Assembly (NCBI GenBank): GCA_964036195.1
Contig: OZ038458.1
Location: forward strand, 3,658,001 to 3,722,000
DNA from: Sphaerolaimus hirsutus
Lineage: Eukaryota; Nematoda; Chromadorea; Monhysterida; Sphaerolaimidae
Direction of reading: 5' to 3'
Length of the DNA stretch: 64,000 nucleotides
Shown: one piece after another, positions 1 through 64,000 of the stretch
How positions within the stretch are numbered: the stretch's first letter is position 1
How the letters are laid out: every line of letters begins with the position of its first letter
Translations under genes and position numbers: made by a program
Notes under the pieces: model-generated
The model's database searches: none
The model's input: only the letters and a program-made list of their open reading frames with translations
What the model was told of the DNA's origin: nothing

Positions 1-354
1 CCGGGCAAAAATGAGCACAGCACCTCTTTTTAAAAAGTATTTTCTAGTGTGTTCGAGTTATTTTTTCACTAAGTGTCATTTTGTGTGTGATTTTTGTCTA
101 TGCATTGTGTCCTTTGTGGTTGTTGTATAAAATAAAAGAAAACAAAGTTATTTTGTAATTTTATATTTTATGTATTTATGTATGTAACAACATACGGTCA
201 CTGATACCCACATATTTATTTAGCCTATTTCTCATTTTGTTAGTCTTCTCGGTTTACTATCAGCTCTCGCAGTTTCCAGTGCTAGCAGGGTTCGTCGTTT
301 TTGCCACATAGTACCACCTGACCTCTGCAAACCACTGAAAAGTGAGTTTATATA
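1..354. other. AT-rich non-coding stretch
   Basis: I see no exon, RNA gene or clear element end here. It is low-complexity AT-rich sequence leading up to the first foldback element. Confidence 0.5.
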
Positions 355-699
355 CAGGGGTGGGCTTATCTCGGGACTGGGGAACTATTCAAGATAAAAA
401 AAGAATTTGGTCGTAGCCCCAATCCCAAACCCCAAACTCAAAGGCCATCAAAATCGGCCAATGTACGACAGAATGGGACGACACCAGGACCGGTGACCCC
501 CCCCCCCCCTAAAATGGCACCCTCGATTTACCTATGGGTGACGCCAAGTCACAAAATTACACTAAAAACTGTGTGTTCCACAACTCACCCAAAATGTGGC
601 CTTTTGGGTTGCAAACTTCAGAATGGGTGTCCTATGGAGTCTATTGTGTTAAAATTTCATTTTGATAGCTCCAGCGGCAACTGAAAATGCCCACCCCTG
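355..699. mobile_element. TA-flanked foldback element, CAGGGGTGGGC family (copy 1)
   Basis: The element starts CAGGGGTGGGC and ends GCCCACCCCTG, with TA on both outer sides. Its right arm (cctatggagtctattgtg and neighbours) also occurs in the fuller copy at 47107-47661, where both arms are intact. No coding capacity, so it is non-autonomous. The left arm here is shortened. Confidence 0.75.
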
Positions 700-724
700 T
701 ATTTTCCCGTTACATTCTCAATTA

Positions 725-818
725 CCGTATGTCACCGAATAAGTCCCCCTCTCGAATCCCCCTCACAAACTTCTCATGAAAAAATAACTCCGCGGGGGAC
801 TTGTCCAAGGATATACAG
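725..818. mobile_element. TACCGTAT foldback element, 94-bp miniature copy
   Basis: The ends read CCGTATGTCACCGAATAAG and, inverted, ggacttgtccaaggatatacag, with TA on each side. It is a very short member of the CCGTATATCC subfamily seen full length at 12191-12807 and 18654-18959. The interior keeps the aaaaataactcc motif of its relatives. Confidence 0.65.
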
Positions 819-1112
819 TATTTGTTTGTGCATTTTAATCAAGATGTGGAACGCGCCACTGCCTCTTTCCAGATGCCTTACGCCCGCTTCTCTTTTGTCA
901 AGAACAGACGCCTGGTCATTGCTGAATTGGAATACAGCTCAAACATTTTGGACCAAACTCAAGATCCAGCGGGTGTGCCGGAGGGGGAGGGCTTGATGCT
1001 CGTTTTTATTGAGCGCGATAGTGTGGTAATGGATTACCCTCTTGGTGTAACGATGGAGCTGGCGGAGGGTGTCGTAACGTTTGTTGTGCTTTATTTTGTG
1101 TCGGTAGGGTAG
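801..1112 (+). CDS. Possible coding fragment, unrecognised
   Basis: An open frame here reads like protein (for example RLVIAELEYSSNILD), and an acceptor-like ctctttccag lies at 862-871. It opens inside the preceding transposon end, so the true exon would start later. No family is recognised and no partner exon is visible on this strand. It lies in a small contig bounded by the gap at 1374, so it may be one exon of a truncated gene or a chance frame. Confidence 0.25.
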   Translation: MSKDIQYLFVHFNQDVERATASFQMPYARFSFVKNRRLVIAELEYSSNILDQTQDPAGVPEGEGLMLVFIERDSVVMDYPLGVTMELAEGVVTFVVLYFVSVG

Positions 1113-1373
1113 GGTAGGGTTCAAAGGGATTGACTTTTCGGAATCGGGACCACAAAATCCCGAAACTTCTCATTTCACTTCGATTGGAAAGTTGGAATTG
1201 GGAATTGGAAGTTTAGGGCTCATATTTATGACCTAAAAAATGTCAAGTCCAATTCCGGGTCGTTTTACAGGGCATTTTCCATGACTTTTGACACTTTGCA
1301 TTGCATGACATTTGACATTTTACACGGCATTTTCTGTGACTTTTGACACTTCGCATGTCATTTCACATTTTAC

Positions 1374-1573
1374 NNNNNNNNNNNNNNNNNNNNNNNNNNN
1401 NNNNNNNNNNNNNNNNNNNNNNNNNNNNNNNNNNNNNNNNNNNNNNNNNNNNNNNNNNNNNNNNNNNNNNNNNNNNNNNNNNNNNNNNNNNNNNNNNNNN
1501 NNNNNNNNNNNNNNNNNNNNNNNNNNNNNNNNNNNNNNNNNNNNNNNNNNNNNNNNNNNNNNNNNNNNNNNNN
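1374..1573. other. Assembly gap, 200 N
   Basis: Exactly 200 N, the same length as the second gap, which suggests a fixed placeholder rather than a measured distance. It sits directly upstream of a tandem array of tRNA-containing repeats that could have broken the assembly. Confidence 0.99.
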
Positions 1574-1582
1574 ATCTCACCG

Positions 1583-1655
1583 GCCGTGATAGCTCAGTTG
1601 GGAGAGCGTTAGACTGAAGATCTAAAGGTCCCGTGTTCGATCCACGGTCGCGGCA
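1583..1655 (+). tRNA. tRNA-Phe (GAA)
   Basis: A complete 73-nt cloverleaf. The acceptor stem GCCGTGA pairs with TCGCGGC, with one U-G wobble; the D arm is GCTC/GAGC; the anticodon loop CTGAAGA holds GAA; the T arm is CCGTG-TTCGATC-CACGG; the discriminator is A. A TTTTT run follows within ten bases and would serve as a pol III terminator. This is the only one of three copies with an intact 5' acceptor strand, and may be the founder of the array that follows. Confidence 0.93.
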
Positions 1656-1671
1656 AATTAATTTTTGTATA

Positions 1672-1763
1672 CCGTATTTCCTCGAAATACCCTTCCCCCA
1701 ATTCATAGTGCCCCCCTCAAAATGGGCACTATGAATTTGTGGTCCGGGAAATGCATAACAGAC
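1672..1763 (+). mobile_element. Left half of a CCGTATTTCC foldback element
   Basis: It begins after TA with CCGTATTTCCTCGAAATACC and contains the tgggcactatgaatttgtgg segment of the full element at 18211-18450. It stops at cagac where the next tRNA begins, so the right half is absent. Confidence 0.8.
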
Positions 1764-1827
1764 GCTCAGTTGGGAGAGCGTTAGACTGAAGATCTAAAGG
1801 TCCCGTGTTCGATCCACGGTCGCGGCA
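1764..1827 (+). pseudogene. 5'-truncated tRNA-Phe fused to a transposon half
   Basis: Identical to tRNA-Phe positions 10-73, but the first nine bases are replaced by transposon sequence, so the acceptor stem cannot pair. The A box lacks only its first bases, the B box (GTTCGATCC) is intact, and a T8 run follows. It may still attract pol III but should not make a functional tRNA. Confidence 0.88.
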
Positions 1828-1881
1828 AAAATTTTTTTTGTATACCGTATTTCCTCGAATACCCCCCCCCCTTGAAATACC

Positions 1882-2702
1882 GACGGTGCACTGATACGCA
1901 CACGTGCCTGATACGCACACGTGCCTGATACGCACACGTGCCTGTTACGCACAAAGTTGCGCCTGATACGCACATCTGCCTGATACGCACATGGCTTGCC
2001 GCCCTGTGCGTATCGGGCAGATGTGCGTACCAGGCACATGTGCGTATCGGGCACGTGTGCGTAACGGGCAGGGGATTTTTTACACACCTTTGTGTTTGCC
2101 GCCAACATGTTTGTTTGTTGCGGTCTCCCCCCCCCCCATACACAAGTACACGTATATCCTCGAATCAGACCCCCCCTCGAATAACTCCCCCCTGTTGCCG
2201 AGGTGGGGAAAAATAACTCCCCCCCTCGAATAATTCCCCCCTCTTGAATAACTTTCCCCCTCTGAATGAGAACTATACAATGCAAAATACAAAAGAATAT
2301 TATCATACAGCAGCGACAGCAGATACATGATGTGTATGCAGTGTATACACATCTTTTTGTTGTTGTTGGAACGTTATATACCTGAATTATATGAGTTTAC
2401 AGACTGCACCCATACAATGAATGAAGTCCAAGTTTTATGAGGCAAAAACAACTCCCCCCTCTTGTTATGCTGTGGGGGGAGGGGGTAATGTTTACGGTCA
2501 GCCGCTGTGCATACGCTCGGTACGCACACGTGCCTGGTACGCACATCTGCCTGGTACGCACATCTGCCTGGTACGCACATCTGCCCGATACGCACAGAGT
2601 GGCCAGCCATGTGCGTATCAGGCAGATGTGCGTATCAGGCGCAACTTTGTGCGTAACAGGCACGTGTGCGTATCAGGCACGTGTGCGTATCAGGCTTGCC
2701 CC
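1882..2702. mobile_element. hAT-like element carrying inverted GATACGCACACG arrays
   Basis: Flanked by an exact 8-bp duplication GAAATACC (1874-1881 and 2703-2710). It starts GACGGTGCACTGATACGC and ends GCGTATCAGGCTTGCCCC. Near each end is an array of about 17-bp units (TGCCTGATACGCACACG) that runs forward and then inverted, so each array folds on itself. The middle holds fragments of the CCGTATATCC foldback family. It interrupts a transposon half of the tRNA array, so it is younger. A related element makes the palindrome at 62593-62965. Confidence 0.8.
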
Positions 2703-2762
2703 GAAATACCCCCCCTCAAAATGGGCACTATGAATTTGTGGTCCGGGAAATGCATAACAGAC

Positions 2763-2826
2763 GCTCAGTTGGGAGAGCGTTAGACTGAAGATCTAAAGGT
2801 CCCGTGTTCGATCCACGGTCGCGGCA
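2763..2826 (+). pseudogene. 5'-truncated tRNA-Phe, third array copy
   Basis: Same truncation as the copy at 1764: positions 10-73 of tRNA-Phe preceded by ...ataacagac. A T6 run follows. No further unit is seen downstream. Confidence 0.88.
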
Positions 2827-2915
2827 AGTTTATTTTTTGGCCTTCAGGCAAGACTAAAGGTGCAGTTGCCGTAAAAGTGCTAAAAGACTAAAAGTCCCAC
2901 GATAGCCTAACAAAC

Positions 2916-3001
2916 CTCCGTACGAAGTCTAGTGGTTGTTCTGCATTCTGATTGATTCCATAGGATTGGAATAATGGCGGGATGAAAGACCGAATAAACG
3001 C
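2916..3001 (-). CDS. M1 locus B exon 19 (C-terminal helical domain)
   Basis: Reads FIRSFIPPLFQSYG and on to DFVRR, the start of an ERAP1-like helical repeat. Acceptor ttttgcag, donor GAG|gtttgt, ends in phase 2. No following exon is recognisable down to position 1. Confidence 0.75.
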
Positions 3002-6000
3002 CTGCAAAATTTTTAAAAGTTTTGTCTAAGTTCACATTTAACTCATATGTAAAGAATGGTCGTAGAAATGCAATATTTCGTGAATATGACAACTTGTTAA
3101 CAAGTAAAACAACAACATTTTTAGACGCCAAACTATTTATTTCCAGTAATTCAAGTCATTGCAAAAATCGTATTTCTCCAAAATCCAAGTTTTCTCCGCA
3201 AAAAAAATCTCCACTGTTTGGTGTAAAAAAATTCAACTAGCCCGACATTTTTACCCGATAAAATTTATCGGGTAAATTAAATTTTGACCCTGAACAAACC
3301 AAGAGTTCATCCCTGACGGTATCGTTGAGCATCGCCTGGAGCCAGTCCAAATGTGACAGCGCCACTGAAATGGCCATCATTTGCGAGGGCACATTTGAAC
3401 TCAGATCTTTCACTGCGGATAAAGCTCGCTTGTAACCGGTCACGTTTTGTCTGCGTCAAGGTAATTTTTTAGAATACCCTATTTGCTTGAATAATCCCCA
3501 TGGCCGGGGGATTATTATTTCGCCAGACTTTTTGAGGGGGGAACTATTCGTGGAGGGGATTATCCGAGGGGGGATTATTCGAGGGGGGGATTTATTCTTT
3601 CGTCAAAATGTTCGAGAATCTTTCTATCAAGTAATTTACGAAATGTGCATTTTTGTTAAAATTTGGCACAACTAATTGATGAAATATCTTTAAAGGGGGA
3701 TTATTCTAGGAGGGAATTTTTATTTCCTCACTCGTCTTACAGGGGGGATTATTAGATGGGGGGTAATTATTCAAGGGGGGAACTATTCAAGCAAATACGG
3801 TGATATCTTGCGCATTCGGAGATTCGATGCTAATAATTACCTCATAACGACAATGATTATTGACTTGATTAAATAACACGAACTGACGAAAATAACCCCC
3901 AATGTATTTCTGTATTGATTGTATTTATGTGAAATTGCGCGCTTGCGTGCAAAATATGCAAAATACCTTGTGCATTGTACAAATGTTTCAGCTGTCGGTT
4001 TTTAAAAATACCGTTTCGGTGCATGCGTTTTTTTAAACACAAAGTTTTAAAAAGCGGGTCAAAAAGTCTGACCATCCCTACTTGAGGGAAAACTGTGTTT
4101 CTGAATTGGAAATTACGAAAATAACAACATGCCTGGCCAAAATGAATGCGTCGTTGATTAGTTGAGCGAGGACGAGTGCCCCACTTTCCTGCGAGAATTT
4201 TTTAACTCCCGTAAATTGATTAATCCGAAAATCGCCAAAAGAGTGGTCTAGAAAACGTTTCGTTTGTGACTCAGCATATGAAGTAATTCTTGATACAAGT
4301 AACACGTAAATTTGAGACTGGGGCCACTCCCAGACCCTGTAAATCCCCTGTTAAATGGCCCATGTCATGCAAATTGTATAATGTTATAAAAATGGCCTGT
4401 TATGAACAAAATTCTACTGGACTTACATTTTTCATGAAATTTGCAGAGTTGTTATTTAAAGAGAGTTACTGAGTTGAATTGCTGGACTTTTTAAAAGTAT
4501 ATGTCAACGTAAAGTATCTTTTTTTACTCACCACAAAGTATAGAAAACGTAAAATACTTTTTTTTACTCGTACGTACGCGTAAATGTGGGTACTTTTCTT
4601 GTGAGTGTAGAAACTACTATTTTTCTCCATAGAATATGTAAAAGTGGGCACTTTTTCATACGTGTACAGCAGAACGTAAATATGTTTTTCTATAAGCAAA
4701 TGACAGATAAAATAGTTTTCAAGGTCTCTTTATTCTAGGGGATTAAAATCATCGCCCTCCCGACTCGTTTCCACTTCTATTGTCTCCACAACCATTTCGA
4801 TTTGGTTGCGAGATTATTATTTTTAAAGGCCCTACTCCCGTGTATCTTCAATATTCAACGGAACCACTTCTGTAAATACCTAGCAGTGTAGTTAGTCCCT
4901 TTATAAATATGTCCCATATTGAATTTTCAGAAATACATTTTCCATACGCGTTTTGAAAGTGTACGCGTACAAGTGCGTACGGTATTTTTTAAAAAGTATA
5001 TGTAAATGTATTTACCGCGTACTCGCACGCGTATTTTTCGAGTAAACGTACATACCTTTTAACAACTTTGGGAATTTGACATTTTACGGGGCATTTAGAA
5101 GGTCTGGGAGTGGCACATGAAAGTACTTCTTTTCACAATGTAATGGCAAGGAAATTGTAAATGAATTGTCACTTCTCACAACTTACCACTTTTCTTGTCA
5201 CTTGTTCATGGCAGAATTTCCCCCACCCCTCCAAAAAAACTCACAACATTTCTCCATTGATCGAACAACGAATTCCACTGATTTTCATCACTGTAATACA
5301 CCACAGCTGGGTATGCGTCTATGAAAACACTTTCAGAGAGTGCTACAGGGACAGAAATTTTTCTCTGCTCATCCGATTTTGAAAGATCTATCCAAACAGT
5401 ACATGGTTCCGATTTCAATCGATTCCGATTTCTGATTAAAATCGGAAAACTGACATTTTCGGGAATAAAATTTTCTTCCAGCGAAGGGCACCACGCGGTG
5501 CCGTTTGGCAGTGCCTGTAAGTGTCACAAGTGTTAATTTCACGTTTGCATTTTCAAAGGCGCGTGATACAATTAACGTTTCTACCGTAAATTACTGATTA
5601 AAAGCCCATGGTGCATGACGTAATAATGACACTTGTATTGAGTTTACAGATTTAGAGTTTTGGTTGTCAATTTCTCATGTTGTCAAGTCGATAGAAAAAA
5701 GTGATTGATAAGTTGAGTTGAAAAGGATAAGTCCAACATTTGAGTAACATGTAAGTTTAAAAAGAAAAAACATATTTACAAGACTTAACACCTTCCTTTC
5801 CACGTTTCTGGCAGAGTTGTTAAAATACCGGTATTTTTGGAAAGCGTAAGCGTAAGCGTAAATACACTTTCCAAATTTTGAGTATGGATACTGTAAGCGT
5901 AAGGTATTTTTAAAATACCTAGGAAAGCGTAAAATAAAGCGTAAGCGTAAATTTCTTTTAGAAAGTGCTCTTGCATCAGAAAACACTCTTGCTTTCACTA

Positions 6001-9000
6001 TTAGATGAATTTATACACCATTGTCATTCATATTTTCACATAAAGTTAGTACACAGTTGCATTCTTATTATAAATACATTAAGTTTCTGTATGCATTCAC
6101 AATCAAGTAAATATGCATACCAGGTGGATATATACTCACATACAGTGGCGGCAAAGGTAATGCATCCCGGATTCTATAAGTTTTTGTTCAGTGAACTGTT
6201 TCAAAATAAAACTAAATGACAGTTTTTGCAATCCATTTTCAGCCCCAAAATTCCTAATGTGAAGCTATGATATTGCTAGGCAAGACAAGTTTAACGAGAC
6301 ATTTGTATTTCTACAGAATTGTGTACATTTGCTGCTGTTTTCAGTGCGATACTGCACACACGCAGTCAGTTTTTTGTACGCGTTTTCGTTCATTTCCTTT
6401 TTTGTTGTTTTACCTTTTTTTAAGCATGAAACCGGACCGTGTGAAACGTTTTTTACACTTTTACTACCCGGGTAATTCGGCCGGGAAAGCGTAAAAAAGC
6501 GTAAGGGTATTTTACGAAAGCGTAAGTAAAAATACCCATTTACCCGGGTATTTCGGGTAAGCGTAAATACGCTTTCGCAACTCTGGTTTCTGGACACTTC
6601 TGCACTTGCATAATTGGCCGCAGAAAAAATATTTGAATAATTGTACGCTTGTTCAAAATGCATGGTGATTTGTTTGTAATTTCGACACTTCTACAGGCAT
6701 ACTTCAACTTACAAGTGGCCAAATTTTTTTACAACGCCAGCTGAATCAATACGTTACGGTAATCATAGTTTTCGAAATAACAAAGGATAGCCAATTGGGA
6801 ATGGATGAAATAACCCATACCCTCATCATTAAATCGCGATTTATTAATTCCCATTAGTAGAAATGAAGACTTGAAATGATGAAATGAAACAAACTAGTGA
6901 AATCTGGAGAATTGCGTCAGCTGCGCGGTCGCCTTCACAAACTGAGTTGACAGGGTCGGCGGCTGTACGCACCTAAAAATGATCAAAAAGTGCTGTATAG
7001 TCTTGGATAATTGCCAAGGGCAGTTTTCGTCAGACAGTTTTGATGGGGGAGTTTTTCAAGTGGGGTATACGAGACTGCTGCCGTATTTCTTCTAATAGAA
7101 CGGCGCCGTTCTATTTTTTTCGTCAACTTTTTTACCTGCCGTTCTATTGGAGGTGCCGTTCTATTGGAGGCTGCCGTTATATTTTTTCATCAGACATTTT
7201 CACACGATTTTCATTTGAGCATAGTATTTTTAGTGAACCATGAGCGACGTTTTTATATCAGAGCATCAATCCAAATGTGAAAACAACCCCTGAATCATAG
7301 TTCGGAACACCCTGGATATTCTCGGCTCTCACCACCAATTTTCCAAATATTGTTGTGTCTTTTGACACCCTTAAAACATAGTTTCTACCTGCCGTTCTAT
7401 TGGAGGCTGCCGTTCTATTCTTTTCGTGGGTGTAAAAAAGTGCCAAAACCTGCCGTTCTATTGGAGGTGCCGTTCTATTGGAGGTATGCCGTTCTATTAG
7501 AAGAAATGCGGTATTTTATATTTTCATGTAGAGAAAAACAGTGCTGCGAAAATACTTTACTCGTGCAACTTAGTTTGAACTGTTTGTGCCCAAAACTGAA
7601 TATTTACAATGCTTGCACTTTTAATAAATACATATTTGAAGTGAACTAATTAGTACATCTAAAAGTAACTAATTCTCGAAAAAACTAACTCTCTTCAAAA
7701 CAGTCAAAACCGGGCTGCCCCACTTCAGGTAGCACCCAGCCAGCACAGTCAAATTAAGCCTTCCATTTTGCACCAAGTGCCACTCCCAGACCCTGGAAAA
7801 TATCAAATGCCACCCGAAGTGACAAAAGTCATGTAAAATATCATAAAAAATCAAACAACAAGTAAAACAAAAGTAAAACGTGACATTTTACTTGACTGTT
7901 TTGACTCCCTTTTGACACTTTGTATGACATTTTATATTTTACATGACTTTCGAGCCGGTACCTTTGCATGATATTTTACAGGGTCTGAGAGTGGCACCTG
8001 GGTGCAGTCTCCCTTGTTCTCCAATGTCCTGACAATGGATTGAGGTGCGAGGAGTTTATCCGCTACCATTTGGCTAACTGCCAATTTTATCGAAGCGTCG
8101 CCGCAGATTGATGTGACGGTGTTGTATAGAATGGAAAACTGTGTATTAGCAGGGTGGGATTATTATTCTGGGAAGAAATTTATTATATTTTTTCGGTCAA
8201 CCCGATCCAAGCAACGAAAGAATAAAGTTTGAAAAGAAGTTATGGTTAGCCTGATTAGGGTTCTAATGATATCACATTTCCATAGTTTTCAGTGACTCGA
8301 TATTCAATATCACCATCGGTATTTGACACTAGTAGTCCAATATTCATGATACAATAGTCATAATCTCACTTACCAAAATTTGAGGGTCCGTATAGAATGG
8401 AAATCTAGCATTTGCCTGCAGCGCGCTGAATATCAGCCACAGATCCGGCTGTACGGCGTTGTTGAATATCTGCTCCAGGGGCGCATAGGCCAGATATTGC
8501 GGCAATGCTCTGGTTAATTGCGTTTCTGCGGGGATAAACTCAACTTGTTGTCTAATCAGCAAGTTGAAAAGTGACAAGAAAAGTGGTGATTTGCGAGGAA
8601 GGTTATAAATCATAGGTAAAGTGAAAACACAAGTGAGTTTTGAATACCGTATTTCCTCGAAATACCCCCCCCCTCGTTTGACCCCCCCCCCCCCCCTCTT
8701 GAGACCACTATGAAACAATCACCCCCCCCCTCGTAATACCCCCCCCCCAAATTGAGTGTAAAGAGAACGTACATGACAAATACTGCAGTTTGTGTTCTGC
8801 GTAGTGCAGAACACACGTTAAAACAATGTCGGAATCACGTTAGAACAGTGTTTATACCATCTACGTACTAGTAATAGTCTACAGGAGTCTTTACATGTCA
8901 GTTATTGATGCATTTTTCTACCCCAGCGCACATCACAAACAACGATTTTGTACTAGGATTTCAAAAAAGTTCTTGTGAAATAATAACACCCCCCCCCCCT

Positions 9001-12000
9001 CGAAATACCCCCCTCGTTTAACCCCCCCCCCCTCTCGGGAGCACTATGAAACAATCACCCCCCGGGGGGTATTTCGAGGAAATACGGTACACCTAAATGT
9101 TTTGCGGCCTGAAACTTTTGACATATTGCATGAAATTGACAAATTTTTATAACAATTTACATGACATTTGACATGTTCTGTACACTTCAGATGGTGCGAG
9201 ACTGCCACCTGCATCAAAGGTATCGAAACGCTCGGAAGCTCGAACGCTTTTATTATGGAAGCTCAACTAACGCAAGTTTTGGTCATTTCCGAGGGGCGGC
9301 GGGAGCCACTGGGCTGCCACTGCGGCGGCGATTTGCAGCGCCACGTCGATCCTGGGGACAATTCCAAATCTTGTCAAGCGACGAGGCAAGCGTCGGTTAT
9401 TTAAAGTTACAAATCGGGTGTCAGTACATGTCTCGATATTTTCTTACAATAAATCAAATAATTGAATCTTTCTGGAAAAACCTGGAGAAAATAAAATATA
9501 ATGTTGTTTATAAAAAAAATTATATTTTCTTAGTTTTTTTTTGCAAATATCCCGTTATTTTTGGAACGCACTTGCCGCGCAATTGGGCACGTTTCGAGAC
9601 TCGAGTTCGACACCCTTCTAATCACTTTTTGTCAAGATTATGAATTGGCACCTGGTTGTGACCGGGGCGTCCACTGTGTAAGCTAGGGCGGCCCTGTCCA
9701 AGATGGCCACGCCAGCCGCCCAGTGGCACATCGGCCAGCTGCTCGGCATGGTCAATACGTCTGCAAATGTTTATGTTTGTATTTATATAGACTGTGTGTT
9801 TGATTACCCTCCCCCCCGACTGACTAAACACTCTACAGTGAATAGTTCTATATTTTCATGAAAAAAGAGACCTAAAAATTTTCTTACAAAATTTGCTTAT
9901 ATTGAAAGTGATTAAAAATAAGTAATAAGAATATAAAATTTCTGTTTCTTTTCCACATGGTATATGGTAGCTTCCCCTGTAAACCGTCGGGTGAGCAGGC
10001 CATACTACCAGTCACCATACATCCCGTGGGAAACCTTCAACAAAAACCCCCACGCACCCATTTTCTCCCACGGAAACGGAGCTCCAAATGTATTCTCAAA
10101 CTGCCTGAGCAAATCGCCGGCGAGGGCCATGGCGAAGCCGAGCTCGTCCGACCGCCGCGGCGCGGACCACAGACGTAAAGGCACCTGGCTCCCGGCTGAC
10201 ACTAGCTGGGGGGGGGGGGGGTTACGTGCAGCGCTGTACATTAGGCAATGTAAAGTGCCCTAAAAAAATCCATGCAACGTGTCAAATGATATTTTACATG
10301 CCTTTTGACAGTTTACATGACATTTGACTTTTGTAGAGAATTTTACAAGGTGCGGGACTGGCCAATGGTTTAAATACAGGTCCACAAGACGCTCAATTTC
10401 GTCGGTTGCCTTAATAAACGGCGTCCCCACTGCTTTGATTTGACGACAACGTTCAAGTTCGAAAAATCGATGAAATTGATACTACGACAAAAGTTACGTT
10501 TGGAATCTGTTTAGGTACCTTATAATTGATCTACAGTAATCTGAAGTCACACTTACAAGCTTTATTGTAGCTGCCAATCAAAACAACTTCCTGAATCGGG
10601 CCCTAAATCGAGCAGCCAACAAAATAGCTGTGGGGCAAATCAAATCGCTGACCTGGTACAGAGCGATGTCCATGTGGCCCACCACGATCGACACTTGGGA
10701 AGGGAATAGCGAAATTGCGTCCCCCATGTGCGTCGATACTGAGCCGTCGCTGGAGGAGGTATTACGTTGGTTTCATAATTTGATCTTCAATTTTACTTTA
10801 AAAAGGTTCCCGTTAATAACCCCCTCAATGCAAACGTAAAGATATTTGACCACAATTTAATTCCGCGGTGAAAAACACTAAATAAATAGGACCCATTGCA
10901 ATGGGCATGTTTCTAATGCACCAAAAATATTCCAGTCAAAATACAAAACGTTAAGTGAAAATTGGTCACTTGACAGAAACCTTTATCTAAAAACTCACGA
11001 CATGCTATTGGAAGCGAACTGATTGGCATTGCCGACGGCGGCCGTGTCAGCCGGGTGGATCACGCTCAGGCGCACGTCGGCCGACCAGGGGCCAATTTCA
11101 CAAGTGCACAAGTGACACGGCAAGTGGCAAGTGGTAAGTGGTGATGTAAAAGCGCCATGGCGCTGGCGCCAAAGCAATAAGCCACATGGCGCTTGGCGCT
11201 ATCATGCTGTGGCGCCATTGGCGCTTGGCGCTGGCGGTCGGAGAAGCGCCATGGCGCTTGGCGCATTTTTTGCCCGGCGCCAGGAACAAAATGTCTGGCG
11301 CTGATGCACGGCACTAGCGCCAAGGCAAAAAGCGCCATGGCGCTTGGCGCCATTTTGCACTGGTGCCATTGGCGCTTGGCGCTAGAGTCAGAAAAGCGCC
11401 ATAGCGCTTGGCGTTAAAGTACTACCGCTTTTTGCATCACTAGTGGTAAGTGAAGTGACACAGAAAACGTATAAGTGACGGGTAAATTTTTAATGCGAAA
11501 TACTTATCAGCTCACTTACCACTTACTTGCTCGAATAAATCCACTGGGGATTTATTGTTTCGAGAGACATCTTAGGGGGGATACTATCCACTTGGAACTA
11601 TTCAAGGTGGAATTATTAATTCATAAACATTTCCAGGCCTATTTTCAGGCATTTTCAGGGTGGAATTCTTAAACATTATATCAACTCTTTTCACACTATG
11701 TTTTGATTAACAAAATAACATGCATTTTTCAAATTGGACACAACAAATTGATCATATGCCCAAAGGGGAATTACCTATTTTTTCTTTGTTTGTCTAACAG
11801 GTAGCAATTATTCAAGAGGGGGACTTATTCAAGCAAACACGGTGTCGTCGTATTTAAGTCGACTGACAAGTAAATCTCCAAATGAAAACACTCGTCACCT
11901 CACTTACCACTTGAACTTATCTAAATACCACTTACCACTTTATCTGCCACTTCTCCACTTTCGAAATGGACACCAGCGATCGTCGAACACGGGCATGAGC

Positions 12001-15000
12001 CGCATGGCGGTCCACGAGCCCGGCGCCAAGTACACCAACCACTTTGTTTTTGAGTTGACCGATTGTAAAGTGTCGATTTCGGGCGGGGATATTTCCGTTT
12101 GGTTGTCGTAGAACAGCGCGATCAGACCGCCAGGGCGGGATTTAATTTGCCCGAAAAGGTTTTTTGGCTACCCGAACTATTGTAATGTTACCGTATATCC
12201 TCGAATAAGACCCCCCTCGAATAACTCCTCCCCCTCCAATAACTCTTACCTCTTGAATAACGCCCCCTGTGGGTGAAAACCATGTTACAAAATTGACAAA
12301 AATAGTTGATGAAAATACAAAAGAATGTTGACGTAAAGCGGCGACAGCTGATACATAATGTGCCTACACGCACTAGTTTTCACCGTGACTTCGTGTGAAA
12401 ACTGAAATTTTTTCAAATGCAAATTAATGAACACGGTGAATGATTTTACTTAATTTAAATTTTTATTTAAACTATTGAAAGTTGAAAATTGAAAATTTGA
12501 AAACTAAATCATATATAGCACACAAAAAGAGTAGGCTGGATGTGGCCATGTCGCCATTTCAGTTTTCACATCAGTCACGGTGAAAACTAGTGTGTGTAGG
12601 GCCAATGTGTTTGCAGTGTATAAATACACACCTTCTTGTTGTTGTAGAACTGTTAAATACCTGGATTACACGATTGACAGAATGCATTCATACAATGAAT
12701 CAAGTCGAAGTTTTCTGAGGAAAAAATAACCCCCCTTGAATGACTCTCCCCTCCAAAAACGCTGATGGAAAAATAACTCCCCTGGGAACTTATTCGAGGA
12801 AATACGGTAATTAAATCATGTTGACGATTGCACCGATTCGATGTGGTCAAGTTTGTGAATTTGGAGGCTAATTCGGCTGTTATCAGGTATACTCGGATGA
12901 CATTACGCCGTACATTTTTCCGGAGGATACACTCCAGCATGACGTCATACCCGAAACAGTCAGCGTACGCGCAAATCTTCTTTTTTTTTGTGGGGAGTCG
13001 GTTCATAAGTTTTCGGTTGGCCGTCTGCCAGCCGAAGACATACATCATATCTATTTGTAGAGTATCATGTCCGCCGAGTATAAACAGACGAGCATTAAAC
13101 AGTAAAGCTCTTGGTGACGAGGGGCCTGTACTGCACCCTATACATATCTAAAATGTCAATTCAAATGATAAACGAAAACATTTTTTTACAGAGCTTTTTA
13201 CATTTTGCATGACATTTGACATTTTATTTTACACTTTGCCGGCCGCGGGACTGCGAACAGGTTAAAAAAATCAAATGACAAGTGACAGATTTTCAATGAC
13301 AAGTTTGCTTGTCATTTAACTGATCGTGCCTACACCTCAAGATGCCTCTGCTTTACTATAATGAAATTTGAAAAATTTGGTAAACATACCTAAATAAATC
13401 AGCTTTGACAGTTAACGGAAATCAGTTATTTTACAATCTAGGTACACCAACTGTAGTTGACGAACACATCACTCCGGTAAACTTCAAATGATGTTTAAAC
13501 CAGATTTCCGTGCTTTGATTTTTTTAATTAACTGGTCGTAAACTAGTGTGCGTAGAGCCATAACTGACTGACAACCGATCACGCGTCACTGACGGGTCTG
13601 TGCCATCCCACATCTAAACCCATCCCACATCCTGGCTCAGAAATTGGATGTCTGTCATATTTGATGCGTATTCCTTGCATTTTTGGTGGATAATGGATGC
13701 AAAAAAATGTTGATAGTGAAAAAGTGCTACATTAAGAGCCACTTTCGATGACTCGGTAATTTCCCAGGTCAAAGTTTTACTAAATAACACTGACTGCACT
13801 CAATAGTTGACAACTGTCATGTTTTAACACATGTGTTGTCAAATTGCCTTCAAACACTCTAACATGTTGTATTAGATTGATAACCTTGTGTCATCATGAC
13901 TTTTTTGAAATTCCCTAAATTAAATACAGTCTATTTGAGAGACAAAGTAGATTTAGATGTGGGATGGGTTTAGATGTGGGATGAGCCTAGTCGTCACTGA
14001 CCAGTTGACAAGTTGGGGATTCCACAATAAATCCGGTAAACCAAGAAACAAATCGGGCCAATCAAATCCCGCACCAGATTCAGAATCGGGGCCCGAGTAA
14101 TTTGTTGGCACAATGCCAACGTTGTTATAGCGCGCGGTTTGCGTTTGGTGGAGATTAGATACCGCAGTGTAGTGTACGGTAATAATGTAACGTCGGCCGG
14201 CAGTCAAATCAGATGATAGCTGAATCAGAAATGTAGCGTTCTGCTTGTGGGCAGTTTGAGTGGCCTGAAAAGGTATTGTCGCGACACTTTTTCTCTGATA
14301 TACAAAAATTACAGTCAGTCTAGTTTACGGCCGAAACTTTAGAAACTGATAAATGTAATGTCAACACATTTTTGTTTACCGGAATGAATAATTTCCGATA
14401 TCCGTAAACCGCAGTTGACGGACTCCCCATTCCAGTAAACTCAAATGCGCCCAAAGCTGATTTATCAGTTGCCAAAATTACAGCTGTAAACTAGCGTGTG
14501 TGGAGCCAAAAGAATAATTTACCACTAGAATTCTGCTGGTTACTGGAGAACCTTCCTCAGTTACAACAGCCATTCTTTGATCGGGAATAATGTTGGGTCC
14601 CATGTTCATCCAAATTTGTCGGGTATCATTGATGCACTGAAAATGGCACTTTAAACTTCACTGATGTTTAAAAACGCTTTCTCCGTTTATAACACCCGGG
14701 TGTTATTCAAAATTGGACTCAAATATGGGAAATATGTCCTGTTCTTTTTGGAACCTAGTAAAGGAACACCCCAGGTGCTCAGAAAATGCACGGATATGTA
14801 CAGAAATCGGAATGGCATGGTAAATTTTGCATAATTAACCGGTAATTGTTTGTCTTTACCTGTTAATCAAGGTAAAATACTAGCGGCAACAAAAATGGTG
14901 GTAAACGGTATGGTAATTTCCCCACCCTCAGTACAAAAACTTTGGCACACAATTCCATAAAATACCTACGCTGAATGTGTATACCAAATGTCTAATACCT

Positions 15001-17075
15001 GACACCCCAATCCAACCTGTACAAGCGCAGTCAAATTTCCATCTAGCGCAATGGGCCCCACTTCTCGCACGGGCAGCACGTTGACATTGAGCCAGTATTT
15101 AAGGGGGCGCAGCGTGTCGGGTAGTCGCATGCCCGACAGAGACGACCCCACGCTCGGCGATGCAGTTGGCTGGGTGCCAGAATTGACAAAATGAACAGTG
15201 ATAAGTGTATGTGTATAAAGATGGGCACGGTGACACGGTGTGTTGTTTAAAATTAAGATTTTCTGTTCGCCCAGGGAGGGGGCCGATTCTGCAAGTTGAG
15301 AAGTAATTTAGATTTGGAAGTTTGAAGTTTAGAAAACAATTTAGAAGTGAGAAGTAAATTTTTTTAAACAATTTAAAATGAAAAGTAAAAAAAAAATTTT
15401 TACTTCTCATTTTAAAATTTTTACTTTTCATTTCAATCATCTTTCAAACTTCGTGAAGTTTTTCGCCTGAAATCTGCCTTTCGCTCTACCTAATAGAATT
15501 GAGGCCCAGGAACATACATCAACCTGGAAACAACCGCACCCTCCAAATGTAACCTCCAACCCCCTAACCTTAATCTCCCCCTCCCCTGCAGTGTCGCAGG
15601 TGTGCGCGGCCATGACCAAGATCGGAATCAGCACCAAGAGCACCAGCAAGCAGCACAGGCAGCACAGCAGCAGGTAGATGCACCGCCGAGGTACGGCAAC
15701 GTGGTACTCACTGGGGGGGGGGCAATGGCAAAGTGTGGATCAAGGTGGTAGGACATAGTAAGTGCCGGGTAAAGTGATAAGTGTTAGGCAAGGCGCTGTG
15801 GTAGGGTAATTAACAACTTAACAGGTAATGTATACTCGCGAATTAACCCCCGCTTGAATGAGTATACTGTCTCACATTTACAATACGATAGACAAAAGAA
15901 TGACACTTCACTGCGTCCCGATCATGTCGTTTATTAACCGCGTAAAGAAAGAAACCGTCCAGTCGTCATGCATTTTTTGCACACACTGGATTTTTTATTT
16001 AATATACTCGGACGAGGAAAGCCACCTATTATTCATCAGGAGCCACTTCAGTACCTTGTAAAGTGTCACAAACATTCGAACATGGTGCTTTTGAGAAAAT
16101 ATAATTAAATCTAATGTCAGAAAATCTCACAAAAATATAATTAAATATATCTTGAAAATAGATAAAAATATCCATGTTATTTTGAGAGATTTGCTCATAT
16201 TATGGAAGATGCCAGAAAATCTCTCAAAAAGAAAAATATAATAAAATAGCTCTGGAAAACTCCAAAAAATATAAATATGAAAAAATCTTGTATTTATATA
16301 TATATACCTATATATTTTATTATCTGATATATTTTTAAATATTTATCTCTCAGAGATCTCAAATATTTATCTCCCAGAGATCTCAAATAAAAATCTCCCA
16401 GTGTCATGCAGATAACTGATGAAACAAAATTTTACAGAGCACTTTAAATTTTACTTCTCACCCAACTTACCACTCAATCACTTAGCACTTTACCCATCAC
16501 TCACCAACACCCACTAATCTCACCTGGATACATCCGAACTAGCCAAGGCCGAGGGCCGGAACGAGTCTCTTCTCAGCAGCGCGGCTGCGCGCAGTCGCTC
16601 CAAAGTGGACTGACCGCTACGCACGCTGGTGTCGCCCCCGTTGAGTGTGCCTTTTTTAGTTTTTAAAATAATTTTTTTAATTTTCACAAAAATCGCATGC
16701 TTTATTTATCATTGTCTCGCTTGCAACGTGAGAGACATAAATACCTGGAACGTGTAAGCACGTCACTGGAGTATAGAATAAGTATATCAATTACTAAATA
16801 GGTAATTATAAAAAAAACAGAAAAAGATGCCGCACAAAACTTATACACATCGAAAACCCCATCCGCACAAACCCACCAGTTTTCTGCACATATCTCTGTC
16901 TCTCCCCACCGGCGGCTCGAGGCTGTCGCACATGCACACCGACATCAACTCCGGCATGGTGGGCTTGGGCCGCACCGACGCCGCTGCCCGACGCCGTGCT
17001 GCTGTATACGTTGTCATTTGCGTGCGGATCGTCATAGTAGAAGTTGCCATTGACTGGCGCGCCGCGCATCGCCAT
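2916..17075 (-). CDS. M1 aminopeptidase homologue, probably inactive (locus B, exons 1-19)
   Basis: Nineteen minus-strand exons encode about 850 residues of an M1 (gluzincin) aminopeptidase-like type II membrane protein; exon phases agree at nearly all junctions. In order: cytosolic tail, Cys/Leu-rich signal anchor, the M1 N-terminal domain (RLPDTLRPLKYWLNV), the FDEP-like region (MPVFDDRW), the GAMEN-equivalent segment (MPSSWPMCHWAAG), the zinc helix (AAVAAQW where peptidases have HExxHQW), a YL..NA..DLW segment, G-P-V strand (WGSPVLTV), the beta-sandwich (VVYYSDENQW) and the first helices of the ERAP1-like C-terminal domain. The segment that would carry the third zinc ligand (NEGFA) is missing between exons 12 and 13. 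Non-catalytic M1 proteins exist (TAF2), so it may be a pseudo-peptidase or a decaying gene. The last 200 or so residues are not visible. Several introns are inverted-repeat elements. Confidence 0.85.
3300..3450 (-). CDS. M1 locus B exon 18
   Basis: Reads GYKRALSAVKDLSSN and SHLDWLQAM, the first alpha-helices of the C-terminal domain. Acceptor gacgcag; the first base completes the Arg codon split by the GC donor of exon 17. Confidence 0.8.
3477..3800. mobile_element. CCGTATTTGC foldback element (copy 1)
   Basis: Inverted ends ccctatttgcttgaataatc and attcaagcaaatacgg, with GGGGGATTATTCGAGG repeats on the right side. It lies in intron 17 of locus B. Interior sequence is shared with 57565-57881. 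Confidence 0.75.
4133..4188 (-). CDS. M1 locus B exon 17, GC donor
   Basis: Reads ALVLAQLINDAFILAR, the conserved R-x-x-L-I-D-D-A-F helix start of M1 proteins. The 3' junction is GCCAG|GCATGT, a GC donor: only this boundary joins in frame to exon 18 (AG|A = Arg). Confidence 0.8.
4321..5118. mobile_element. TGCCACTCCCAGACCCTG element with nested insertions
   Basis: Left end ggccactcccagaccctg follows CTGG; right end aggtctgggagtggca. The interior is swollen by an aaagtatat / cgtaaa-rich element like the one at 48532-49037. It lies in intron 16. Confidence 0.6.
5245..5514 (-). CDS. M1 locus B exon 16 (beta-sandwich)
   Basis: Ninety codons, phase 0 at both ends. Contains ENVSFPILIRNR and VVYYSDENQWNSLFDQW, matching the M1 pattern of a W-rich strand followed by G-Y-Y-R-V-N-Y-D. 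The usual Arg-Val-Asn is changed, so the loop is divergent. Acceptor acttacag, donor GTT|gtgagt. Confidence 0.85.
5812..6585. mobile_element. hAT-like element, GCGTAA-filled (copy 1)
   Basis: Exact 8-bp duplication GTTTCTGG (5804-5811, 6586-6593); ends CAGAGTTG and CAACTCTG. The outer parts are runs of GCGTAAGCGTAAG-type motifs, inverted between the two sides. Near-identical ends occur at 53918-54744. No reading frame for a transposase. Confidence 0.88.
7080..7505. repeat. GCCGTTCTATTGGAGG repeats, inverted
   Basis: Copies of the unit tgccgttctattggagg at 7138-7180 and 7388-7490, with ttcttctaatagaacggc at the left edge and ccgttctattagaagaaatg at the right edge. This is an inverted-repeat element with its own minisatellite, inside intron 15 of locus B. 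Confidence 0.6.
7690..7782 (-). CDS. M1 locus B exon 15
   Basis: Reads LNLTVLAGCYLKWGSPVLTV, the M1 segment just before the beta-sandwich (usually W-x-x-Q-x-G-x-P-V). Its 5' boundary is ambiguous: either GGGAG|TGG inside the preceding element, or exact removal of the element at CTTG|GTG. Both keep frame. Confidence 0.75.
7783..7997. mobile_element. Introner-like element forming intron 14 of locus B
   Basis: On the minus strand the exon ends ACCCAG and the intron begins GTGCCACTCTCAGACCCTG; it closes with CAGGGTCTGGGAGTGGCA before CTTGG. The inverted ends match at almost every base and lie at the exon borders. The same family forms an intron at 31145-31340 and lies outside recognised genes at 59937-60094. 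Confidence 0.85.
7998..8138 (-). CDS. M1 locus B exon 14, atypical segment
   Basis: Forty-seven codons (SQMVADKLLAPQSIVRTL) with canonical splice sites and phase 0 at both ends. It is hard to place in the M1 fold: exons 13 and 15 would join well without it. It shares TTTCCATTCTATAC with the end of exon 13, hinting at a local duplication. Confidence 0.55.
8374..8543 (-). CDS. M1 locus B exon 13
   Basis: Reads ALPQYLAYAPLEQIFNNAV and PDLWLIFSAL, matching the M1 helices Y-L-x(n)-N-A-x(3)-D-L-W. Acceptor caacaag completes the Leu codon from exon 12; donor TTTTG|gtaagt. Confidence 0.8.
8647..9087. mobile_element. CCGTATTTCC foldback element (full copy)
   Basis: Ends CCGTATTTCCTCGAAATACC and GTATTTCGAGGAAATACGG with TA on each side, in intron 12 of locus B. 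Runs of C and G flank the ends. A tttataccatctac-like central part is shared with other copies. Confidence 0.85.
9272..9351 (-). CDS. M1 locus B exon 12 (zinc-helix position, site lost)
   Basis: Reads IDVALQIAAAVAAQWLPPPL. The QW aligns with HExxHQW of M1 peptidases, putting A-A-V-A-A where H-E-x-x-H binds zinc. All three ligand positions of the motif are changed, not one, which points to long loss of catalysis. Confidence 0.75.
9352..9651. mobile_element. Introner-like element forming intron 11 of locus B
   Basis: Minus strand: the left end after CCAGG is TGCCAATTCATAATCTTG; the inverted right end next to CCAGG is GGACAATTCCAAATCTTG. Both borders carry CCAGG, so removal leaves a single CCAGG (ACC AGG ATC) in frame. 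The duplicated CAGG supplies CAG|GT and CAG|G. Length 300 bp, no nested insertion. Confidence 0.85.
9652..9760 (-). CDS. M1 locus B exon 11 (GAMEN-equivalent segment)
   Basis: Reads VLTMPSSWPMCHWAAGVAI. M1 peptidases have a P-x-F-x-x-G-A-M-E-N-W-G segment here for substrate N-terminus binding; PMCHW replaces it. Acceptor tttgcag; joins exon 10 to rebuild the Lys-Met-Asp start of the motif. Confidence 0.8.
10058..10184 (-). CDS. M1 locus B exon 10
   Basis: Reads VPLRLWSAPRRSDELGFAM and FENTFGAPFPWEKM, the M1 helix with F-E-x-Y-F-x-x-P-Y-P-L-x-K. Canonical borders, both with CCAGG at the 5' side. Confidence 0.85.
10185..10652. mobile_element. Probable introner-derived intron 9 of locus B
   Basis: Bordered by CCAGG on both sides (TACCAGG / GAGCCAGG). 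The left end after CCAGG, TCAGCGATTTGATTTGCCCC, resembles the left end of the intron 6 element (GCGGGATTTGATTGGCCCG). The right end does not match it clearly, and part of another element (10262-10352) is nested, so the assignment is less sure. Confidence 0.5.
10653..10749 (-). CDS. M1 locus B exon 9
   Basis: Reads GDAISLFPSQVSIVVGHMDI, matching the M1 strand usually written T-x-x-M-S-T-Y-L-x-A-F-x-V. Acceptor cctccag, donor ACCAG|gtcagc. Confidence 0.8.
10999..11084 (-). CDS. M1 locus B exon 8
   Basis: Reads SADVRLSVIHPADTAAVGN, the M1 strand after the FDEP motif (x-F-x-I-x-L-x-H-P...S-N). The upstream border has no AG: the frame requires joining at the TGG shared with exon 7. Donor TC|gtgagt. 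Confidence 0.85.
11139..11442. mobile_element. hAT-like element, GCGCCATGGCGCT-filled
   Basis: Exact 8-bp duplication GTGGTAAG (11131-11138, 11443-11450). Ends TGGTGATGTAAAAGCGCC and GCTTTTTGCATCACTA. The body is palindromic GGCGCC / GCGCCATGGCGC motifs. It is nested in intron 7 of locus B. Confidence 0.88.
11521..11842. mobile_element. CCGTATTTGC foldback element, diverged
   Basis: Ends ttacttgctcgaataaatcc and ttattcaagcaaacacgg. Nested in intron 7. The central part (aaattggacacaac) matches the family copies at 3477 and 57565. Confidence 0.65.
11973..12129 (-). CDS. M1 locus B exon 7 (FDEP-like region)
   Basis: Reads GGLIALFYDNQTE, KTKWLVYLAPGSWTAM and RLMPVFDDRW. In M1 enzymes this is G-x-Y-x-S-x-Y ... 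T-Q-F-x-x-x-x-A-R-x-x-F-P-C-F-D-E-P. Both borders are CTGG joints with inverted-repeat introns. Confidence 0.85.
12191..12807. mobile_element. CCGTATATCC/CCGTATTTCC-type foldback with nested element
   Basis: Left end CCGTATATCCTCGAATAAG after TA; right end cttattcgaggaaatacgg before TA. A second inverted element (12361-12605, CCTACACGCACTAG ... CTAGTGTGTGTAGGG) has inserted inside it. Confidence 0.8.
12361..12605. mobile_element. CACACTAGTTTTCACCGTGA inverted-repeat element (copy 1)
   Basis: Inverted ends cctacacgcactagttttca and tgaaaactagtgtgtgtagg around an AT-rich core with the phrase aaaaagagtaggctggatg. Close copies at 27361-27627 and 60523-60789. Confidence 0.75.
14074..14264 (-). CDS. 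M1 locus B exon 6
   Basis: Reads NATFLIQLSSDLTAGRRYII and TVHYTAVSNLHQTQ, the M1 strands L-x-x-G-x-x-Y-x-L-x-I-x-F. Acceptor ccttttcag; the 3' border is the non-canonical CTGG joint. Confidence 0.85.
14523..14636 (-). CDS. M1 locus B exon 5
   Basis: Reads DTRQIWMNMGPNIIPDQRM, matching the M1 N-domain strand T-x-x-I-x-L-H-x-x-x-L-x-I. Acceptor cattttcag, donor GTG|gtaaat, phase 0 at both ends. Confidence 0.85.
15017..15169 (-). CDS. M1 locus B exon 4 (start of M1 domain)
   Basis: Reads MRLPDTLRPLKYWLNVNVL then LDGNLTALVQ: the classic start R-L-P-x-x-x-x-P-x-x-Y of M1 proteins, preceded by a Ser/Pro-rich stalk. Borders cacccag and ACAG|gttgg; 51 codons. Confidence 0.88.
15569..15710 (-). CDS. 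M1 locus B exon 3 (signal anchor)
   Basis: Reads RRCIYLLLCCLCCLLVLLVL followed by IPILVMA, about 23 hydrophobic residues after RR, as in a type II signal anchor with palmitoylatable Cys. Acceptor cccccag, donor AAG|gttagg; 1 base plus 47 codons. Confidence 0.85.
16524..16652 (-). CDS. M1 locus B exon 2 (cytosolic tail)
   Basis: Arg/Ser-rich tail (STLERLRAAALLRRDSF). Donor TCCAG|gtgaga splices in phase to exon 3. The 5' border is unsure: aaaaaag| at 16652 or acaccag| further in. Confidence 0.6.
16877..17075 (-). CDS. M1 locus B exon 1, probable start
   Basis: Begins MAMRGAPVNGNFYYDD with codon use like the other exons. The 3' end is a guess (ACTG|gtgggt) and its phase does not match exon 2 cleanly, so another boundary or small exon is likely. 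Confidence 0.45.
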
Positions 17076-17424
17076 TTGGAAGTGGTTTTTGATAAAACTG
17101 TTTTATTTGTCAATTATTTATTTAAAAAATGACAAAATAGGGGGAATTAAATATTTACAATTCGCATTGATTTACAGTGTGCATGAATGTGATGATATTC
17201 AATTGGATGGAAAATGTTCAGTGCGTAAGCTAAAGCATATGGCAACACAATGGCGCGGCGGCAGACTTGTTTATTGGTACGTTTTACGGATATTTATAGA
17301 GACAAAGTACCACGCATAGCCAGTATTCAAAAACTAGAACTTCCAGGCACATTTTTACCTGGCAGGATTTTGAGTCCACCACAAATGGATTTAAAATGCA
17401 GAGAACAGCCATACAGAGAACAGG

Positions 17425-17727
17425 TGCCGGTTCAGCAAGTGGAAAAGTTAAGAGTTAAAAGTTGAGTAAAATGATAAATGATAAGTTAAGAGTAAAGTTA
17501 AAAGTTAAGAGTTGAGTAAAATCATTTGTCGTTTTGAGTATTTTGTGTATTTGTAAGTTGCTGGTTGGCGAGCTTTTATCGCCTGGCCAGTAGACCCCTT
17601 TTAGGCCAGTAGACCCAGTAGCTTTTACTCAACTCTTAACTCTTAACTTTACTCATAACTTGTCATTTGTCATTTTACTCAACTCTTAAGTTTTAACTCT
17701 TAACTTTTCCACTTGCAGAACTGGCCC
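17425..17727. mobile_element. GGCCAGTTCTGCAAGTG element flanked by CAGG / CTGG
   Basis: Starts TGCCGGTTCAGCAAGTGG after CAGG and ends CCACTTGCAGAACTGGCCC before CTGG. The interior is inverted runs of aagttaagagttaaa. It has the same CWGG flanks as the intron-forming elements but lies just outside locus B. Confidence 0.75.
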
Positions 17728-17729
17728 CT

Positions 17730-17895
17730 GGCATCGGGACCAGGTCAGGCGCAAGATTCAGCTGACTTTGTAGTCGGGCAGCCCGACACAGAATATTGGC
17801 ACATTGCCCAACTGTCACACATTTTGTCGGGCAGTTCAAATTCAATTGAGTGATTCTCAATTCCGAATGGCAAGTCTGCACATCAGCACAGGGGC
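17730..17895 (-). CDS. Possible Cys-rich exon, unrecognised
   Basis: Minus-strand frame with a Cys-rich stretch (CPCADVQTCHSELR, NCPTKCVTVGQC) after an acceptor-like cctgacag. Part of the frame overlaps an element end. It could be an upstream exon of locus B or a chance frame. Confidence 0.25.
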
Positions 17896-18210
17896 ACCTG
17901 TCAGGAAAGTCAACAAAAACAGTGATATTAACGTCAATAAATGCTAATGTGCGCATGTGCGTAATGAATAGTCGTAGCACCGAAATGAGTAATCGACTTT
18001 GAACGAACACAATGATTAAATTGATCGTATTTATACGGAATTTGTGGAAGAATATTGTCGATTACCAGGGGCCAGTTCATCACGCTACAAAATGTAAAAT
18101 CACCTGTAAAGGTTGTTTTTTTACAGAGCCTTTCATAGCTAACAAGACACTTGACAAATTTTGACATTCTACGTTTTACAGGGTTTGTCCCGAGTCCCAG
18201 TGATGATATA

Positions 18211-18450
18211 CCGTATTTCCTCGAAATACCCCCCTCAAAATGGCACTATGAATTTGTGGTCCGGGAAATGCATAACAGACGTTCAAAACACTTACTGTGT
18301 TACGTTAGAACATCGTTTATACCATCTACATCCTTATATAAGGCTGTAAAAACTTATAAATGGTGGTTATTGTTGCATTTTTCACGTTTTTCTCTCAAAA
18401 TCTTCACTCTGAAAAAATAAACCCCCCGGGGGTAATTCGAGGAAATACGG
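18211..18450. mobile_element. CCGTATTTCC foldback element, 240-bp reference copy
   Basis: TA on both sides; ends CCGTATTTCCTCGAAATACC / GGTAATTCGAGGAAATACGG. It contains the gggaaatgcataacagacg segment that is fused to tRNA at 1763 and 2762, and shows the sequence that the tRNA replaced (ttcaaaacacttac). Copy 54956-55195 has the same length in opposite orientation. Confidence 0.88.
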
Positions 18451-18653
18451 TAAATAAATCGGATTGCAGGCTTTACACAGAACGCTTACAGTACTTTCAT
18501 GAATTGTGTCATCTACAGTATGAATAGTATGTGCGATGAAACGACGTAAATATATACGTGATCAAACATCTTTTGTTTCTTTATTCACATAGGATATGGT
18601 AGATCCCACAGTACAGCGCTCATTCACTATTTTTATATTCGAATTTAAATTAC

Positions 18654-18959
18654 CGTATATCCTTGAATAAGACCTCCCCCTTGAATAACCCCCCCTTCCC
18701 TCTGGGTATTTGGTAACTGTACCAACAATGTGTATTTGAAAGATTCAGATGCTGATGAACACAAATGTTAGCACAAATACCTTGTTCTGATTGTTGTTGA
18801 ACTGCTAAATACCTGGATTACATGAGTTTTTGCAATGCATTCACACAATGAATAAAGTGAAAGTTCCAAGGAAAAAATAACTCCCCCCTTGAATAACTCC
18901 CCCTCCAAAACTTCTAACGAAATAGTAACTCCCCTGGGGTAGTATTCGAGAATATACAG
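18654..18959. mobile_element. CCGTATATCC foldback element
   Basis: Ends CCGTATATCCTTGAATAAG and agtattcgagaatatacag with TA on each side; interior aaaaaataactcccccc as in the other copies. Confidence 0.8.
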
Positions 18960-19422
18960 TAAGATCAATTAAATTTTTTCCTTTTTCTAGACGGCACCAA
19001 TGAACTTTTGTGTGCCTAATAATCATCGTAGGTATATCATTATAAATAAGTCAAATGTAAAATTTGAAGTTCCCAACGTGCAGATTATCTTTCCCAACAA
19101 ACGATTTTATTTTCAGATCAGATTCTAGATTATAGTTAAATATATGAATACTTCGAAACAGATTCAATTCAAAGTTTCGTAATTTCAGTCAGGGCGAGGA
19201 AAATAGCGCATTGGAACAATTATAAAAAAACGAAAAACGTTTGTACAAAAAAATGCACGAAAAGAAATATCTAAAATTGAAAAAAGCATTGAATAGTGAC
19301 CAATGTGCAAAAAGAAGGTAGTTTTATAAGGGGATTAATATAAGGAAGCAGCTATCTAACTAAAGAGATGAAAAACAAGCGGCAAGCTTGCGGTGGCAAA
19401 TGCATAAATACGTAAAGAACTA

Positions 19423-19877
19423 CCGTATTACCTCGAAATACCCCCATGGGGATTTATTATTTCGCCAGCAAAATTTGAGGGGGGTTAATTCGAGGGGGGG
19501 AGGTTATTCGAGGGTTTTTTTATTATTATTTCGTCAGAAATTTTTCGTAAGGATCGTAGTTAATAATAGGCATTTGCGTACCCAAAACAGGTAATAAATG
19601 TGTCCAAATGGGGTATATTTGGACATAAAAACGTAGATAGCTACACGAACTAGCCTATGTGTAGCTGCAATGCAAATTAGCAGTAATATACATAAGGTAC
19701 ATTGCACACATGACGTATTTATTACGTACATGACGTACATCATTCCGAAGGGGGGTATTTAGAGGGGGGTTTATTATTTCCCCAGCCCATTCTGGGGGGG
19801 GGGGGTTAATTCGAGGGGGGGGGGTTAATTCGAGGGGGGGGGGTTAATTCGAGGGGGGATGATTCGAGGTAATACGG
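19423..19877. mobile_element. CCGTATTACC foldback element (copy 1)
   Basis: Ends CCGTATTACCTCGAAATACC and GATTCGAGGTAATACGG, TA on each side. The right part repeats ggggttaattcgagggggg several times. A second copy is at 44784-45155. Confidence 0.85.
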
Positions 19878-19886
19878 TACATTATA

Positions 19887-20076
19887 CTCAGCGGACCGCA
19901 AAGTATGCAGAATCCTACCATAATTTATTAAATAAAATTTTGTGATTAATTTGGTAATTATTTATTCCATAGTATAAACGAAATATTATGATGAGAAAAC
20001 TGCATACCTAATTTTTGGGGGTTGTTTTTCAGATGGGTTATGGTAAGTTTCCATACTAGGTGTGATGTACGCCGAG
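19887..20076. mobile_element. CTCGGCGGACC inverted-repeat element (copy 1)
   Basis: Ends CTCAGCGGACCGCAAAGTAT and gatgtacgccgag, TA flanked. Related to the 1.07-kb copy at 50031-51103 and the nested one at 54135-54319. Confidence 0.7.
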
Positions 20077-20288
20077 TATACCTATTTGCTCTACACACAC
20101 CAGTTTTCAACCGAAATTTTGAAAACTCATAAATCAGTTTCGGACACATCGGAGTTTACTGAAGTGATACGTCCGTCAACTTCAGTTGATTCGGATTTAA
20201 AAACCATTCCGGTAAAATCAAATGCATTCAAAGCTGATTTTTCAGTTTTCCAGTTTTCAGTGGAAAACTAGTGTGTATCGGAACATTA

Positions 20289-20499
20289 CCGTATTACCTC
20301 GAGTGAAACAGTAAACGTTAAATTGTTAAATATACAGACCAGATGTTTTTCCAATATTTGCTTATGGTACTGGTTTGTTGTTTGGCTACATTGTGTTGTC
20401 GTTTTTTAGAGTAAAATTATATTTACGTAATTTTTATCAACGTTTTTTTTGAGTGGGATTAGGATAAGACATTCGTGGGACTTATTTGAGGTAATATGG
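20289..20499. mobile_element. CCGTATTACC foldback element, short copy
   Basis: Ends CCGTATTACCTCGAG and ttatttgaggtaatatgg after TA. The G/C runs of the family are missing, so it looks old. Confidence 0.6.
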
Positions 20500-20866
20500 T
20501 CAAATTTTTGGGTTGTCAGTATCTCAAAATTATAAAGTATACAGATAACATAAACAAAATTTTAAAAAATTAACTCTGTCAGGGTAATCATAGAATTGTC
20601 AGGAGCAAAACAATATGCGACACAGGTAATACGACAACAAGTTATTTTTGGATGATAATTCACGTCATAAAACAGATCTACTGCTAAAACAAGCAAAATA
20701 ATAATAGTATTTATATACATTGACACTGTGCAAATATTTTAATCGATCATAATTAATCAGCATGAGATTCTGTGGAATGTAAAAATTCCTAAACATTTGC
20801 ACTACAAAACAGTTTCCATAGACCCTTACACAACATCATGTTGACTATTTACTAGTGATGTAAAAA

Positions 20867-20992
20867 AGCACCATGGCGCTAGCGCCAAAGTAAAAAGTTC
20901 TACGGAGCTTGGCGCCATTTTTCAACATTGGCAACATGAGCAGAGGGTACTTCTGGCGCTTGGCGCCAACGTTTTGGCGCTTTTACACCACT
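20867..20992. mobile_element. GGCGCC-filled element with AGTGATGTAAAAA ends
   Basis: Ends TAGTGATGTAAAAAAGC and GGCGCTTTTACACCACTA, same family as 48412-48492. The 8-bp flanks agree only partly, so the copy is decayed. Confidence 0.7.
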
Positions 20993-20999
20993 ATAATTG

Positions 21000-21560
21000 A
21001 CTAATACTATGCGGCAAATGTAAAAATGTGAATGTAAAAATGCCCTTACCATCATCAACGTTGCATAAACTGAACTCATTTGATATTGAAATAAATTTTT
21101 TCCAGTAAAAGCACAACTGAACTTTTATCACCGCTCAAACGCTTCATTTTTATCATTGAAAACAACATGAACAAAATACATTTAGTTAGAACTTTCATTA
21201 AAAAAAAATCGAAACAATAAAAATACTTTTCATCATTAATTATTCTTTTCTTAAAAAATTCTTTCTACTTGATTTCCATGTCCGTAACACCAAAAAATAA
21301 ACAAAGTTAAAAATTAGATATCAGGTGCAGGATAAAAACACAAAATAAATAATTTGGAAAATACACATATAGGCACCGAAATAACGGTACTTTAACTGGC
21401 AAGTAAATAATTTTTCACAATTCCTGCAAATGAAACGCAACAAAAAATTGACATAATGTAAATCGTAAAAACAATTTGAAACGAACATCGAATCTGTTAT
21501 AATAAAAAATAATTTTATAAAAAAATTTATAATGATGTAAAGATTTTAGATACATAAATT
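21000..21560. other. AT-rich stretch downstream of M1 locus A
   Basis: Lies 3' of the locus A stop codon on the minus strand and would hold its 3' UTR. No element ends or second gene are seen. Confidence 0.45.
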
Positions 21561-21713
21561 TTATAGATCATTATACGCTTTACACCATGCAACTATCGTC
21601 TCAGCATAATTTTTTACCCAATCTGAATTTTTCTTCGCTTTTTCCAACTGAGTCATTGCAGTCAACTTTCCTTTGCCCAAATTGTCCTTGTGCTTTTCCA
21701 GAAATTCTTCCAG
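21561..21713 (-). CDS. M1 locus A terminal exon
   Basis: Reads LEEFLEKHKDNLGKGKLTAM and ends WCKAYNDL with TAA at 21561-21563. Acceptor attcgtag, phase 0. Confidence 0.85.
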   Translation of the reverse strand: MEEFLEKHKDNLGKGKLTAMTQLEKAKKNSDWVKNYAETIVAWCKAYNDL

Positions 21714-24006
21714 CTACGAATTCACAAAATTAAATAGAATAGGGCTTGGATATGACTTTTGAATGAAATCAATAAAATCCGACAGATTTACGCAACGAAT
21801 TTTAAAATTCCCAACCCTAAGCTAGGGAATTTTACCATACTGTATCGGTTTCACCGGTAGATGTGATAGTTTTCCGGTAATTTACCGAGTTTCCTACCCT
21901 AACATACATATGGGCACTGCATTACGAACTGGGTGCCAACTTGACAGTAGTTGACATCAGGGACGTAGCCAGGATTTTTGAGCGGGGGGGGCGGATTGTA
22001 TACGGAGCCCGGCGTACGGGGGGGGGCGGCGCCCCCCCCCCCCTAAAATTTTACCCCTGTAGTAAGGGAATGGCGCCATGGCGCTAGCGCCATTCGTAGG
22101 CGCCACACCATGGCGCCACTGGCGTTAGCATTGGCGCCAAAACACCAGTATACGTCTGTTTTGTACAGGCATATAGAGCGACATGGACAGGAATTGGGTC
22201 CATTTTCACTGACTTTGAAGCCGCGGAGACCAGTCAGCCGAAAATATATGCTGTGAAGAGAAAATGCGCGCTTGCGCGCAAAATTTTTTCAAACTGTCGA
22301 CAAAATCGTCTTCTGGAAGTGCCATTTCTGGCACATTTTTTGGTCCGGCCCGGGAAGGGGGGGGGGGCGCCCCCCGCCCCCCCCCCCTGGCTACGTCCTT
22401 GGTTGACATTGGTTATTAGGTGGTTTCCATGTCAACTCAGATTTTAGTAGACCGGACACAGAACGGTCTTCGAATGCCCCAATATAGAAAAACAAATATT
22501 GGTGCGTGCGCAGTTGAACATCGCTTATGCGATCCGTCAACTAAAATCCTAATTGAGATGGAAACCAATTGACACACGTCAACTAGTACTGTACTAGTAC
22601 AACTAGTACTGTAATGAAACTACAGAAAAGACACAAACCGGTTTAACGGAAGTCATTCCCTCAGTGGCGGCAATTAGCAATGTGTGCAGAGATGATGATT
22701 CTGAGTATCTGCAATGGTAAAAACGATGTTCTCATAGTGCCTACACACACTAACTTTCTACTGAAATTTAAAACAATTTGGAATTCATACCACATTTGAA
22801 ACAGTAGAAACATTTGAAGGGTTTGAACGCATCTGAGTTTACCGGAATGAGTGATTATTAATGTCTGTCAACAGCAGTTGACGGACACCTAATTCCGCTA
22901 AACTTAACAACCTTCAAAGCCGAAAATGTTTTGAAGTTTCGGTTGAAAAGTAGTGTGTGTAGGTATAGTATTCAGGTATTCAGTATTCCCGGTAAAAACT
23001 CTAAAATTACAACCCATTTACCCCCCCCCCCAAAACACACCTCTCTTTCAGCTCCGGCCACCTGTCAGAGACAAACTTCCACACGAGCTGTCTGGCTGCG
23101 CGGTGTTCGGCTAGGGGCTGGAACAGCAGCGCCGCCTCGGACATCCGGATGGGCCCGTCCGGCTGCAGCACCTCGCCGATGTAGCTGCATGGGGGGGGGG
23201 GGGGGGGATTATTAACTGGAGGCTAGCATTTGAGGGGGCTATGAAGCATATGGTTATCACTTGGGACAAGGACGTAGCCCGGGTCGGACAAGAAAATATA
23301 CCCGAAAAGGTGCTTCCGTAAAGCGATTTTGTCGCCAGTCCGGAAAAATTTTGCGCGCAAGCGCGCATTTCGGCGCCGCACAGTATATTTTAGTTATACC
23401 TGTAGTTTAGGACCAAAAAAGCACTGAAAATTCGCCCCCGTCGCTGTGTATGTATGTAAAATACATACAAGTACAGCACTATTTGGCGCTAATGCCAACG
23501 CCAATGGCGCCATGGCGTCGCGCCTACGAATGGCGCTGGCGCCACGGCGCCATCCCTTTACCACAGGGGTCAAATTTAGGGGGGGGCGCCGCACCCCCCC
23601 GTTCGTCGAGCTCCGTATACAATTCCCCCCCCCCCGCTCAAAAATCCTGGCTACGTCCCTCACTTGGGAACCGCTTGATCAAGATTGCTCAAATTTGAAT
23701 ATTGCCTGGATGTCGGGGCTAGTTTGACAATAACTCGAGAATATCCAAGAATACCTACTGTATTTACATTTTCCCAAATACTACAAACATAAACCCCCAT
23801 CCAAAAACGCACTCGGTCAGCACAGAGTCCTCGTTGCTGCAGGCGAGTCCGGATATCAGACTGGACTTCTCGCTGGTCTGCGCGGTCTCCATGCGCATCT
23901 TGTCCCACAGGAACTCCCAGTCGCCTTTGGACCCGTGCCGCACGCCCACGCAGTACACAGTTTCGCGCAGATTCGGGTCGATTCTGAGCGGGTTGAGCAA
24001 TTGGGA
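21561..24006 (-). CDS. M1 aminopeptidase C-terminal end (locus A, last four exons)
   Basis: Four minus-strand exons encode the last ~150 residues of an ERAP1-like C-terminal domain, in order 23813-24006, 23041-23184, 22639-22708, 21561-21713. All junction phases agree and all introns are GT-AG. Motifs: DPNLRETVYCVGV (usual N-L-R-x-x-V-Y-C), KGDWEFLWDKM (usual E-W-x-F-L), EKSSLISGLACS, then RQLVWKFVSDRWPEL (usual G-R-x-x-A-W-x-F-x-x-x-N-W) and a tail ending WCKAYNDL and TAA. Well conserved, unlike the weakened catalytic core of locus B. Upstream exons should lie above 24006 but that side is a hAT-like element and the gap. It is either the 3' end of a neighbouring paralogue or a fragment placed by the scaffold. 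Confidence 0.85.
21958..22401. mobile_element. hAT-like element, CAGGGACGTAGCCAGG ends
   Basis: Exact 8-bp duplication GTTGACAT (21950-21957, 22402-22409). Ends CAGGGACGTAGCCAGGATTT and CCTGGCTACGTCCTTG, long G and C runs next to each end, GGCGCCATGGCGC motifs inside, and a gcgcgcttgcgcgcaaaatt block. It lies in an intron of locus A. Confidence 0.9.
22639..22708 (-). CDS. M1 locus A third-last-to-last linking exon
   Basis: Reads YSESSSLHTLLIAATEGM, matching the M1 segment before the final helices. Acceptor ccattgcag, donor CCG|gtttgt; 1 base plus 23 codons, joining both neighbours in phase. Confidence 0.8.
23041..23184 (-). CDS. M1 locus A exon with GR..W.F..NW-like motif
   Basis: Reads YIGEVLQPDGPIRMSEAALL and HRAARQLVWKFVSDRWPEL. 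Acceptor catgcag supplies the base completing Asp; donor GAGAG|gtgtgt. Confidence 0.85.
23267..23661. mobile_element. hAT-like element, GGACGTAGCC ends (copy 2)
   Basis: Exact 8-bp duplication ACTTGGGA (23259-23266, 23662-23669). Ends CAAGGACGTAGCC and GGCTACGTCCCTC; interior GGCGCCATGGCGTC and a gcgcgcaagcgcgc block as in copy 1. In an intron of locus A. Confidence 0.88.
23813..24006 (-). CDS. M1 locus A first visible exon
   Basis: Reads RIDPNLRETVYCVGVRHGSK then WEFLWDKM. Donor CCGA|gtgcgt. The 5' border (accagagcag|) is close to the end of an inserted TAGGGTGTCAAAA element. Confidence 0.8.
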
Positions 24007-24023
24007 CTGCTCTGGTGCCACAA

Positions 24024-24573
24024 CTAGGGTGTCAAAAAAATTTTTTGACGGAAAACGGAAACGGAAAAAAATTTCAGCGGCCGGAAAACGGAAAACGGAA
24101 AAAAAATTTGCACTTGGCGGAAAACGGAAACGGAAAAAAATTTTCAGTGGCCAGAAAACGGAAAAAGGGGCCGGAAAAACGGAAACGGAAAAATGGAATT
24201 TGCATGGAAATGGAAAAATTTGCTGAAATTTTGCCAAAAAACATGATAAAATCGCTGAAATTTTGCTGGAAACAGTATTTTTTTACATAATTGACAATCT
24301 GCATGACTGTTTACCAGTTTGGCTGGACCAGAAAACAGAAAGTTGAGCCAGGAAAGGGTAAAATAAGGCGGAAAGCAGAAAATTGAGGCCGAAAACGGAA
24401 AAAAGGCGGAAAAACTGGAAATTGAGCCGGAAAACGGAAAAAGGCGGAAAAACTGGAAATTTAACCGGAAAACGGAAAATGAGCCGGAAAAACGGAAACG
24501 GAAAAAAAGGTGGCGAGGAAAACGGAACGGAAAACGGAAAAAAAATTTCAGTGGCCGGAAAACGGAACGGAAA
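24024..24573. mobile_element. TAGGGTGTCAAAA element, GGAAAACGG-filled, runs into the gap
   Basis: Left end ctagggtgtcaaaaaa, then inverted arrays of GGAAACGGAAAAA and gccggaaaacgg. The right end is hidden by the gap at 24574. Complete relative at 35683-36207. Confidence 0.7.
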
Positions 24574-24773
24574 NNNNNNNNNNNNNNNNNNNNNNNNNNN
24601 NNNNNNNNNNNNNNNNNNNNNNNNNNNNNNNNNNNNNNNNNNNNNNNNNNNNNNNNNNNNNNNNNNNNNNNNNNNNNNNNNNNNNNNNNNNNNNNNNNNN
24701 NNNNNNNNNNNNNNNNNNNNNNNNNNNNNNNNNNNNNNNNNNNNNNNNNNNNNNNNNNNNNNNNNNNNNNNNN
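24574..24773. other. Assembly gap, 200 N
   Basis: Exactly 200 N within a GGAAAACGG repeat body, a likely place for assembly to break. The upstream exons of M1 locus A are expected beyond it but are not seen. Confidence 0.99.
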
Positions 24774-25224
24774 GGTTAAAAGTGGCCAAAAGTAGGTTTA
24801 AAATGGCTAAAAACAGGCATATAACCATGCATATAGCCGGAGAGCACGATTTTTAAGGTGAAAAACTATAAAAAGGTGCGAAAATTGGTGATTTTTAGCG
24901 AAAATTGGGGCAAAATTTCTCAAAAACCACTCCAGATAATAGCCTTTGGTCTTTGGGGGTAGTAGCCAAGAATTTTGCCTCGGGATAGATAGATATCTGA
25001 GCGGCCTCGGGGATAGATAGATAGCTGGCGGATTTGGAGGGGGGGCACCCCCCCCCCCAACCCCCCCCTAGGAGACCCCTGCGGCATGCGCATAACTAAA
25101 TCCACGACCTGCGGCTACATGCGGTCATTCCGATTCGATCCAAAAGTTTTATTGGCGCTGCGCACACGGACTGCGTACTGCCATTATATTTACTATTCGT
25201 CAACTATTCGACGCTTAAGCCGGA

Positions 25225-25500
25225 ATTAGAGCTCGAGCATGTAACGTGAAATGATGACGTGGAATGTTTGACGCGAAAAGTTTTGACGTGGAAAGATTTT
25301 TGAATTACAGCTATCTGACGTAGAAAGATCCGACGACATGGTGACGTGGAAAGATCCGACGACATCTTGACGTGAAAACATTGAAGGAAACGATTTGACG
25401 ACGAAACGACTTGTGACGTGAAAAGATTCAATGATGAAACGACTTGTGACGTGAAAAGATTCGACGACGAAACGACTTGTGACGTGAAAAGATTGGACAA
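25225..25500. repeat. GACGTGAAAAGATT minisatellite
   Basis: Imperfect units such as gacgtgaaaagattcgacga and cgacttgtgacgtg, next to a unique edge (ccggaattagagctcgagc) also found inverted near 39805. Same motif families at 36880-37085 and 39430-39815. Confidence 0.75.
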
Positions 25501-25702
25501 GATGGAAAATGATGATATGATAGATAGAAAATGATTAATACACTATACTGTAAATGTTTCTTTGTTTTGTTTTGTTGTTTTTTTCATTTCGAAAGCACCA
25601 TCAAACTAAAATGTTAGCCAGAGCATAGCAGTTGTCTGTCCATTCCGTTCAGTTGTTGTTTTTTTCAGCAAGGAAAAATTTACGATATGAGATTTGTATA
25701 TA

Positions 25703-26265
25703 CCGTATATCCTTGAGTAATACCCACCTCGAAAAATACCCGCCCCCTTGAATAAATCCCCCCTCTTGAATAAATCCCCCCTCTTGAATAAGTCCCCCCT
25801 CTGGGTAAAACGATCAGCAACAGACGAAAATGAAAACGAGACAAACAGAAAAAGAAAGCTATGTCTGGGCTGATTCATCGAATGCAAATGGGGTTTGGTG
25901 TGTGAAACGAAAAATACAAAAGAATGTTAGCCGACGGCCGAGACGGCACAGCAGATACATTTTGTGTACGCAGCGTATGCATACCTACCATGCTGATGAA
26001 CACGAATTTTAGGATGGATACGTTGTTTTTGTTCTTGTTGAACTGGTCATTTTCTGCATTAGATGTGTTGACGGAATGGATACAAACAATGAATAAAGTG
26101 AAAGTTTTCCTGGAAGTTCTGAGGAAAAAATAACTCCCCCCCCCTTGAATGGTACCCCCCTTGAATAATTTTAATTTTGAAATATGTTACAGAAAAAATA
26201 ACGACATCGGAAATAAACGAAAGAACATATTTACAACATAATACATGAAATAACGTTTCCCCCGG
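25703..26265. mobile_element. CCGTATATCC foldback element, right end cut
   Basis: Left end CCGTATATCCTTGAGTAATA after TA, aaaataactccccccccc on the right side. The right terminus is replaced by the start of the next element near 26266. Confidence 0.6.
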
Positions 26266-26434
26266 GGGCAGTCCCAAGACCTGTAATGTGTAAAGTAAAC
26301 TGTTAAATGTATAGTCGAATGCAAAGTATTGTAATAAAAATGAAAAAATATGATTTTATTAGTAAAGTTATCATACAGTTATATTTGCATTTGACTTTAC
26401 ATTTGGCACTTTACTGGGCTTGGGATTGCCACCT
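26266..26434. mobile_element. CAGTCCCAAGACCTG element (TGCCACTCCC family)
   Basis: Left end ggcagtcccaagacctgtaa, right end ctgggcttgggattgcca. Interior cycles of aatgcaaagtaaa as in the intron-forming copy at 31145-31340. Confidence 0.65.
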
Positions 26435-26553
26435 CGATGACAATAGACAGTTTACATTCCATTTCAATCTATTTGCGCCGTATATCTTAGAAATACAGTC
26501 CCCTCTCAGCTATGAACTTATAAAGCACCACGCTAAATACCCCCCCCCCCCCC

Positions 26554-26990
26554 TGAGGTACGTATCCAGGATTTTTGAGCGGGGGTATGCTTGTTTACGG
26601 AGGCGGCAAGGGAGGGGGCTCAGCCCCCCCTACAATTGAAGCTACATAGTGGCTTAATGGCGCTGGCGCCATTAGTAGGCGCCATGCCATGGCGCCATGG
26701 GCATTGGCGCCAGCGCCATGGAACGCGGTATATGTATGTATGTACCTATGTATGTATGTATGTACCTATGTATGTATGTAAATATACATACAAAGAAGCG
26801 AAGAGCAAAACATTGTGTGTATTTATAACGATTTGCGGCGGCCACATGGAGCAAATCTTATGATAATACCTTATGTCTGCTGAAGAATGCGCGCCTGCGC
26901 GCATTATTTTTTTACGCTGACATTGAAAAAGTCTCATTTTTCAGTCACTTTCTTGTATCGCCCGCCCCCACCCCCCTGGATACAGCCCTG
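26554..26990. mobile_element. GTAGCCAGGATTTTTGAGC hAT-like element (copy 3)
   Basis: Ends gaggtacgtatccaggattt and ccctggatacagccctg; interior GGCGCCATGCCATGGCGCC and tatgtatgtacc repeats. The 8-bp flanks are not exact, unlike copies 1 and 2. Confidence 0.7.
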
Positions 26991-27360
26991 CCCTCTCCCT
27001 AGATGTAGTGTAATAGATAATGTAAATAAAAATGGTTTTGGGTTCTTAAACGTACAATGCAGAAAGTTATACCCCCTTAAATTTTCAGTGTGTAAAAATG
27101 AACCCCCTGAGTGTATCTGGATGAACTACGGTACATAAAATATTTGTGTAATTACTACAAAATATTAACGATAACTATTTCGTGTATTTTAACGATTTTG
27201 TAGTAGCATTTAAAAAAATTTCTACCGAAATAATCACCCCCTCCCCTCATTTAACTCCCCCTCTCGGGAGCAATATGAAGCAATCACCCACACGGGGTTA
27301 TTTAGAGAAAATACAGCAGTGAGTACAAGTAATTTTTTGAATGAGGTTATTCAAATATTT

Positions 27361-27363
27361 TGC

Positions 27364-27405
<42 letters not shown>

Positions 27406-27627
27406 TTTTTAACCGAGGCTTTGTGTGAAGACATGTAAATGAACAAACACGGTTGAACGATTTTATTTAAATTAAATTTGAGTTTAAATTAATGAAAGTA
27501 AGACTTTGTAAATTTGAAAACTAAAGCACATATAGCATAGATACAAAAAGAGTAGGCTGGATGGAGCCATGTCGCCATTTCAGTTTTCACATCGATCACG
27601 GTGAAAACTAGTGTGTGTAGGGCCATT
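27361..27627. mobile_element. CACACTAGTTTTCACCGTGA element with CA expansion (copy 2)
   Basis: The left end has expanded into a (CA)n run (27367-27403). The right end gaaaactagtgtgtgtaggg and core aaaaagagtaggctggatg match 12361-12605. Confidence 0.7.
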
Positions 27628-28207
27628 ACGCTAAAACAAACAAATTTAAGAAATTTAATATAACGACAATCATTATTAACTTAACGGCATATGAATAAAC
27701 TGAAACCAATAGAAAATGACAAGATATTTCGACATATTTGGGGGCGCGCGCAGTGTATATGGTAAATGGCGAACAGTAAAATAAGTGTCAAATGTAAAGT
27801 TACATGCAAAGTAAAGTGTCAATGAAAACAAAAAAAATATTTTATTACTGAAATTTGCATGACAATTGACAGTTGACTTTGCATTTGACTTTACATGTGA
27901 CACATTACTTTGCACTTGAAAGGGCTTGGGACTACGGTTCAAACGATATCGAATACTGCTGGTTAAAATAACTTGTACATCCATATATATTATCTCAATA
28001 AAATATGCAGCTTTGCTAGGCTATACCAAAAGCAAAATATCGAAAATATTGAAATATATATATGGAATATTGACAAATTTGTAGTATCGAATATAGACCA
28101 TATTTCAATAGCGAATATAGATATGGTCCATATCAAATCAAATATCGATATCGAAATTTTTGAAAAAATATCAATTTCGTTTAACCTTACTTGGTATTGC
28201 TACCTGG

Positions 28208-28690
28208 GATTAGGGTGTCAAAAAAAAAAAAACGGGAAATAAAATTGCACTGGCGGAAAACGGAAAAGGGGGGGGAAATTATCCGCGGCAGGAAAAAGTA
28301 AAAAGGGGCCGGAAAAACGGAAACGGATAGATGTAATTTTTTGCGAAAATTACCTGGAAAATGGAATAAATTTACTGAAATTTTGAAGCAAGTTTAAATT
28401 TTTTTAAATTTTGCTGGATACAGATAAAATTCACATAGTTGATCTGCATTAATGTTCACAATTTTGGCTTCACAAAAATCATAAAGTTGAGCCAGAAAAA
28501 GTTAAAATGAGGCGAAACATATACAATCAAGATTGAAAATGGGAAAAAATTTTGAAAAGTGGAAATTGAGCCGGAGAACGGTAAAACTACGGAAAACCTA
28601 AAAATACGCCTGAAACGTAAAATTTAGTGGGTGGCCGGAAAACGGAAAAAAAATTTCAGCAGCCGGAAAACGGAACTTAATAAAATTGAC
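28208..28690. mobile_element. TAGGGTGTCAAAA element, decayed, GGAAAACGG-filled
   Basis: Starts ttagggtgtcaaaaaa and carries scattered GGAAAACGG motifs. No clear right end or duplicated flank. Confidence 0.5.
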
Positions 28691-28880
28691 TGCGGAAAAC
28701 GGAAATTTGACATACGTGAGAATACGGATTCAAACAGTATCTCTCCTAATCTTGTAATATTTTCCCTGAAAAGTCAACAAGGCAATACAGATCCAGGAAC
28801 GCCAATACCAATTTAGAAAGTTCAAAATAACACTCCGGATGCCGTTTGAACCGTACTACAGAACAGAAACAATTAAATCA

Positions 28881-28883
28881 ATT

Positions 28884-28920
<37 letters not shown>
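28881..28920. repeat. (AATC)n microsatellite
   Basis: Ten or so tandem aatc units. Confidence 0.9.
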
Positions 28921-29046
28921 CAAAATTGCCTTAAACAAACGCTTTCCACTATCATCATAATCAATTTCCACGTGCTCTTCCTGCTTTCCTTTACTGTGAA
29001 TACCATATTCATGATATTCATTCCTTAACCTAATGTGGCGGCCTCT

Positions 29047-29241
29047 TTAACGCAACGACGGGAACAGCGGCAATGCAGCGTCCATGCAGTGCGAACAAAA
29101 CGATTGATCGATGTTCTCGATTTCGCACAACTTTTGACAATCCACCCTGCCGATGAAGCACATTCCGTGCATTCGATCCACTTTGTTGCGATATAAGTGC
29201 TTGTTAGCAATGTCCAGCGGCTGTAAATTGTAAACGTTGAA
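29047..29241 (-). CDS. Unrecognised gene, terminal exon
   Basis: Reads NKVDRMHGMCFIGRVDCQKL then SFCSHCMDAALPLF and a TAA at 29047-29049. Acceptor tttttag, 65 codons in phase 0. Confidence 0.65.
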   Translation of the reverse strand, partial: FNVYNLQPLDIANKHLYRNKVDRMHGMCFIGRVDCQKLCEIENIDQSFCSHCMDAALPLFPSLR

Positions 29242-32200
29242 CTAAAAAAGTAAATAAATATATACATGGCATGTATACAGTAAATACTCGAATAAGTGCC
29301 CGTGAAGTTACATTTTCCTAAACATTTTAGGGGGGGGGGAACATTCGACATATTTGTACCTAGGGTTCAAACGGGATCCCGATCCCGATCCCGGATCCCG
29401 TGAAATTCCGGGATTTACCAGTCCCGATCCCGATCCCGATCCCGAAACCCCAATCCCGATCCCGATCCCGAAATCTCAAAAATACCAATCCCGATCCCGA
29501 TCCCGAAAGTTTTCAAATCCCGATCCCGATCCCGAGAAACTCCCAAGTCCAGGATCCCGATCCCGGAAAAATTAGTGGAAATTATAAAAGGTGAAATAAT
29601 GACGTTTTTGCATGCAAAAAAGTGGATGTAAACCCCCAGCGTCAATTTTATGCCACTTTTCTGGCATCCAACAGTGTTTTGAGACCTTTATGAACAACTG
29701 TGAATGCCAGAAAAATGGCCAAAATCTCTATCCCTAGAACCCAATCCCGATCCCGGAAAAATGCCTATCCCAATCCCGATCCCGATCCCGTGACCCCAAT
29801 CCCGGCCAATCCCGATCCTGATCCCGAAATCTCAAAAAACCAATCCCGATCCCGATCCCGAAACCCCAATCCCGATCCCGATCCCGAAATCTCAAAAAGT
29901 GAATCCCGATCCCGATCCCGAAAAGTCAATCCCGTTTGAACCCTATTTGTACCCCACCCTTGAACAACTACTACCTCAAAAAAAGTGACGAAAAATGAAC
30001 TACCTCCCTCGAATTAAGATGATAAATTGTAAATGTAAATTCATATTGTGAAAATACATATCAGCGTAAAATGATGGCGCAAACCGATTATGTAAAATTC
30101 TCCCTCGAATTAAGATTATGAAATATAAATGTAAATTCATACCGTGAAAATACATATCAGCGTAAAATGATGGCGCAAACCGATTATGTAAAATATCCGA
30201 CGTGAAAAGTTTGGCTTTCAATTCTAATTTTTCACGCCAAACTTTCCACGTCACATTTTCAAGTCAAATATTTCACGCCAAACTTTCCACGCCAAACTTT
30301 CCACGCCAAACTTTCCACGTCAAACTTTTCAAGTCAAATTTTTCTCGCCAAACTTTCCAACCCCCCAAACATGCCAAACAACCAAACATTTTTTACGCCA
30401 AACATTTTACGTAAAATTTTTCACATAGAAGATGTACAATTGTGTAATCTTGGTTTTGCACATTTGAACGTTAAACATACCTCGCAGAAAGCCTTCAAGT
30501 GTTCGAAAGTTCCACAGCCGAAAAACGTTTATTTCTTCAATTTGCCCGTGTTCCAAAGACCGTACGCTTTGTCTACCACTGTCTTGACGACGCCCTTTGA
30601 CACGAATTCCGTCGATCTATCCGCGTAAACTGTTACCTATAAATGAATGAGATTATCGTAATGTAAAGTAACATATCTTAAACATAGATCTATACTAGTA
30701 TCCGTGATTAAGAGAAATTCCGGCAGTTGACAGACACGATACCTCCCGAAAAACAAAATGGAACACCGCACTCTAAAAATAAAAAAACCAGATCAAGGAA
30801 ACATTTAATCCCATATCCCTATCCCAAAATACTCCCAAGTATCTGCTCTCAATTTCGGTATTGTTTCCCCAAGTCCGGAATTCAGACAGAAAAAAAATTG
30901 TGAAAATATTTATAATTTATTTTATAATATTACATATTACTAAAATATTTAACGCCAAAAAGCAACATACTTCTGTATATAATGTTAGAAAAAAAATAAA
31001 TTCATAAAAAATTAAAAATGTAAATTACCTCATATCCTTCCGGGATGGGCGCATAGAACGAAAAGTGTTCCATCATTTCGATTTGTTCCATCGTATCGCA
31101 TCCATTTTTGTCACATTCGGTGCACAATTTGATCCACAAAACGCCTAGTGGCAATCCCAAACCCTCTGAATTGTAAGGTAAGGTGTAAATTGCAAGTGTA
31201 ATGCAAAGTAAACTGTCCATAAAATTAAAATATTCAAAAAAATTTTGAACAATATCTGGAAATTTTTGACAAATGACAGTTTACTTTGAATTTTCCTTTC
31301 CAATTGACACTACACACTGTGGAGGGTTTGGGAGTGCCACCTGGTTGCACGAAGTGGGCCGTGTCGAAGGTCTTTATCGGCAATGACGCCGACTCGTTGC
31401 GAAAATATATCTGCGTACAAAATTATTGATGTAAAACGTTTCACGTGAGTGACGTGAAATGTTGACAAGACAAGTTCTACATGAAAATTAAGATGTGAAA
31501 AGTATTTAGATTCCATCCTAGTCAGTAAAAGTGGTTTTAAATTTAAGAGATTTTACACTGCATGCACCAGAGTAAAAATAATTTAAATTCACCCACGTCC
31601 TTGATTCCACACATGAATCTTTGACCGCGCCGACCTTGGCAGCAGTTTTCGCGGGGCCCACATTTGTAGAAGTTTTTAAGTCTGTTTTGTTGACGCCGAG
31701 TTGATCGCTAACCTCGCCAACGTCGACACTGACACATGAATCTGTGATTGTAGGTAAAATAAATGAAACATTAAATATAAAACAGACTAAGTAAGTACTT
31801 GTACATATTTAAATAAATAATTATGAAATGTTACTGTACACTTTATAAATATTTTTAAGCAATTTAAGACTACAATAAAGTTTATTGGTGTACACTAATA
31901 TATGAAATTACCTTTATTGTTGGAATCCGCAGCGCCTGAAATCTCTAAACGAGACGCAATGTCATCTGGATTTTGGATTTGTGCTGATGTCGGACGCTCA
32001 GAAACAATATGTGAGGCCGGCTCTTTTCCATGTGACATTGGGCGTTTGTCGGCAGCAGACAGATTCGGTTCTTGAGCCATTTGCGGAACAGTGGCACTCG
32101 TGGTAGTTACCTAAAAATGTGATTAACTAGTCATTCAGGGACATATCCTGGATTTTTGAGCGGGGGGGGGCGCTTGTTTACGGATCCCCCGTGTGGAGGT

Positions 32201-35200
32201 GGGTGTCTGAGCCCCCTCCCTAAAATTTTGCCTGCACAGTAAATGAATGGCGTCATAGGGCTAGGGTTAAAACGGGATCCCGATCCCGATACCGGATCCT
32301 GTGAAATTCCGGGATTTAGCAGTCCCGATCCGAATCCCGAGAAACTCCAAAGTCCGGGATCCCGATCTCGGAAAAATTAGTGGAAATTATTAAAAGTAAA
32401 AAACAATGTTTTTGCATGCAGAAATGTGAACGCAAACCCATAGCGTTCATTTTATCCCACGTTTCTGACATCCAACAGTGTTTTGAGACCTTTATGAACA
32501 AGTGTGGATGCCAGAACATTGGCCAAAATCTCTATCCCAAGACCCCAATCCCGATCCCGAAAAAATGTCAATCCCGATCCCAGTCCCGTGACCCCAATCC
32601 CGGCCAATCCCGATCTTGATCCCGAAATATCAAAAAACCAATTGCAATCCCGATCCCGTGACACCAATCCCGGCCAATCCCGATCCCGATCCCGAAATAT
32701 CACGAAACGTCAATTCCGATCCCGAAAATTGAATCCCGTTTGAACCGTACATAGGGCATCCATTCGAGACGCCATTATATGTTTGAGGGGTGATTGCACA
32801 ATTTTGCACAATAATTCAAAAATATAGTTGAAAAGTTGCATTTCCAGGGATTTTTCAGGTCTCACCCAGGAATAAATACCGTGCGCCCGTCGTGCGCCAC
32901 CCGGTATAAAGTGTCACATAATATTTACACATATTAACCCACCTCATTGCAATTTTCTGCAGGACAAGTTTTAGCTGTGCACACTGGTCCTGGCGAATGT
33001 CGCTGCTGCTGGATAATCTCGTCACCATCATCATCAGATAAATCAACAGTGATGTCATTGGAAATCTATAAATACATGAAAATATAACATTTCATTCATA
33101 TATATATTGAATATAAATGCAATTGAATGTGATTTAAATTAGAATGAAATGTTCTTTACAGTTCAATGAAATACATCAGACAGGTATATTTTTAACCGGT
33201 GTGGTTTTGTCCATAAAACTGGTCGGGGGTTGGATACAAAAGATACATCATTTTCGTTGTGGGGATGGGGCACACACGGGGTGTGTATACAATATATTTG
33301 ATCGTGTGTGTTGTTTGTTTATTAAGCCTGGCGAAAATGGTATCAGGCACAAAACAACTTGAAACTGTGTCTACAGTTACGGAATGGCACCTAGGGTTCA
33401 AACGGGATCCCGATCCCCCCGATCCCGGATCCCGTCAAATTCCGGGATTTAGCAGTCCCGATCCCGATCCCAAAAATTTTCAAATCCCGATCCCTATCCC
33501 GAGAAACTCCAAAGTCCGGGATCCCGATCCCGGAAAAATTAGTTGACATTACAAAACATAAAAAAAGACATTTTTTGTATGCAAAAATGTGAACGCAAAC
33601 CCCCAGCGTCCATTTTATGCCACTTTTCTGACATCCAACAGTGTTTTGAGACCTTTATAAACAACTGTGAATGCCAGAACATTGGCCAAAATCTCTATCC
33701 CTAGAACCCAATCCCGATCCCGGAAAAATGCCAATCCCAATCCCAATCCCGATCCCGTGACCCCAATCCCGGCCAATCCCGATCCCGATCCCGAAATCTC
33801 AAAATACCAATCCCGATCCCTATCCCGAAAAGTCAATCCCGTTTGAAACCCTAATGGCACCATGGTACATGGCGCCTGCGAAATTCATATTCGCCACGCC
33901 ACGGCGCCATGTCTGGCGCCAGCAACCGCTGTCGATGTATGTATTTTTGCCAATATATACATGAATAACTACTATTATAATGTATACAAACATACTTTTT
34001 TTGTCAGTCATAAAATTGAAATAAAATATAAAATATAAATTATTACCTGATACGTTTTCATGCGTGAATCTTTATTTCTCGTCGGATACTGTTCTCTGTC
34101 ACAATTTGCGGCGATCTCTGAGCTAGGATGATATCTCCAATTACTATCACCCTCCCTGCCAGGTGATGATCGTGCACCACGGTCGTGGTGAACGGTCGAA
34201 TCGGAATTCTGAAAAGCAATGTCACATTGTTCTCGATCTCAATAGATATACATTTTTCATGGCATTTACCGATGTACTACTGTTACTAAAAGTAGTCTTC
34301 AAAATGTCCGAAATTTTTTACAATTTATTTTACTGACCAGCCCAATTCACTGTATAGGTACAGATAATGTTCTCACGAAATGAGTCTGCCTTACCCCATT
34401 AATTAATCGGGCTCTCTCAATAAGCAATTAAACATGCACAAAAAATGGTTATAATTCATTTTTTTATGTTTCAATGTGATCAAACTAACTTCCAAATCAT
34501 TGCTCAAACGTGCCCATAATGACAACGGCTTCCTTTTCCGCTGGGATGATGTACAGGTTGAATCAGTTCTGTCATCATGTCTTTCCATCGATCCATCGGA
34601 CATGCCCGTTGGAACGTCATTGTACATGTTCTCATGTACGGGCTGAAAATGATAAACATAGCATACATAAATACATACATACATACATACATATAAACAA
34701 ACAATCACAAAAAGGCCAGTCCCGGTAGGTACCTGTCCCTACCACTTATTCCCGGTCCCGATCCTGGAAATTTTAATTGGTCCTTATAATATGGGCAAAA
34801 TGTCATTTAAATGTAGCATTGATGGGTTTGGCTTTATTATTTTCCCAGCCAATTTTTAGGTGGGGGTTAATTAGAGGCTAATTAATTAGGTTAATTAGAG
34901 GTATAATTCAAGGCTGGTATAATTGAAATAATATGTTTATATATATTAATATTAAATTTACATTTAAAATATTAAATTAAATAAATAAAGCACTTACACT
35001 CGTTTCCGGCTGCATTACCTCATCGCAACATCTCGGCGAATTCGGCGCCTGCGATGTCCGCGACGGCGATGGCGACTGCAATGTCGCCGACAGCGACGGC
35101 GAGCAAATATTGTCAGCATTTTGCGATTCGTCATTATTGTAAAATTCCAGATTTTGCACATCATAATCTTCAAAGCATCCCAATTTGTCCAATTTGTTGT

Positions 35201-35240
35201 TTGGACGTATTGAATCTGAATCTGAATCTGACGGAGCAAT
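29047..35240 (-). CDS. Unrecognised multi-exon gene with Cys-rich C-terminus (possible pseudogene)
   Basis: Ten minus-strand exons with GT-AG borders and consistent phases: 34998-35240, 34490-34642, 34047-34208, 32943-33065, 31912-32110, 31593-31741, 31341-31410, 31029-31144, 30506-30636 (region), 29047-29241. The first visible exon begins in phase 0 without a Met, so the start lies further right. The N-terminal half is hydrophilic and Ser/Asp-rich (DSDSDSDS; RKRKPLSLW), suggesting a disordered, perhaps nuclear region. The C-terminal half has Cys pairs (LCTECDKNGC, CGTFEHLKAFC, QKLCEIENIDQSFCSHC). I know no family with this pattern. The ninth exon has an in-frame TAA after GLWNTGKLKK with coding-like sequence continuing to a good donor. 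One intron (31145-31340) is an introner-like element. Confidence 0.65.
29361..29945. mobile_element. hAT-like element, GATCCC-filled (copy 1)
   Basis: Exact 8-bp duplication TTTGTACC (29353-29360, 29946-29953). Ends TAGGGTTCAAACGGGATCCC and AATCCCGTTTGAACCCTA. The body is mostly tandem cccgat on both sides of a core (gaccttta, catccaacagtgttttgaga) shared with the copies at 32262 and 33392. Confidence 0.92.
30004..30190. repeat. 93-bp tandem duplication
   Basis: Two consecutive copies of a unit starting ctccctcgaattaagat and ending cgcaaaccgattatgtaaaa, about 93 bp each, a few mismatches apart. Confidence 0.88.
30215..30365. repeat. CACGCCAAACTTTC minisatellite
   Basis: About ten units around cacgccaaactttc / cacgtcaaacttttc. 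The inverse motif (gacgtgaaaagttt) starts just left of it. Confidence 0.85.
30506..30636 (-). CDS. Unrecognised gene, exon with in-frame TAA
   Basis: Reads VTVYADRSTEFVSKGVVKT then KAYGLWNTGKLKK and TAA; after the stop the same frame gives CGTFEHLKAFCE up to GAG|gtatgt near 30484. Phase 0 on both sides fits the neighbours only if the stop is ignored. Confidence 0.6.
31029..31144 (-). CDS. Unrecognised gene, exon 8
   Basis: Reads WIKLCTECDKNGCDTMEQIE and HFSFYAPIPEGYE. Its 5' border is ctag|GCG at the edge of the intron-forming element; an alternative border attcag| at 31165 would add a few residues from the element end. Both keep frame. Confidence 0.65.
31145..31340. mobile_element. Introner-like element forming an intron (TGCCACTCCC family)
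   Basis: Minus strand: exon CAACCAG then GTGGCACTCCCAAACCCTC; inverted end GAGGGTTTGGGATTGCCA before CTAGG. Removal at CAG|GT and CTAG|G joins CCA GGC GTT in frame. 196 bp, no nested insertion, so almost the whole intron is the element. Confidence 0.85.
31341..31410 (-). CDS. Unrecognised gene, exon 7
   Basis: Reads RNESASLPIKTFDTAHFV. Acceptor gtacgcag, donor CCAG|gtggca is created by the element. Confidence 0.6.
31593..31741 (-). CDS. Unrecognised gene, exon 6
   Basis: Reads DSCVSVDVGEVSDQLGVNK then DSCVESRTW: DSCV occurs at both ends. Acceptor aatcacag, donor GTGG|gtgaat. Confidence 0.6.
31912..32110 (-). CDS. Unrecognised gene, exon 5
   Basis: Hydrophilic (MAQEPNLSAADKRPMSHGK). Acceptor atttttag, donor AAAG|gtaatt, 66 codons plus one base. 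Confidence 0.6.
32142..32261. mobile_element. CAGGGACATATCCTGG hAT-like end
   Basis: Left end of the family seen at 21958 (cagggacatatcctggattt, G run, ggcgtcatagg) in an intron of the unrecognised gene. A GATCCC element was later inserted in it; the right end is not clear. Confidence 0.6.
32262..32749. mobile_element. hAT-like element, GATCCC-filled (copy 2)
   Basis: Exact 8-bp duplication CATAGGGC (32254-32261, 32750-32757). Ends TAGGGTTAAAACGGGATCCC and AATCCCGTTTGAACCGTA. Nested in the element that starts at 32142. Confidence 0.9.
32943..33065 (-). CDS. Unrecognised gene, exon 4
   Basis: Acidic (DITVDLSDDDGDEIIQQQ) then CTAKTCPAENCNE. Acceptor atttatag, donor GAG|gtgggt, 41 codons. Confidence 0.65.
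33392..33853. mobile_element. hAT-like element, GATCCC-filled (copy 3)
   Basis: Exact 8-bp duplication ATGGCACC (33384-33391, 33854-33861). Ends TAGGGTTCAAACGGGATCCC and TCCCGTTTGAAACCCTA. Confidence 0.92.
34047..34208 (-). CDS. Unrecognised gene, exon 3
   Basis: Hydrophilic (HHDRGARSSPGREGDSNW). Acceptor cttttcag, donor TATCAG|gtaata, 54 codons. Confidence 0.65.
34490..34642 (-). CDS. Unrecognised gene, exon 2
   Basis: Reads SMERHDDRTDSTCTSSQRK then RKPLSLWARLSNDLE; a possible nuclear signal. Acceptor ttttcag, donor GAA|gttagt, 51 codons. Confidence 0.65.
34998..35240 (-). CDS. Unrecognised gene, first visible exon
   Basis: Begins with Ser-Asp repeats (SDSDSDSDSIRPNNK), then CFEDYDVQNLEFY and a Ser/Pro tract. 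Eighty-one codons between atattttcag and AGT|gtaagt. No start codon, so at least one exon lies upstream. Confidence 0.65.
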
Positions 35241-35564
35241 CTGAAAATATTTATAAAATTAAAAAATATATATAATACAACAAAATAAAATAAATTATAC
35301 ATTTATTTCTGATTTGTAGTGCAACCCCGTAACCCCGTATCATATTGCAGCAAGGTATTAAGAATTTTTTTGGCGGGTGGTACCGTGGTGGGCCAAAATT
35401 TGTCCCATCGTAGGAACAAGTGGAAATTTGTGTTGGCTCTGGCGCCAGCCAACACAAATGCGTTATTGGCGTAGGCGCCAGCACCAAGAACCAATTTTAT
35501 GTATAGAAGTCTGCATACGTATACAGCAAAATTCGAAAGTATGTGTAACTGCATAGGTACACAC

Positions 35565-35612
35565 ACACATACATACATACATACATACATACATACATAC
35601 ATACATACATAC
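35565..35612. repeat. (ACAT)n microsatellite
   Basis: About twelve tandem acat units after a short (AC)n run. Confidence 0.9.
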
Positions 35613-35682
35613 ACAAACGGAATGGTTGTGATTTGGTGTGTGTTTTTGTTATCATTGATATGAAAATATTTAGTATATTTTG

Positions 35683-36207
35683 TAGGGTCCCGGAAAAATG
35701 GCAATCGGAAAGGGAAACGGAAAAAAATTTGCACTTGCCGGAAAACGGAAACGGAAAAAAATTTGCACCTGCCGGAAAACGGAAAAATGAAAGGCCGGAA
35801 AACGGAAACGGAAACGGAAAAATTTGCTGAAATTATGCCTGCCGGAAACGGAAAAAATTTGCTGAAATTATGCCGGAAACGGAAAAAATTTGCTGAAATT
35901 TTGCCGGAAACGGAATAAATTGCAGAAATCTTACTAGAAATAGAAACAATTAACATAATTGTGAACCTGCATGCATTGTTTACCAGTTTGGCTGAAACAG
36001 AAAACAGAGAATTGAGCCAGAAAATGAAAAAAAAGTTGGAAAAACAGACAATTGAGCCGGAAAACGGAAAAAAGGCGGAAAAACTGAAATTTTAGCCGGA
36101 AAACGGAAATTGGGCCGGAAAAACGGAAACGGAAACGGAAAAAAAAATTGGAGCCAGATAACGGAAACGGAAAAGGAAAAAACGGAAAACGGAAAGTTGA
36201 CACCCTA
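35683..36207. mobile_element. hAT-like element, GGAAACGG-filled
   Basis: Exact 8-bp duplication ATATTTTG (35675-35682, 36208-36215). Starts TAGGGTCCCGG, ends GTTGACACCCTA. The body is inverted arrays of GGAAACGGAAAAA with gagccggaaaacgg. Confidence 0.9.
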
Positions 36208-36597
36208 ATATTTTGTGACTGCAATCATCGCAGTTGCGCAAATTTCCTATCTGAAATGCATAAAACACAATTTACTGAATCTTACTTCCTAATATATATT
36301 TTTATGAGCCTTGAGAAAGGGAGAGTGGTGTGTCGCAGGCTGCAGCCCCCCCCCCCTGGATACGTCCTTGGATTGAGATTGTAATTTTTTTTGTTATTTC
36401 GGAATATGAAATTGGGCAACACACGGGATCGGGATTTTGGTATAGGGATGGTTATTGCAGACTTTCTTGCAATAACCATGCGTAAATGTAAACAGTTTTG
36501 GATGGATGCGAGAAAAGTGACATGTAAAATATTCGGAATATGGTCACATTATCGTGATATTTATTTAAAAATTTTGATTTTGGAATTGTTATTGCAG

Positions 36598-37691
36598 ATT
36601 GTTAGCCGGCGATTGCATGGCCGGGTGTACGAAATTCGATTCGAATTCTGCAGCCCTCTGCACAAGCATTTCGAAGGGGCATACGGTCGGTGTGCCGGAA
36701 CAATGGTGGGGGACGAAAATAGTCATCTATCAAAAGGTTACACTTTTAAATTTTTAATAATGAAATGTACATTTTCTCTTAAAAAAATAAAGAAATGTGC
36801 ATTAAAATTGTAAAATCTAATAATACACTTATGTTTACATCATAAAAATACATAAAAATAGTATATATCAAGAATCTACGTCGAAACATTTCACGTTCGA
36901 CTATTGCATGCAATAGTCGAACGTGAAATGTTTCGACGTGAAAAGATTTTAAAATCTTTTCACGTCGAAACATTTCACGTCGACATTCTGCGTCAAATGC
37001 AAAAATTACATAAATTTTTTAACCGTTGACGTGGAATGTTTGACGGGGAATGTTTGACGTTGAATGTTTGTCGTGAAATTTTTAATGTTTAGACGTACGT
37101 TTTTATTTAATTATTAGTTAGTAGTACCATGCCTGAAGTGACAATATAATTATTGAGATCATAAAAGTTTTTAATAATACAATGTTTTCAGGATGGAATA
37201 CAAACGAGACCTCCTATGGTTGTTCCTGCGACGCCGCCGCGTAAGAAAATTCCACCACTCAGGATCGAAGACGTGTTTGGTCCACTCGTCAAACGAAGTG
37301 ACAAGACAGTGATAACGAAGAAACGCGGTGCAGTGAGCAAAGCAGACGTTGCTTTGAAATTTATGGAGAAAAAAACTCGTTAGTATACATTCTGTTGTGA
37401 ATTAAATATAAATATTGATGTAACATTCCCAAATTTGTTACACCTTACTTTGTACTGGTTTTAAACATTATACATTTGTGGTGTTTCCTCTAATATATTG
37501 TGGCATATCATATATTTCGAATGAAAAATTTGAAGGTTGAATTATTTCTAATATGTTATTTCGATTGGAAGTAATAAAATGTATTTGAGTATTTACCAAA
37601 AGATTAAATTTGAATTTATCTTACAGAAAAAGAAGACGCTGCCGCAAAAGAGCAAAAAAAGACGCTGCCGCAAAAGAGAAAAAAGAAATAG
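36598..37691 (+). CDS. 3' end of an unrecognised lysine-rich protein gene
   Basis: Three plus-strand exons in matching phases: 36598-36736 (acceptor attgcag, donor AAG|gttaca), 37192-37378 (ttttcag, CTC|gttagt), 37627-37691 (cttacag, stop TAG). Exon 1 has a Cys pair and WW (CMAGCTKFDS, PEQWWGTKIVIYQ); exon 2 is basic and Pro-rich (PPRKKIPPLRIEDVFGPL); the tail is Lys-rich. This suggests a DNA- or RNA-associated protein, but no family is recognised. Upstream exons are not found, so the 5' part is missing or further left among the repeats. It is divergently placed to the unrecognised minus-strand gene (35240), so a shared promoter is possible. Confidence 0.6.
36880..37085. repeat. Perfect palindromes of CGTGAAATGTTTCG
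   Basis: Two perfect inverted repeats side by side: one centred on gactattgcatgcaatagtc, the next on agattttaaaatct, both with cgaaacatttcacgt arms. Then gacgtggaatgtttgacg repeats. Confidence 0.85.
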
Positions 37692-38700
37692 TCACTGAAT
37701 CACAGAGTGGAGTGGAAAAATGTGTTTGATACTTTGTTTCGTTTTTGCAAATGATTTTTATGTTTTTCTATGTATGCTTTGTTTTTGAATATGATTTATT
37801 CGTTTAAAAGTAGTTATAAATTTTTTAACATTCGCCATCATAATCCCTCAAATTGAAATCTCCTCATTTTGGTGCTTTAAAAATCTATGTCACTCATGTA
37901 TAATATCTCCGCTTGTTGTAGTGTATTGTAATTTCTGTACATTTCTTTACTACGGTATTAGGTATCTCTTTGTACAACGTTTACGTATTTTTCTTTTACC
38001 TCGCATATGCATATTTCGCTTAGCTGTTTGAAAATTATGTGTGTCTGATAGAAATGTTCAGGTCCGTAAATAAATAAGTAAGTAAGTAAGTAAGTAAGTA
38101 AGTATTAATCATTCCCATGCCTTATATACTGACTGTATCATCTATTCAATTATTACTATACAACTAGATTTCTTTTTTATTCTTTCGCTCTTATATTGTA
38201 CCCATCACTTGTAGAGCCAGTTGCGGTATATGTGCTACATAAAAATTTATACGCTATATCCTCGAATAAGTATTTACAATTTACAATTTATGATTTACGG
38301 CATATTGTTTGCATTTAAATGCAATGTAATCCTTAATTTTAACGGTTTCTTTATACTAGCGTAAATAATCGAATAATTTCCCCCTGTTAGATGACAGAGA
38401 AACAAATAACTTCCCCCCTCCCTCCATCAACTCCCACTGATTTCCAAAAATTTAACATTTCAAAATATATCTCCCTGGGAATTATTTGAAAATTTACGTT
38501 ACGGAATATTCAATGCATTAATTCATTGATCGATTGAATGAATATACATAAAACGATAGATAAATTTTTTTGTGACGTGCACAATATTTACATAAATACA
38601 TTCACTTTCATTAACAAATTAACAATAAAAACGTAACATAAAATAACATAACAAAGTAAAGTAACGTATGAAATTAGCTAATTGACAATTATATCCTGTG
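37692..38700. other. AT-rich stretch downstream of the plus-strand gene
   Basis: Includes an (AAGT)n run near 38083-38103 and a short decayed foldback near 38365-38500 (taatttccccctg ... gggaattatttgaa). No exon is seen. Confidence 0.5.
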
Positions 38701-38848
38701 GTCGTCCAACCAACAACGCGTATTCATCATAAAACGTGGTTCACACTATTCTACTGGAGTCGTCTAACAAGGAATGTTGGGTAGGTCATCAAAAAAACGT
38801 AATCTCTCGCATAGCTCGCATTAGTCATCACATAGTCTACGTATCCAC

Positions 38849-39383
38849 TACGGTTCAAACGGGACTGAGATCCCGCTACCTGGTTCGACAAAAAGTCTGC
38901 ACTGGGCGGTCCAGGTCCCAGTCCCGACGACACAGTCCCGGTACACTTACCTACGCTGCAGTCCCGATCCCGGATAGAAAAAATCCACTCACGGTCACGG
39001 TGCCTGAAGTTCACAGTGTCTTTTTTTCAATCCTTTCTACAAAATTTTTCCCACGTTCCTCAATATAGTCGCAAGACAACAGATACAGGTAGACACGAGA
39101 CCAGCAGTAGTACTTTATGATGTTATAGATAGCATATTAAGTGTTCATTTCCCCGAAAAAATTTCATTTCTGATGTACCGACAACTCCCAGTACCTGTAC
39201 CAACAGTACCGACACCACAGTCCCGGTCCCGGTCCCGACATTCGAAAATTCCTGGTACCGGTAACGATCCTCCAGTCCTGGTCCCGGTCCCGGTCCCTAC
39301 ATTTTGGTACCGGTCCCGAAATTGAAGAATTTATGGTCCCGGCCACGTTCCCCGTCCCGAAAAGTGGTCCCGGTTGAACCCTA
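38849..39383. mobile_element. GGTCCCGGT-filled hAT-like element
   Basis: Ends TACGGTTCAAACGGGACTGA and CCCGGTTGAACCCTA, interior cycles of ggtcccggtcccg and gtaccg. Flanks gtatccac / ctacccac agree at 6 of 8 bases. Confidence 0.75.
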
Positions 39384-39429
39384 CTACCCACTCTTCACTC
39401 ATTCATTTCACGTCAGAAATAAAATTCTA

Positions 39430-39815
39430 ATTACAGCTTGACGTAGAATGTTTTTGACGTAAAATGTTTATCAGTAAACATCTTTTCACGTCAACACTCT
39501 GACGTGAAAAGATTCGACAACTTACATTTCACGTCAACATTTCATGTGACGTGAAATGTTGCTGACGTGAAAAGTTGCTGACGTGAAATGTTTGACGGGA
39601 AATGATGACGTGAAAAGATGCAATTTTGACGTACAATTAATAACACATTAATTACTCAATATTTTTCAAATCTTTTTTGGGACATTATAAACAATTACCA
39701 GGACAATCTTATTCTGAAATTACAAGACTGTATCTTTGTCCGTTCTCATGTAATTAATTTTTCGACATCTTTCCACGTCATCATTTCACGTCGAATCGAC
39801 GCTGAGCTCTAATTC
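39430..39815. repeat. GACGTGAAATGTTT minisatellite, both orientations
   Basis: Units of gacgtgaaaagatt and gacgtgaaatgtt, then inverted forms; the edge cgacgctgagctctaattcc matches the edge at 25200 in inverse. Confidence 0.75.
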
Positions 39816-40220
39816 CCGCTTTAGTAAAAATAACTCATTCCAGTAAACTCAGATACGTTCAAGGCTGATTTACGAGCTTACTCAATTTTGTAAATTTCAT
39901 CGGTAAACTAGTGTGTGCAGTGTGGCATTAATATTAGGTTTTCCTAAGAAATATATAACTGTTTCACTTGTATTATTCATCTGTAAGCATTTGCTGACAG
40001 ATTTTTCATCACTTTACAATTACTGCATTTTATTAGCTTACAATGTAGTCAGAATAATGTGTCACCTGTCATGTAAATTGTATTTTATTTACTACTTTAC
40101 TGAGTATAGTAATCTACCTAAGTGCTAAAATGTGTGAATTGTGGAAATCCTACTTAAATTCACACCAGAGGGCAGTTTCTGTATTTGCAATTTTCTCCTG
40201 ACACTTGTTGAATGCATTTA

Positions 40221-40536
40221 CCGTATTTGCTTGAATAATTCCCCCCTCGAATAATCCCCCCTGTAAAATGAGTGAGGAAAAAATAATTCCCCCCCTCGAA
40301 TAATCCCCCCCCCCCCTCAACGCATACGAACAATTTTTTATGTCTAATTTGAACAAGAATAGCATGTTATTGTGTAAATAAAGCATGTTTTGTCGAATGA
40401 GTTGATGGAAACATGCTTGAGAATTCTGACGAAATAATAATTCCTCCCTTGAATAATTCCCCCCTTGAATAATCCCCCCGTCAAAAAAGTCTGACGAAAT
40501 AAAAATCCCCCAGGGGGATTATTCGAGCAAATACGG
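40221..40536. mobile_element. CCGTATTTGC foldback element (copy 3)
   Basis: TA flanked; ends CCGTATTTGCTTGAATAATT and GATTATTCGAGCAAATACGG. Confidence 0.88.
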
Positions 40537-42010
40537 TATCTGAATCTATTTACCTAGGTGCTTAATGTCCACAGGAATAAGGATGTTTAAATGTGACCTA
40601 AGATTTTACCAATTATTGAATCATGCATACTTAGGAGGTACCTACACTCCGCGTCCGCGGACCGCGCGCTATACATTTTTGTGAAGGAAGCACTCGTTAA
40701 TATTTTTTTTTTAAATTGTTTCAAAAAAGAAAGACGTTTTAGGCACTGCATTGATTGTAGGAGTCACGAGACTCCGCCTTTTCTTTTTTTATCTATGAAA
40801 GGGCGTTCATAATGTGATCAAGTATTGCCAATTTGTTCCAGTTTTTTGAATATAGATAGACCTCCTGCGTACTGGCCCTGCCTCAATTCTCTGTGCATTT
40901 CGACTATCGCGTTAATATGCACCCTTTGGTGTTCTTTCGCTCAAAAACGTTTGGCAATAATTCATTGCGGATGTATTCAATGTCCGTCCGCGGCAAGTGA
41001 CATTCTAACGTAGTTGTTAAAAATAAATACTTTTTCAAAATAACTATATAAAATAGGTAGTATTTAAAATTCACTCACTGTCTGGGTATAGAAAACGTTA
41101 ACTGTTGTTTTTTAAATTAGGAAAACTAACCATAAATAAATGTAAAATTACTTTTCAAATGAAAGAGCAAAACAATTTTTTTAAATACTTTTTTTGTAAA
41201 ATGGAACCACTGGGCAGCCCTCCGAATTTTCAACTATCTATTCCACAAGAGGAGTCCGACATTCACTCAAAAATCTATGAAATTAGACATGGACCTGACA
41301 CAAACATTGATGGCTAACAGCTGAATGTATAGCACTCTGTTACAGTATTTACCTAAAACCAGACCGATGTCAGGCATTTGTCTCCAAATCGCCCATTGTA
41401 TTGTACAGTGAAGCAATGCAGAAATGATAATTTAAAGAGAATAAGTAAAAATACAATTTTTGAATTTTACAGATACTTCCAAAAAGTACACATATCCACT
41501 GCATACACTTGGTTACTGCCAGTAAACTAAAAAGTTGGTAAATTTAGACATAATCATTGATTGAGATGGAGAGATTGATTTTTACACAAATGAGTTCAAG
41601 GCTTTTTATGAGTTTACTGATTTTTTTACATTTTATTTGGAACTAGTGTATGCAGCAACATAAAAGCAGATCCACATACTTTTTATAAGGAAAAGGAATT
41701 GAAAACATATTTTTTGCAACTGTATATATTTTATAATACATACTTGTCTGAGTGTACAAATATTATTTATGTAAAAGTAAATATGTTTGAACAACTCTGC
41801 ATTCCACCCAGCTTGCGACCATTTATGACATGCATAAAATAAATTTATGCCTGGCCAAGCAAACCATAAATCTGGCAAAACGACGTGTCACTTTGTGAAT
41901 CTGAACTATAAGTAGGAATTCTACACAGAAAAATTGGATTGAGAAACATTTTAATATTGCAAGAAACTATTCTTTCTTGACAGTCTGACAGTAAGATAAC
42001 AGCCTGACGA
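40537..42010. other. AT-rich stretch, nothing firm
   Basis: Short open frames only. A minus-strand phrase near 40900 (NELLPNVFERKNTKG) looks protein-like but soon breaks, perhaps a dead transposase fragment. No splice signals support a gene. Confidence 0.4.
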
Positions 42011-42017
42011 TACCTGG

Positions 42018-42120
42018 GGCCAGTTCCGCAAGTGGTAAAGTAAAAAGGAAAACTCTCCTCTTCACATTTCACTTTACTCTTTATTCTACTCTTTACTTTT
42101 TAATTTTACACTTGCGGAAC
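42018..42120. mobile_element. GGCCAGTTCCGCAAGTG element (short copy)
   Basis: GGCCAGTTCCGCAAGTGG follows CTGG; inverted end CACTTGCGGAACCAGC. A second short copy is at 42284-42374. Confidence 0.7.
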
Positions 42121-42283
42121 CAGCACTAGGGGCAGTCCCAAAGTGTCAACTGTGTATCCTAATCTTATGTTTTTGTATCCAGAATCTTTTTTTTTCGTAT
42201 CCAAATCGTATTATAAAACATAATATTTGAATACAAAAACAAAAGATTAAGATACAAGTTAATACTCTAGGACTGCGCCCTGG

Positions 42284-42374
42284 TGCTGGCTCCGCAAGTG
42301 CAGAAAATTAAAGAGTAAAATTAAAAGTGAAAAGGAAAATTTTCCTTTTACTTTCCCACTTATGGAACTGGCCC
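42284..42374. mobile_element. GGCCAGTTCCGCAAGTG element (second short copy)
   Basis: TGCTGGCTCCGCAAGTG after CTGG; inverted end CACTTATGGAACTGGCCC. The interior folds back on itself (aaggaaaattttcctttt). Confidence 0.7.
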
Positions 42375-42954
42375 CAGACCACAGTTTGCACATGATATTG
42401 AGTACTGATACATGATACTGTGTATTGATCAATGTAGATATGCTTTTCAGTATTGTTGGGATATTTTTGGGTGCAACATGCACATTGCGTTCTTTATATC
42501 TTCTAAGGGCAGATATTCAGCGAAATATAGTCTATAAAGTACACTGACCGACTGCAAACTTTACAATGAAATCTACCATAAAAGTCTGAAAAATTACTTT
42601 TTACGGCACATTGTATTGTTCTCGTTATGGTGAAAGTGGTGCTAAAGTTTCCTGGAACCATTATTCATCAAAACGTAACAACATTTTTTCATAGGGTTCA
42701 GTCCGATACTTTTCAAAAAAGTAAACGAGATACTCAACACAGGGAATACTGTAGGAAAGGGGGCGCTGTACTTGTACACCCATGAACACTTGTCCGGTGC
42801 CTTTCCTGGTGCCTTTTACTTCGGTCCCGGTGCTAGCACCTTTGGCACCGGCAAAAAATGGCATCGCACCGCATCGGCACTGGTGGTATTCTAAAAAATG
42901 GCACCGTCACCGGCAGGGCACCCTTGAAAAAGGGCACCGCACCGCACCACTGGT

Positions 42955-43483
42955 TAGGGTTGGGAAACCGAACCGAACCGAACTGAGCACTATTTTGGAA
43001 CCGAGCTTGAGAACCGGAACCGGAACCGAGAGCCGGCACTTAGAACAGGAAACGAGCATAATATCCGAAAGAACCGAAATTTTATACATATTATAGCCGA
43101 TCAAAATGCATGCATGCAAAAGCCGCGTTTCGGACATTTTCCTCCCACAGATGTACAGGTACAGCATGCGACGAAAAATAAAAAACGTAGTACAAATTCA
43201 AATTTGAAACAGCTTTTGATTTGCACATGATTTCATATCTGATGTTTGCTACATAACAACATTATGTTGGTTTTCTTTATTCAGCTGATTTTTACCCCAT
43301 TCCCAGATTATTTAATAACCCGGAATCGGAATTTTGGACATTTTGGAACCGAAAGAACCGAACCGGAACCGAACTTAATAACCGAACTGAACCAAGAACA
43401 GGAACTGAAAATTTAGAGGAACCGAGAACCGAACCGAATTTTTCTAGAACCGAGAACCGGAAATTTTGAAATTCCCAACCCTA
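42955..43483. mobile_element. hAT-like element, GAACCG-filled
   Basis: 8-bp duplication CCACTGGT / CCGCTGGT (42947-42954, 43484-43491). Ends TAGGGTTGGGAA and TTCCCAACCCTA; outer parts are aaccgaaccg and gaaccggaaccg arrays around an AT core. Inserted in a ggcaccg-rich repeat. Confidence 0.88.
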
Positions 43484-43904
43484 CCGCTGGTGCCCTTCGT
43501 TACCTTTCCGTCACTACTATTGGACTATTGCTATTTTGAGAAAAGAAAACAACAATAAACAACAACAATAAATGTGTACGCAAACAGGTAATTATGATTT
43601 CATCGGGAAAACGCGAATAAAAAACACAATAAATAGATTTTGATTGATGTTTATCCGTAATTTAATTTGTTGTTGTTTTCAAGCAACAAATGTTCTTGTT
43701 TTTAGAAGTTCGTTCCAATTATGCACCTGGACAAGTGACGAAAATGCTAACAAGTAGTAAGTCAAGTTAGGTAACAGGCAAGTAAATGTCTAAATGAAGA
43801 TTTTTTATTCTCATACATAACGTTTTTTACTAATTTAATTAATCTTCGTACCACGCCCCTTGTAACTTGTGGAATTGGCCCCTGGAACTATAGCTTGCTG
43901 TATA

Positions 43905-44458
43905 CAGGGTGCGGCAATTTAGACGGACCCCATAAAGTTTTGAAAAAATTGTCACTGGCTAGTCGGATTAACGTCAAATTTTAGGTCAACATTAACAACT
44001 AAAAAGGAAAGGAGCCCTGAAAATATGGCTCTCAAGTTATTCATGGAAACGTGTAATTGTCACTTTTCCACCACCTAGCTCTATGACCAATTACGCAAGC
44101 ACCCGCCGATTTCCGTATGGGCATAGCGAATTGGTGGCGGGCGTGCACGCATTTAGGCATGCAGCTGCGAAAAGAAAATCAGGAAGAAAAACCCTGGAAA
44201 AAAAACAATCCGATCCCGATCCCGGTCCCGAGAAGTCAATCCCGTTTGAACGATATCACAAGGTGGTGGAAAAGTGACAATTACACGTTTCCATGAATAA
44301 CTTGAGAACGAGTGGAGCTATCGCAGCCATATTTTCAGGACTCCTTTCCTATTTACGTAGTTGTTAATGTTTGAGGACCTAACATTTGACGTTAATCGGA
44401 CTACCCAGTGACAAGTTATTCAAAACTTTATGGGGTCCGTCTAAATTGCCGCACCCTG
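43905..44458. mobile_element. TA-flanked element, CAGGGTGCGGCAATTTAGAC ends
   Basis: Long inverted ends (CAGGGTGCGGCAATTTAGAC ... inverse, nearly 190 bp each) between TA dinucleotides. The ends resemble Tc1/mariner termini; that class is an inference. The core carries a stray cccgatcccggtcccg block. Confidence 0.8.
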
Positions 44459-44783
44459 TATATTGATAATCATTTGCCTTGGTCCTCACAAAAAATGGCT
44501 GTCGGCAAGCATTCTGCATACAAAGCGGGAGTTTGAGACACAGAAAATGGCCTAAATACCAGTTCATTAAGTTACGCAGCTACTTTGATACCATTTTATT
44601 GGAAATCGACTAGACAAGCGCAAAAAATCTGTGCACATGCGGTATTGCTGTTCTGCAAATTTTCTTACCTTCTAAATTCTCTTGCTTGCACAAGTGTCAG
44701 TATCATTTTCTTTCAAGCATGCTTGAACATAAATACATGCAGCCTTGTCAATTAAAAATGGTACTTGACTTGAATTGTATTTA

Positions 44784-45155
44784 ACGTATTACCTCGAAAT
44801 ACCTCATTGGGGGTTTATTATTTCGCCAGCAAAATTTTAGGGGGGGGTTAATTCGAGGGGGGTATTATTTCGTCAGAAATTTTCGTAAGGATCGTAGTAA
44901 CTAGTAGGCATTTTTGTGCCCAAAACAGGTAATAAATGTGTCCAAACAAGATATATTTGGACATAAAAACGCAGATAGCAACACAAACTAGACTATGTGT
45001 AGCTGCAATACAAATTAGCAGTAATAAATACATCACGTACATTGTATACATGATGTATATCAATCCCGGGGGGTATTTGTAGGGAGGGGGTATTATTTCC
45101 ACAGCCCATTTTGACGGGGGGTTAATTCGAGGGGGGATAATTCGAGGTAATACGG
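44784..45155. mobile_element. CCGTATTACC foldback element (copy 2)
   Basis: Left end ACGTATTACCTCGAAATACC, right end aattcgaggtaatacgg; core gtgtccaaacaagatatatt matches 19423-19877. Confidence 0.82.
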
Positions 45156-45200
45156 TATGTTTACACAGCATAGTGAAATTATAACATAGGTGAATGCCTT

Positions 45201-45878
45201 TAGGGATGGCCCGGGGTTTTTTAAATAAAAAAGGTTTATTTTTTTCCCCGACCATTGACCATTAAAAGTAAACCCGACCATCGAAACCGTTTTTTTTTAA
45301 AAACCTCACCTCAGCAAAAATTTTTTAGTACTAAGCACTAAGTATTTTGCACTTTTTTGAGCGCCGGCGCGCAATTTCATATTCACATTACCATTGGTGA
45401 TGGTTTTCATTGGTTTTGAGGCATTTTTAGCGTGAAAGCTTCCATTTGTTCATGCTATTGTGTCATAATAAGCCGTCATATGTTAGTGTAGTATTTATAT
45501 AGTATCCTGTCAATGTGCCTCCATATACTTGTACAGTGTGAAAAATCACTTCTAATGAATTACCTAGCCTTCTATTTAGCCTTCTATTAGCCTGATTTAA
45601 ACACTTTTCCAAGGTCAACTTCACTTGATATCACGAACATTCAACAAAAGCTGATATACATCATAACTCAACATAAAACGGATATTTTTGACAGAAATCA
45701 CCACTTTTTATGATATCCCATGGCTCCACAGCCAATTTATGGCTATATATAACATCACAAAGTACTGTCACCTGTCTGATAAAACTCTACATGTTGACTC
45801 ATAACTATATCTGGGAGCTTTTGAAAAAACGGTTTTTTTAAACCCTGTCGTTGAAAAAAACTTTTTCAGCCATCCCTA
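45201..45878. mobile_element. TAGGGATGGC element
   Basis: Ends TAGGGATGGC and GCCATCCCTA with GCCTT on both sides. Contains gcgccggcgcgcaatttcat and a 200-bp tract found inverted around 46790-48070. Confidence 0.75.
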
Positions 45879-46309
45879 GCCTTAGATACATTATCCAATT
45901 CAATACAGGGACGAAATTTTTTTTTTTAATTTCATGATGATTCAACAATTGGTGGCAGCACTCCTCCTAAAACGCTCCCTAAAATGTCAAAAACGATGCA
46001 AAGTATCAAAAGCCATGTAAAATAAGAAATTTCATTTGTATTTGTCATTTTTCATGACAGTTACATTTTACAGGGAATTTTGCATTCTAAAATGGGCACC
46101 ATGTGACCTCTTTAGATGAAAATGTGAGGAATTAGTTAAATTTCAATGTTTCTGATAAAAAATAGTGAGTGTAGAATCACAAATGGACATATGAAAAGTA
46201 TATTTTTGAATGAAAATAGCTGTCACTTTTATCTTTACTTATCAGTCGAAGTTATACCATTTGCGACATCACATATATATATAACCTTCCACTTTCCTCA
46301 TACTTGCAG

Positions 46310-46439
46310 AATAGACTCCAATTGGTTGAAAATGGTTGAAATGGTTGAAATTGCCCATAAGCCAGATAGTCAAGTCTGCATGAGTGTAATGTGTCTAAAC
46401 ATGTTGCAGTGGGCGGGTTACACGCTGGTCATGGACTAA
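46310..46439 (+). CDS. Possible terminal exon, unrecognised
   Basis: After acceptor catacttgcag an open frame runs to a TAA at 46437-46439 and reads HKPDSQVCMSVMCLNMLQW. No upstream exon is seen, and the length is short. Confidence 0.3.
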
Positions 46440-46864
46440 ATATTTTCAGCTTTTTCCATCAAATAACATATATTTAGATTTTTAATGCTGCCCCCGATTT
46501 TTTTGCATTATATGTAAAAATTATAATTTGCCACTTATGAATAAGTAAACTCGACAGACTTTTTGCTTTACAAATTTGTTTTGAATCAAGATTGAATATG
46601 AATACTTTATTAGGTACACTCAAAATTTGAATATGACCAGATGAATTCAATTTGTTTCACTGTCGATTGTATTAGGTCAAACCTGTTTCATGTGTAAATA
46701 AGTAAGGTGCACCCTTTGGCTAAGTGCCAACATTTCGTATTGTTTCAAGCCGCGCATTAAGGATGATATGCACGTTTTATTTTTTCAAAAATAGGGTTTT
46801 ATTTTAAAATAAAACTGTTTTTAAAGCTCCCAGATATGGTATATGAGTCAACATATATTTACAG

Positions 46865-47943
46865 CAGGGGTCTCGAATGGGGGGGGGGGTTGGGGGGGAG
46901 GGGGGGTTACCCCCCCCCAAACCGCCCAGCTATCTATCTATCCCGGAGGCCGCTCAGCTATCTATCTATCCCGGAGGCAAAATTTTGGGCTACTACCCCC
47001 TATAAACCCCCCCCCCCCAAATCGCCCAGCTATCTACCTATCTGGAGCGATTTTTCAGAAACTATACCCCAATTTTCGCTCAAAATCGCTTTTTTTCTTA
47101 CCTATACAGGGGTGGGCATCTTCAGTTACCGCTGGAAAAACGCGATAGCTTGAGCTACAGTTGAGCTATCACAATGAAATTTTAACAAAATAGAGTAGAC
47201 TCCATAGGACACCTATGCTGAAGTTTGCAACCCAAACGGCCACAGTTTGGAGGAGTTGTGGAACACACAGTTTTTAGTGTAATTTTGTGACTTCACCCCC
47301 CTTATCTCGGGACTGGGGGACTATTCGAGTAAAAAAAGAATTTGGTAGTAGGCGCGACCACAACATACTCAAAGGGCATCAAAATCGGCCGATGTACGAA
47401 AGAATGGGACGACACCAACGACCGATGCCCCCCCCCCTCAAATGCCACCCTCGATTTATCCTATGGGTGACGCCAAGTCACAAAATTACACTAAAAACCG
47501 TGTGTTCCACAACTCACCCAAAATGTGGCCGTTTGGGTTGCAAACTTTAGAATAGGTGTCCTATGGAGTCTACTCCATTGTGTTAAAATTTCATTCTGAT
47601 AGCTCAACCGTAGCTCAATCTATCGCATTTTCCCAGTGGTAACTGAAGATGCCCACCCCTGTATATAGATTTTCACCTCCAAAATCACTAGTTCATGCGT
47701 CTAACTGCCTTTTTTCAGCTATTTTAAGTACTATATGCTCTTGTATACTCATTTTGAGCTATTTTACACCTACTTTTGATGATTTTTCTCCCTTTTCCTC
47801 CTTCTATGCCCCGAAAAAGCCTATATTTATATAGAACCACCACAACCCCCCCCCCCAGAAAATTTTTCAGCTATCTATCCCTCCGGAGGAGCGATTTGCT
47901 ATCTATCCAACCACTCGGAGGGTCAAAATTCAAGATACCCCTA
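46865..47943. mobile_element. hAT-like element, CTATCTATCCCGGAGG-filled
   Basis: Exact 8-bp duplication ATTTACAG (46857-46864, 47944-47951). Ends CAGGGGTCTCGAATGG and TTCAAGATACCCCTA; interior cagctatctatctatcccgg. It splits an inverted copy of part of 45201-45878 and has itself received 47107-47661. Confidence 0.88.
47107..47661. mobile_element. TA-flanked foldback element, CAGGGGTGGGC family (copy 2)
   Basis: Both arms of about 200 bp are intact, from CAGGGGTGGGCATCTTCAG to the inverse. TA on each side. Nested in 46865-47943. Confidence 0.88.
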
Positions 47944-48059
47944 ATTTACAGGTATATCAGAAAGGTGGCAGTACTTTGTGATGTCGTATAAAGCCATATA
48001 ATGGCTGTGGAGCCATGGGATATATCATTATAAGTGGCAATTTCTGTCAAAAATATCCG

Positions 48060-48400
48060 TTTTATGTCAACTTATTGCGTATATCGGTTTTTGTGACACG
48101 TGTTAATGTTGTGTTAATTGCACTATGTTTATAAAAATCTCAAATATCATATTGATAGATAATGTTAAGCAAAAGTTACGAACTTCTAAAAAAACAGTCA
48201 AAAAAATGACGAGTTTTGACTTTGATCAATTTTTCAGTAGGAAGATGACATTTTCGGATATTTATGGAAGGACATTTTGAGTTTTTATATACCGTATGTA
48301 GATTCCAAATCCACGAAAAAAGGTAAAACCATTTATTGTACGTAAATACTGGGGTTTGTTCTTACGCATAGCGAGTCTTATTTCGTCAGAATTTTCAGTA
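48060..48400. other. Non-coding stretch
   Basis: No exon. Fragment of the sequence shared with 45600-45840 at the left edge, then decayed foldback pieces (cgtatgtagattcc). Confidence 0.45.
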
Positions 48401-48411
48401 AGATGCATGAT

Positions 48412-48492
48412 TAGTGATGGAAAAAGCGCCATGGCGCTTTTTGCTTTGGCGCTAGCGCCAGGCGCCAGCGCCATGGCGCTTTTCCATCACTA
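48412..48492. mobile_element. 81-bp hAT-like element, GCGCC-filled
   Basis: Exact 8-bp duplication TGCATGAT (48404-48411, 48493-48500). Ends TAGTGATGGAAAAAGCGCC and GGCGCTTTTCCATCACTA, almost fully palindromic. Confidence 0.92.
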
Positions 48493-48531
48493 TGCATGAT
48501 CAATATATTGTCTTATACAAGCGCGAAACGC

Positions 48532-49037
48532 AGAGTTGTTAAAAGTATCAAACTTTTTTCAAAGTATACATAAACGTTAAGTATTTATTTTTTACTCACC
48601 CCTTGAGTACAGAAAACGTTAAGTAAAATTTTTTACTTTTACTCATGAGTAAACGTGAGTAAACGTACTTTTCCCCGCAGAAAACGTAAACGTGAGTACT
48701 TTTGAGAAATGTCACCAAAATTTTCGAGAAATGATACTCAAAATCAGTCATTTTGATAACTTTTTGCCTATTTTACGCAAATTTTGACTATTTTTGGTTC
48801 TATACCCATTTTCGACTACTTTCCCGTAGTTTTAGCTCATCTTCTCCCTTTTTCCCTTCTATGCCTTCAAAAACCTTAAAAAAGATGATCTAAGATACGT
48901 TTTCTGTACTCGAGTACTTTCAAAAAGTATACGTAAAAGCGAGTACCAGAACTTTTTTCGGAGGAGCGTAAACGTATTTACTCTGTACTCGAGTATACGT
49001 ATTTATCGAGTAAAAGTAAATACGTTTTAACAACTAT
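48532..49037. mobile_element. AGAGTTGTTAAAAGTA element, CGTAAA-filled
   Basis: Inverted ends agagttgttaaaagta and acgttttaacaact around many gagtaaacgta motifs. Sister of the CAGAGTTG elements but with another body repeat. Confidence 0.65.
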
Positions 49038-49495
49038 GGTGAAAGGGGTAAGTCCGAATAGAGATCCTTTTATTAATGCAATAAAATCAACGATAGTGTG
49101 CATAAACTGCGAAATAAATCATTCTTCCAATGAACATATACATACATACGTTTTCTATACATCGGCGTCTTTCCCACCCATAAAAAGGGGGGGGGTATTT
49201 TTTCCTCAGTAAGCTAGCAGGGGGGGTTTTTCGAGGGGGACTTATTCGAGGATTTTACGGTATATGAAATTGCGCGCTTGCCCAAAAAAAGCAAAATACC
49301 TACCTAGTGCTTAGTACTAAATATTTTGGCTGAGGTTTTTTAAAAAAACGGTTTCGATGGTCGTTTTCTTAAAATACAACGTTTTTTTATTTTACAAACA
49401 CCTTTGAAAAAACACATAGCTAAAAACCACACCCAGATTTTTTGCCCCAGCAAATGGCACAAATAAATTGAATCTCCTTTTGCACTGATACCTCA

Positions 49496-49805
49496 TAAAG
49501 AGCCGGCAAATATAAATGGGTTTTTGATTTTGAAAAATTTAATCAATTTTCATTCGACCCCAAATAAAAGTTGGGGCGAGCCACCCAGCTCAGTTTGTAG
49601 CCCCAACGTTTCTCTACAGGAACCCCCGGGATGACCCCTGTAGCTGCTCAGGTGCAGCTGCAGGGGTCATCCCGGGGGTTCCTGTAGAGAAATGTTGGGG
49701 CTACAAACTGAGCTGGGTGGCTCGCCCCAACTTTTATTTGGGGTCGGATGAAAATTGATTAAATTTTTCAAAATCAAAAACCCATTTATATTTGCCGGCT
49801 CTTTA
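49496..49805. repeat. 310-bp near-perfect palindrome
   Basis: Arms of about 155 bp from TAAAGAGCCGGCAAATATAA to its inverse; centre near 49650. Only a few mismatches. The inner part has ctctacaggaacccccggg, shared with the palindrome at 55848-56969. Confidence 0.93.
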
Positions 49806-50030
49806 CTAGGGTTCAAACGGAGCTTACTTTCAGGGAAAATGGGTTCCTTAAATATTGGACCAGGATTTAGGTCAGAGGATTAGCATTCAATATTTCAGGG
49901 ATCGGGATCCTGTTTTGACCTTACTCAGATTAGCTTTTTTGTTTGTCTACATATCACAATATCATATTCATTCATACCTTCACCGTGGGTACCCCTCATA
50001 AAAACCTGATTGCTAAAATAAATTGGTATA

Positions 50031-51103
50031 CTCGGCGGACCGCAAAGTATGCGCCCAAAATTATTTATGTCTTAAGCGATAACGCACGAGCTGGATACTT
50101 ATGTATGCACTTTCACAAAAAGAAAAATATTTAAAAAAAGAAAAAGGCGGAGTCGCGTTACAAACGATTGACTGTATTTTCCGTCCGGCCTATGGCTTGG
50201 CTTGGGTTGCACGCGGGAAGTTTTTTTATAAAGAGTCGCGTCTGCTGACCAAATTGCACGCATGTGGTTGACTTCTTATGAAAAACACGACCCCCACACT
50301 GCACGCGTATTTGATTGCGCCGATTGGATTGACACTTTTCATGCCAACAATTTTGTGCGGAATGGATCAAAGGCTGAATGCGATCGGATTAAGCGTACAT
50401 TTAGCGTAGATCATTCCCGTTTTTTGTTACATCATTGTTTACATCAGAATAGATAGTTGACAGTGGTGAATTCAGACTTTTACAAAAATACATTTTATAA
50501 ATACATGTACAAAATTTACACGTAAGTTGATATGTAAAAAAACATTTGAAGTGTGAGAATTAAAATTGCATGTAAAAAACGACGTAAACTTGTTCTTATC
50601 ATAAACACCTTCCCGGTCAAGAAGTTAGCCACCCATTTTTTTATTTCACTTCGGAAGCTATATCTCGGGCTATGGTGAGGTTATAGTGCTGAAACTCTGT
50701 CATCAAAACAGAGCACATCAAATATTGCACACATTGCTGATCAAAATCATCAAAATTCTACCGGTCACAAGTATTTACACACACCAATTAAAGCCACCAC
50801 ACCCAATCTGAGCAATAATCCCGAGTGAGTCCAGAGTTAATCCCATGGCACTCAACCTTTGATCCATTCCGCCGCCGACTCCGACCTGAGTTCATCATCA
50901 AGGCGGGGTCAATGCCTAAAAACCTTCCCAAGCGCAAGCGGGCAGCGTGCCAAGCCGGACGGAAAGTAGAATCTAGCTTACAAACGAGGGATGTTTTTCC
51001 CGTCATGTTTTTTCTTTTTTGCTGGAATTTTTTTATTTTCTTAATGATGATGTCATGATGGAGTGTTTCCTTCAGAAAAATGCATAGCTTGCGGAACGCC
51101 GAG
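50031..51103. mobile_element. CTCGGCGGACC element with long inverted repeats
   Basis: TA flanked; ends CTCGGCGGACCGCAAAGTAT and gcttgcggaacgccgag. Arms of several hundred bp share ccgtccggc and gcggaatggatcaaagg. No transposase frame. Confidence 0.8.
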
Positions 51104-51481
51104 TATACTATGCAGGGGATGTTTGTCTGACCGTTTTAAGATGAATTTAGAAATGAATTTTTCATGTGTACATGCACCATTCACATGTAAATTCAACACA
51201 AATGAATTGGCAGGTGCAAAAATTTCAATTGGCAACAAAAATCAGATAGGTAAGCTTACAGACACATGTGTGTGTGCACATAAATGAAACACCATACTGT
51301 AACCATTACAATATGGTGGCTAGTGGGTTGGCAAATAAATCAATTTTTTAAGGTGAATGATTTAAAAGATCAATATTTGAGAAATCATATTTTCAAAATG
51401 AACCAAAAGTGGGTATAGAGAAGAATGAAAAACCTATATGAAGAAACACATAATGAATTTATTGTTATGTCTACTGTGGAC

Positions 51482-52173
51482 TAGAGTTGGAAAAAAAATA
51501 GATTTTTTTAACGACCCCGATTTTTTTTTAAATAGATTTTTTTTAAATAGATTTTTTTTAAATAAAAATCGCTGGGGTCAAATTTAGTCCCATTTCTTGT
51601 TAAAATCGCTTCTGAGGGTAATAAAAGCCATATAAATTGATAGGCAGTGCACATTTATGCTTTAAGTGGTAATATAAGTGCTGTAAAGCTTCAGAAAAGC
51701 TTGAAAGTCAGTTATTTTTAAGTTTAAAAGTAATAAAATTGTTATATTTATGATGTGAATCACATTTCATTAACAATTTGCAATTTTGTTTGCAGAAATT
51801 GCATGTTCTTGCTCAGAACAAAATATAAATCACATTGGAAGTGAATATGGATGCATTTGCATAAATGTTTGCATAAATGTTTGCTGTGAAAACACATATC
51901 ATAACTATGAAAACTTCCCAAAATGATTCAGTCTATGTTACATGCTTAAATGTACACAGAAATGGGTACTACACCACCAAATTTATTGTAAATGCCATGA
52001 AAAAAAGCAACTGATGGATTGCATGCATGAATGTGCGCGCTCGCGTGCAAAATTTTTGCGTTTTACCTAGTGAATGAGTACCAAAAATTTTCACCAGCAA
52101 TTTTTTTTCAAATCGGTACGGGTGCTGCAATTTTTTATAAAAAAATCGCTTAAAAAATCGCTTGTCAACCCTA
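51482..52173. mobile_element. hAT-like element, AAATAGATTTTTTT-filled
   Basis: Exact 8-bp duplication CTGTGGAC (51474-51481, 52174-52181). Ends TAGAGTTGG and CAACCCTA; contains gcgcgctcgcgtgcaaaatt, also seen at 3938 and 22265. Confidence 0.9.
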
Positions 52174-52181
52174 CTGTGGAC

Positions 52182-52930
52182 ACATAATGACTTTGAGCAT
52201 GGGATATTATTTATTACAAATTCTTGTGAATTCTGCCAAAAATCATTTTTATGTTGACTCATTTCTATATCACCCTTCATCAAGTGTTCATGACATCAAC
52301 GTTCCATGTGATCTACCTGCAGTAGTTAAAGGGTATTTTAACAGTCATCATTCATTTTGTAGCAAATTATGTAGGCTACTTTCTTGCAACCAGTATGTCT
52401 ACTAATTGTTTCGAATGGTAGACAAAATTTAGTTTCCCACAAGGATGGATTATTAAATGGTGCCATAACACTTATTTTCTCTGTGCATCATGCACTTTCC
52501 TCAGATACAGAGATAGGTAGTTTAAGTTTCACATTCTAAATAAAACATTGGATATGTCTACACACATTCACTTGTTCAAACAAATGCATTAACACTGTGC
52601 TCAGAAAGTAAAATATTTGAATTTTGAAACATCATAGTTAAAAGTTAAAACATTCTTTACTAGCTATTTAGTGTTTCATTCATATTATTTTAGATATTGT
52701 AGCAGCCATCCATAATAATAATTTGTCTACTTAGTAAGTTCATGTATCACAGACATGAGGGTCTCTTATATAATCATTCATCGTTAAAAATACGATCAGG
52801 GCACTACTAGTACCAGCTACCAGATGTGTTAGGCCAGTAAATGCTACTTGACTATACAGTGGAGATGCCAGCCAGTAAAGCTGCAATAAATGACACTAAG
52901 TGCTCATTTTATATCTTTATGTCACATATA
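52182..52930. other. AT-rich stretch, no firm gene
   Basis: An open plus frame at 52187-52405 reads somewhat like protein (FYVDSFLYHPSSSVHD) but has no splice signals or recognisable family. Confidence 0.4.
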
Positions 52931-52932
52931 TA

Positions 52933-53373
52933 CCGTATTTCCTCGAAATACCCCCGGGGGGTTTATTTTTTCAGAGTGAGAATTTTGAGGGGGGGTTAAA
53001 CGAGGGGGGGGTATTTCGAGGGGGGGTTTATTATTTCGCCAGAAATTTTTTGAAAACCAAGTACTAAAGTGTCGTCTGAAACGTACGCAGACGTCGAAAA
53101 TGCAACAAAAATCGCCATTTATAAGACTCTAAAGACTTGTATAAGTGTGTAGACGTATAATCACTGTTCTCACGTAACAGAGTCATCGTTTTTCACGTGT
53201 GTTTTGCATTAATCAGATGACAAACCGCAGCCTTTGTCATTTACGTTCTCTATACACTTAATTTGGGGGGGGTATTTCGAGGGGGGGGTTTATAAGTTCA
53301 TAGAGTCCATTTTGAGGGGGGGTATTTCGAGGGGGGGGTATTTCGAGGGGGGGGGTATTTCGAGGAAATACGG
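52933..53373. mobile_element. CCGTATTTCC foldback element
   Basis: TA flanked; ends CCGTATTTCCTCGAAATACC and the exact inverse. G runs with ggggggtatttcgagggg repeat on the right. Confidence 0.9.
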
Positions 53374-53439
53374 TATATATAAAACTATTTCTTGGCACAG
53401 TGCCCAAGTTGTAGTTTATGAAGTGTCTCAACTCAAGTA

Positions 53440-53643
53440 CTGTATTTGCTCGAATAATGCCTGTGGCAAATTATTATTTCGTCAGACTTTTTTTTAGGGA
53501 TCAATCGATGGGGGAATTATTTTTACCTCACCCATTTCACAAGGGGGAATTATTTGAAGGAGGTTATTTTTCCTCACCCAATTGACAGGGGGGAATATTT
53601 CGAGGGGGTATTATTCAAGGTGGAATTATTCAAGCAAATACGG
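53440..53643. mobile_element. CCGTATTTGC foldback element, short copy
   Basis: Ends CTGTATTTGCTCGAATAATG and attattcaagcaaatacgg. Confidence 0.8.
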
Positions 53644-53917
53644 TGTGTACATATACAGAACAGGTGGGGCACCTCAGGACAGCACAGTTTGGAATTTACA
53701 GTAAAAATATTTGCAGTAAAAAATAATAAAAAATCATTTATTTACATTTAAAAAATTCCCCCTCCATCATTTACATATTCAGTTTCCTTGTTTTTCATCT
53801 AAATTTAATTCTGCCAACCAGCCATGCCAATACACACTACAAAAAGTGGGCCTCTATGTAAATCGTAAATATACATCACAAACAGTATTGTATCCATTTC
53901 TACCCATCAGTGCCAAG

Positions 53918-54744
53918 CAGAGTTGTTAAAATACCGGTATTTTTGGAAAGCGTAAGCGTAAGCGTAAATACACTTACCAAATTTTGAGTATGGATACTGT
54001 AAGCGTAAGGTATTTTTAAAATACCTAGGAAAGCGTAAAATAAAGCGTAAGCGTAAATTTTTATTTTAGAATGTGCTCTCGCTGTTGAGCAACAGAAAAC
54101 ATCATTGTTTTCACTTTTAGATGAGGTATATTTACTCGGCGGACATCACACTTAGTATGAAAACCTACCATAACCCATCTGAATAATGAACCAAAAATTA
54201 TACAGATTTTTCATCATAATATATCGTTTTTACTATGAAAAATAAATTACGAACTTAATCACAAGATTTTATTCATTAAATTATGGTAGGTTTTCATACT
54301 AAGTGTGCTGTCCGCCGAGTATATTATATTTACAAAAAGAATGCAAAGTTGCACTCACTACAGGAAAACCGTCCGCCGAGTTTATTATGGAAAAACAATT
54401 AGTTGCTGTGCACAACTCCTCCTTTTTATTCCTTAAATATTTCTCTTCCTTGCGTAACTGTGTGCAATATCCCACTCGTGCATTATCGACATAATAATCC
54501 TGGATGAACAAGTACTTTGCAGACTGCCAACTATATACGACCCTGTTGCTGTTTGATGCTTCTCAAAAGCTATATAAACACGGTCGTGCGCAAATAATTT
54601 TTACGCTTTCTGTACCCGGGTATTTTGGCTGGGAAAGCGTAACAAAGCGTAAGGGTATTTTGTAAAAGCGTAAGCGTAAGCGTAAGTATAAATACCCAAA
54701 TACCCGGGTATTTCGGGTAAGCGTAAATACGCTTCGCAACTCTG
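53918..54744. mobile_element. hAT-like element, GCGTAA-filled (copy 2)
   Basis: Exact 8-bp duplication GTGCCAAG (53910-53917, 54745-54752). Outer 100 bp match 5812-6585 closely; the middle holds the nested element 54135-54319. Confidence 0.92.
54135..54319. mobile_element. CTCGGCGGAC inverted-repeat element, nested
   Basis: TA flanked; arms of about 60 bp from CTCGGCGGACATCACACTTA to its inverse around an AT core. Confidence 0.85.
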
Positions 54745-54955
54745 GTGCCAAGTGGCAGCGCGCAATCACAGTAACAATAAGCTATGCATGCATGTGCACG
54801 CTAAAGTAGTAACACAAGATGGCATCATGGTGGCAAATGGCAATAGCACTGCCAACAACTTCCAACCCGCACCCAAGAAAGGCGCCGCCATCGCGTGGGC
54901 TCGTGCAACCCCTTGTGTCTAGCGATAATGCTCACAACCAGCTATTAGCTATCTA

Positions 54956-55195
54956 CCGTATTTCCTCGAATTACCCCCCGGGACTTATTTTTTTAGAGTG
55001 ACAATTTTGAGAGAAAAACGTGAAAAATGCAACAATAACCACCATTTATAACTTTTACAGCCTTTTATAAGGATGTAGATGGTATAAACGATGTTCTAAC
55101 GTAACACAGTAAGTGTTTTGAACATCTGTTATGCATTTCCCGGACCACAAATTCATAGTGCCCATTTTGAGGGGGGGTATTTCGAGGAAATACGG
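54956..55195. mobile_element. CCGTATTTCC foldback element, 240 bp
   Basis: TA flanked. Inverse of the copy at 18211-18450 over nearly its whole length. Confidence 0.9.
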
Positions 55196-55329
55196 TATTA
55201 GCGTGTGATGTGTGGTCAAGCAGTACGAGCTTGAATCAGCTGAAAACTACACACATCCCATGCAACAACTGAGTTCACCCTCACAGCGGCCGCTTCAAAA
55301 ATCGAAAACTTCAACACTTTCACTCATTT

Positions 55330-55660
55330 TCCCATCCAGTGACTGGCGCAGCAAACAGCGGGAAATCGCCTCACCGCGAATTGTAGAATTTCTTGGTGCT
55401 GGCGCCAGCGCCAAAAATCTCGGCGCCCGCAACGTCACCGACGGGGACAAAATACGCGCTACGTACGCAATCCCACGCTACGTTTCTCGCACCTGTGAAA
55501 TTTGCCGCGCGGCCGCTGTAGTAGTAAATTAGGTGTCTCTCAAATCTCAATATTCCGTACTCAAGGCTCCAAAAATTCCCGGCCGCAGTTGGAAATTGGA
55601 AATTTCGAACGGCCGCGCGCGGGTAATGCTGTCTCGCCATTAGCAAGCGATGGCGAGCTC
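55330..55660. other. CpG-rich tract
   Basis: Locally rich in CG (gcggccgc, ggcgcccgcaacgtcaccgac, cgcgctacgtacg), unlike its AT-rich surroundings. Could be a promoter region or an old GGCGCC element; no exon is clear. Confidence 0.35.
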
Positions 55661-55847
55661 AGAGGGGGAATCCCGATTTTTAACCATCTCGATTCGTAAG
55701 CCAAATTGTCTCGATTTTTAACCAATGTATCTCGATTTTTAAGAAATATGCAAATTTTATTTTTCATTCGATTGTTAAGCCAAAGTGTATTGGTTTTTAA
55801 CCCTACAGTCGCGATTTTAAAGACCCACACATACATAAATACATAAA

Positions 55848-56969
55848 CTGCCGGACGAAAATATTGAGAAAACGCATTTCAAAATTTCAATCGATTTTCA
55901 TTCCCCCCCAGAGTAATTTTTTTGGGGGCCACCCGCATCAAAATGTAGCCCTAACATTTCTCTACAGGAACCCCCGGAGGGACCCCTGTAGCTGCTTTGA
56001 TGCGGCCGCAGGGGCGCCTCTTGTAAAAAAAATTTCATTTTTGAGGTGGTCAAAAAATATATGAAATCCAAACCCTTTTTTTTGCGCTCTTTACACGTGT
56101 TGTGTAAAGAGCGCAAGAGGATGTCGTTTGGATATTCCTGTACAGCAATGCACCAGCTTTCGTTTGAGATGGCTGCCGATGCTTGTATCCTAATCTTTTT
56201 GGGGTAAATTTGACTGCAAAGATTGATGTATTTTTGGTCGGTTTTTAGCAATTTTGACGCCATTTTGTCAAGTGCCAGCTTGAATCTGCATGGAGGGGGA
56301 TGGAAAATTGAATGAAGGATGCAGAAAAACATGGCACATCTTTCTACACGCTCCAAATTCCCCAAAACCACCCTCAAAAAAGTTGTATTTGAACACTTAA
56401 ACTAACTTTTTCGGCGCCGCGTCTGTCTGAGGTCCATGCACGCTACATGTGGAATTTGTGGAATTTGGAGCGTGTAGAAAGATGCACCATATTTTTGTGC
56501 ATCTTTTGTTTAATTTTCGTGTCCCTCTTTGCAGATTCAGGCTGGCACTTGACAAAATGGTGTCAAAATCACGAAAAACTGACCGAAAACGGCAATAATT
56601 TTAGAAGTCAAATTTACCCCAAAAATTTCATGATACAAGCATTGCGAGTCGTATCAAACGTTAGCCCATGCATTTCTGTACAGGAATATCCAAATCGCAA
56701 CATATTGCACTCTTTACACATCGCGTGTAAAGAGCGCAAAAAAATGGGTTTGGATTTCTCATTTTTTTGACCACCCCAAAAATGTAAATTTTTTACGGGA
56801 GGCGCCCCTGCGGCCGCGTCAAAGCAGACAGGGGTCCCCCCGGGGGTTCCTGTAGAGTAATGTTACGGCTACATTTTGATGCAGGTGGTGCCACTACAAA
56901 GTTATTGTGGGGGTAGGAAAAAACCGTCAAAAATTTAAAGCATGATTTCTCAATATTTTCGTCCGGCAG
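55848..56969. repeat. 1.1-kb inverted-repeat (foldback) element
   Basis: Two arms of more than 500 bp from CTGCCGGACGAAAATATTGA to its inverse, diverged by small changes; ctttacac and gagcgtgtagaaagatg blocks pair inside. The phrase acatacataaatacata lies outside both ends. Confidence 0.88.
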
Positions 56970-57564
56970 TTTACATACATAAATACATAGAAACAAACAA
57001 ATGCATAGAGTACAGGAATGAATTACTGAGTATTTATATAAGCCTACTTGAAGCAAGGCATATACATAATAAAAATGAAGGAATGAGGGAGAACATGTCC
57101 AATATATTGCTGCCAAATTGCTAAATCACCAAAGGTGCCTATTATCATTCCACCAAATCTAATAAAAAATACCTTTACTCCAAATGTACGGATGTGGGAT
57201 GTTTGCATCATGGCTTAAGTATCGACACTTTGGCTTTATAATCGACATACCATGGGTCAAAACTCGAGATACTTTTTAACCTGCATGTGGCTTTATAATG
57301 GATACACTGTGGCTTACCCATCAACATACTTGGCTAACCAATTGAGAGCTTAGCAATCGGGAAGGTTACAAATCGCTGCACTCTCCTCGAGCTAAGACGG
57401 TGGCATAAACGGTTTCGCCATGTTTTATGTGTGGTTCCCGAGTGAAGTGGAATCATCCAGATATGGCACTCGGGTCATGAGTGACCTAGTCCAAATTTTT
57501 TCTAAAATCCACTCCCCAGGTAAAGTGGCACATGTCATGTAATGCGCACACATCAGTAAAAGTA

Positions 57565-57881
57565 CCGTATTTGCTTGAATAATCCCCCTGGGGGATTATT
57601 ATTTCGTCAGACTATTTTGAGGGGGGAACTAATCGAAGGGGGGAATTATTCGAGGGGGGGAATTATTATTTCCATGTTTCTATCAACTCATTTGATGAAG
57701 TCTGCTTTATTCACACAAAAACGTGCCATTTTTGTTTAAATTGGGCACAATAAATTGAGCAAATTCTTTAAGGGGGGATTATTCGAGGGGGGAATTATTA
57801 TTTCCTCACTCGTCTTACAGGGGGGGGATTATTCGAGGGGGGAATTATTCAAGGGGGGGGGTACTATTCAAGCAAATACGG
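57565..57881. mobile_element. CCGTATTTGC foldback element
   Basis: TA flanked; ends CCGTATTTGCTTGAATAATC and the inverse; repeats of ggggggattattcgagggg. Confidence 0.9.
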
Positions 57882-57889
57882 TAAGTGAA

Positions 57890-58225
57890 AAAGCTAATAG
57901 CTAAAAAGGTACATAAGCATATGCAGTACACAAAACAGCTGAAAATAGGCAATAAAACACATGAACCAGTGATTTCAAAGGTGAAAAACTATAATAAGAT
58001 ACTAAAATTAGCGTTTTCGAGTGAAAATTTGGTCAAAATATCTCAAATATTGCTCCAGATGGGTAGATATCAGGATGATTTGGGGGATAGATAGCCAAAA
58101 ATTTTGCCTCCAGGATAGATAGCTGAGCAGCATCCAGTATAGATAGCTGAGCAGGCTCTGGGATAGATAGATAGGTGGTGGATTTGGGGGTAACCCTCCC
58201 CACTTGCCCCTACTAAACCCCTGCA
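57890..58225. mobile_element. GATAGATAGCTGAGCAG element (relative of 46865)
   Basis: Contains gggatagatagccaaaattt and ctgagcag repeats, and ends ctactaaacccctg. No clear duplicated flank. Confidence 0.55.
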
Positions 58226-58530
58226 TGTTATTTACTTGTCCCTTGGCCTGTCAGGTAGCAAGATTACTTATTATATACCACTTTTCTTGTCACTAGTTCA
58301 CTTGCTGATTCACTTCACATGATTGGCCTGCAATTTTGCTTTTTCAGATACTTGTTTAAATTTTGATTGTATTTTTGCAAGTTTTCCACTTTCTTCTGAA
58401 GGAAACCTTGTGTAAAGAAGACTACACTACTAATGATAGGGTATGGTATTTTCAGGTGCCAAATTGTGGATAGTAACCAAAATTTTTGCCTTGAAATAGA
58501 AAGATAACTGAGCAGCCCCTGGGATAGATA

Positions 58531-58915
58531 CCATATTTCCTCAAAATACCCCCCTCGAAATGGGCACTGTGAATTTATTACCCCTCCTCGAAATACCCCT
58601 CATTATGAGTGTAATGGGAACATAAATGACAAAAGCTACAGTTTGTGATCCAGGCAATGCAGAACAGACATTAACAACAATGATTGTGTTACATTAACAC
58701 CTGTTTTATACCATCTACATACTTATGTAAGTCAATAAACTCTTATACATGGTGCTTAGTATTGCGTTTTTCGACATCTGTGTATGTTACAGACAACAAA
58801 TTAGTACTGGGAGTTCAAAAATTTCTGGAGAAATAATAAGCCCCCCTCGAAATACCCCCCTCAAAATTCTCACCCTGAAACAATCACCCCCAAGGGGTAT
58901 TTTGAGGTAATAAGG
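58531..58915. mobile_element. CCGTATTTCC foldback element, diverged
   Basis: Ends CCATATTTCCTCAAAATACC and gtattttgaggtaataagg with TA flanks. Confidence 0.8.
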
Positions 58916-59559
58916 TAGATAGTTGCAGCGTTTGGGGGTTACTAGGCCCCCCTCTAAAACTGTAGAGTGGGAGGACTAGGGTCAGGTTGCAAGAATACAT
59001 CATTACTTATATTGACAATAGACTATTTTGTATTTTGTAAACAATATGCTTGCACCCAGGGTGCAACCCCTCCCCCAGCTTACAAGTGCAGCGGAGTGTT
59101 TCTCGTTAATCTTCCCGTGAGAGTTCTAGGCGCGCTGGCGGCAACCGAGTAAATAAACACTTGCCAGCTGACCGTTGATTGCATGCACATTTTAGCGCGC
59201 CGGGCGCGAAATTTCTCGCACCACATGCGGCCAAAATTACCCCCGCGCGCCAGATGCAACCTAAACTGCGGCGCTTCATTAAGTTCCCCACAGCAGTGTT
59301 TCAATTTTCGCAATTTCTCTTGCGATGAATGCGGAGTGGATGTCATAAAATACGGCGGGTTGGGGGGTTCTGTCTATGCTTGTATCTATGATGAATTGTA
59401 AATTTCCTGTCAAGTGACAAGTTAAGTCCCGATACTGTTTTTACAGGAATTTTGAAGCTGAACATGTTATTTGATTTTACTTGACAATTTAAAAAGTCAA
59501 ATGTCAATTGTCATGCAAAGTGTCAAATGTAAAGTTAAATGTAAATTAGAGTAAAAATT

Positions 59560-59690
59560 GTGTATCCAAATCACATTTTGTGTATCCAAATTTTATGTTT
59601 TGTATCCAAATCTTATGTTGAAAAATTAGATTCAGATACAAAAACATAAGATTTGGATACGAAAAATAGGATTTGGATACACAATTGACA
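59560..59690. repeat. Inverted TGTATCCAAATC repeats
   Basis: tgtatccaaatcttatgttt units followed by the inverse (aaaacataagatttggatac). The same motifs recur around 42150-42260. Confidence 0.8.
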
Positions 59691-59936
59691 CTTTGCTTTA
59701 CATTGCACAAAACAAGAACGTTTTCAGTTTTCATGTTTGTTTGAAAACATTGTTTTTAAAAAGCGTTGAAAAAACCCGGCCATTCCGTCTTAGCACCCAT
59801 AAATGCCCAGGTATTTCAGCTGAGTGACGATAATACTCATTCACAATCCCTAATAACAATATTTAGTTAAATTCAAATGCACCTATGATTTGCCATATCT
59901 AAATACCTATGACCAATATATTCATAGCAGGTGCCA

Positions 59937-60094
59937 ATCCCAGACCCTGTGAAATGTCAAATATTATGCAAAGTGTCAAAAGTTATGTAAAACGCTTAGG
60001 AAAATGAAAAACGTGTATGCTATTTTCCATGGCATATTACATGAATTTTTATGCTTTGCAAGACATTTGACATTTTACAGGGTCTGGGAGTGCC
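59937..60094. mobile_element. TGCCACTCCCAGACCCTG element, stand-alone copy
   Basis: After CAGG: TGCCAATCCCAGACCCTG; inverted end CAGGGTCTGGGAGTGCCCC before CTTG. Same flanks as the intron-forming copy at 7783-7997, but here no exon is nearby. Confidence 0.82.
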
Positions 60095-60522
60095 CCCTTG
60101 ACGCATTTGTGAAGAGTAATTTTTCCTGTAATCGAATTTATACCAACTTAAATTTACATTTACTTATGTGAAACTGCCTATTTATAGTGGCAAGCAAGTA
60201 CTGGCTAAATCTATTTATTATGCTTCTCATACAAGAGATCCAATTTCAAATACACATAAATATGTAAATACAACTGGTTATAATATTTACATAAAGTGTG
60301 TGTGTTGAATAGTGCATTGGTAACGTTCATGAAATCTATATTCGAAAAAATCATGCTTTGCATGTCAGGATTGCTCATATCTAAGCTACATAATACACAT
60401 TCTCAGGTGTATTCTTGACTATTTTAATCAGGTGCCACATCAGGGGTCAATTCCAAAGTCAAGTGACAGAATATTATGGTGTGAAGTAAGACAAATAACA
60501 AGTTGTTTTGATACGTTTTTCA

Positions 60523-60789
60523 ATGGCCCTACACACACACCTATTCTATGGCCCTAGTTTTCACCGTGACTGATGTGAAAACTGAAATGGCCACATGGCC
60601 ACATCCAGCCTACTCTTTTTGTATGCTACATGTGTTTTAGTTTTCAAATTTTCAAAGTTTAATTTTCATCAATTTATATTCAAATTTAAATTTTATTTAA
60701 TGATTCAACCGTGTTCATTAATTTGCACTTTAAAAAATTTTCAGTTTTCACACGAAGTCATGGTGAAAACTAGTGTGTGTAGGCACAAT
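60523..60789. mobile_element. CACACTAGTTTTCACCGTGA element (copy 3)
   Basis: Ends ggccctacacacac and gaaaactagtgtgtgtagg, core tccagcctactctttttgta, inverted relative to copies 1 and 2. Confidence 0.75.
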
Positions 60790-61154
60790 AGGATAAATTT
60801 TTCAGGCTTTTTGTACATTTTTTTAAAAATCGTGTTTTATAAAATTTTCACAAGATTTATGATGTCACAGAGCAGAGCAAACATCCAAATTGGATATAAT
60901 TTTCAAATATGTTGATATGCTTCTGTTTTGCACAATGCTCTTAAGCAATTGGGTTGCACGTAAATATGAATTGTAATGTCTGCCACATATTATTTGGCTA
61001 ATACAATTTCATTCTTCATGTTTTTTTACCACTTTGACTGTTGTGAATGTTGTTTAATTAACGTATCCTATGATATTTAAATATCAATTAACAGATGATC
61101 GACCATGTTCATGACCAAATGGAAATGCAATATGCCATTTGAAATATGCCCTGC

Positions 61155-61340
61155 TATACCAAGAGGAAAATAACGAAATATCGAAAATATCGATATATCG
61201 ATGTCGAATATCGAGCATATTTTCAAATCGAATATCGGTATTGAATCTCGAGGGTCCATATCGTATAGATATCGAATATCGGGTTTCGGAAAAAATATCG
61301 AATATCGATATCGAAAAGTCATAACGTTCCAACCCTAATT
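61155..61340. mobile_element. Element filled with AATATCGA motifs
   Basis: Left ctataccaagaggaaaata, then dense aatatcgaatatcgatatcg, right end cgttccaaccctaa. Related tract at 28010-28190 with ctataccaaaagc. Confidence 0.55.
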
Positions 61341-61499
61341 TCGAGGGGGGGCACCCGATAATTCTGAATATAATTTTAAATCGCAAAATTTCCCATTTCC
61401 ATATATTCAATACAAAAAACGCTCTAACACTCTTCTCCGCTAAGAAAAATTTCAGAACTGAGCATCGGCTGATTTACCCGAAAAATCGGGCAATTTGAA

Positions 61500-61902
61500 T
61501 CGCGCCCCAGGTGCGGGCGACCCGCTGCGAAGCTCTAATCCGCAAGTGCCGCCGCGGCGGCGACTACGCGCCAATCGAGCCAATCTAACTTACCCACTTC
61601 AACTTTAACACAATATCACTCGAGTGGCTTCACTGTGATTTTGACGCTGATTTGATCAAATCTAGTCTACGAACTGAAATTGGGCGGCGAGTGAAACTTT
61701 TATTAAATTCACCCGAGCTGCAGCTGCCGCTGAGAATTTTTACATGGCGCCAGGCAGGCGACAGTGCCGCCCGGCCGCCGACGCCGTGCTAGATTTCAAT
61801 CCGGCGAGGGATTGAGATTTTTTAAAATTTATATTTCTTTATTTAAAAAAAAAATTGGCGCCGAGCCAGAGAAGGCGCGCAGTGATCAGTGCAGCACGGA
61901 TT
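61500..61902 (+). promoter_or_regulatory. CpG-rich 5' region of locus C
   Basis: GC-rich blocks (gccgccgcggcggcgactacg, gccgcccggccgccgacgccg) lie directly upstream of the proposed first codon at 61903. No TATA box is obvious. Promoter and 5' UTR is the natural reading, but the start site cannot be fixed. Confidence 0.4.
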
Positions 61903-63295
61903 ATGGGTGGCGGCGAGAAAAACCATGCAGTACCCAATTCACTGCCGCACGTCAGTTACAGGTGGGCGCACAATGGATATGGATTTTTCTACTGTCTTAC
62001 CAAGCCTCAAGGTGCAAAAAAAAATAGAAATAAAATATACCTATTGAAGATAATGTACATGGTCGGGCTGAAAAGTCCCCGGGCAGTGCTCGCCATTCGC
62101 GCTAGGGGTAAGCTACGGTTATAAAATTTCAACACGTTAATATATCAGGTGTTTTGAGTTTTTACCCAAAATTTCACCTCTCTAGCTCCGCCCACTGCGG
62201 AACTGTGGGGGTTAGAATTTCGGGGACTTTTCAGCCGGACCATGTAAAATATAAAAATAAATCATTCAACTTTGATGCACATTGTGATGACGAGTGCATG
62301 TAAACTACGCTATGTGCATCTCGCATGCTATGTACTCTGTGTGGCAAGGCCGCAGCTTGAATTTTTTTTTTAAATTCTTTAAAATTTGATCATTTGTTGA
62401 GTGAGGATTAAGCATCCAAATCAGGAAAAAAATAACATTTTTATGTTGATTTTATGTTGTTTGGTAATTTTTTATAATGATGACCATACATGCACTGGGG
62501 GCAAATTATATGCACTGCGGGTTTACATGCACTGGGAGTTTACGTGCACGAGCCCCCCATTTTTTCCTGGGGAAAACCGCGGCGGGCGTGCACTGATACG
62601 CACACGCGCCTGATACGCACATATGCCTGTTTTTTTCACTTGACACTTTTTCAAGTGATTTTCAGATATGAGTAAAGTGAAAAAAAGTTGCGCAATGACA
62701 TTAGTGAACTTTTTTCACTTCACTCATATCTGAAAATCATTGAAAATGTGTCAAGTAAAAAAAAACAGTGAAAAATGGCTATTTTTCACTGTTTTTTTCA
62801 CTTGACACATTTTCAAGTGATTTTCAGATATGAGTGAAGTGAAAAAAGTTCACTAATGTCATTGCGCAACTTTTTTTCACTTTACTCATATCTGAAAATC
62901 ACTTGAAAAAGTGTCAAGTGAAAAAAACGGGCATATGTGCGTATCGGGCGCGTGTGCGTATCAGGCCTGCCCCAACCGGGGCAACATGTGAACCACGGTG
63001 TATGGTACAGTTTTTAAATTCACCCCATGCAACACGTGCCGAACGCAGCCGAGCACCGGCTAGCGACCCGAGCGCGGGCACGTCGACCAACCTGTGCGAC
63101 AACGGCGAGCCGGACGCGCAGCTGTCCAGCGGGCGGGGCGGCGGCGGCGCGTGCCGCTGCACTTACATCAGCGTCGCTTTGGTGGTGCTGCTGATCGCCG
63201 TGCTGCTCGCCGCAGCGTTGGCGGGGCCGCTCGCCGTCCACTTTTGGTACACTTCGGGCGGCGGCACTGGTCGTTGCGACGACAGAACTGAAGTC
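61903..63295 (+). CDS. Type II membrane protein, first two exons (locus C, M1-like?)
   Basis: Exon 1 61903-61961 starts MGGGEKNHAVPNSLPH and ends TTACAG|gtgggc in phase 2; exon 2 63049-63295 starts after gaacgcag, completes a Ser codon, and ends GTC|gtgagt in phase 0. The protein has a short Ser/Gly tail, CRC, then about 25 hydrophobic residues (ISVALVVLLIAVLLAAALAG) and a Gly-rich lumenal stalk. The layout (tail, Cys, anchor, stalk) resembles the start of locus B, but no catalytic-domain exon is in the window, so M1 identity is inferred. The gene continues beyond 64000. Its first intron carries a TA-flanked element and a large palindrome. Confidence 0.6.
62058..62244. mobile_element. TA-flanked element, CATGGTCGGGCTGAAAAGTC ends
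   Basis: Inverted ends CATGGTCGGGCTGAAAAGTC / GACTTTTCAGCCGGACCATG between TA dinucleotides, 187 bp. mariner-like by ends and target; inferred. Confidence 0.82.
62593..62965. repeat. 370-bp near-perfect palindrome
   Basis: Arms of about 185 bp: CTGATACGCACACGCGCC, then tttttttcacttgacac, gatatgagtaaagtg and inverse. Centre near 62778. The outer ends match the ends of the element 1882-2702, so it is probably a member that has become one long hairpin. In intron 1 of locus C. Confidence 0.93.
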
Positions 63296-64000
63296 GTGAG
63301 TTTGGTGTGACTGGCCCAACGAGCACTTTAAGTCGGCAGACGTATCGCCCTACAAACATTTGCGTCAGTCTCTCCAGTGGAGAGTGCATGACGGCATTAG
63401 GTATTGTGAGTTGTGACGCAATATTTTAACCATTGGGAATAGGTCGGGTCACGTATGAAAACTTGGCCCTTATCCCAGTTACCAGTTGCGTATTATACAA
63501 ATGAGAGTGAAAACTGAACGTTAGCTAAAAATCGTTAAAATTTGCTTTGCTTTGCCAATTTCCACCTTCATAATCGCTATTTTTGTTTATATACATGGTT
63601 TTATAGCTATTGTGAGCCTATGTTTTTCATATTAATAGCGGATTTCGAAATTTTGGCCGGCTGCCAAGTTCTCTTCTGTTGGAACGGAGCCAACGAATGA
63701 AAAATAAAATAAAAACAAAAACGGTAGTTTGAACGGTAAAACGGTAGTTTGAATAGTAAAACGGTAGTTTGAAAGGTCAAATTCTTTACGAGCAACGTTG
63801 AAAATGTAGATAACTAGGGCGCGGCATGCACGGACGCAGCGAAACGTCCATTTTTCTTTTAATATGATTTTCTTTATCAATTTCTAGCGTCCACGTGGGA
63901 CACAAGTTTCGTTGTTCGCTCTATTCACGAGCGAATTCTAACTCTCCGATTTTGTAGGGTGAAATGTCCGCCGACTTTACTTGACAACGACACTAAATGT
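63296..64000. other. Intron of locus C, continuing
   Basis: Contains three tandem aaacggtagtttgaa units (63718-63775) and, at the edge, tgtccgccgac-like sequence. No further exon is visible. Confidence 0.45.

Follow-up and report, generated by a model that had tools for sequence, protein, structure and literature searches.

The origin of new introns is an old question. Introners are transposon-like elements found in exons, for which one splice site comes from the element and the other from the target copy; in animals they are rarely reported, a survey of animals and land plants having found them in only two groups, both of them animal (PMC9860276). A second related system is the NuwaI group of the PHIS superfamily, described as having CWG flanks, inverted repeats starting with GGG and an animal distribution (PMC4482050). 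In a term search, the main text of the introner survey gave no mention of Harbinger or CAG (PMC9860276). Introners combined with Harbinger or with CWG were not found among the matches listed in the open-licence literature. A 2025 paper reportedly deals with the horizontal spread of introners.

The window analysed here, a stretch of 64,000 nucleotides of the nematode Sphaerolaimus hirsutus, contains on its minus strand an M1-aminopeptidase-like gene with four introns, I1 to I4. Our reading, to which we assign a probability of about 0.83, is that these are non-autonomous, MITE-like DNA transposons of PHIS/NuwaI type that inserted at CWG and would be spliced as CWG/GT introns. As described for introners, they inserted into exons and their splice sites would be split between element and target copy; what differs is the CWG target, the asymmetry between GTG and GGG ends, one putative CTG acceptor and a W base that is not simply duplicated (compare PMC9860276). 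With NuwaI they share the CWG flanks, the animal host and, at one end, a repeat starting with GGG; they differ in that the other end is usually GTG and in the two W bases agreeing in only 13/24 copies, and they are mostly short and non-autonomous, the kinship being a candidate one, with no DDE/Myb pair linked (compare PMC4482050).

I1 (1944 nt, 12131..14074) contains an element at 12134-14074 with predicted GT...TG termini, flanked by CAG (CTG on the gene strand) at 12131-12133 and 14075-14077, with inverted repeat arms at 12135-12183 and 14024-14072; its gene-strand junctions read CTG/GTGCGGG...CCCTG/G (12131-14074; slashes mark boundaries). I2 (888 nt, 11086..11973) contains a family-B-like element (11089-11973, inverted repeat ends at 11089 and 11973) between gene-strand CTG copies at 11086-11088 and 11974-11976, and its junctions read CTG/GTGTCC...CCCTG/G (11086-11973). 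I3 (300 nt, 9352..9651) is a canonical GT-AG intron whose element (9355-9651, inverted repeat ends at 9355 and 9651) lies between gene-strand CAG copies at 9352-9354 and 9652-9654, with junctions CAG/GTGCC...CCCAG/G (9352-9651). I4 contains a family-A element (7777-7997) with inverted repeat arms at 7773-7805 and 7969-8001; its junctions read CAG/GTGCC...GGGAG/TGGCACTTG/GTG, and its 3’ end would be either GGGAG/ (intron 7783-7997, three codons added) or TTG/ (intron 7774-7997). The original prediction had all four introns bounded by inverted repeats, the arms of which were indeed located, and by CWGG-type sequence on both sides, which holds for I1, I2 and I3 and fails at I4, where the right side is TTGG. 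Likewise, the M1 frame, said to join exactly at all four, is restored exactly at I1, I2 and I3 when the element and one CWG are removed; at I4 the proposed end, 7783, relies on a standard AG that lies within the inverted repeat. Judged by sequence, the four introns are thus inverted-repeat elements, three of them flanked by CWG at either end. A 3-bp CWG is the best reading of the flank, with the GT brought by the element itself, and not CAGG with the element starting at the T of CAG/GT, as had been proposed.

The coding segments of the gene, all on the minus strand, lie at 14076..14264 (5’ of I1, M1 N-terminal region; three synonymous and no nonsynonymous codon differences from an inverted duplicate of the gene), 11976..12131 (between I1 and I2; one difference of each kind), 11007..11084 (3’ of I2, where the alignment places the strand that follows FDEP in M1 enzymes), 9654..9758 and 9273..9353 (5’ and 3’ of I3), and 7998..8138 and 7675..7773 (5’ and 3’ of I4). 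The segment 3’ of I3 encodes QIAAA where paralogs show the HExxH zinc site, and the product looks catalytically dead. This loss would suit a reading in which ordinary MITEs inserted into pre-existing introns or into a decaying gene, with the coding join exact by coincidence or the gene a pseudogene, as would the fact that an exonic position is not established for most family members examined. We find it improbable. Over 1485 nt the gene and its duplicate, located at C14:3747500-3765999, differ at 30 synonymous and 8 nonsynonymous codons with no gap (NG86 dN 0.0071, dS 0.089; dN/dS about 0.08), and by its codons the gene is under purifying selection; at I1, I2 and I3 element boundaries coincide with exon boundaries, as they also do in a neighbouring M1 gene and a glycosyltransferase; and among the fetched paralogous loci with a frame across the site, that frame is open and uninterrupted at the I2 site in 8/8 and at the I3 site in 9/9. 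The paralog comparison covers I2 and I3, and at these two of the four sites insertion is precise and into exons that are uninterrupted in the paralogs. Among thirteen indels between the two M1 copies none has CWG/GKG ends at the printed junctions, and by eye no transposase-like frame was found in a 4.1-kb insert in the duplicate.

Reading-frame conservation suggests that splicing occurs at the element junctions. In the mechanism we favour, an element enters an exon with its GTG end upstream, and the exon CWG and the element GT would together form the donor CWG/GTG; the far-end CWG copy would serve as acceptor when it is CAG, as in I3, the neighbouring M1 gene and the glycosyltransferase, and removal of the element with one CWG would leave the protein unchanged. 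At I4, the AG inside the inverted repeat would be the acceptor instead, and at I1, perhaps also at I2, the acceptor would be a non-AG one, CTG. In about half of the two-ended copies counted the flanking W bases are not the same, so the CAG found downstream may differ from the target sequence. The claim that insertion supplies both splice sites survives for the donor, and for the acceptor if the downstream copy is CAG; it breaks down for the CTG copies of I1 and I2 which, because they give CTG and not CAG at the junction, would not make ordinary GT-AG introns under the earlier rule.

We also considered whether I1 and I2 are actually spliced at ordinary AG sites off the junction, which we regard as unlikely, though it deserves serious attention. 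I2 has an in-frame AG 21 nt downstream in both gene copies; at I1, the window copy offers two GT-AG solutions, which remove 12-15 residues of the upstream exon, and the duplicate offers five others. However, with GT within 60 nt of the junction and AG from -100 to +39, no GT-AG pair at I1 is common to both copies, and the duplicate lacks 1 nt in the stretch just upstream of the I1 junction but shows no deletion in the exon. Junctional splicing at I1 in turn needs a CTG acceptor, and this counts against it, as the ordinary introns placed before WFGN in the M1 loci end in AG (7/7).

Unusual splice sites are known from other animals. Splicing of the tunicate kind seen in the larvacean Fritillaria borealis was set aside, since the mitochondrial COX1 here has AGR codons at what we take to be positions of conserved serines, and agrees with code 5 rather than the tunicate code. 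In that larvacean many introns fall outside the GT/AG rule, AG/AC and AG/AT being commonest; the likeness lies in introns off the rule in an animal, whereas ordinary introns here look GT-AG (PMC13326754). The copepod Eurytemora affinis, with GA and GG donors and recently gained introns, is likewise an invertebrate combining recent intron gain with unusual splice sites, but there it is the donor that varies while here it would be the acceptor (PMC5714493). In human U2 introns TG acceptors act as alternatives; TG would be the 3’ splice site in both cases, but I1 would depend on one (PMC2374985).

Two more elements lie on the plus strand of the window: a family-B element at 17424..17727 with GTG/GGG ends, whose flanks, CAG and CTG, differ in W, and a B-type element at 42017..43881 flanked by CTG on both sides and accompanied by an additional B-type right end at 42374. 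The neighbouring M1 gene (L041, 7623-8058) has an element intron with junctions CTG/GTGCC...CCCCAG/G; in the joined frame the catalytic domain continues into the YILRPNYPYVTV stretch, which by eye matches a motif present in two paralogs; in one of them, L043, the frame is, again by eye, open across the intron site. In the glycosyltransferase (L077, 1248-2058) the junctions read CAG/GTG...CCC CAG/, and the joined flanks align to 6wmm_A across the junction without a gap or extra residue. The introner trait of introns missing from homologs is thus found for I2 and I3 against the paralogs, for L041 against L043 and for L077 against 6wmm_A. Outside the window and away from the M1 loci, joined flanks were read for 15 elements, six of which were run through Pfam; only L077 was shown to split coding sequence. 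Candidates rejected as exonic cases were L015, where a Leu_zip match is followed by a stop one codon past the junction, L020, where a weak 7tm_1 match below the cut-off ends at the junction and the element is antisense, and L016, L023 and L029, with no Pfam match. L032 and L052 were also weighed as exonic cases. The five intron-forming cases with asymmetric ends all have GTG as the upstream end (chance 1/32). This shared sense orientation would also suit a spread through reverse splicing of RNA, which has been proposed for introners of fungi, but we think this very improbable, as the inverted repeats, the palindromic CWG target and the thousands of ends fit DNA transposition.

CWG is enriched before the element ends genome-wide. 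It precedes 1716/2098 (81.8%) exact matches to family-A ends (GKGCC form) and 2861/3300 (86.7%) to family-B ends; as background, in 299,748 bases taken from this genome, the share is 2.7% over all positions and 3.5% over those that precede GKG. For the other family-A end, where the count took in GGG ends only, CWG stands before at least 1528/2178. The same 299,748 bases contain 22 element pairs (start GKG, end CMC, at least 14 of 18 matched) with identical flanking 3-mers, CTG in four and CAG in three (0.43 expected); the others are GGG (6), CCC (6), ATG, TGA and TCA (1 each), and we read the GGG and CCC pairs as slippage in homopolymers. When the GKG/CMC restriction was dropped and all 3-mer duplications flanking inverted repeats of whatever kind were sought, no CWG signal emerged: the 172 matches, with CTG at 3 and with CCC (21) and AAT (18) on top, seem dominated by hairpins and simple repeats.

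I4 (family A) and I2 (family B) belong to families that are common in the genome, and the 2098 and 3300 exact end matches display another introner trait, many similar copies in one genome; short, non-autonomous, bounded by inverted repeats and high in copy number, the elements have the traits of MITEs. The four ends had been taken for different families sharing only a target habit. This did not hold, as all have the first bases GTG/GGG in common, with GTG at one end and GGG at the other in 23/24 two-ended copies (only those with CWG at both ends, from part of one contig). The ends look related, and the families appear to form a single PHIS/NuwaI-like group sharing the GTG/GGG asymmetry. The suggestion of one enzyme for several families can be kept as that of one enzyme group mobilising them, which is plausible; at least 163 PF13359 transposase matches were obtained, none of them linked to these element ends.

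The target had also been said to stand on both sides of the elements; its central base is not faithfully duplicated. Among the same 24 copies W is identical on both flanks in 13 and different in 11, an agreement that plain target-site duplication does not predict and that counts against our reading; W is therefore not simply duplicated. Among 100 family-B end matches listed, W is A in 43 and T in 57, and 895/1716 family-A ends read CAG/GTG. Of 34 looser family-based pairs in the examined sequence, only 15 have CWG on both sides, which likewise counts against our reading; W is the same in 8 of these (two being a single insertion that occurs in L050 as well as in the window copy of the gene) and different in 7 (one being a nested pairing, 42283-42374), so the figure of 13/24 is not isolated. 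Still looser pairings of CWG-flanked repeats (12 of 18 matches) had the same W in 11 and a different W in 18; among them are nested pairings and unrelated palindromes. Such independence between ends would be expected if CWG were part of the element at both ends, with W variable, no target duplication and three nucleotides added to the mRNA per insertion. We consider this hardly probable: W varies freely among nearly identical family ends and so is not inherited unchanged with the element, the joined L077 protein has no additional junction residue relative to 6wmm_A, and the M1 protein joined at I2 is one residue shorter, not longer, than its paralogs.

In piggyBac integration, the element carries a target-like overhang; pairing of such an overhang with a target gap could explain an independent W, although piggyBac, of another superfamily and with a TTAA target, serves as an analogy only (PMC7351741). 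By this analogy, the independent W bases in our elements suggest a piggyBac-like joining without DNA synthesis. The integration of piggyBac is reportedly treated in Mitra 2008. Tentatively, and with considerable doubt, we propose that the element brings a single-stranded CWG overhang of its own, which anneals to the CWG of the cut target; sealing would need no DNA synthesis, and any W:W mismatch would then be resolved at random. Two independent W bases would result, and an element landing at a CTG target could bring an acceptor CAG; both splice sites would be carried by the element and either target tolerated, and the spliceosome may also accept CTG acceptors.

The landing mark left by these elements is unusual and could reveal how they jump. 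Because the CWG target, the GTG/GGG asymmetry and both W letters are directly readable here, three questions become testable: whether a single base at one end made an intron-maker of a cut-and-paste transposon of known type, whether integration does without DNA synthesis, and whether a conserved animal gene has come to rely on a CTG acceptor. Within functional genes, small elements that land at CAG or CTG seem to make themselves into introns that can be removed.

The four predicted inverted-repeat introns, I1-I4 (12131-14074, 11086-11973, 9352-9651 and 7774 or 7783 to 7997), lie in a minus-strand M1-aminopeptidase-like gene of this 348 Mb eukaryotic genome, running from ~15.3 kb to 7.7 kb (coding features 7675-15127) of the window (G000:C14:3658001-3722000). 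Its Pfam matches to Peptidase_M1_N (E 0.0079) and Peptidase_M1 (E 0.0011) are weak, both under the curated cut-offs, and the protein looks catalytically dead because QIAAA replaces the HExxH zinc motif of its paralogs (9273-9353). An inverted duplicate is located at C14:3747500-3765999. Alignment of 12 coding segments (1485 nt) from the two copies shows 30 synonymous and 8 nonsynonymous codon differences, with no gaps and no stops (NG86 dN 0.0071, dS 0.089); their introns are set apart by many indels, and all four junctions are present in both. Together, these features argue for purifying selection on the protein and suggest that the elements must be removed from the message. Five of the eight nonsynonymous differences fall within 8374-8550, where either constraint is relaxed or the assigned frame or boundary is wrong. 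A zinc-motif-less M1-like gene kept in this way in two inverted copies would be a conserved pseudoenzyme.

On the gene strand, the junctions (slashes) read AATCTG/GTGCGGG...CCCTG/GCGG for I1, CGCTG/GTGTCC...CCCTG/GTCGG for I2, ACCAG/GTGCC...CCCCAG/GATCG for I3 and CCCAG/GTGCC...GGGAG/TGGCACTTG/GTGC for I4. The original prediction held that the M1 frame joins exactly once each element and one flank copy are removed, and that insertion supplies both splice sites. The first part is borne out at I1, I2 and I3, where removal of the element plus one CWG (CAG or CTG; W is A or T) joins the frame, and fails at I4, where the junction is TTG and an in-frame AG lies nine bases ahead of it in both copies. 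The second part stands for I3, where CAG makes the predicted splice termini canonical, and not for the others, the downstream copy reading CTG at I1 and I2 and TTG at I4. At I2, an in-frame AG is found 21 nt downstream in both copies, the use of which costs seven codons. At I1, no GT-AG pair common to both copies keeps both exons in frame (searched up to 60 nt away for GT and between -100 and +39 for AG): the window copy has two solutions, each cutting into the upstream exon, and the duplicate has five, extending into a stretch with an indel relative to the window copy. Since ordinary M1 introns in this genome end in AG (7/7 placed before WFGN; L004, L005, L044-L048), I1 is the strongest candidate for use of a CTG acceptor.

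Just past the window end, an active-looking M1 aminopeptidase gene (L041, C14:3722001-3732000) has its own predicted element-derived intron at L041 7623-8058 (TCCTG/GTGCCACTCC...GTGCCCCAG/GAAGG). Without the element, RLTRGAVQS-W-KGPGVELNLTEAFKCYILRPNYPYVTV is joined in frame; by-eye alignment places a similar motif in L043 and L044, and the site is open in the L043 frame. At L077, a glycosyltransferase locus on C2, an 808 bp element interrupts CCAACAG/CAGATTTC. The joined protein aligns to 6wmm_A (beta-1,3-N-acetylglucosaminyltransferase 2) with no gap across the junction (E 8.6e-10), and the Pfam Galactosyl_T domain begins directly downstream (E 5.4e-14). Joined flanks were read for 15 elements lying neither in the window nor in an M1 locus, and six of these were searched against Pfam; L077 was the one case shown to be exonic, the others not being placed in recognisable exons. 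The analysis set out from the I1-I4 cluster, which was not sampled at random. Five intron-forming elements have unlike ends (I1, I2, I3, L041, L077), and each of them, in what is a small sample, has its GTG end upstream; both ends of I4 are GTG. Paralogs were compared at I2 and I3, the I1 and I4 regions being too dissimilar, and in only part of the genes behind the 41 M1 exon matches listed: the open frame is unbroken at the I2 site in 8/8 fetched loci covering it (L007, L041, L043-L048); for the I3 site the count is 9/9, these eight plus L004.

CWG is enriched at element ends genome-wide. For family A (which includes I4), CWG stands directly before 1716 of the 2098 matches to the end GKGCCASTCCCAGACCCTGTAAAA (CAG/GTG in 895 of the 1716); the other end, GKGGCASTCC..., has 2178 matches, with CWG/GGGGC in 1528, so that 70% is a lower bound for CWG, GTGGC not being part of the count. 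The family B end GKGCCRRTTCMGCAAGTGG (I2 is family-B-like) is preceded by CWG in 2861 of 3300 matches. This compares with a background of 2.7% anywhere and 3.5% before GKG (299,748 bases of the same genome); backward-read control patterns gave no matches. Looser A/B ends are less clean (CWG at 63/107 in the loci sequences examined), and the mark is not universal, because 19 of 34 looser pairs have at least one side without CWG.

Two-ended elements were drawn from 100 listed family-B places, all on C1 and all CWG-flanked by pattern. Among the 24 obtained, 23 have one GTG and one GGG end, and the flanking W, read on one strand, is the same in 13 and different in 11 (8:8 in the 16 elements of 212-228 bp). 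Under true duplication with 5% mutation, 11 or more disagreements in 24 have P ~7e-9; a 50:50 split is not rejected. Looser pairs with CWG on both sides agree in 8 cases, two of which are a single insertion seen in both M1 copies, and disagree in 7. W also varies within families (of the 100 listed family-B ends, 43 have A and 57 have T), so the element does not bring a fixed W with it.

Other repeats were also observed. A palindromic repeat (TACCGTATTTCCTCGAA... and relatives), apparently inserting at TA, is nested in introns at 8647-9088 and 12188-12810 and in the L077 interior; the 8647-9088 copy is missing from the duplicate and therefore arrived after duplication or was lost there. Coding-like repeats in several frames at 1928-2700 (YAHVPDTHMC... 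and similar) are probably a simple tandem array. On the 14,754 bp mitochondrial contig, frames after COX1 and ATP6 (L009/L039) look internally repeated, which suggests a tandem repeat; COX1 AGR codons coincide with conserved serine positions, which is consistent with invertebrate code 5 and inconsistent with the tunicate code.

The elements resemble the NuwaI group of PHIS transposons (PMC4482050) in their CWG target, in being found in an animal and in having inverted repeats that start with GGG, here usually at one end; neither identical W bases nor a GGG start at both ends is cleanly seen. At least 163 genome matches to PF13359 (PIF/Harbinger-type DDE) were found, none tied to element ends; for these reasons, the elements are described as NuwaI-like and are not assigned to the group. 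Many of the matches listed, such as C118:15682-16314, are near-identical in score and have four TGA within the 633 nt matched, perhaps indicating a young family with an intron. As intron makers, the elements would work like those introners (PMC9860276, Fig. 2C legend) that bring the donor themselves, the acceptor coming from the target copy.

The independent W bases would fit a mechanism in which the element's own CWG overhang pairs with the cut CWG target, W:W mismatches then being repaired at random. The TTAA overhang of piggyBac (PMC7351741; reportedly also Mitra 2008) is the model that suggests such pairing. Joining of this kind would allow a CAG to stand downstream of an exon cut at CTG, as in L041.
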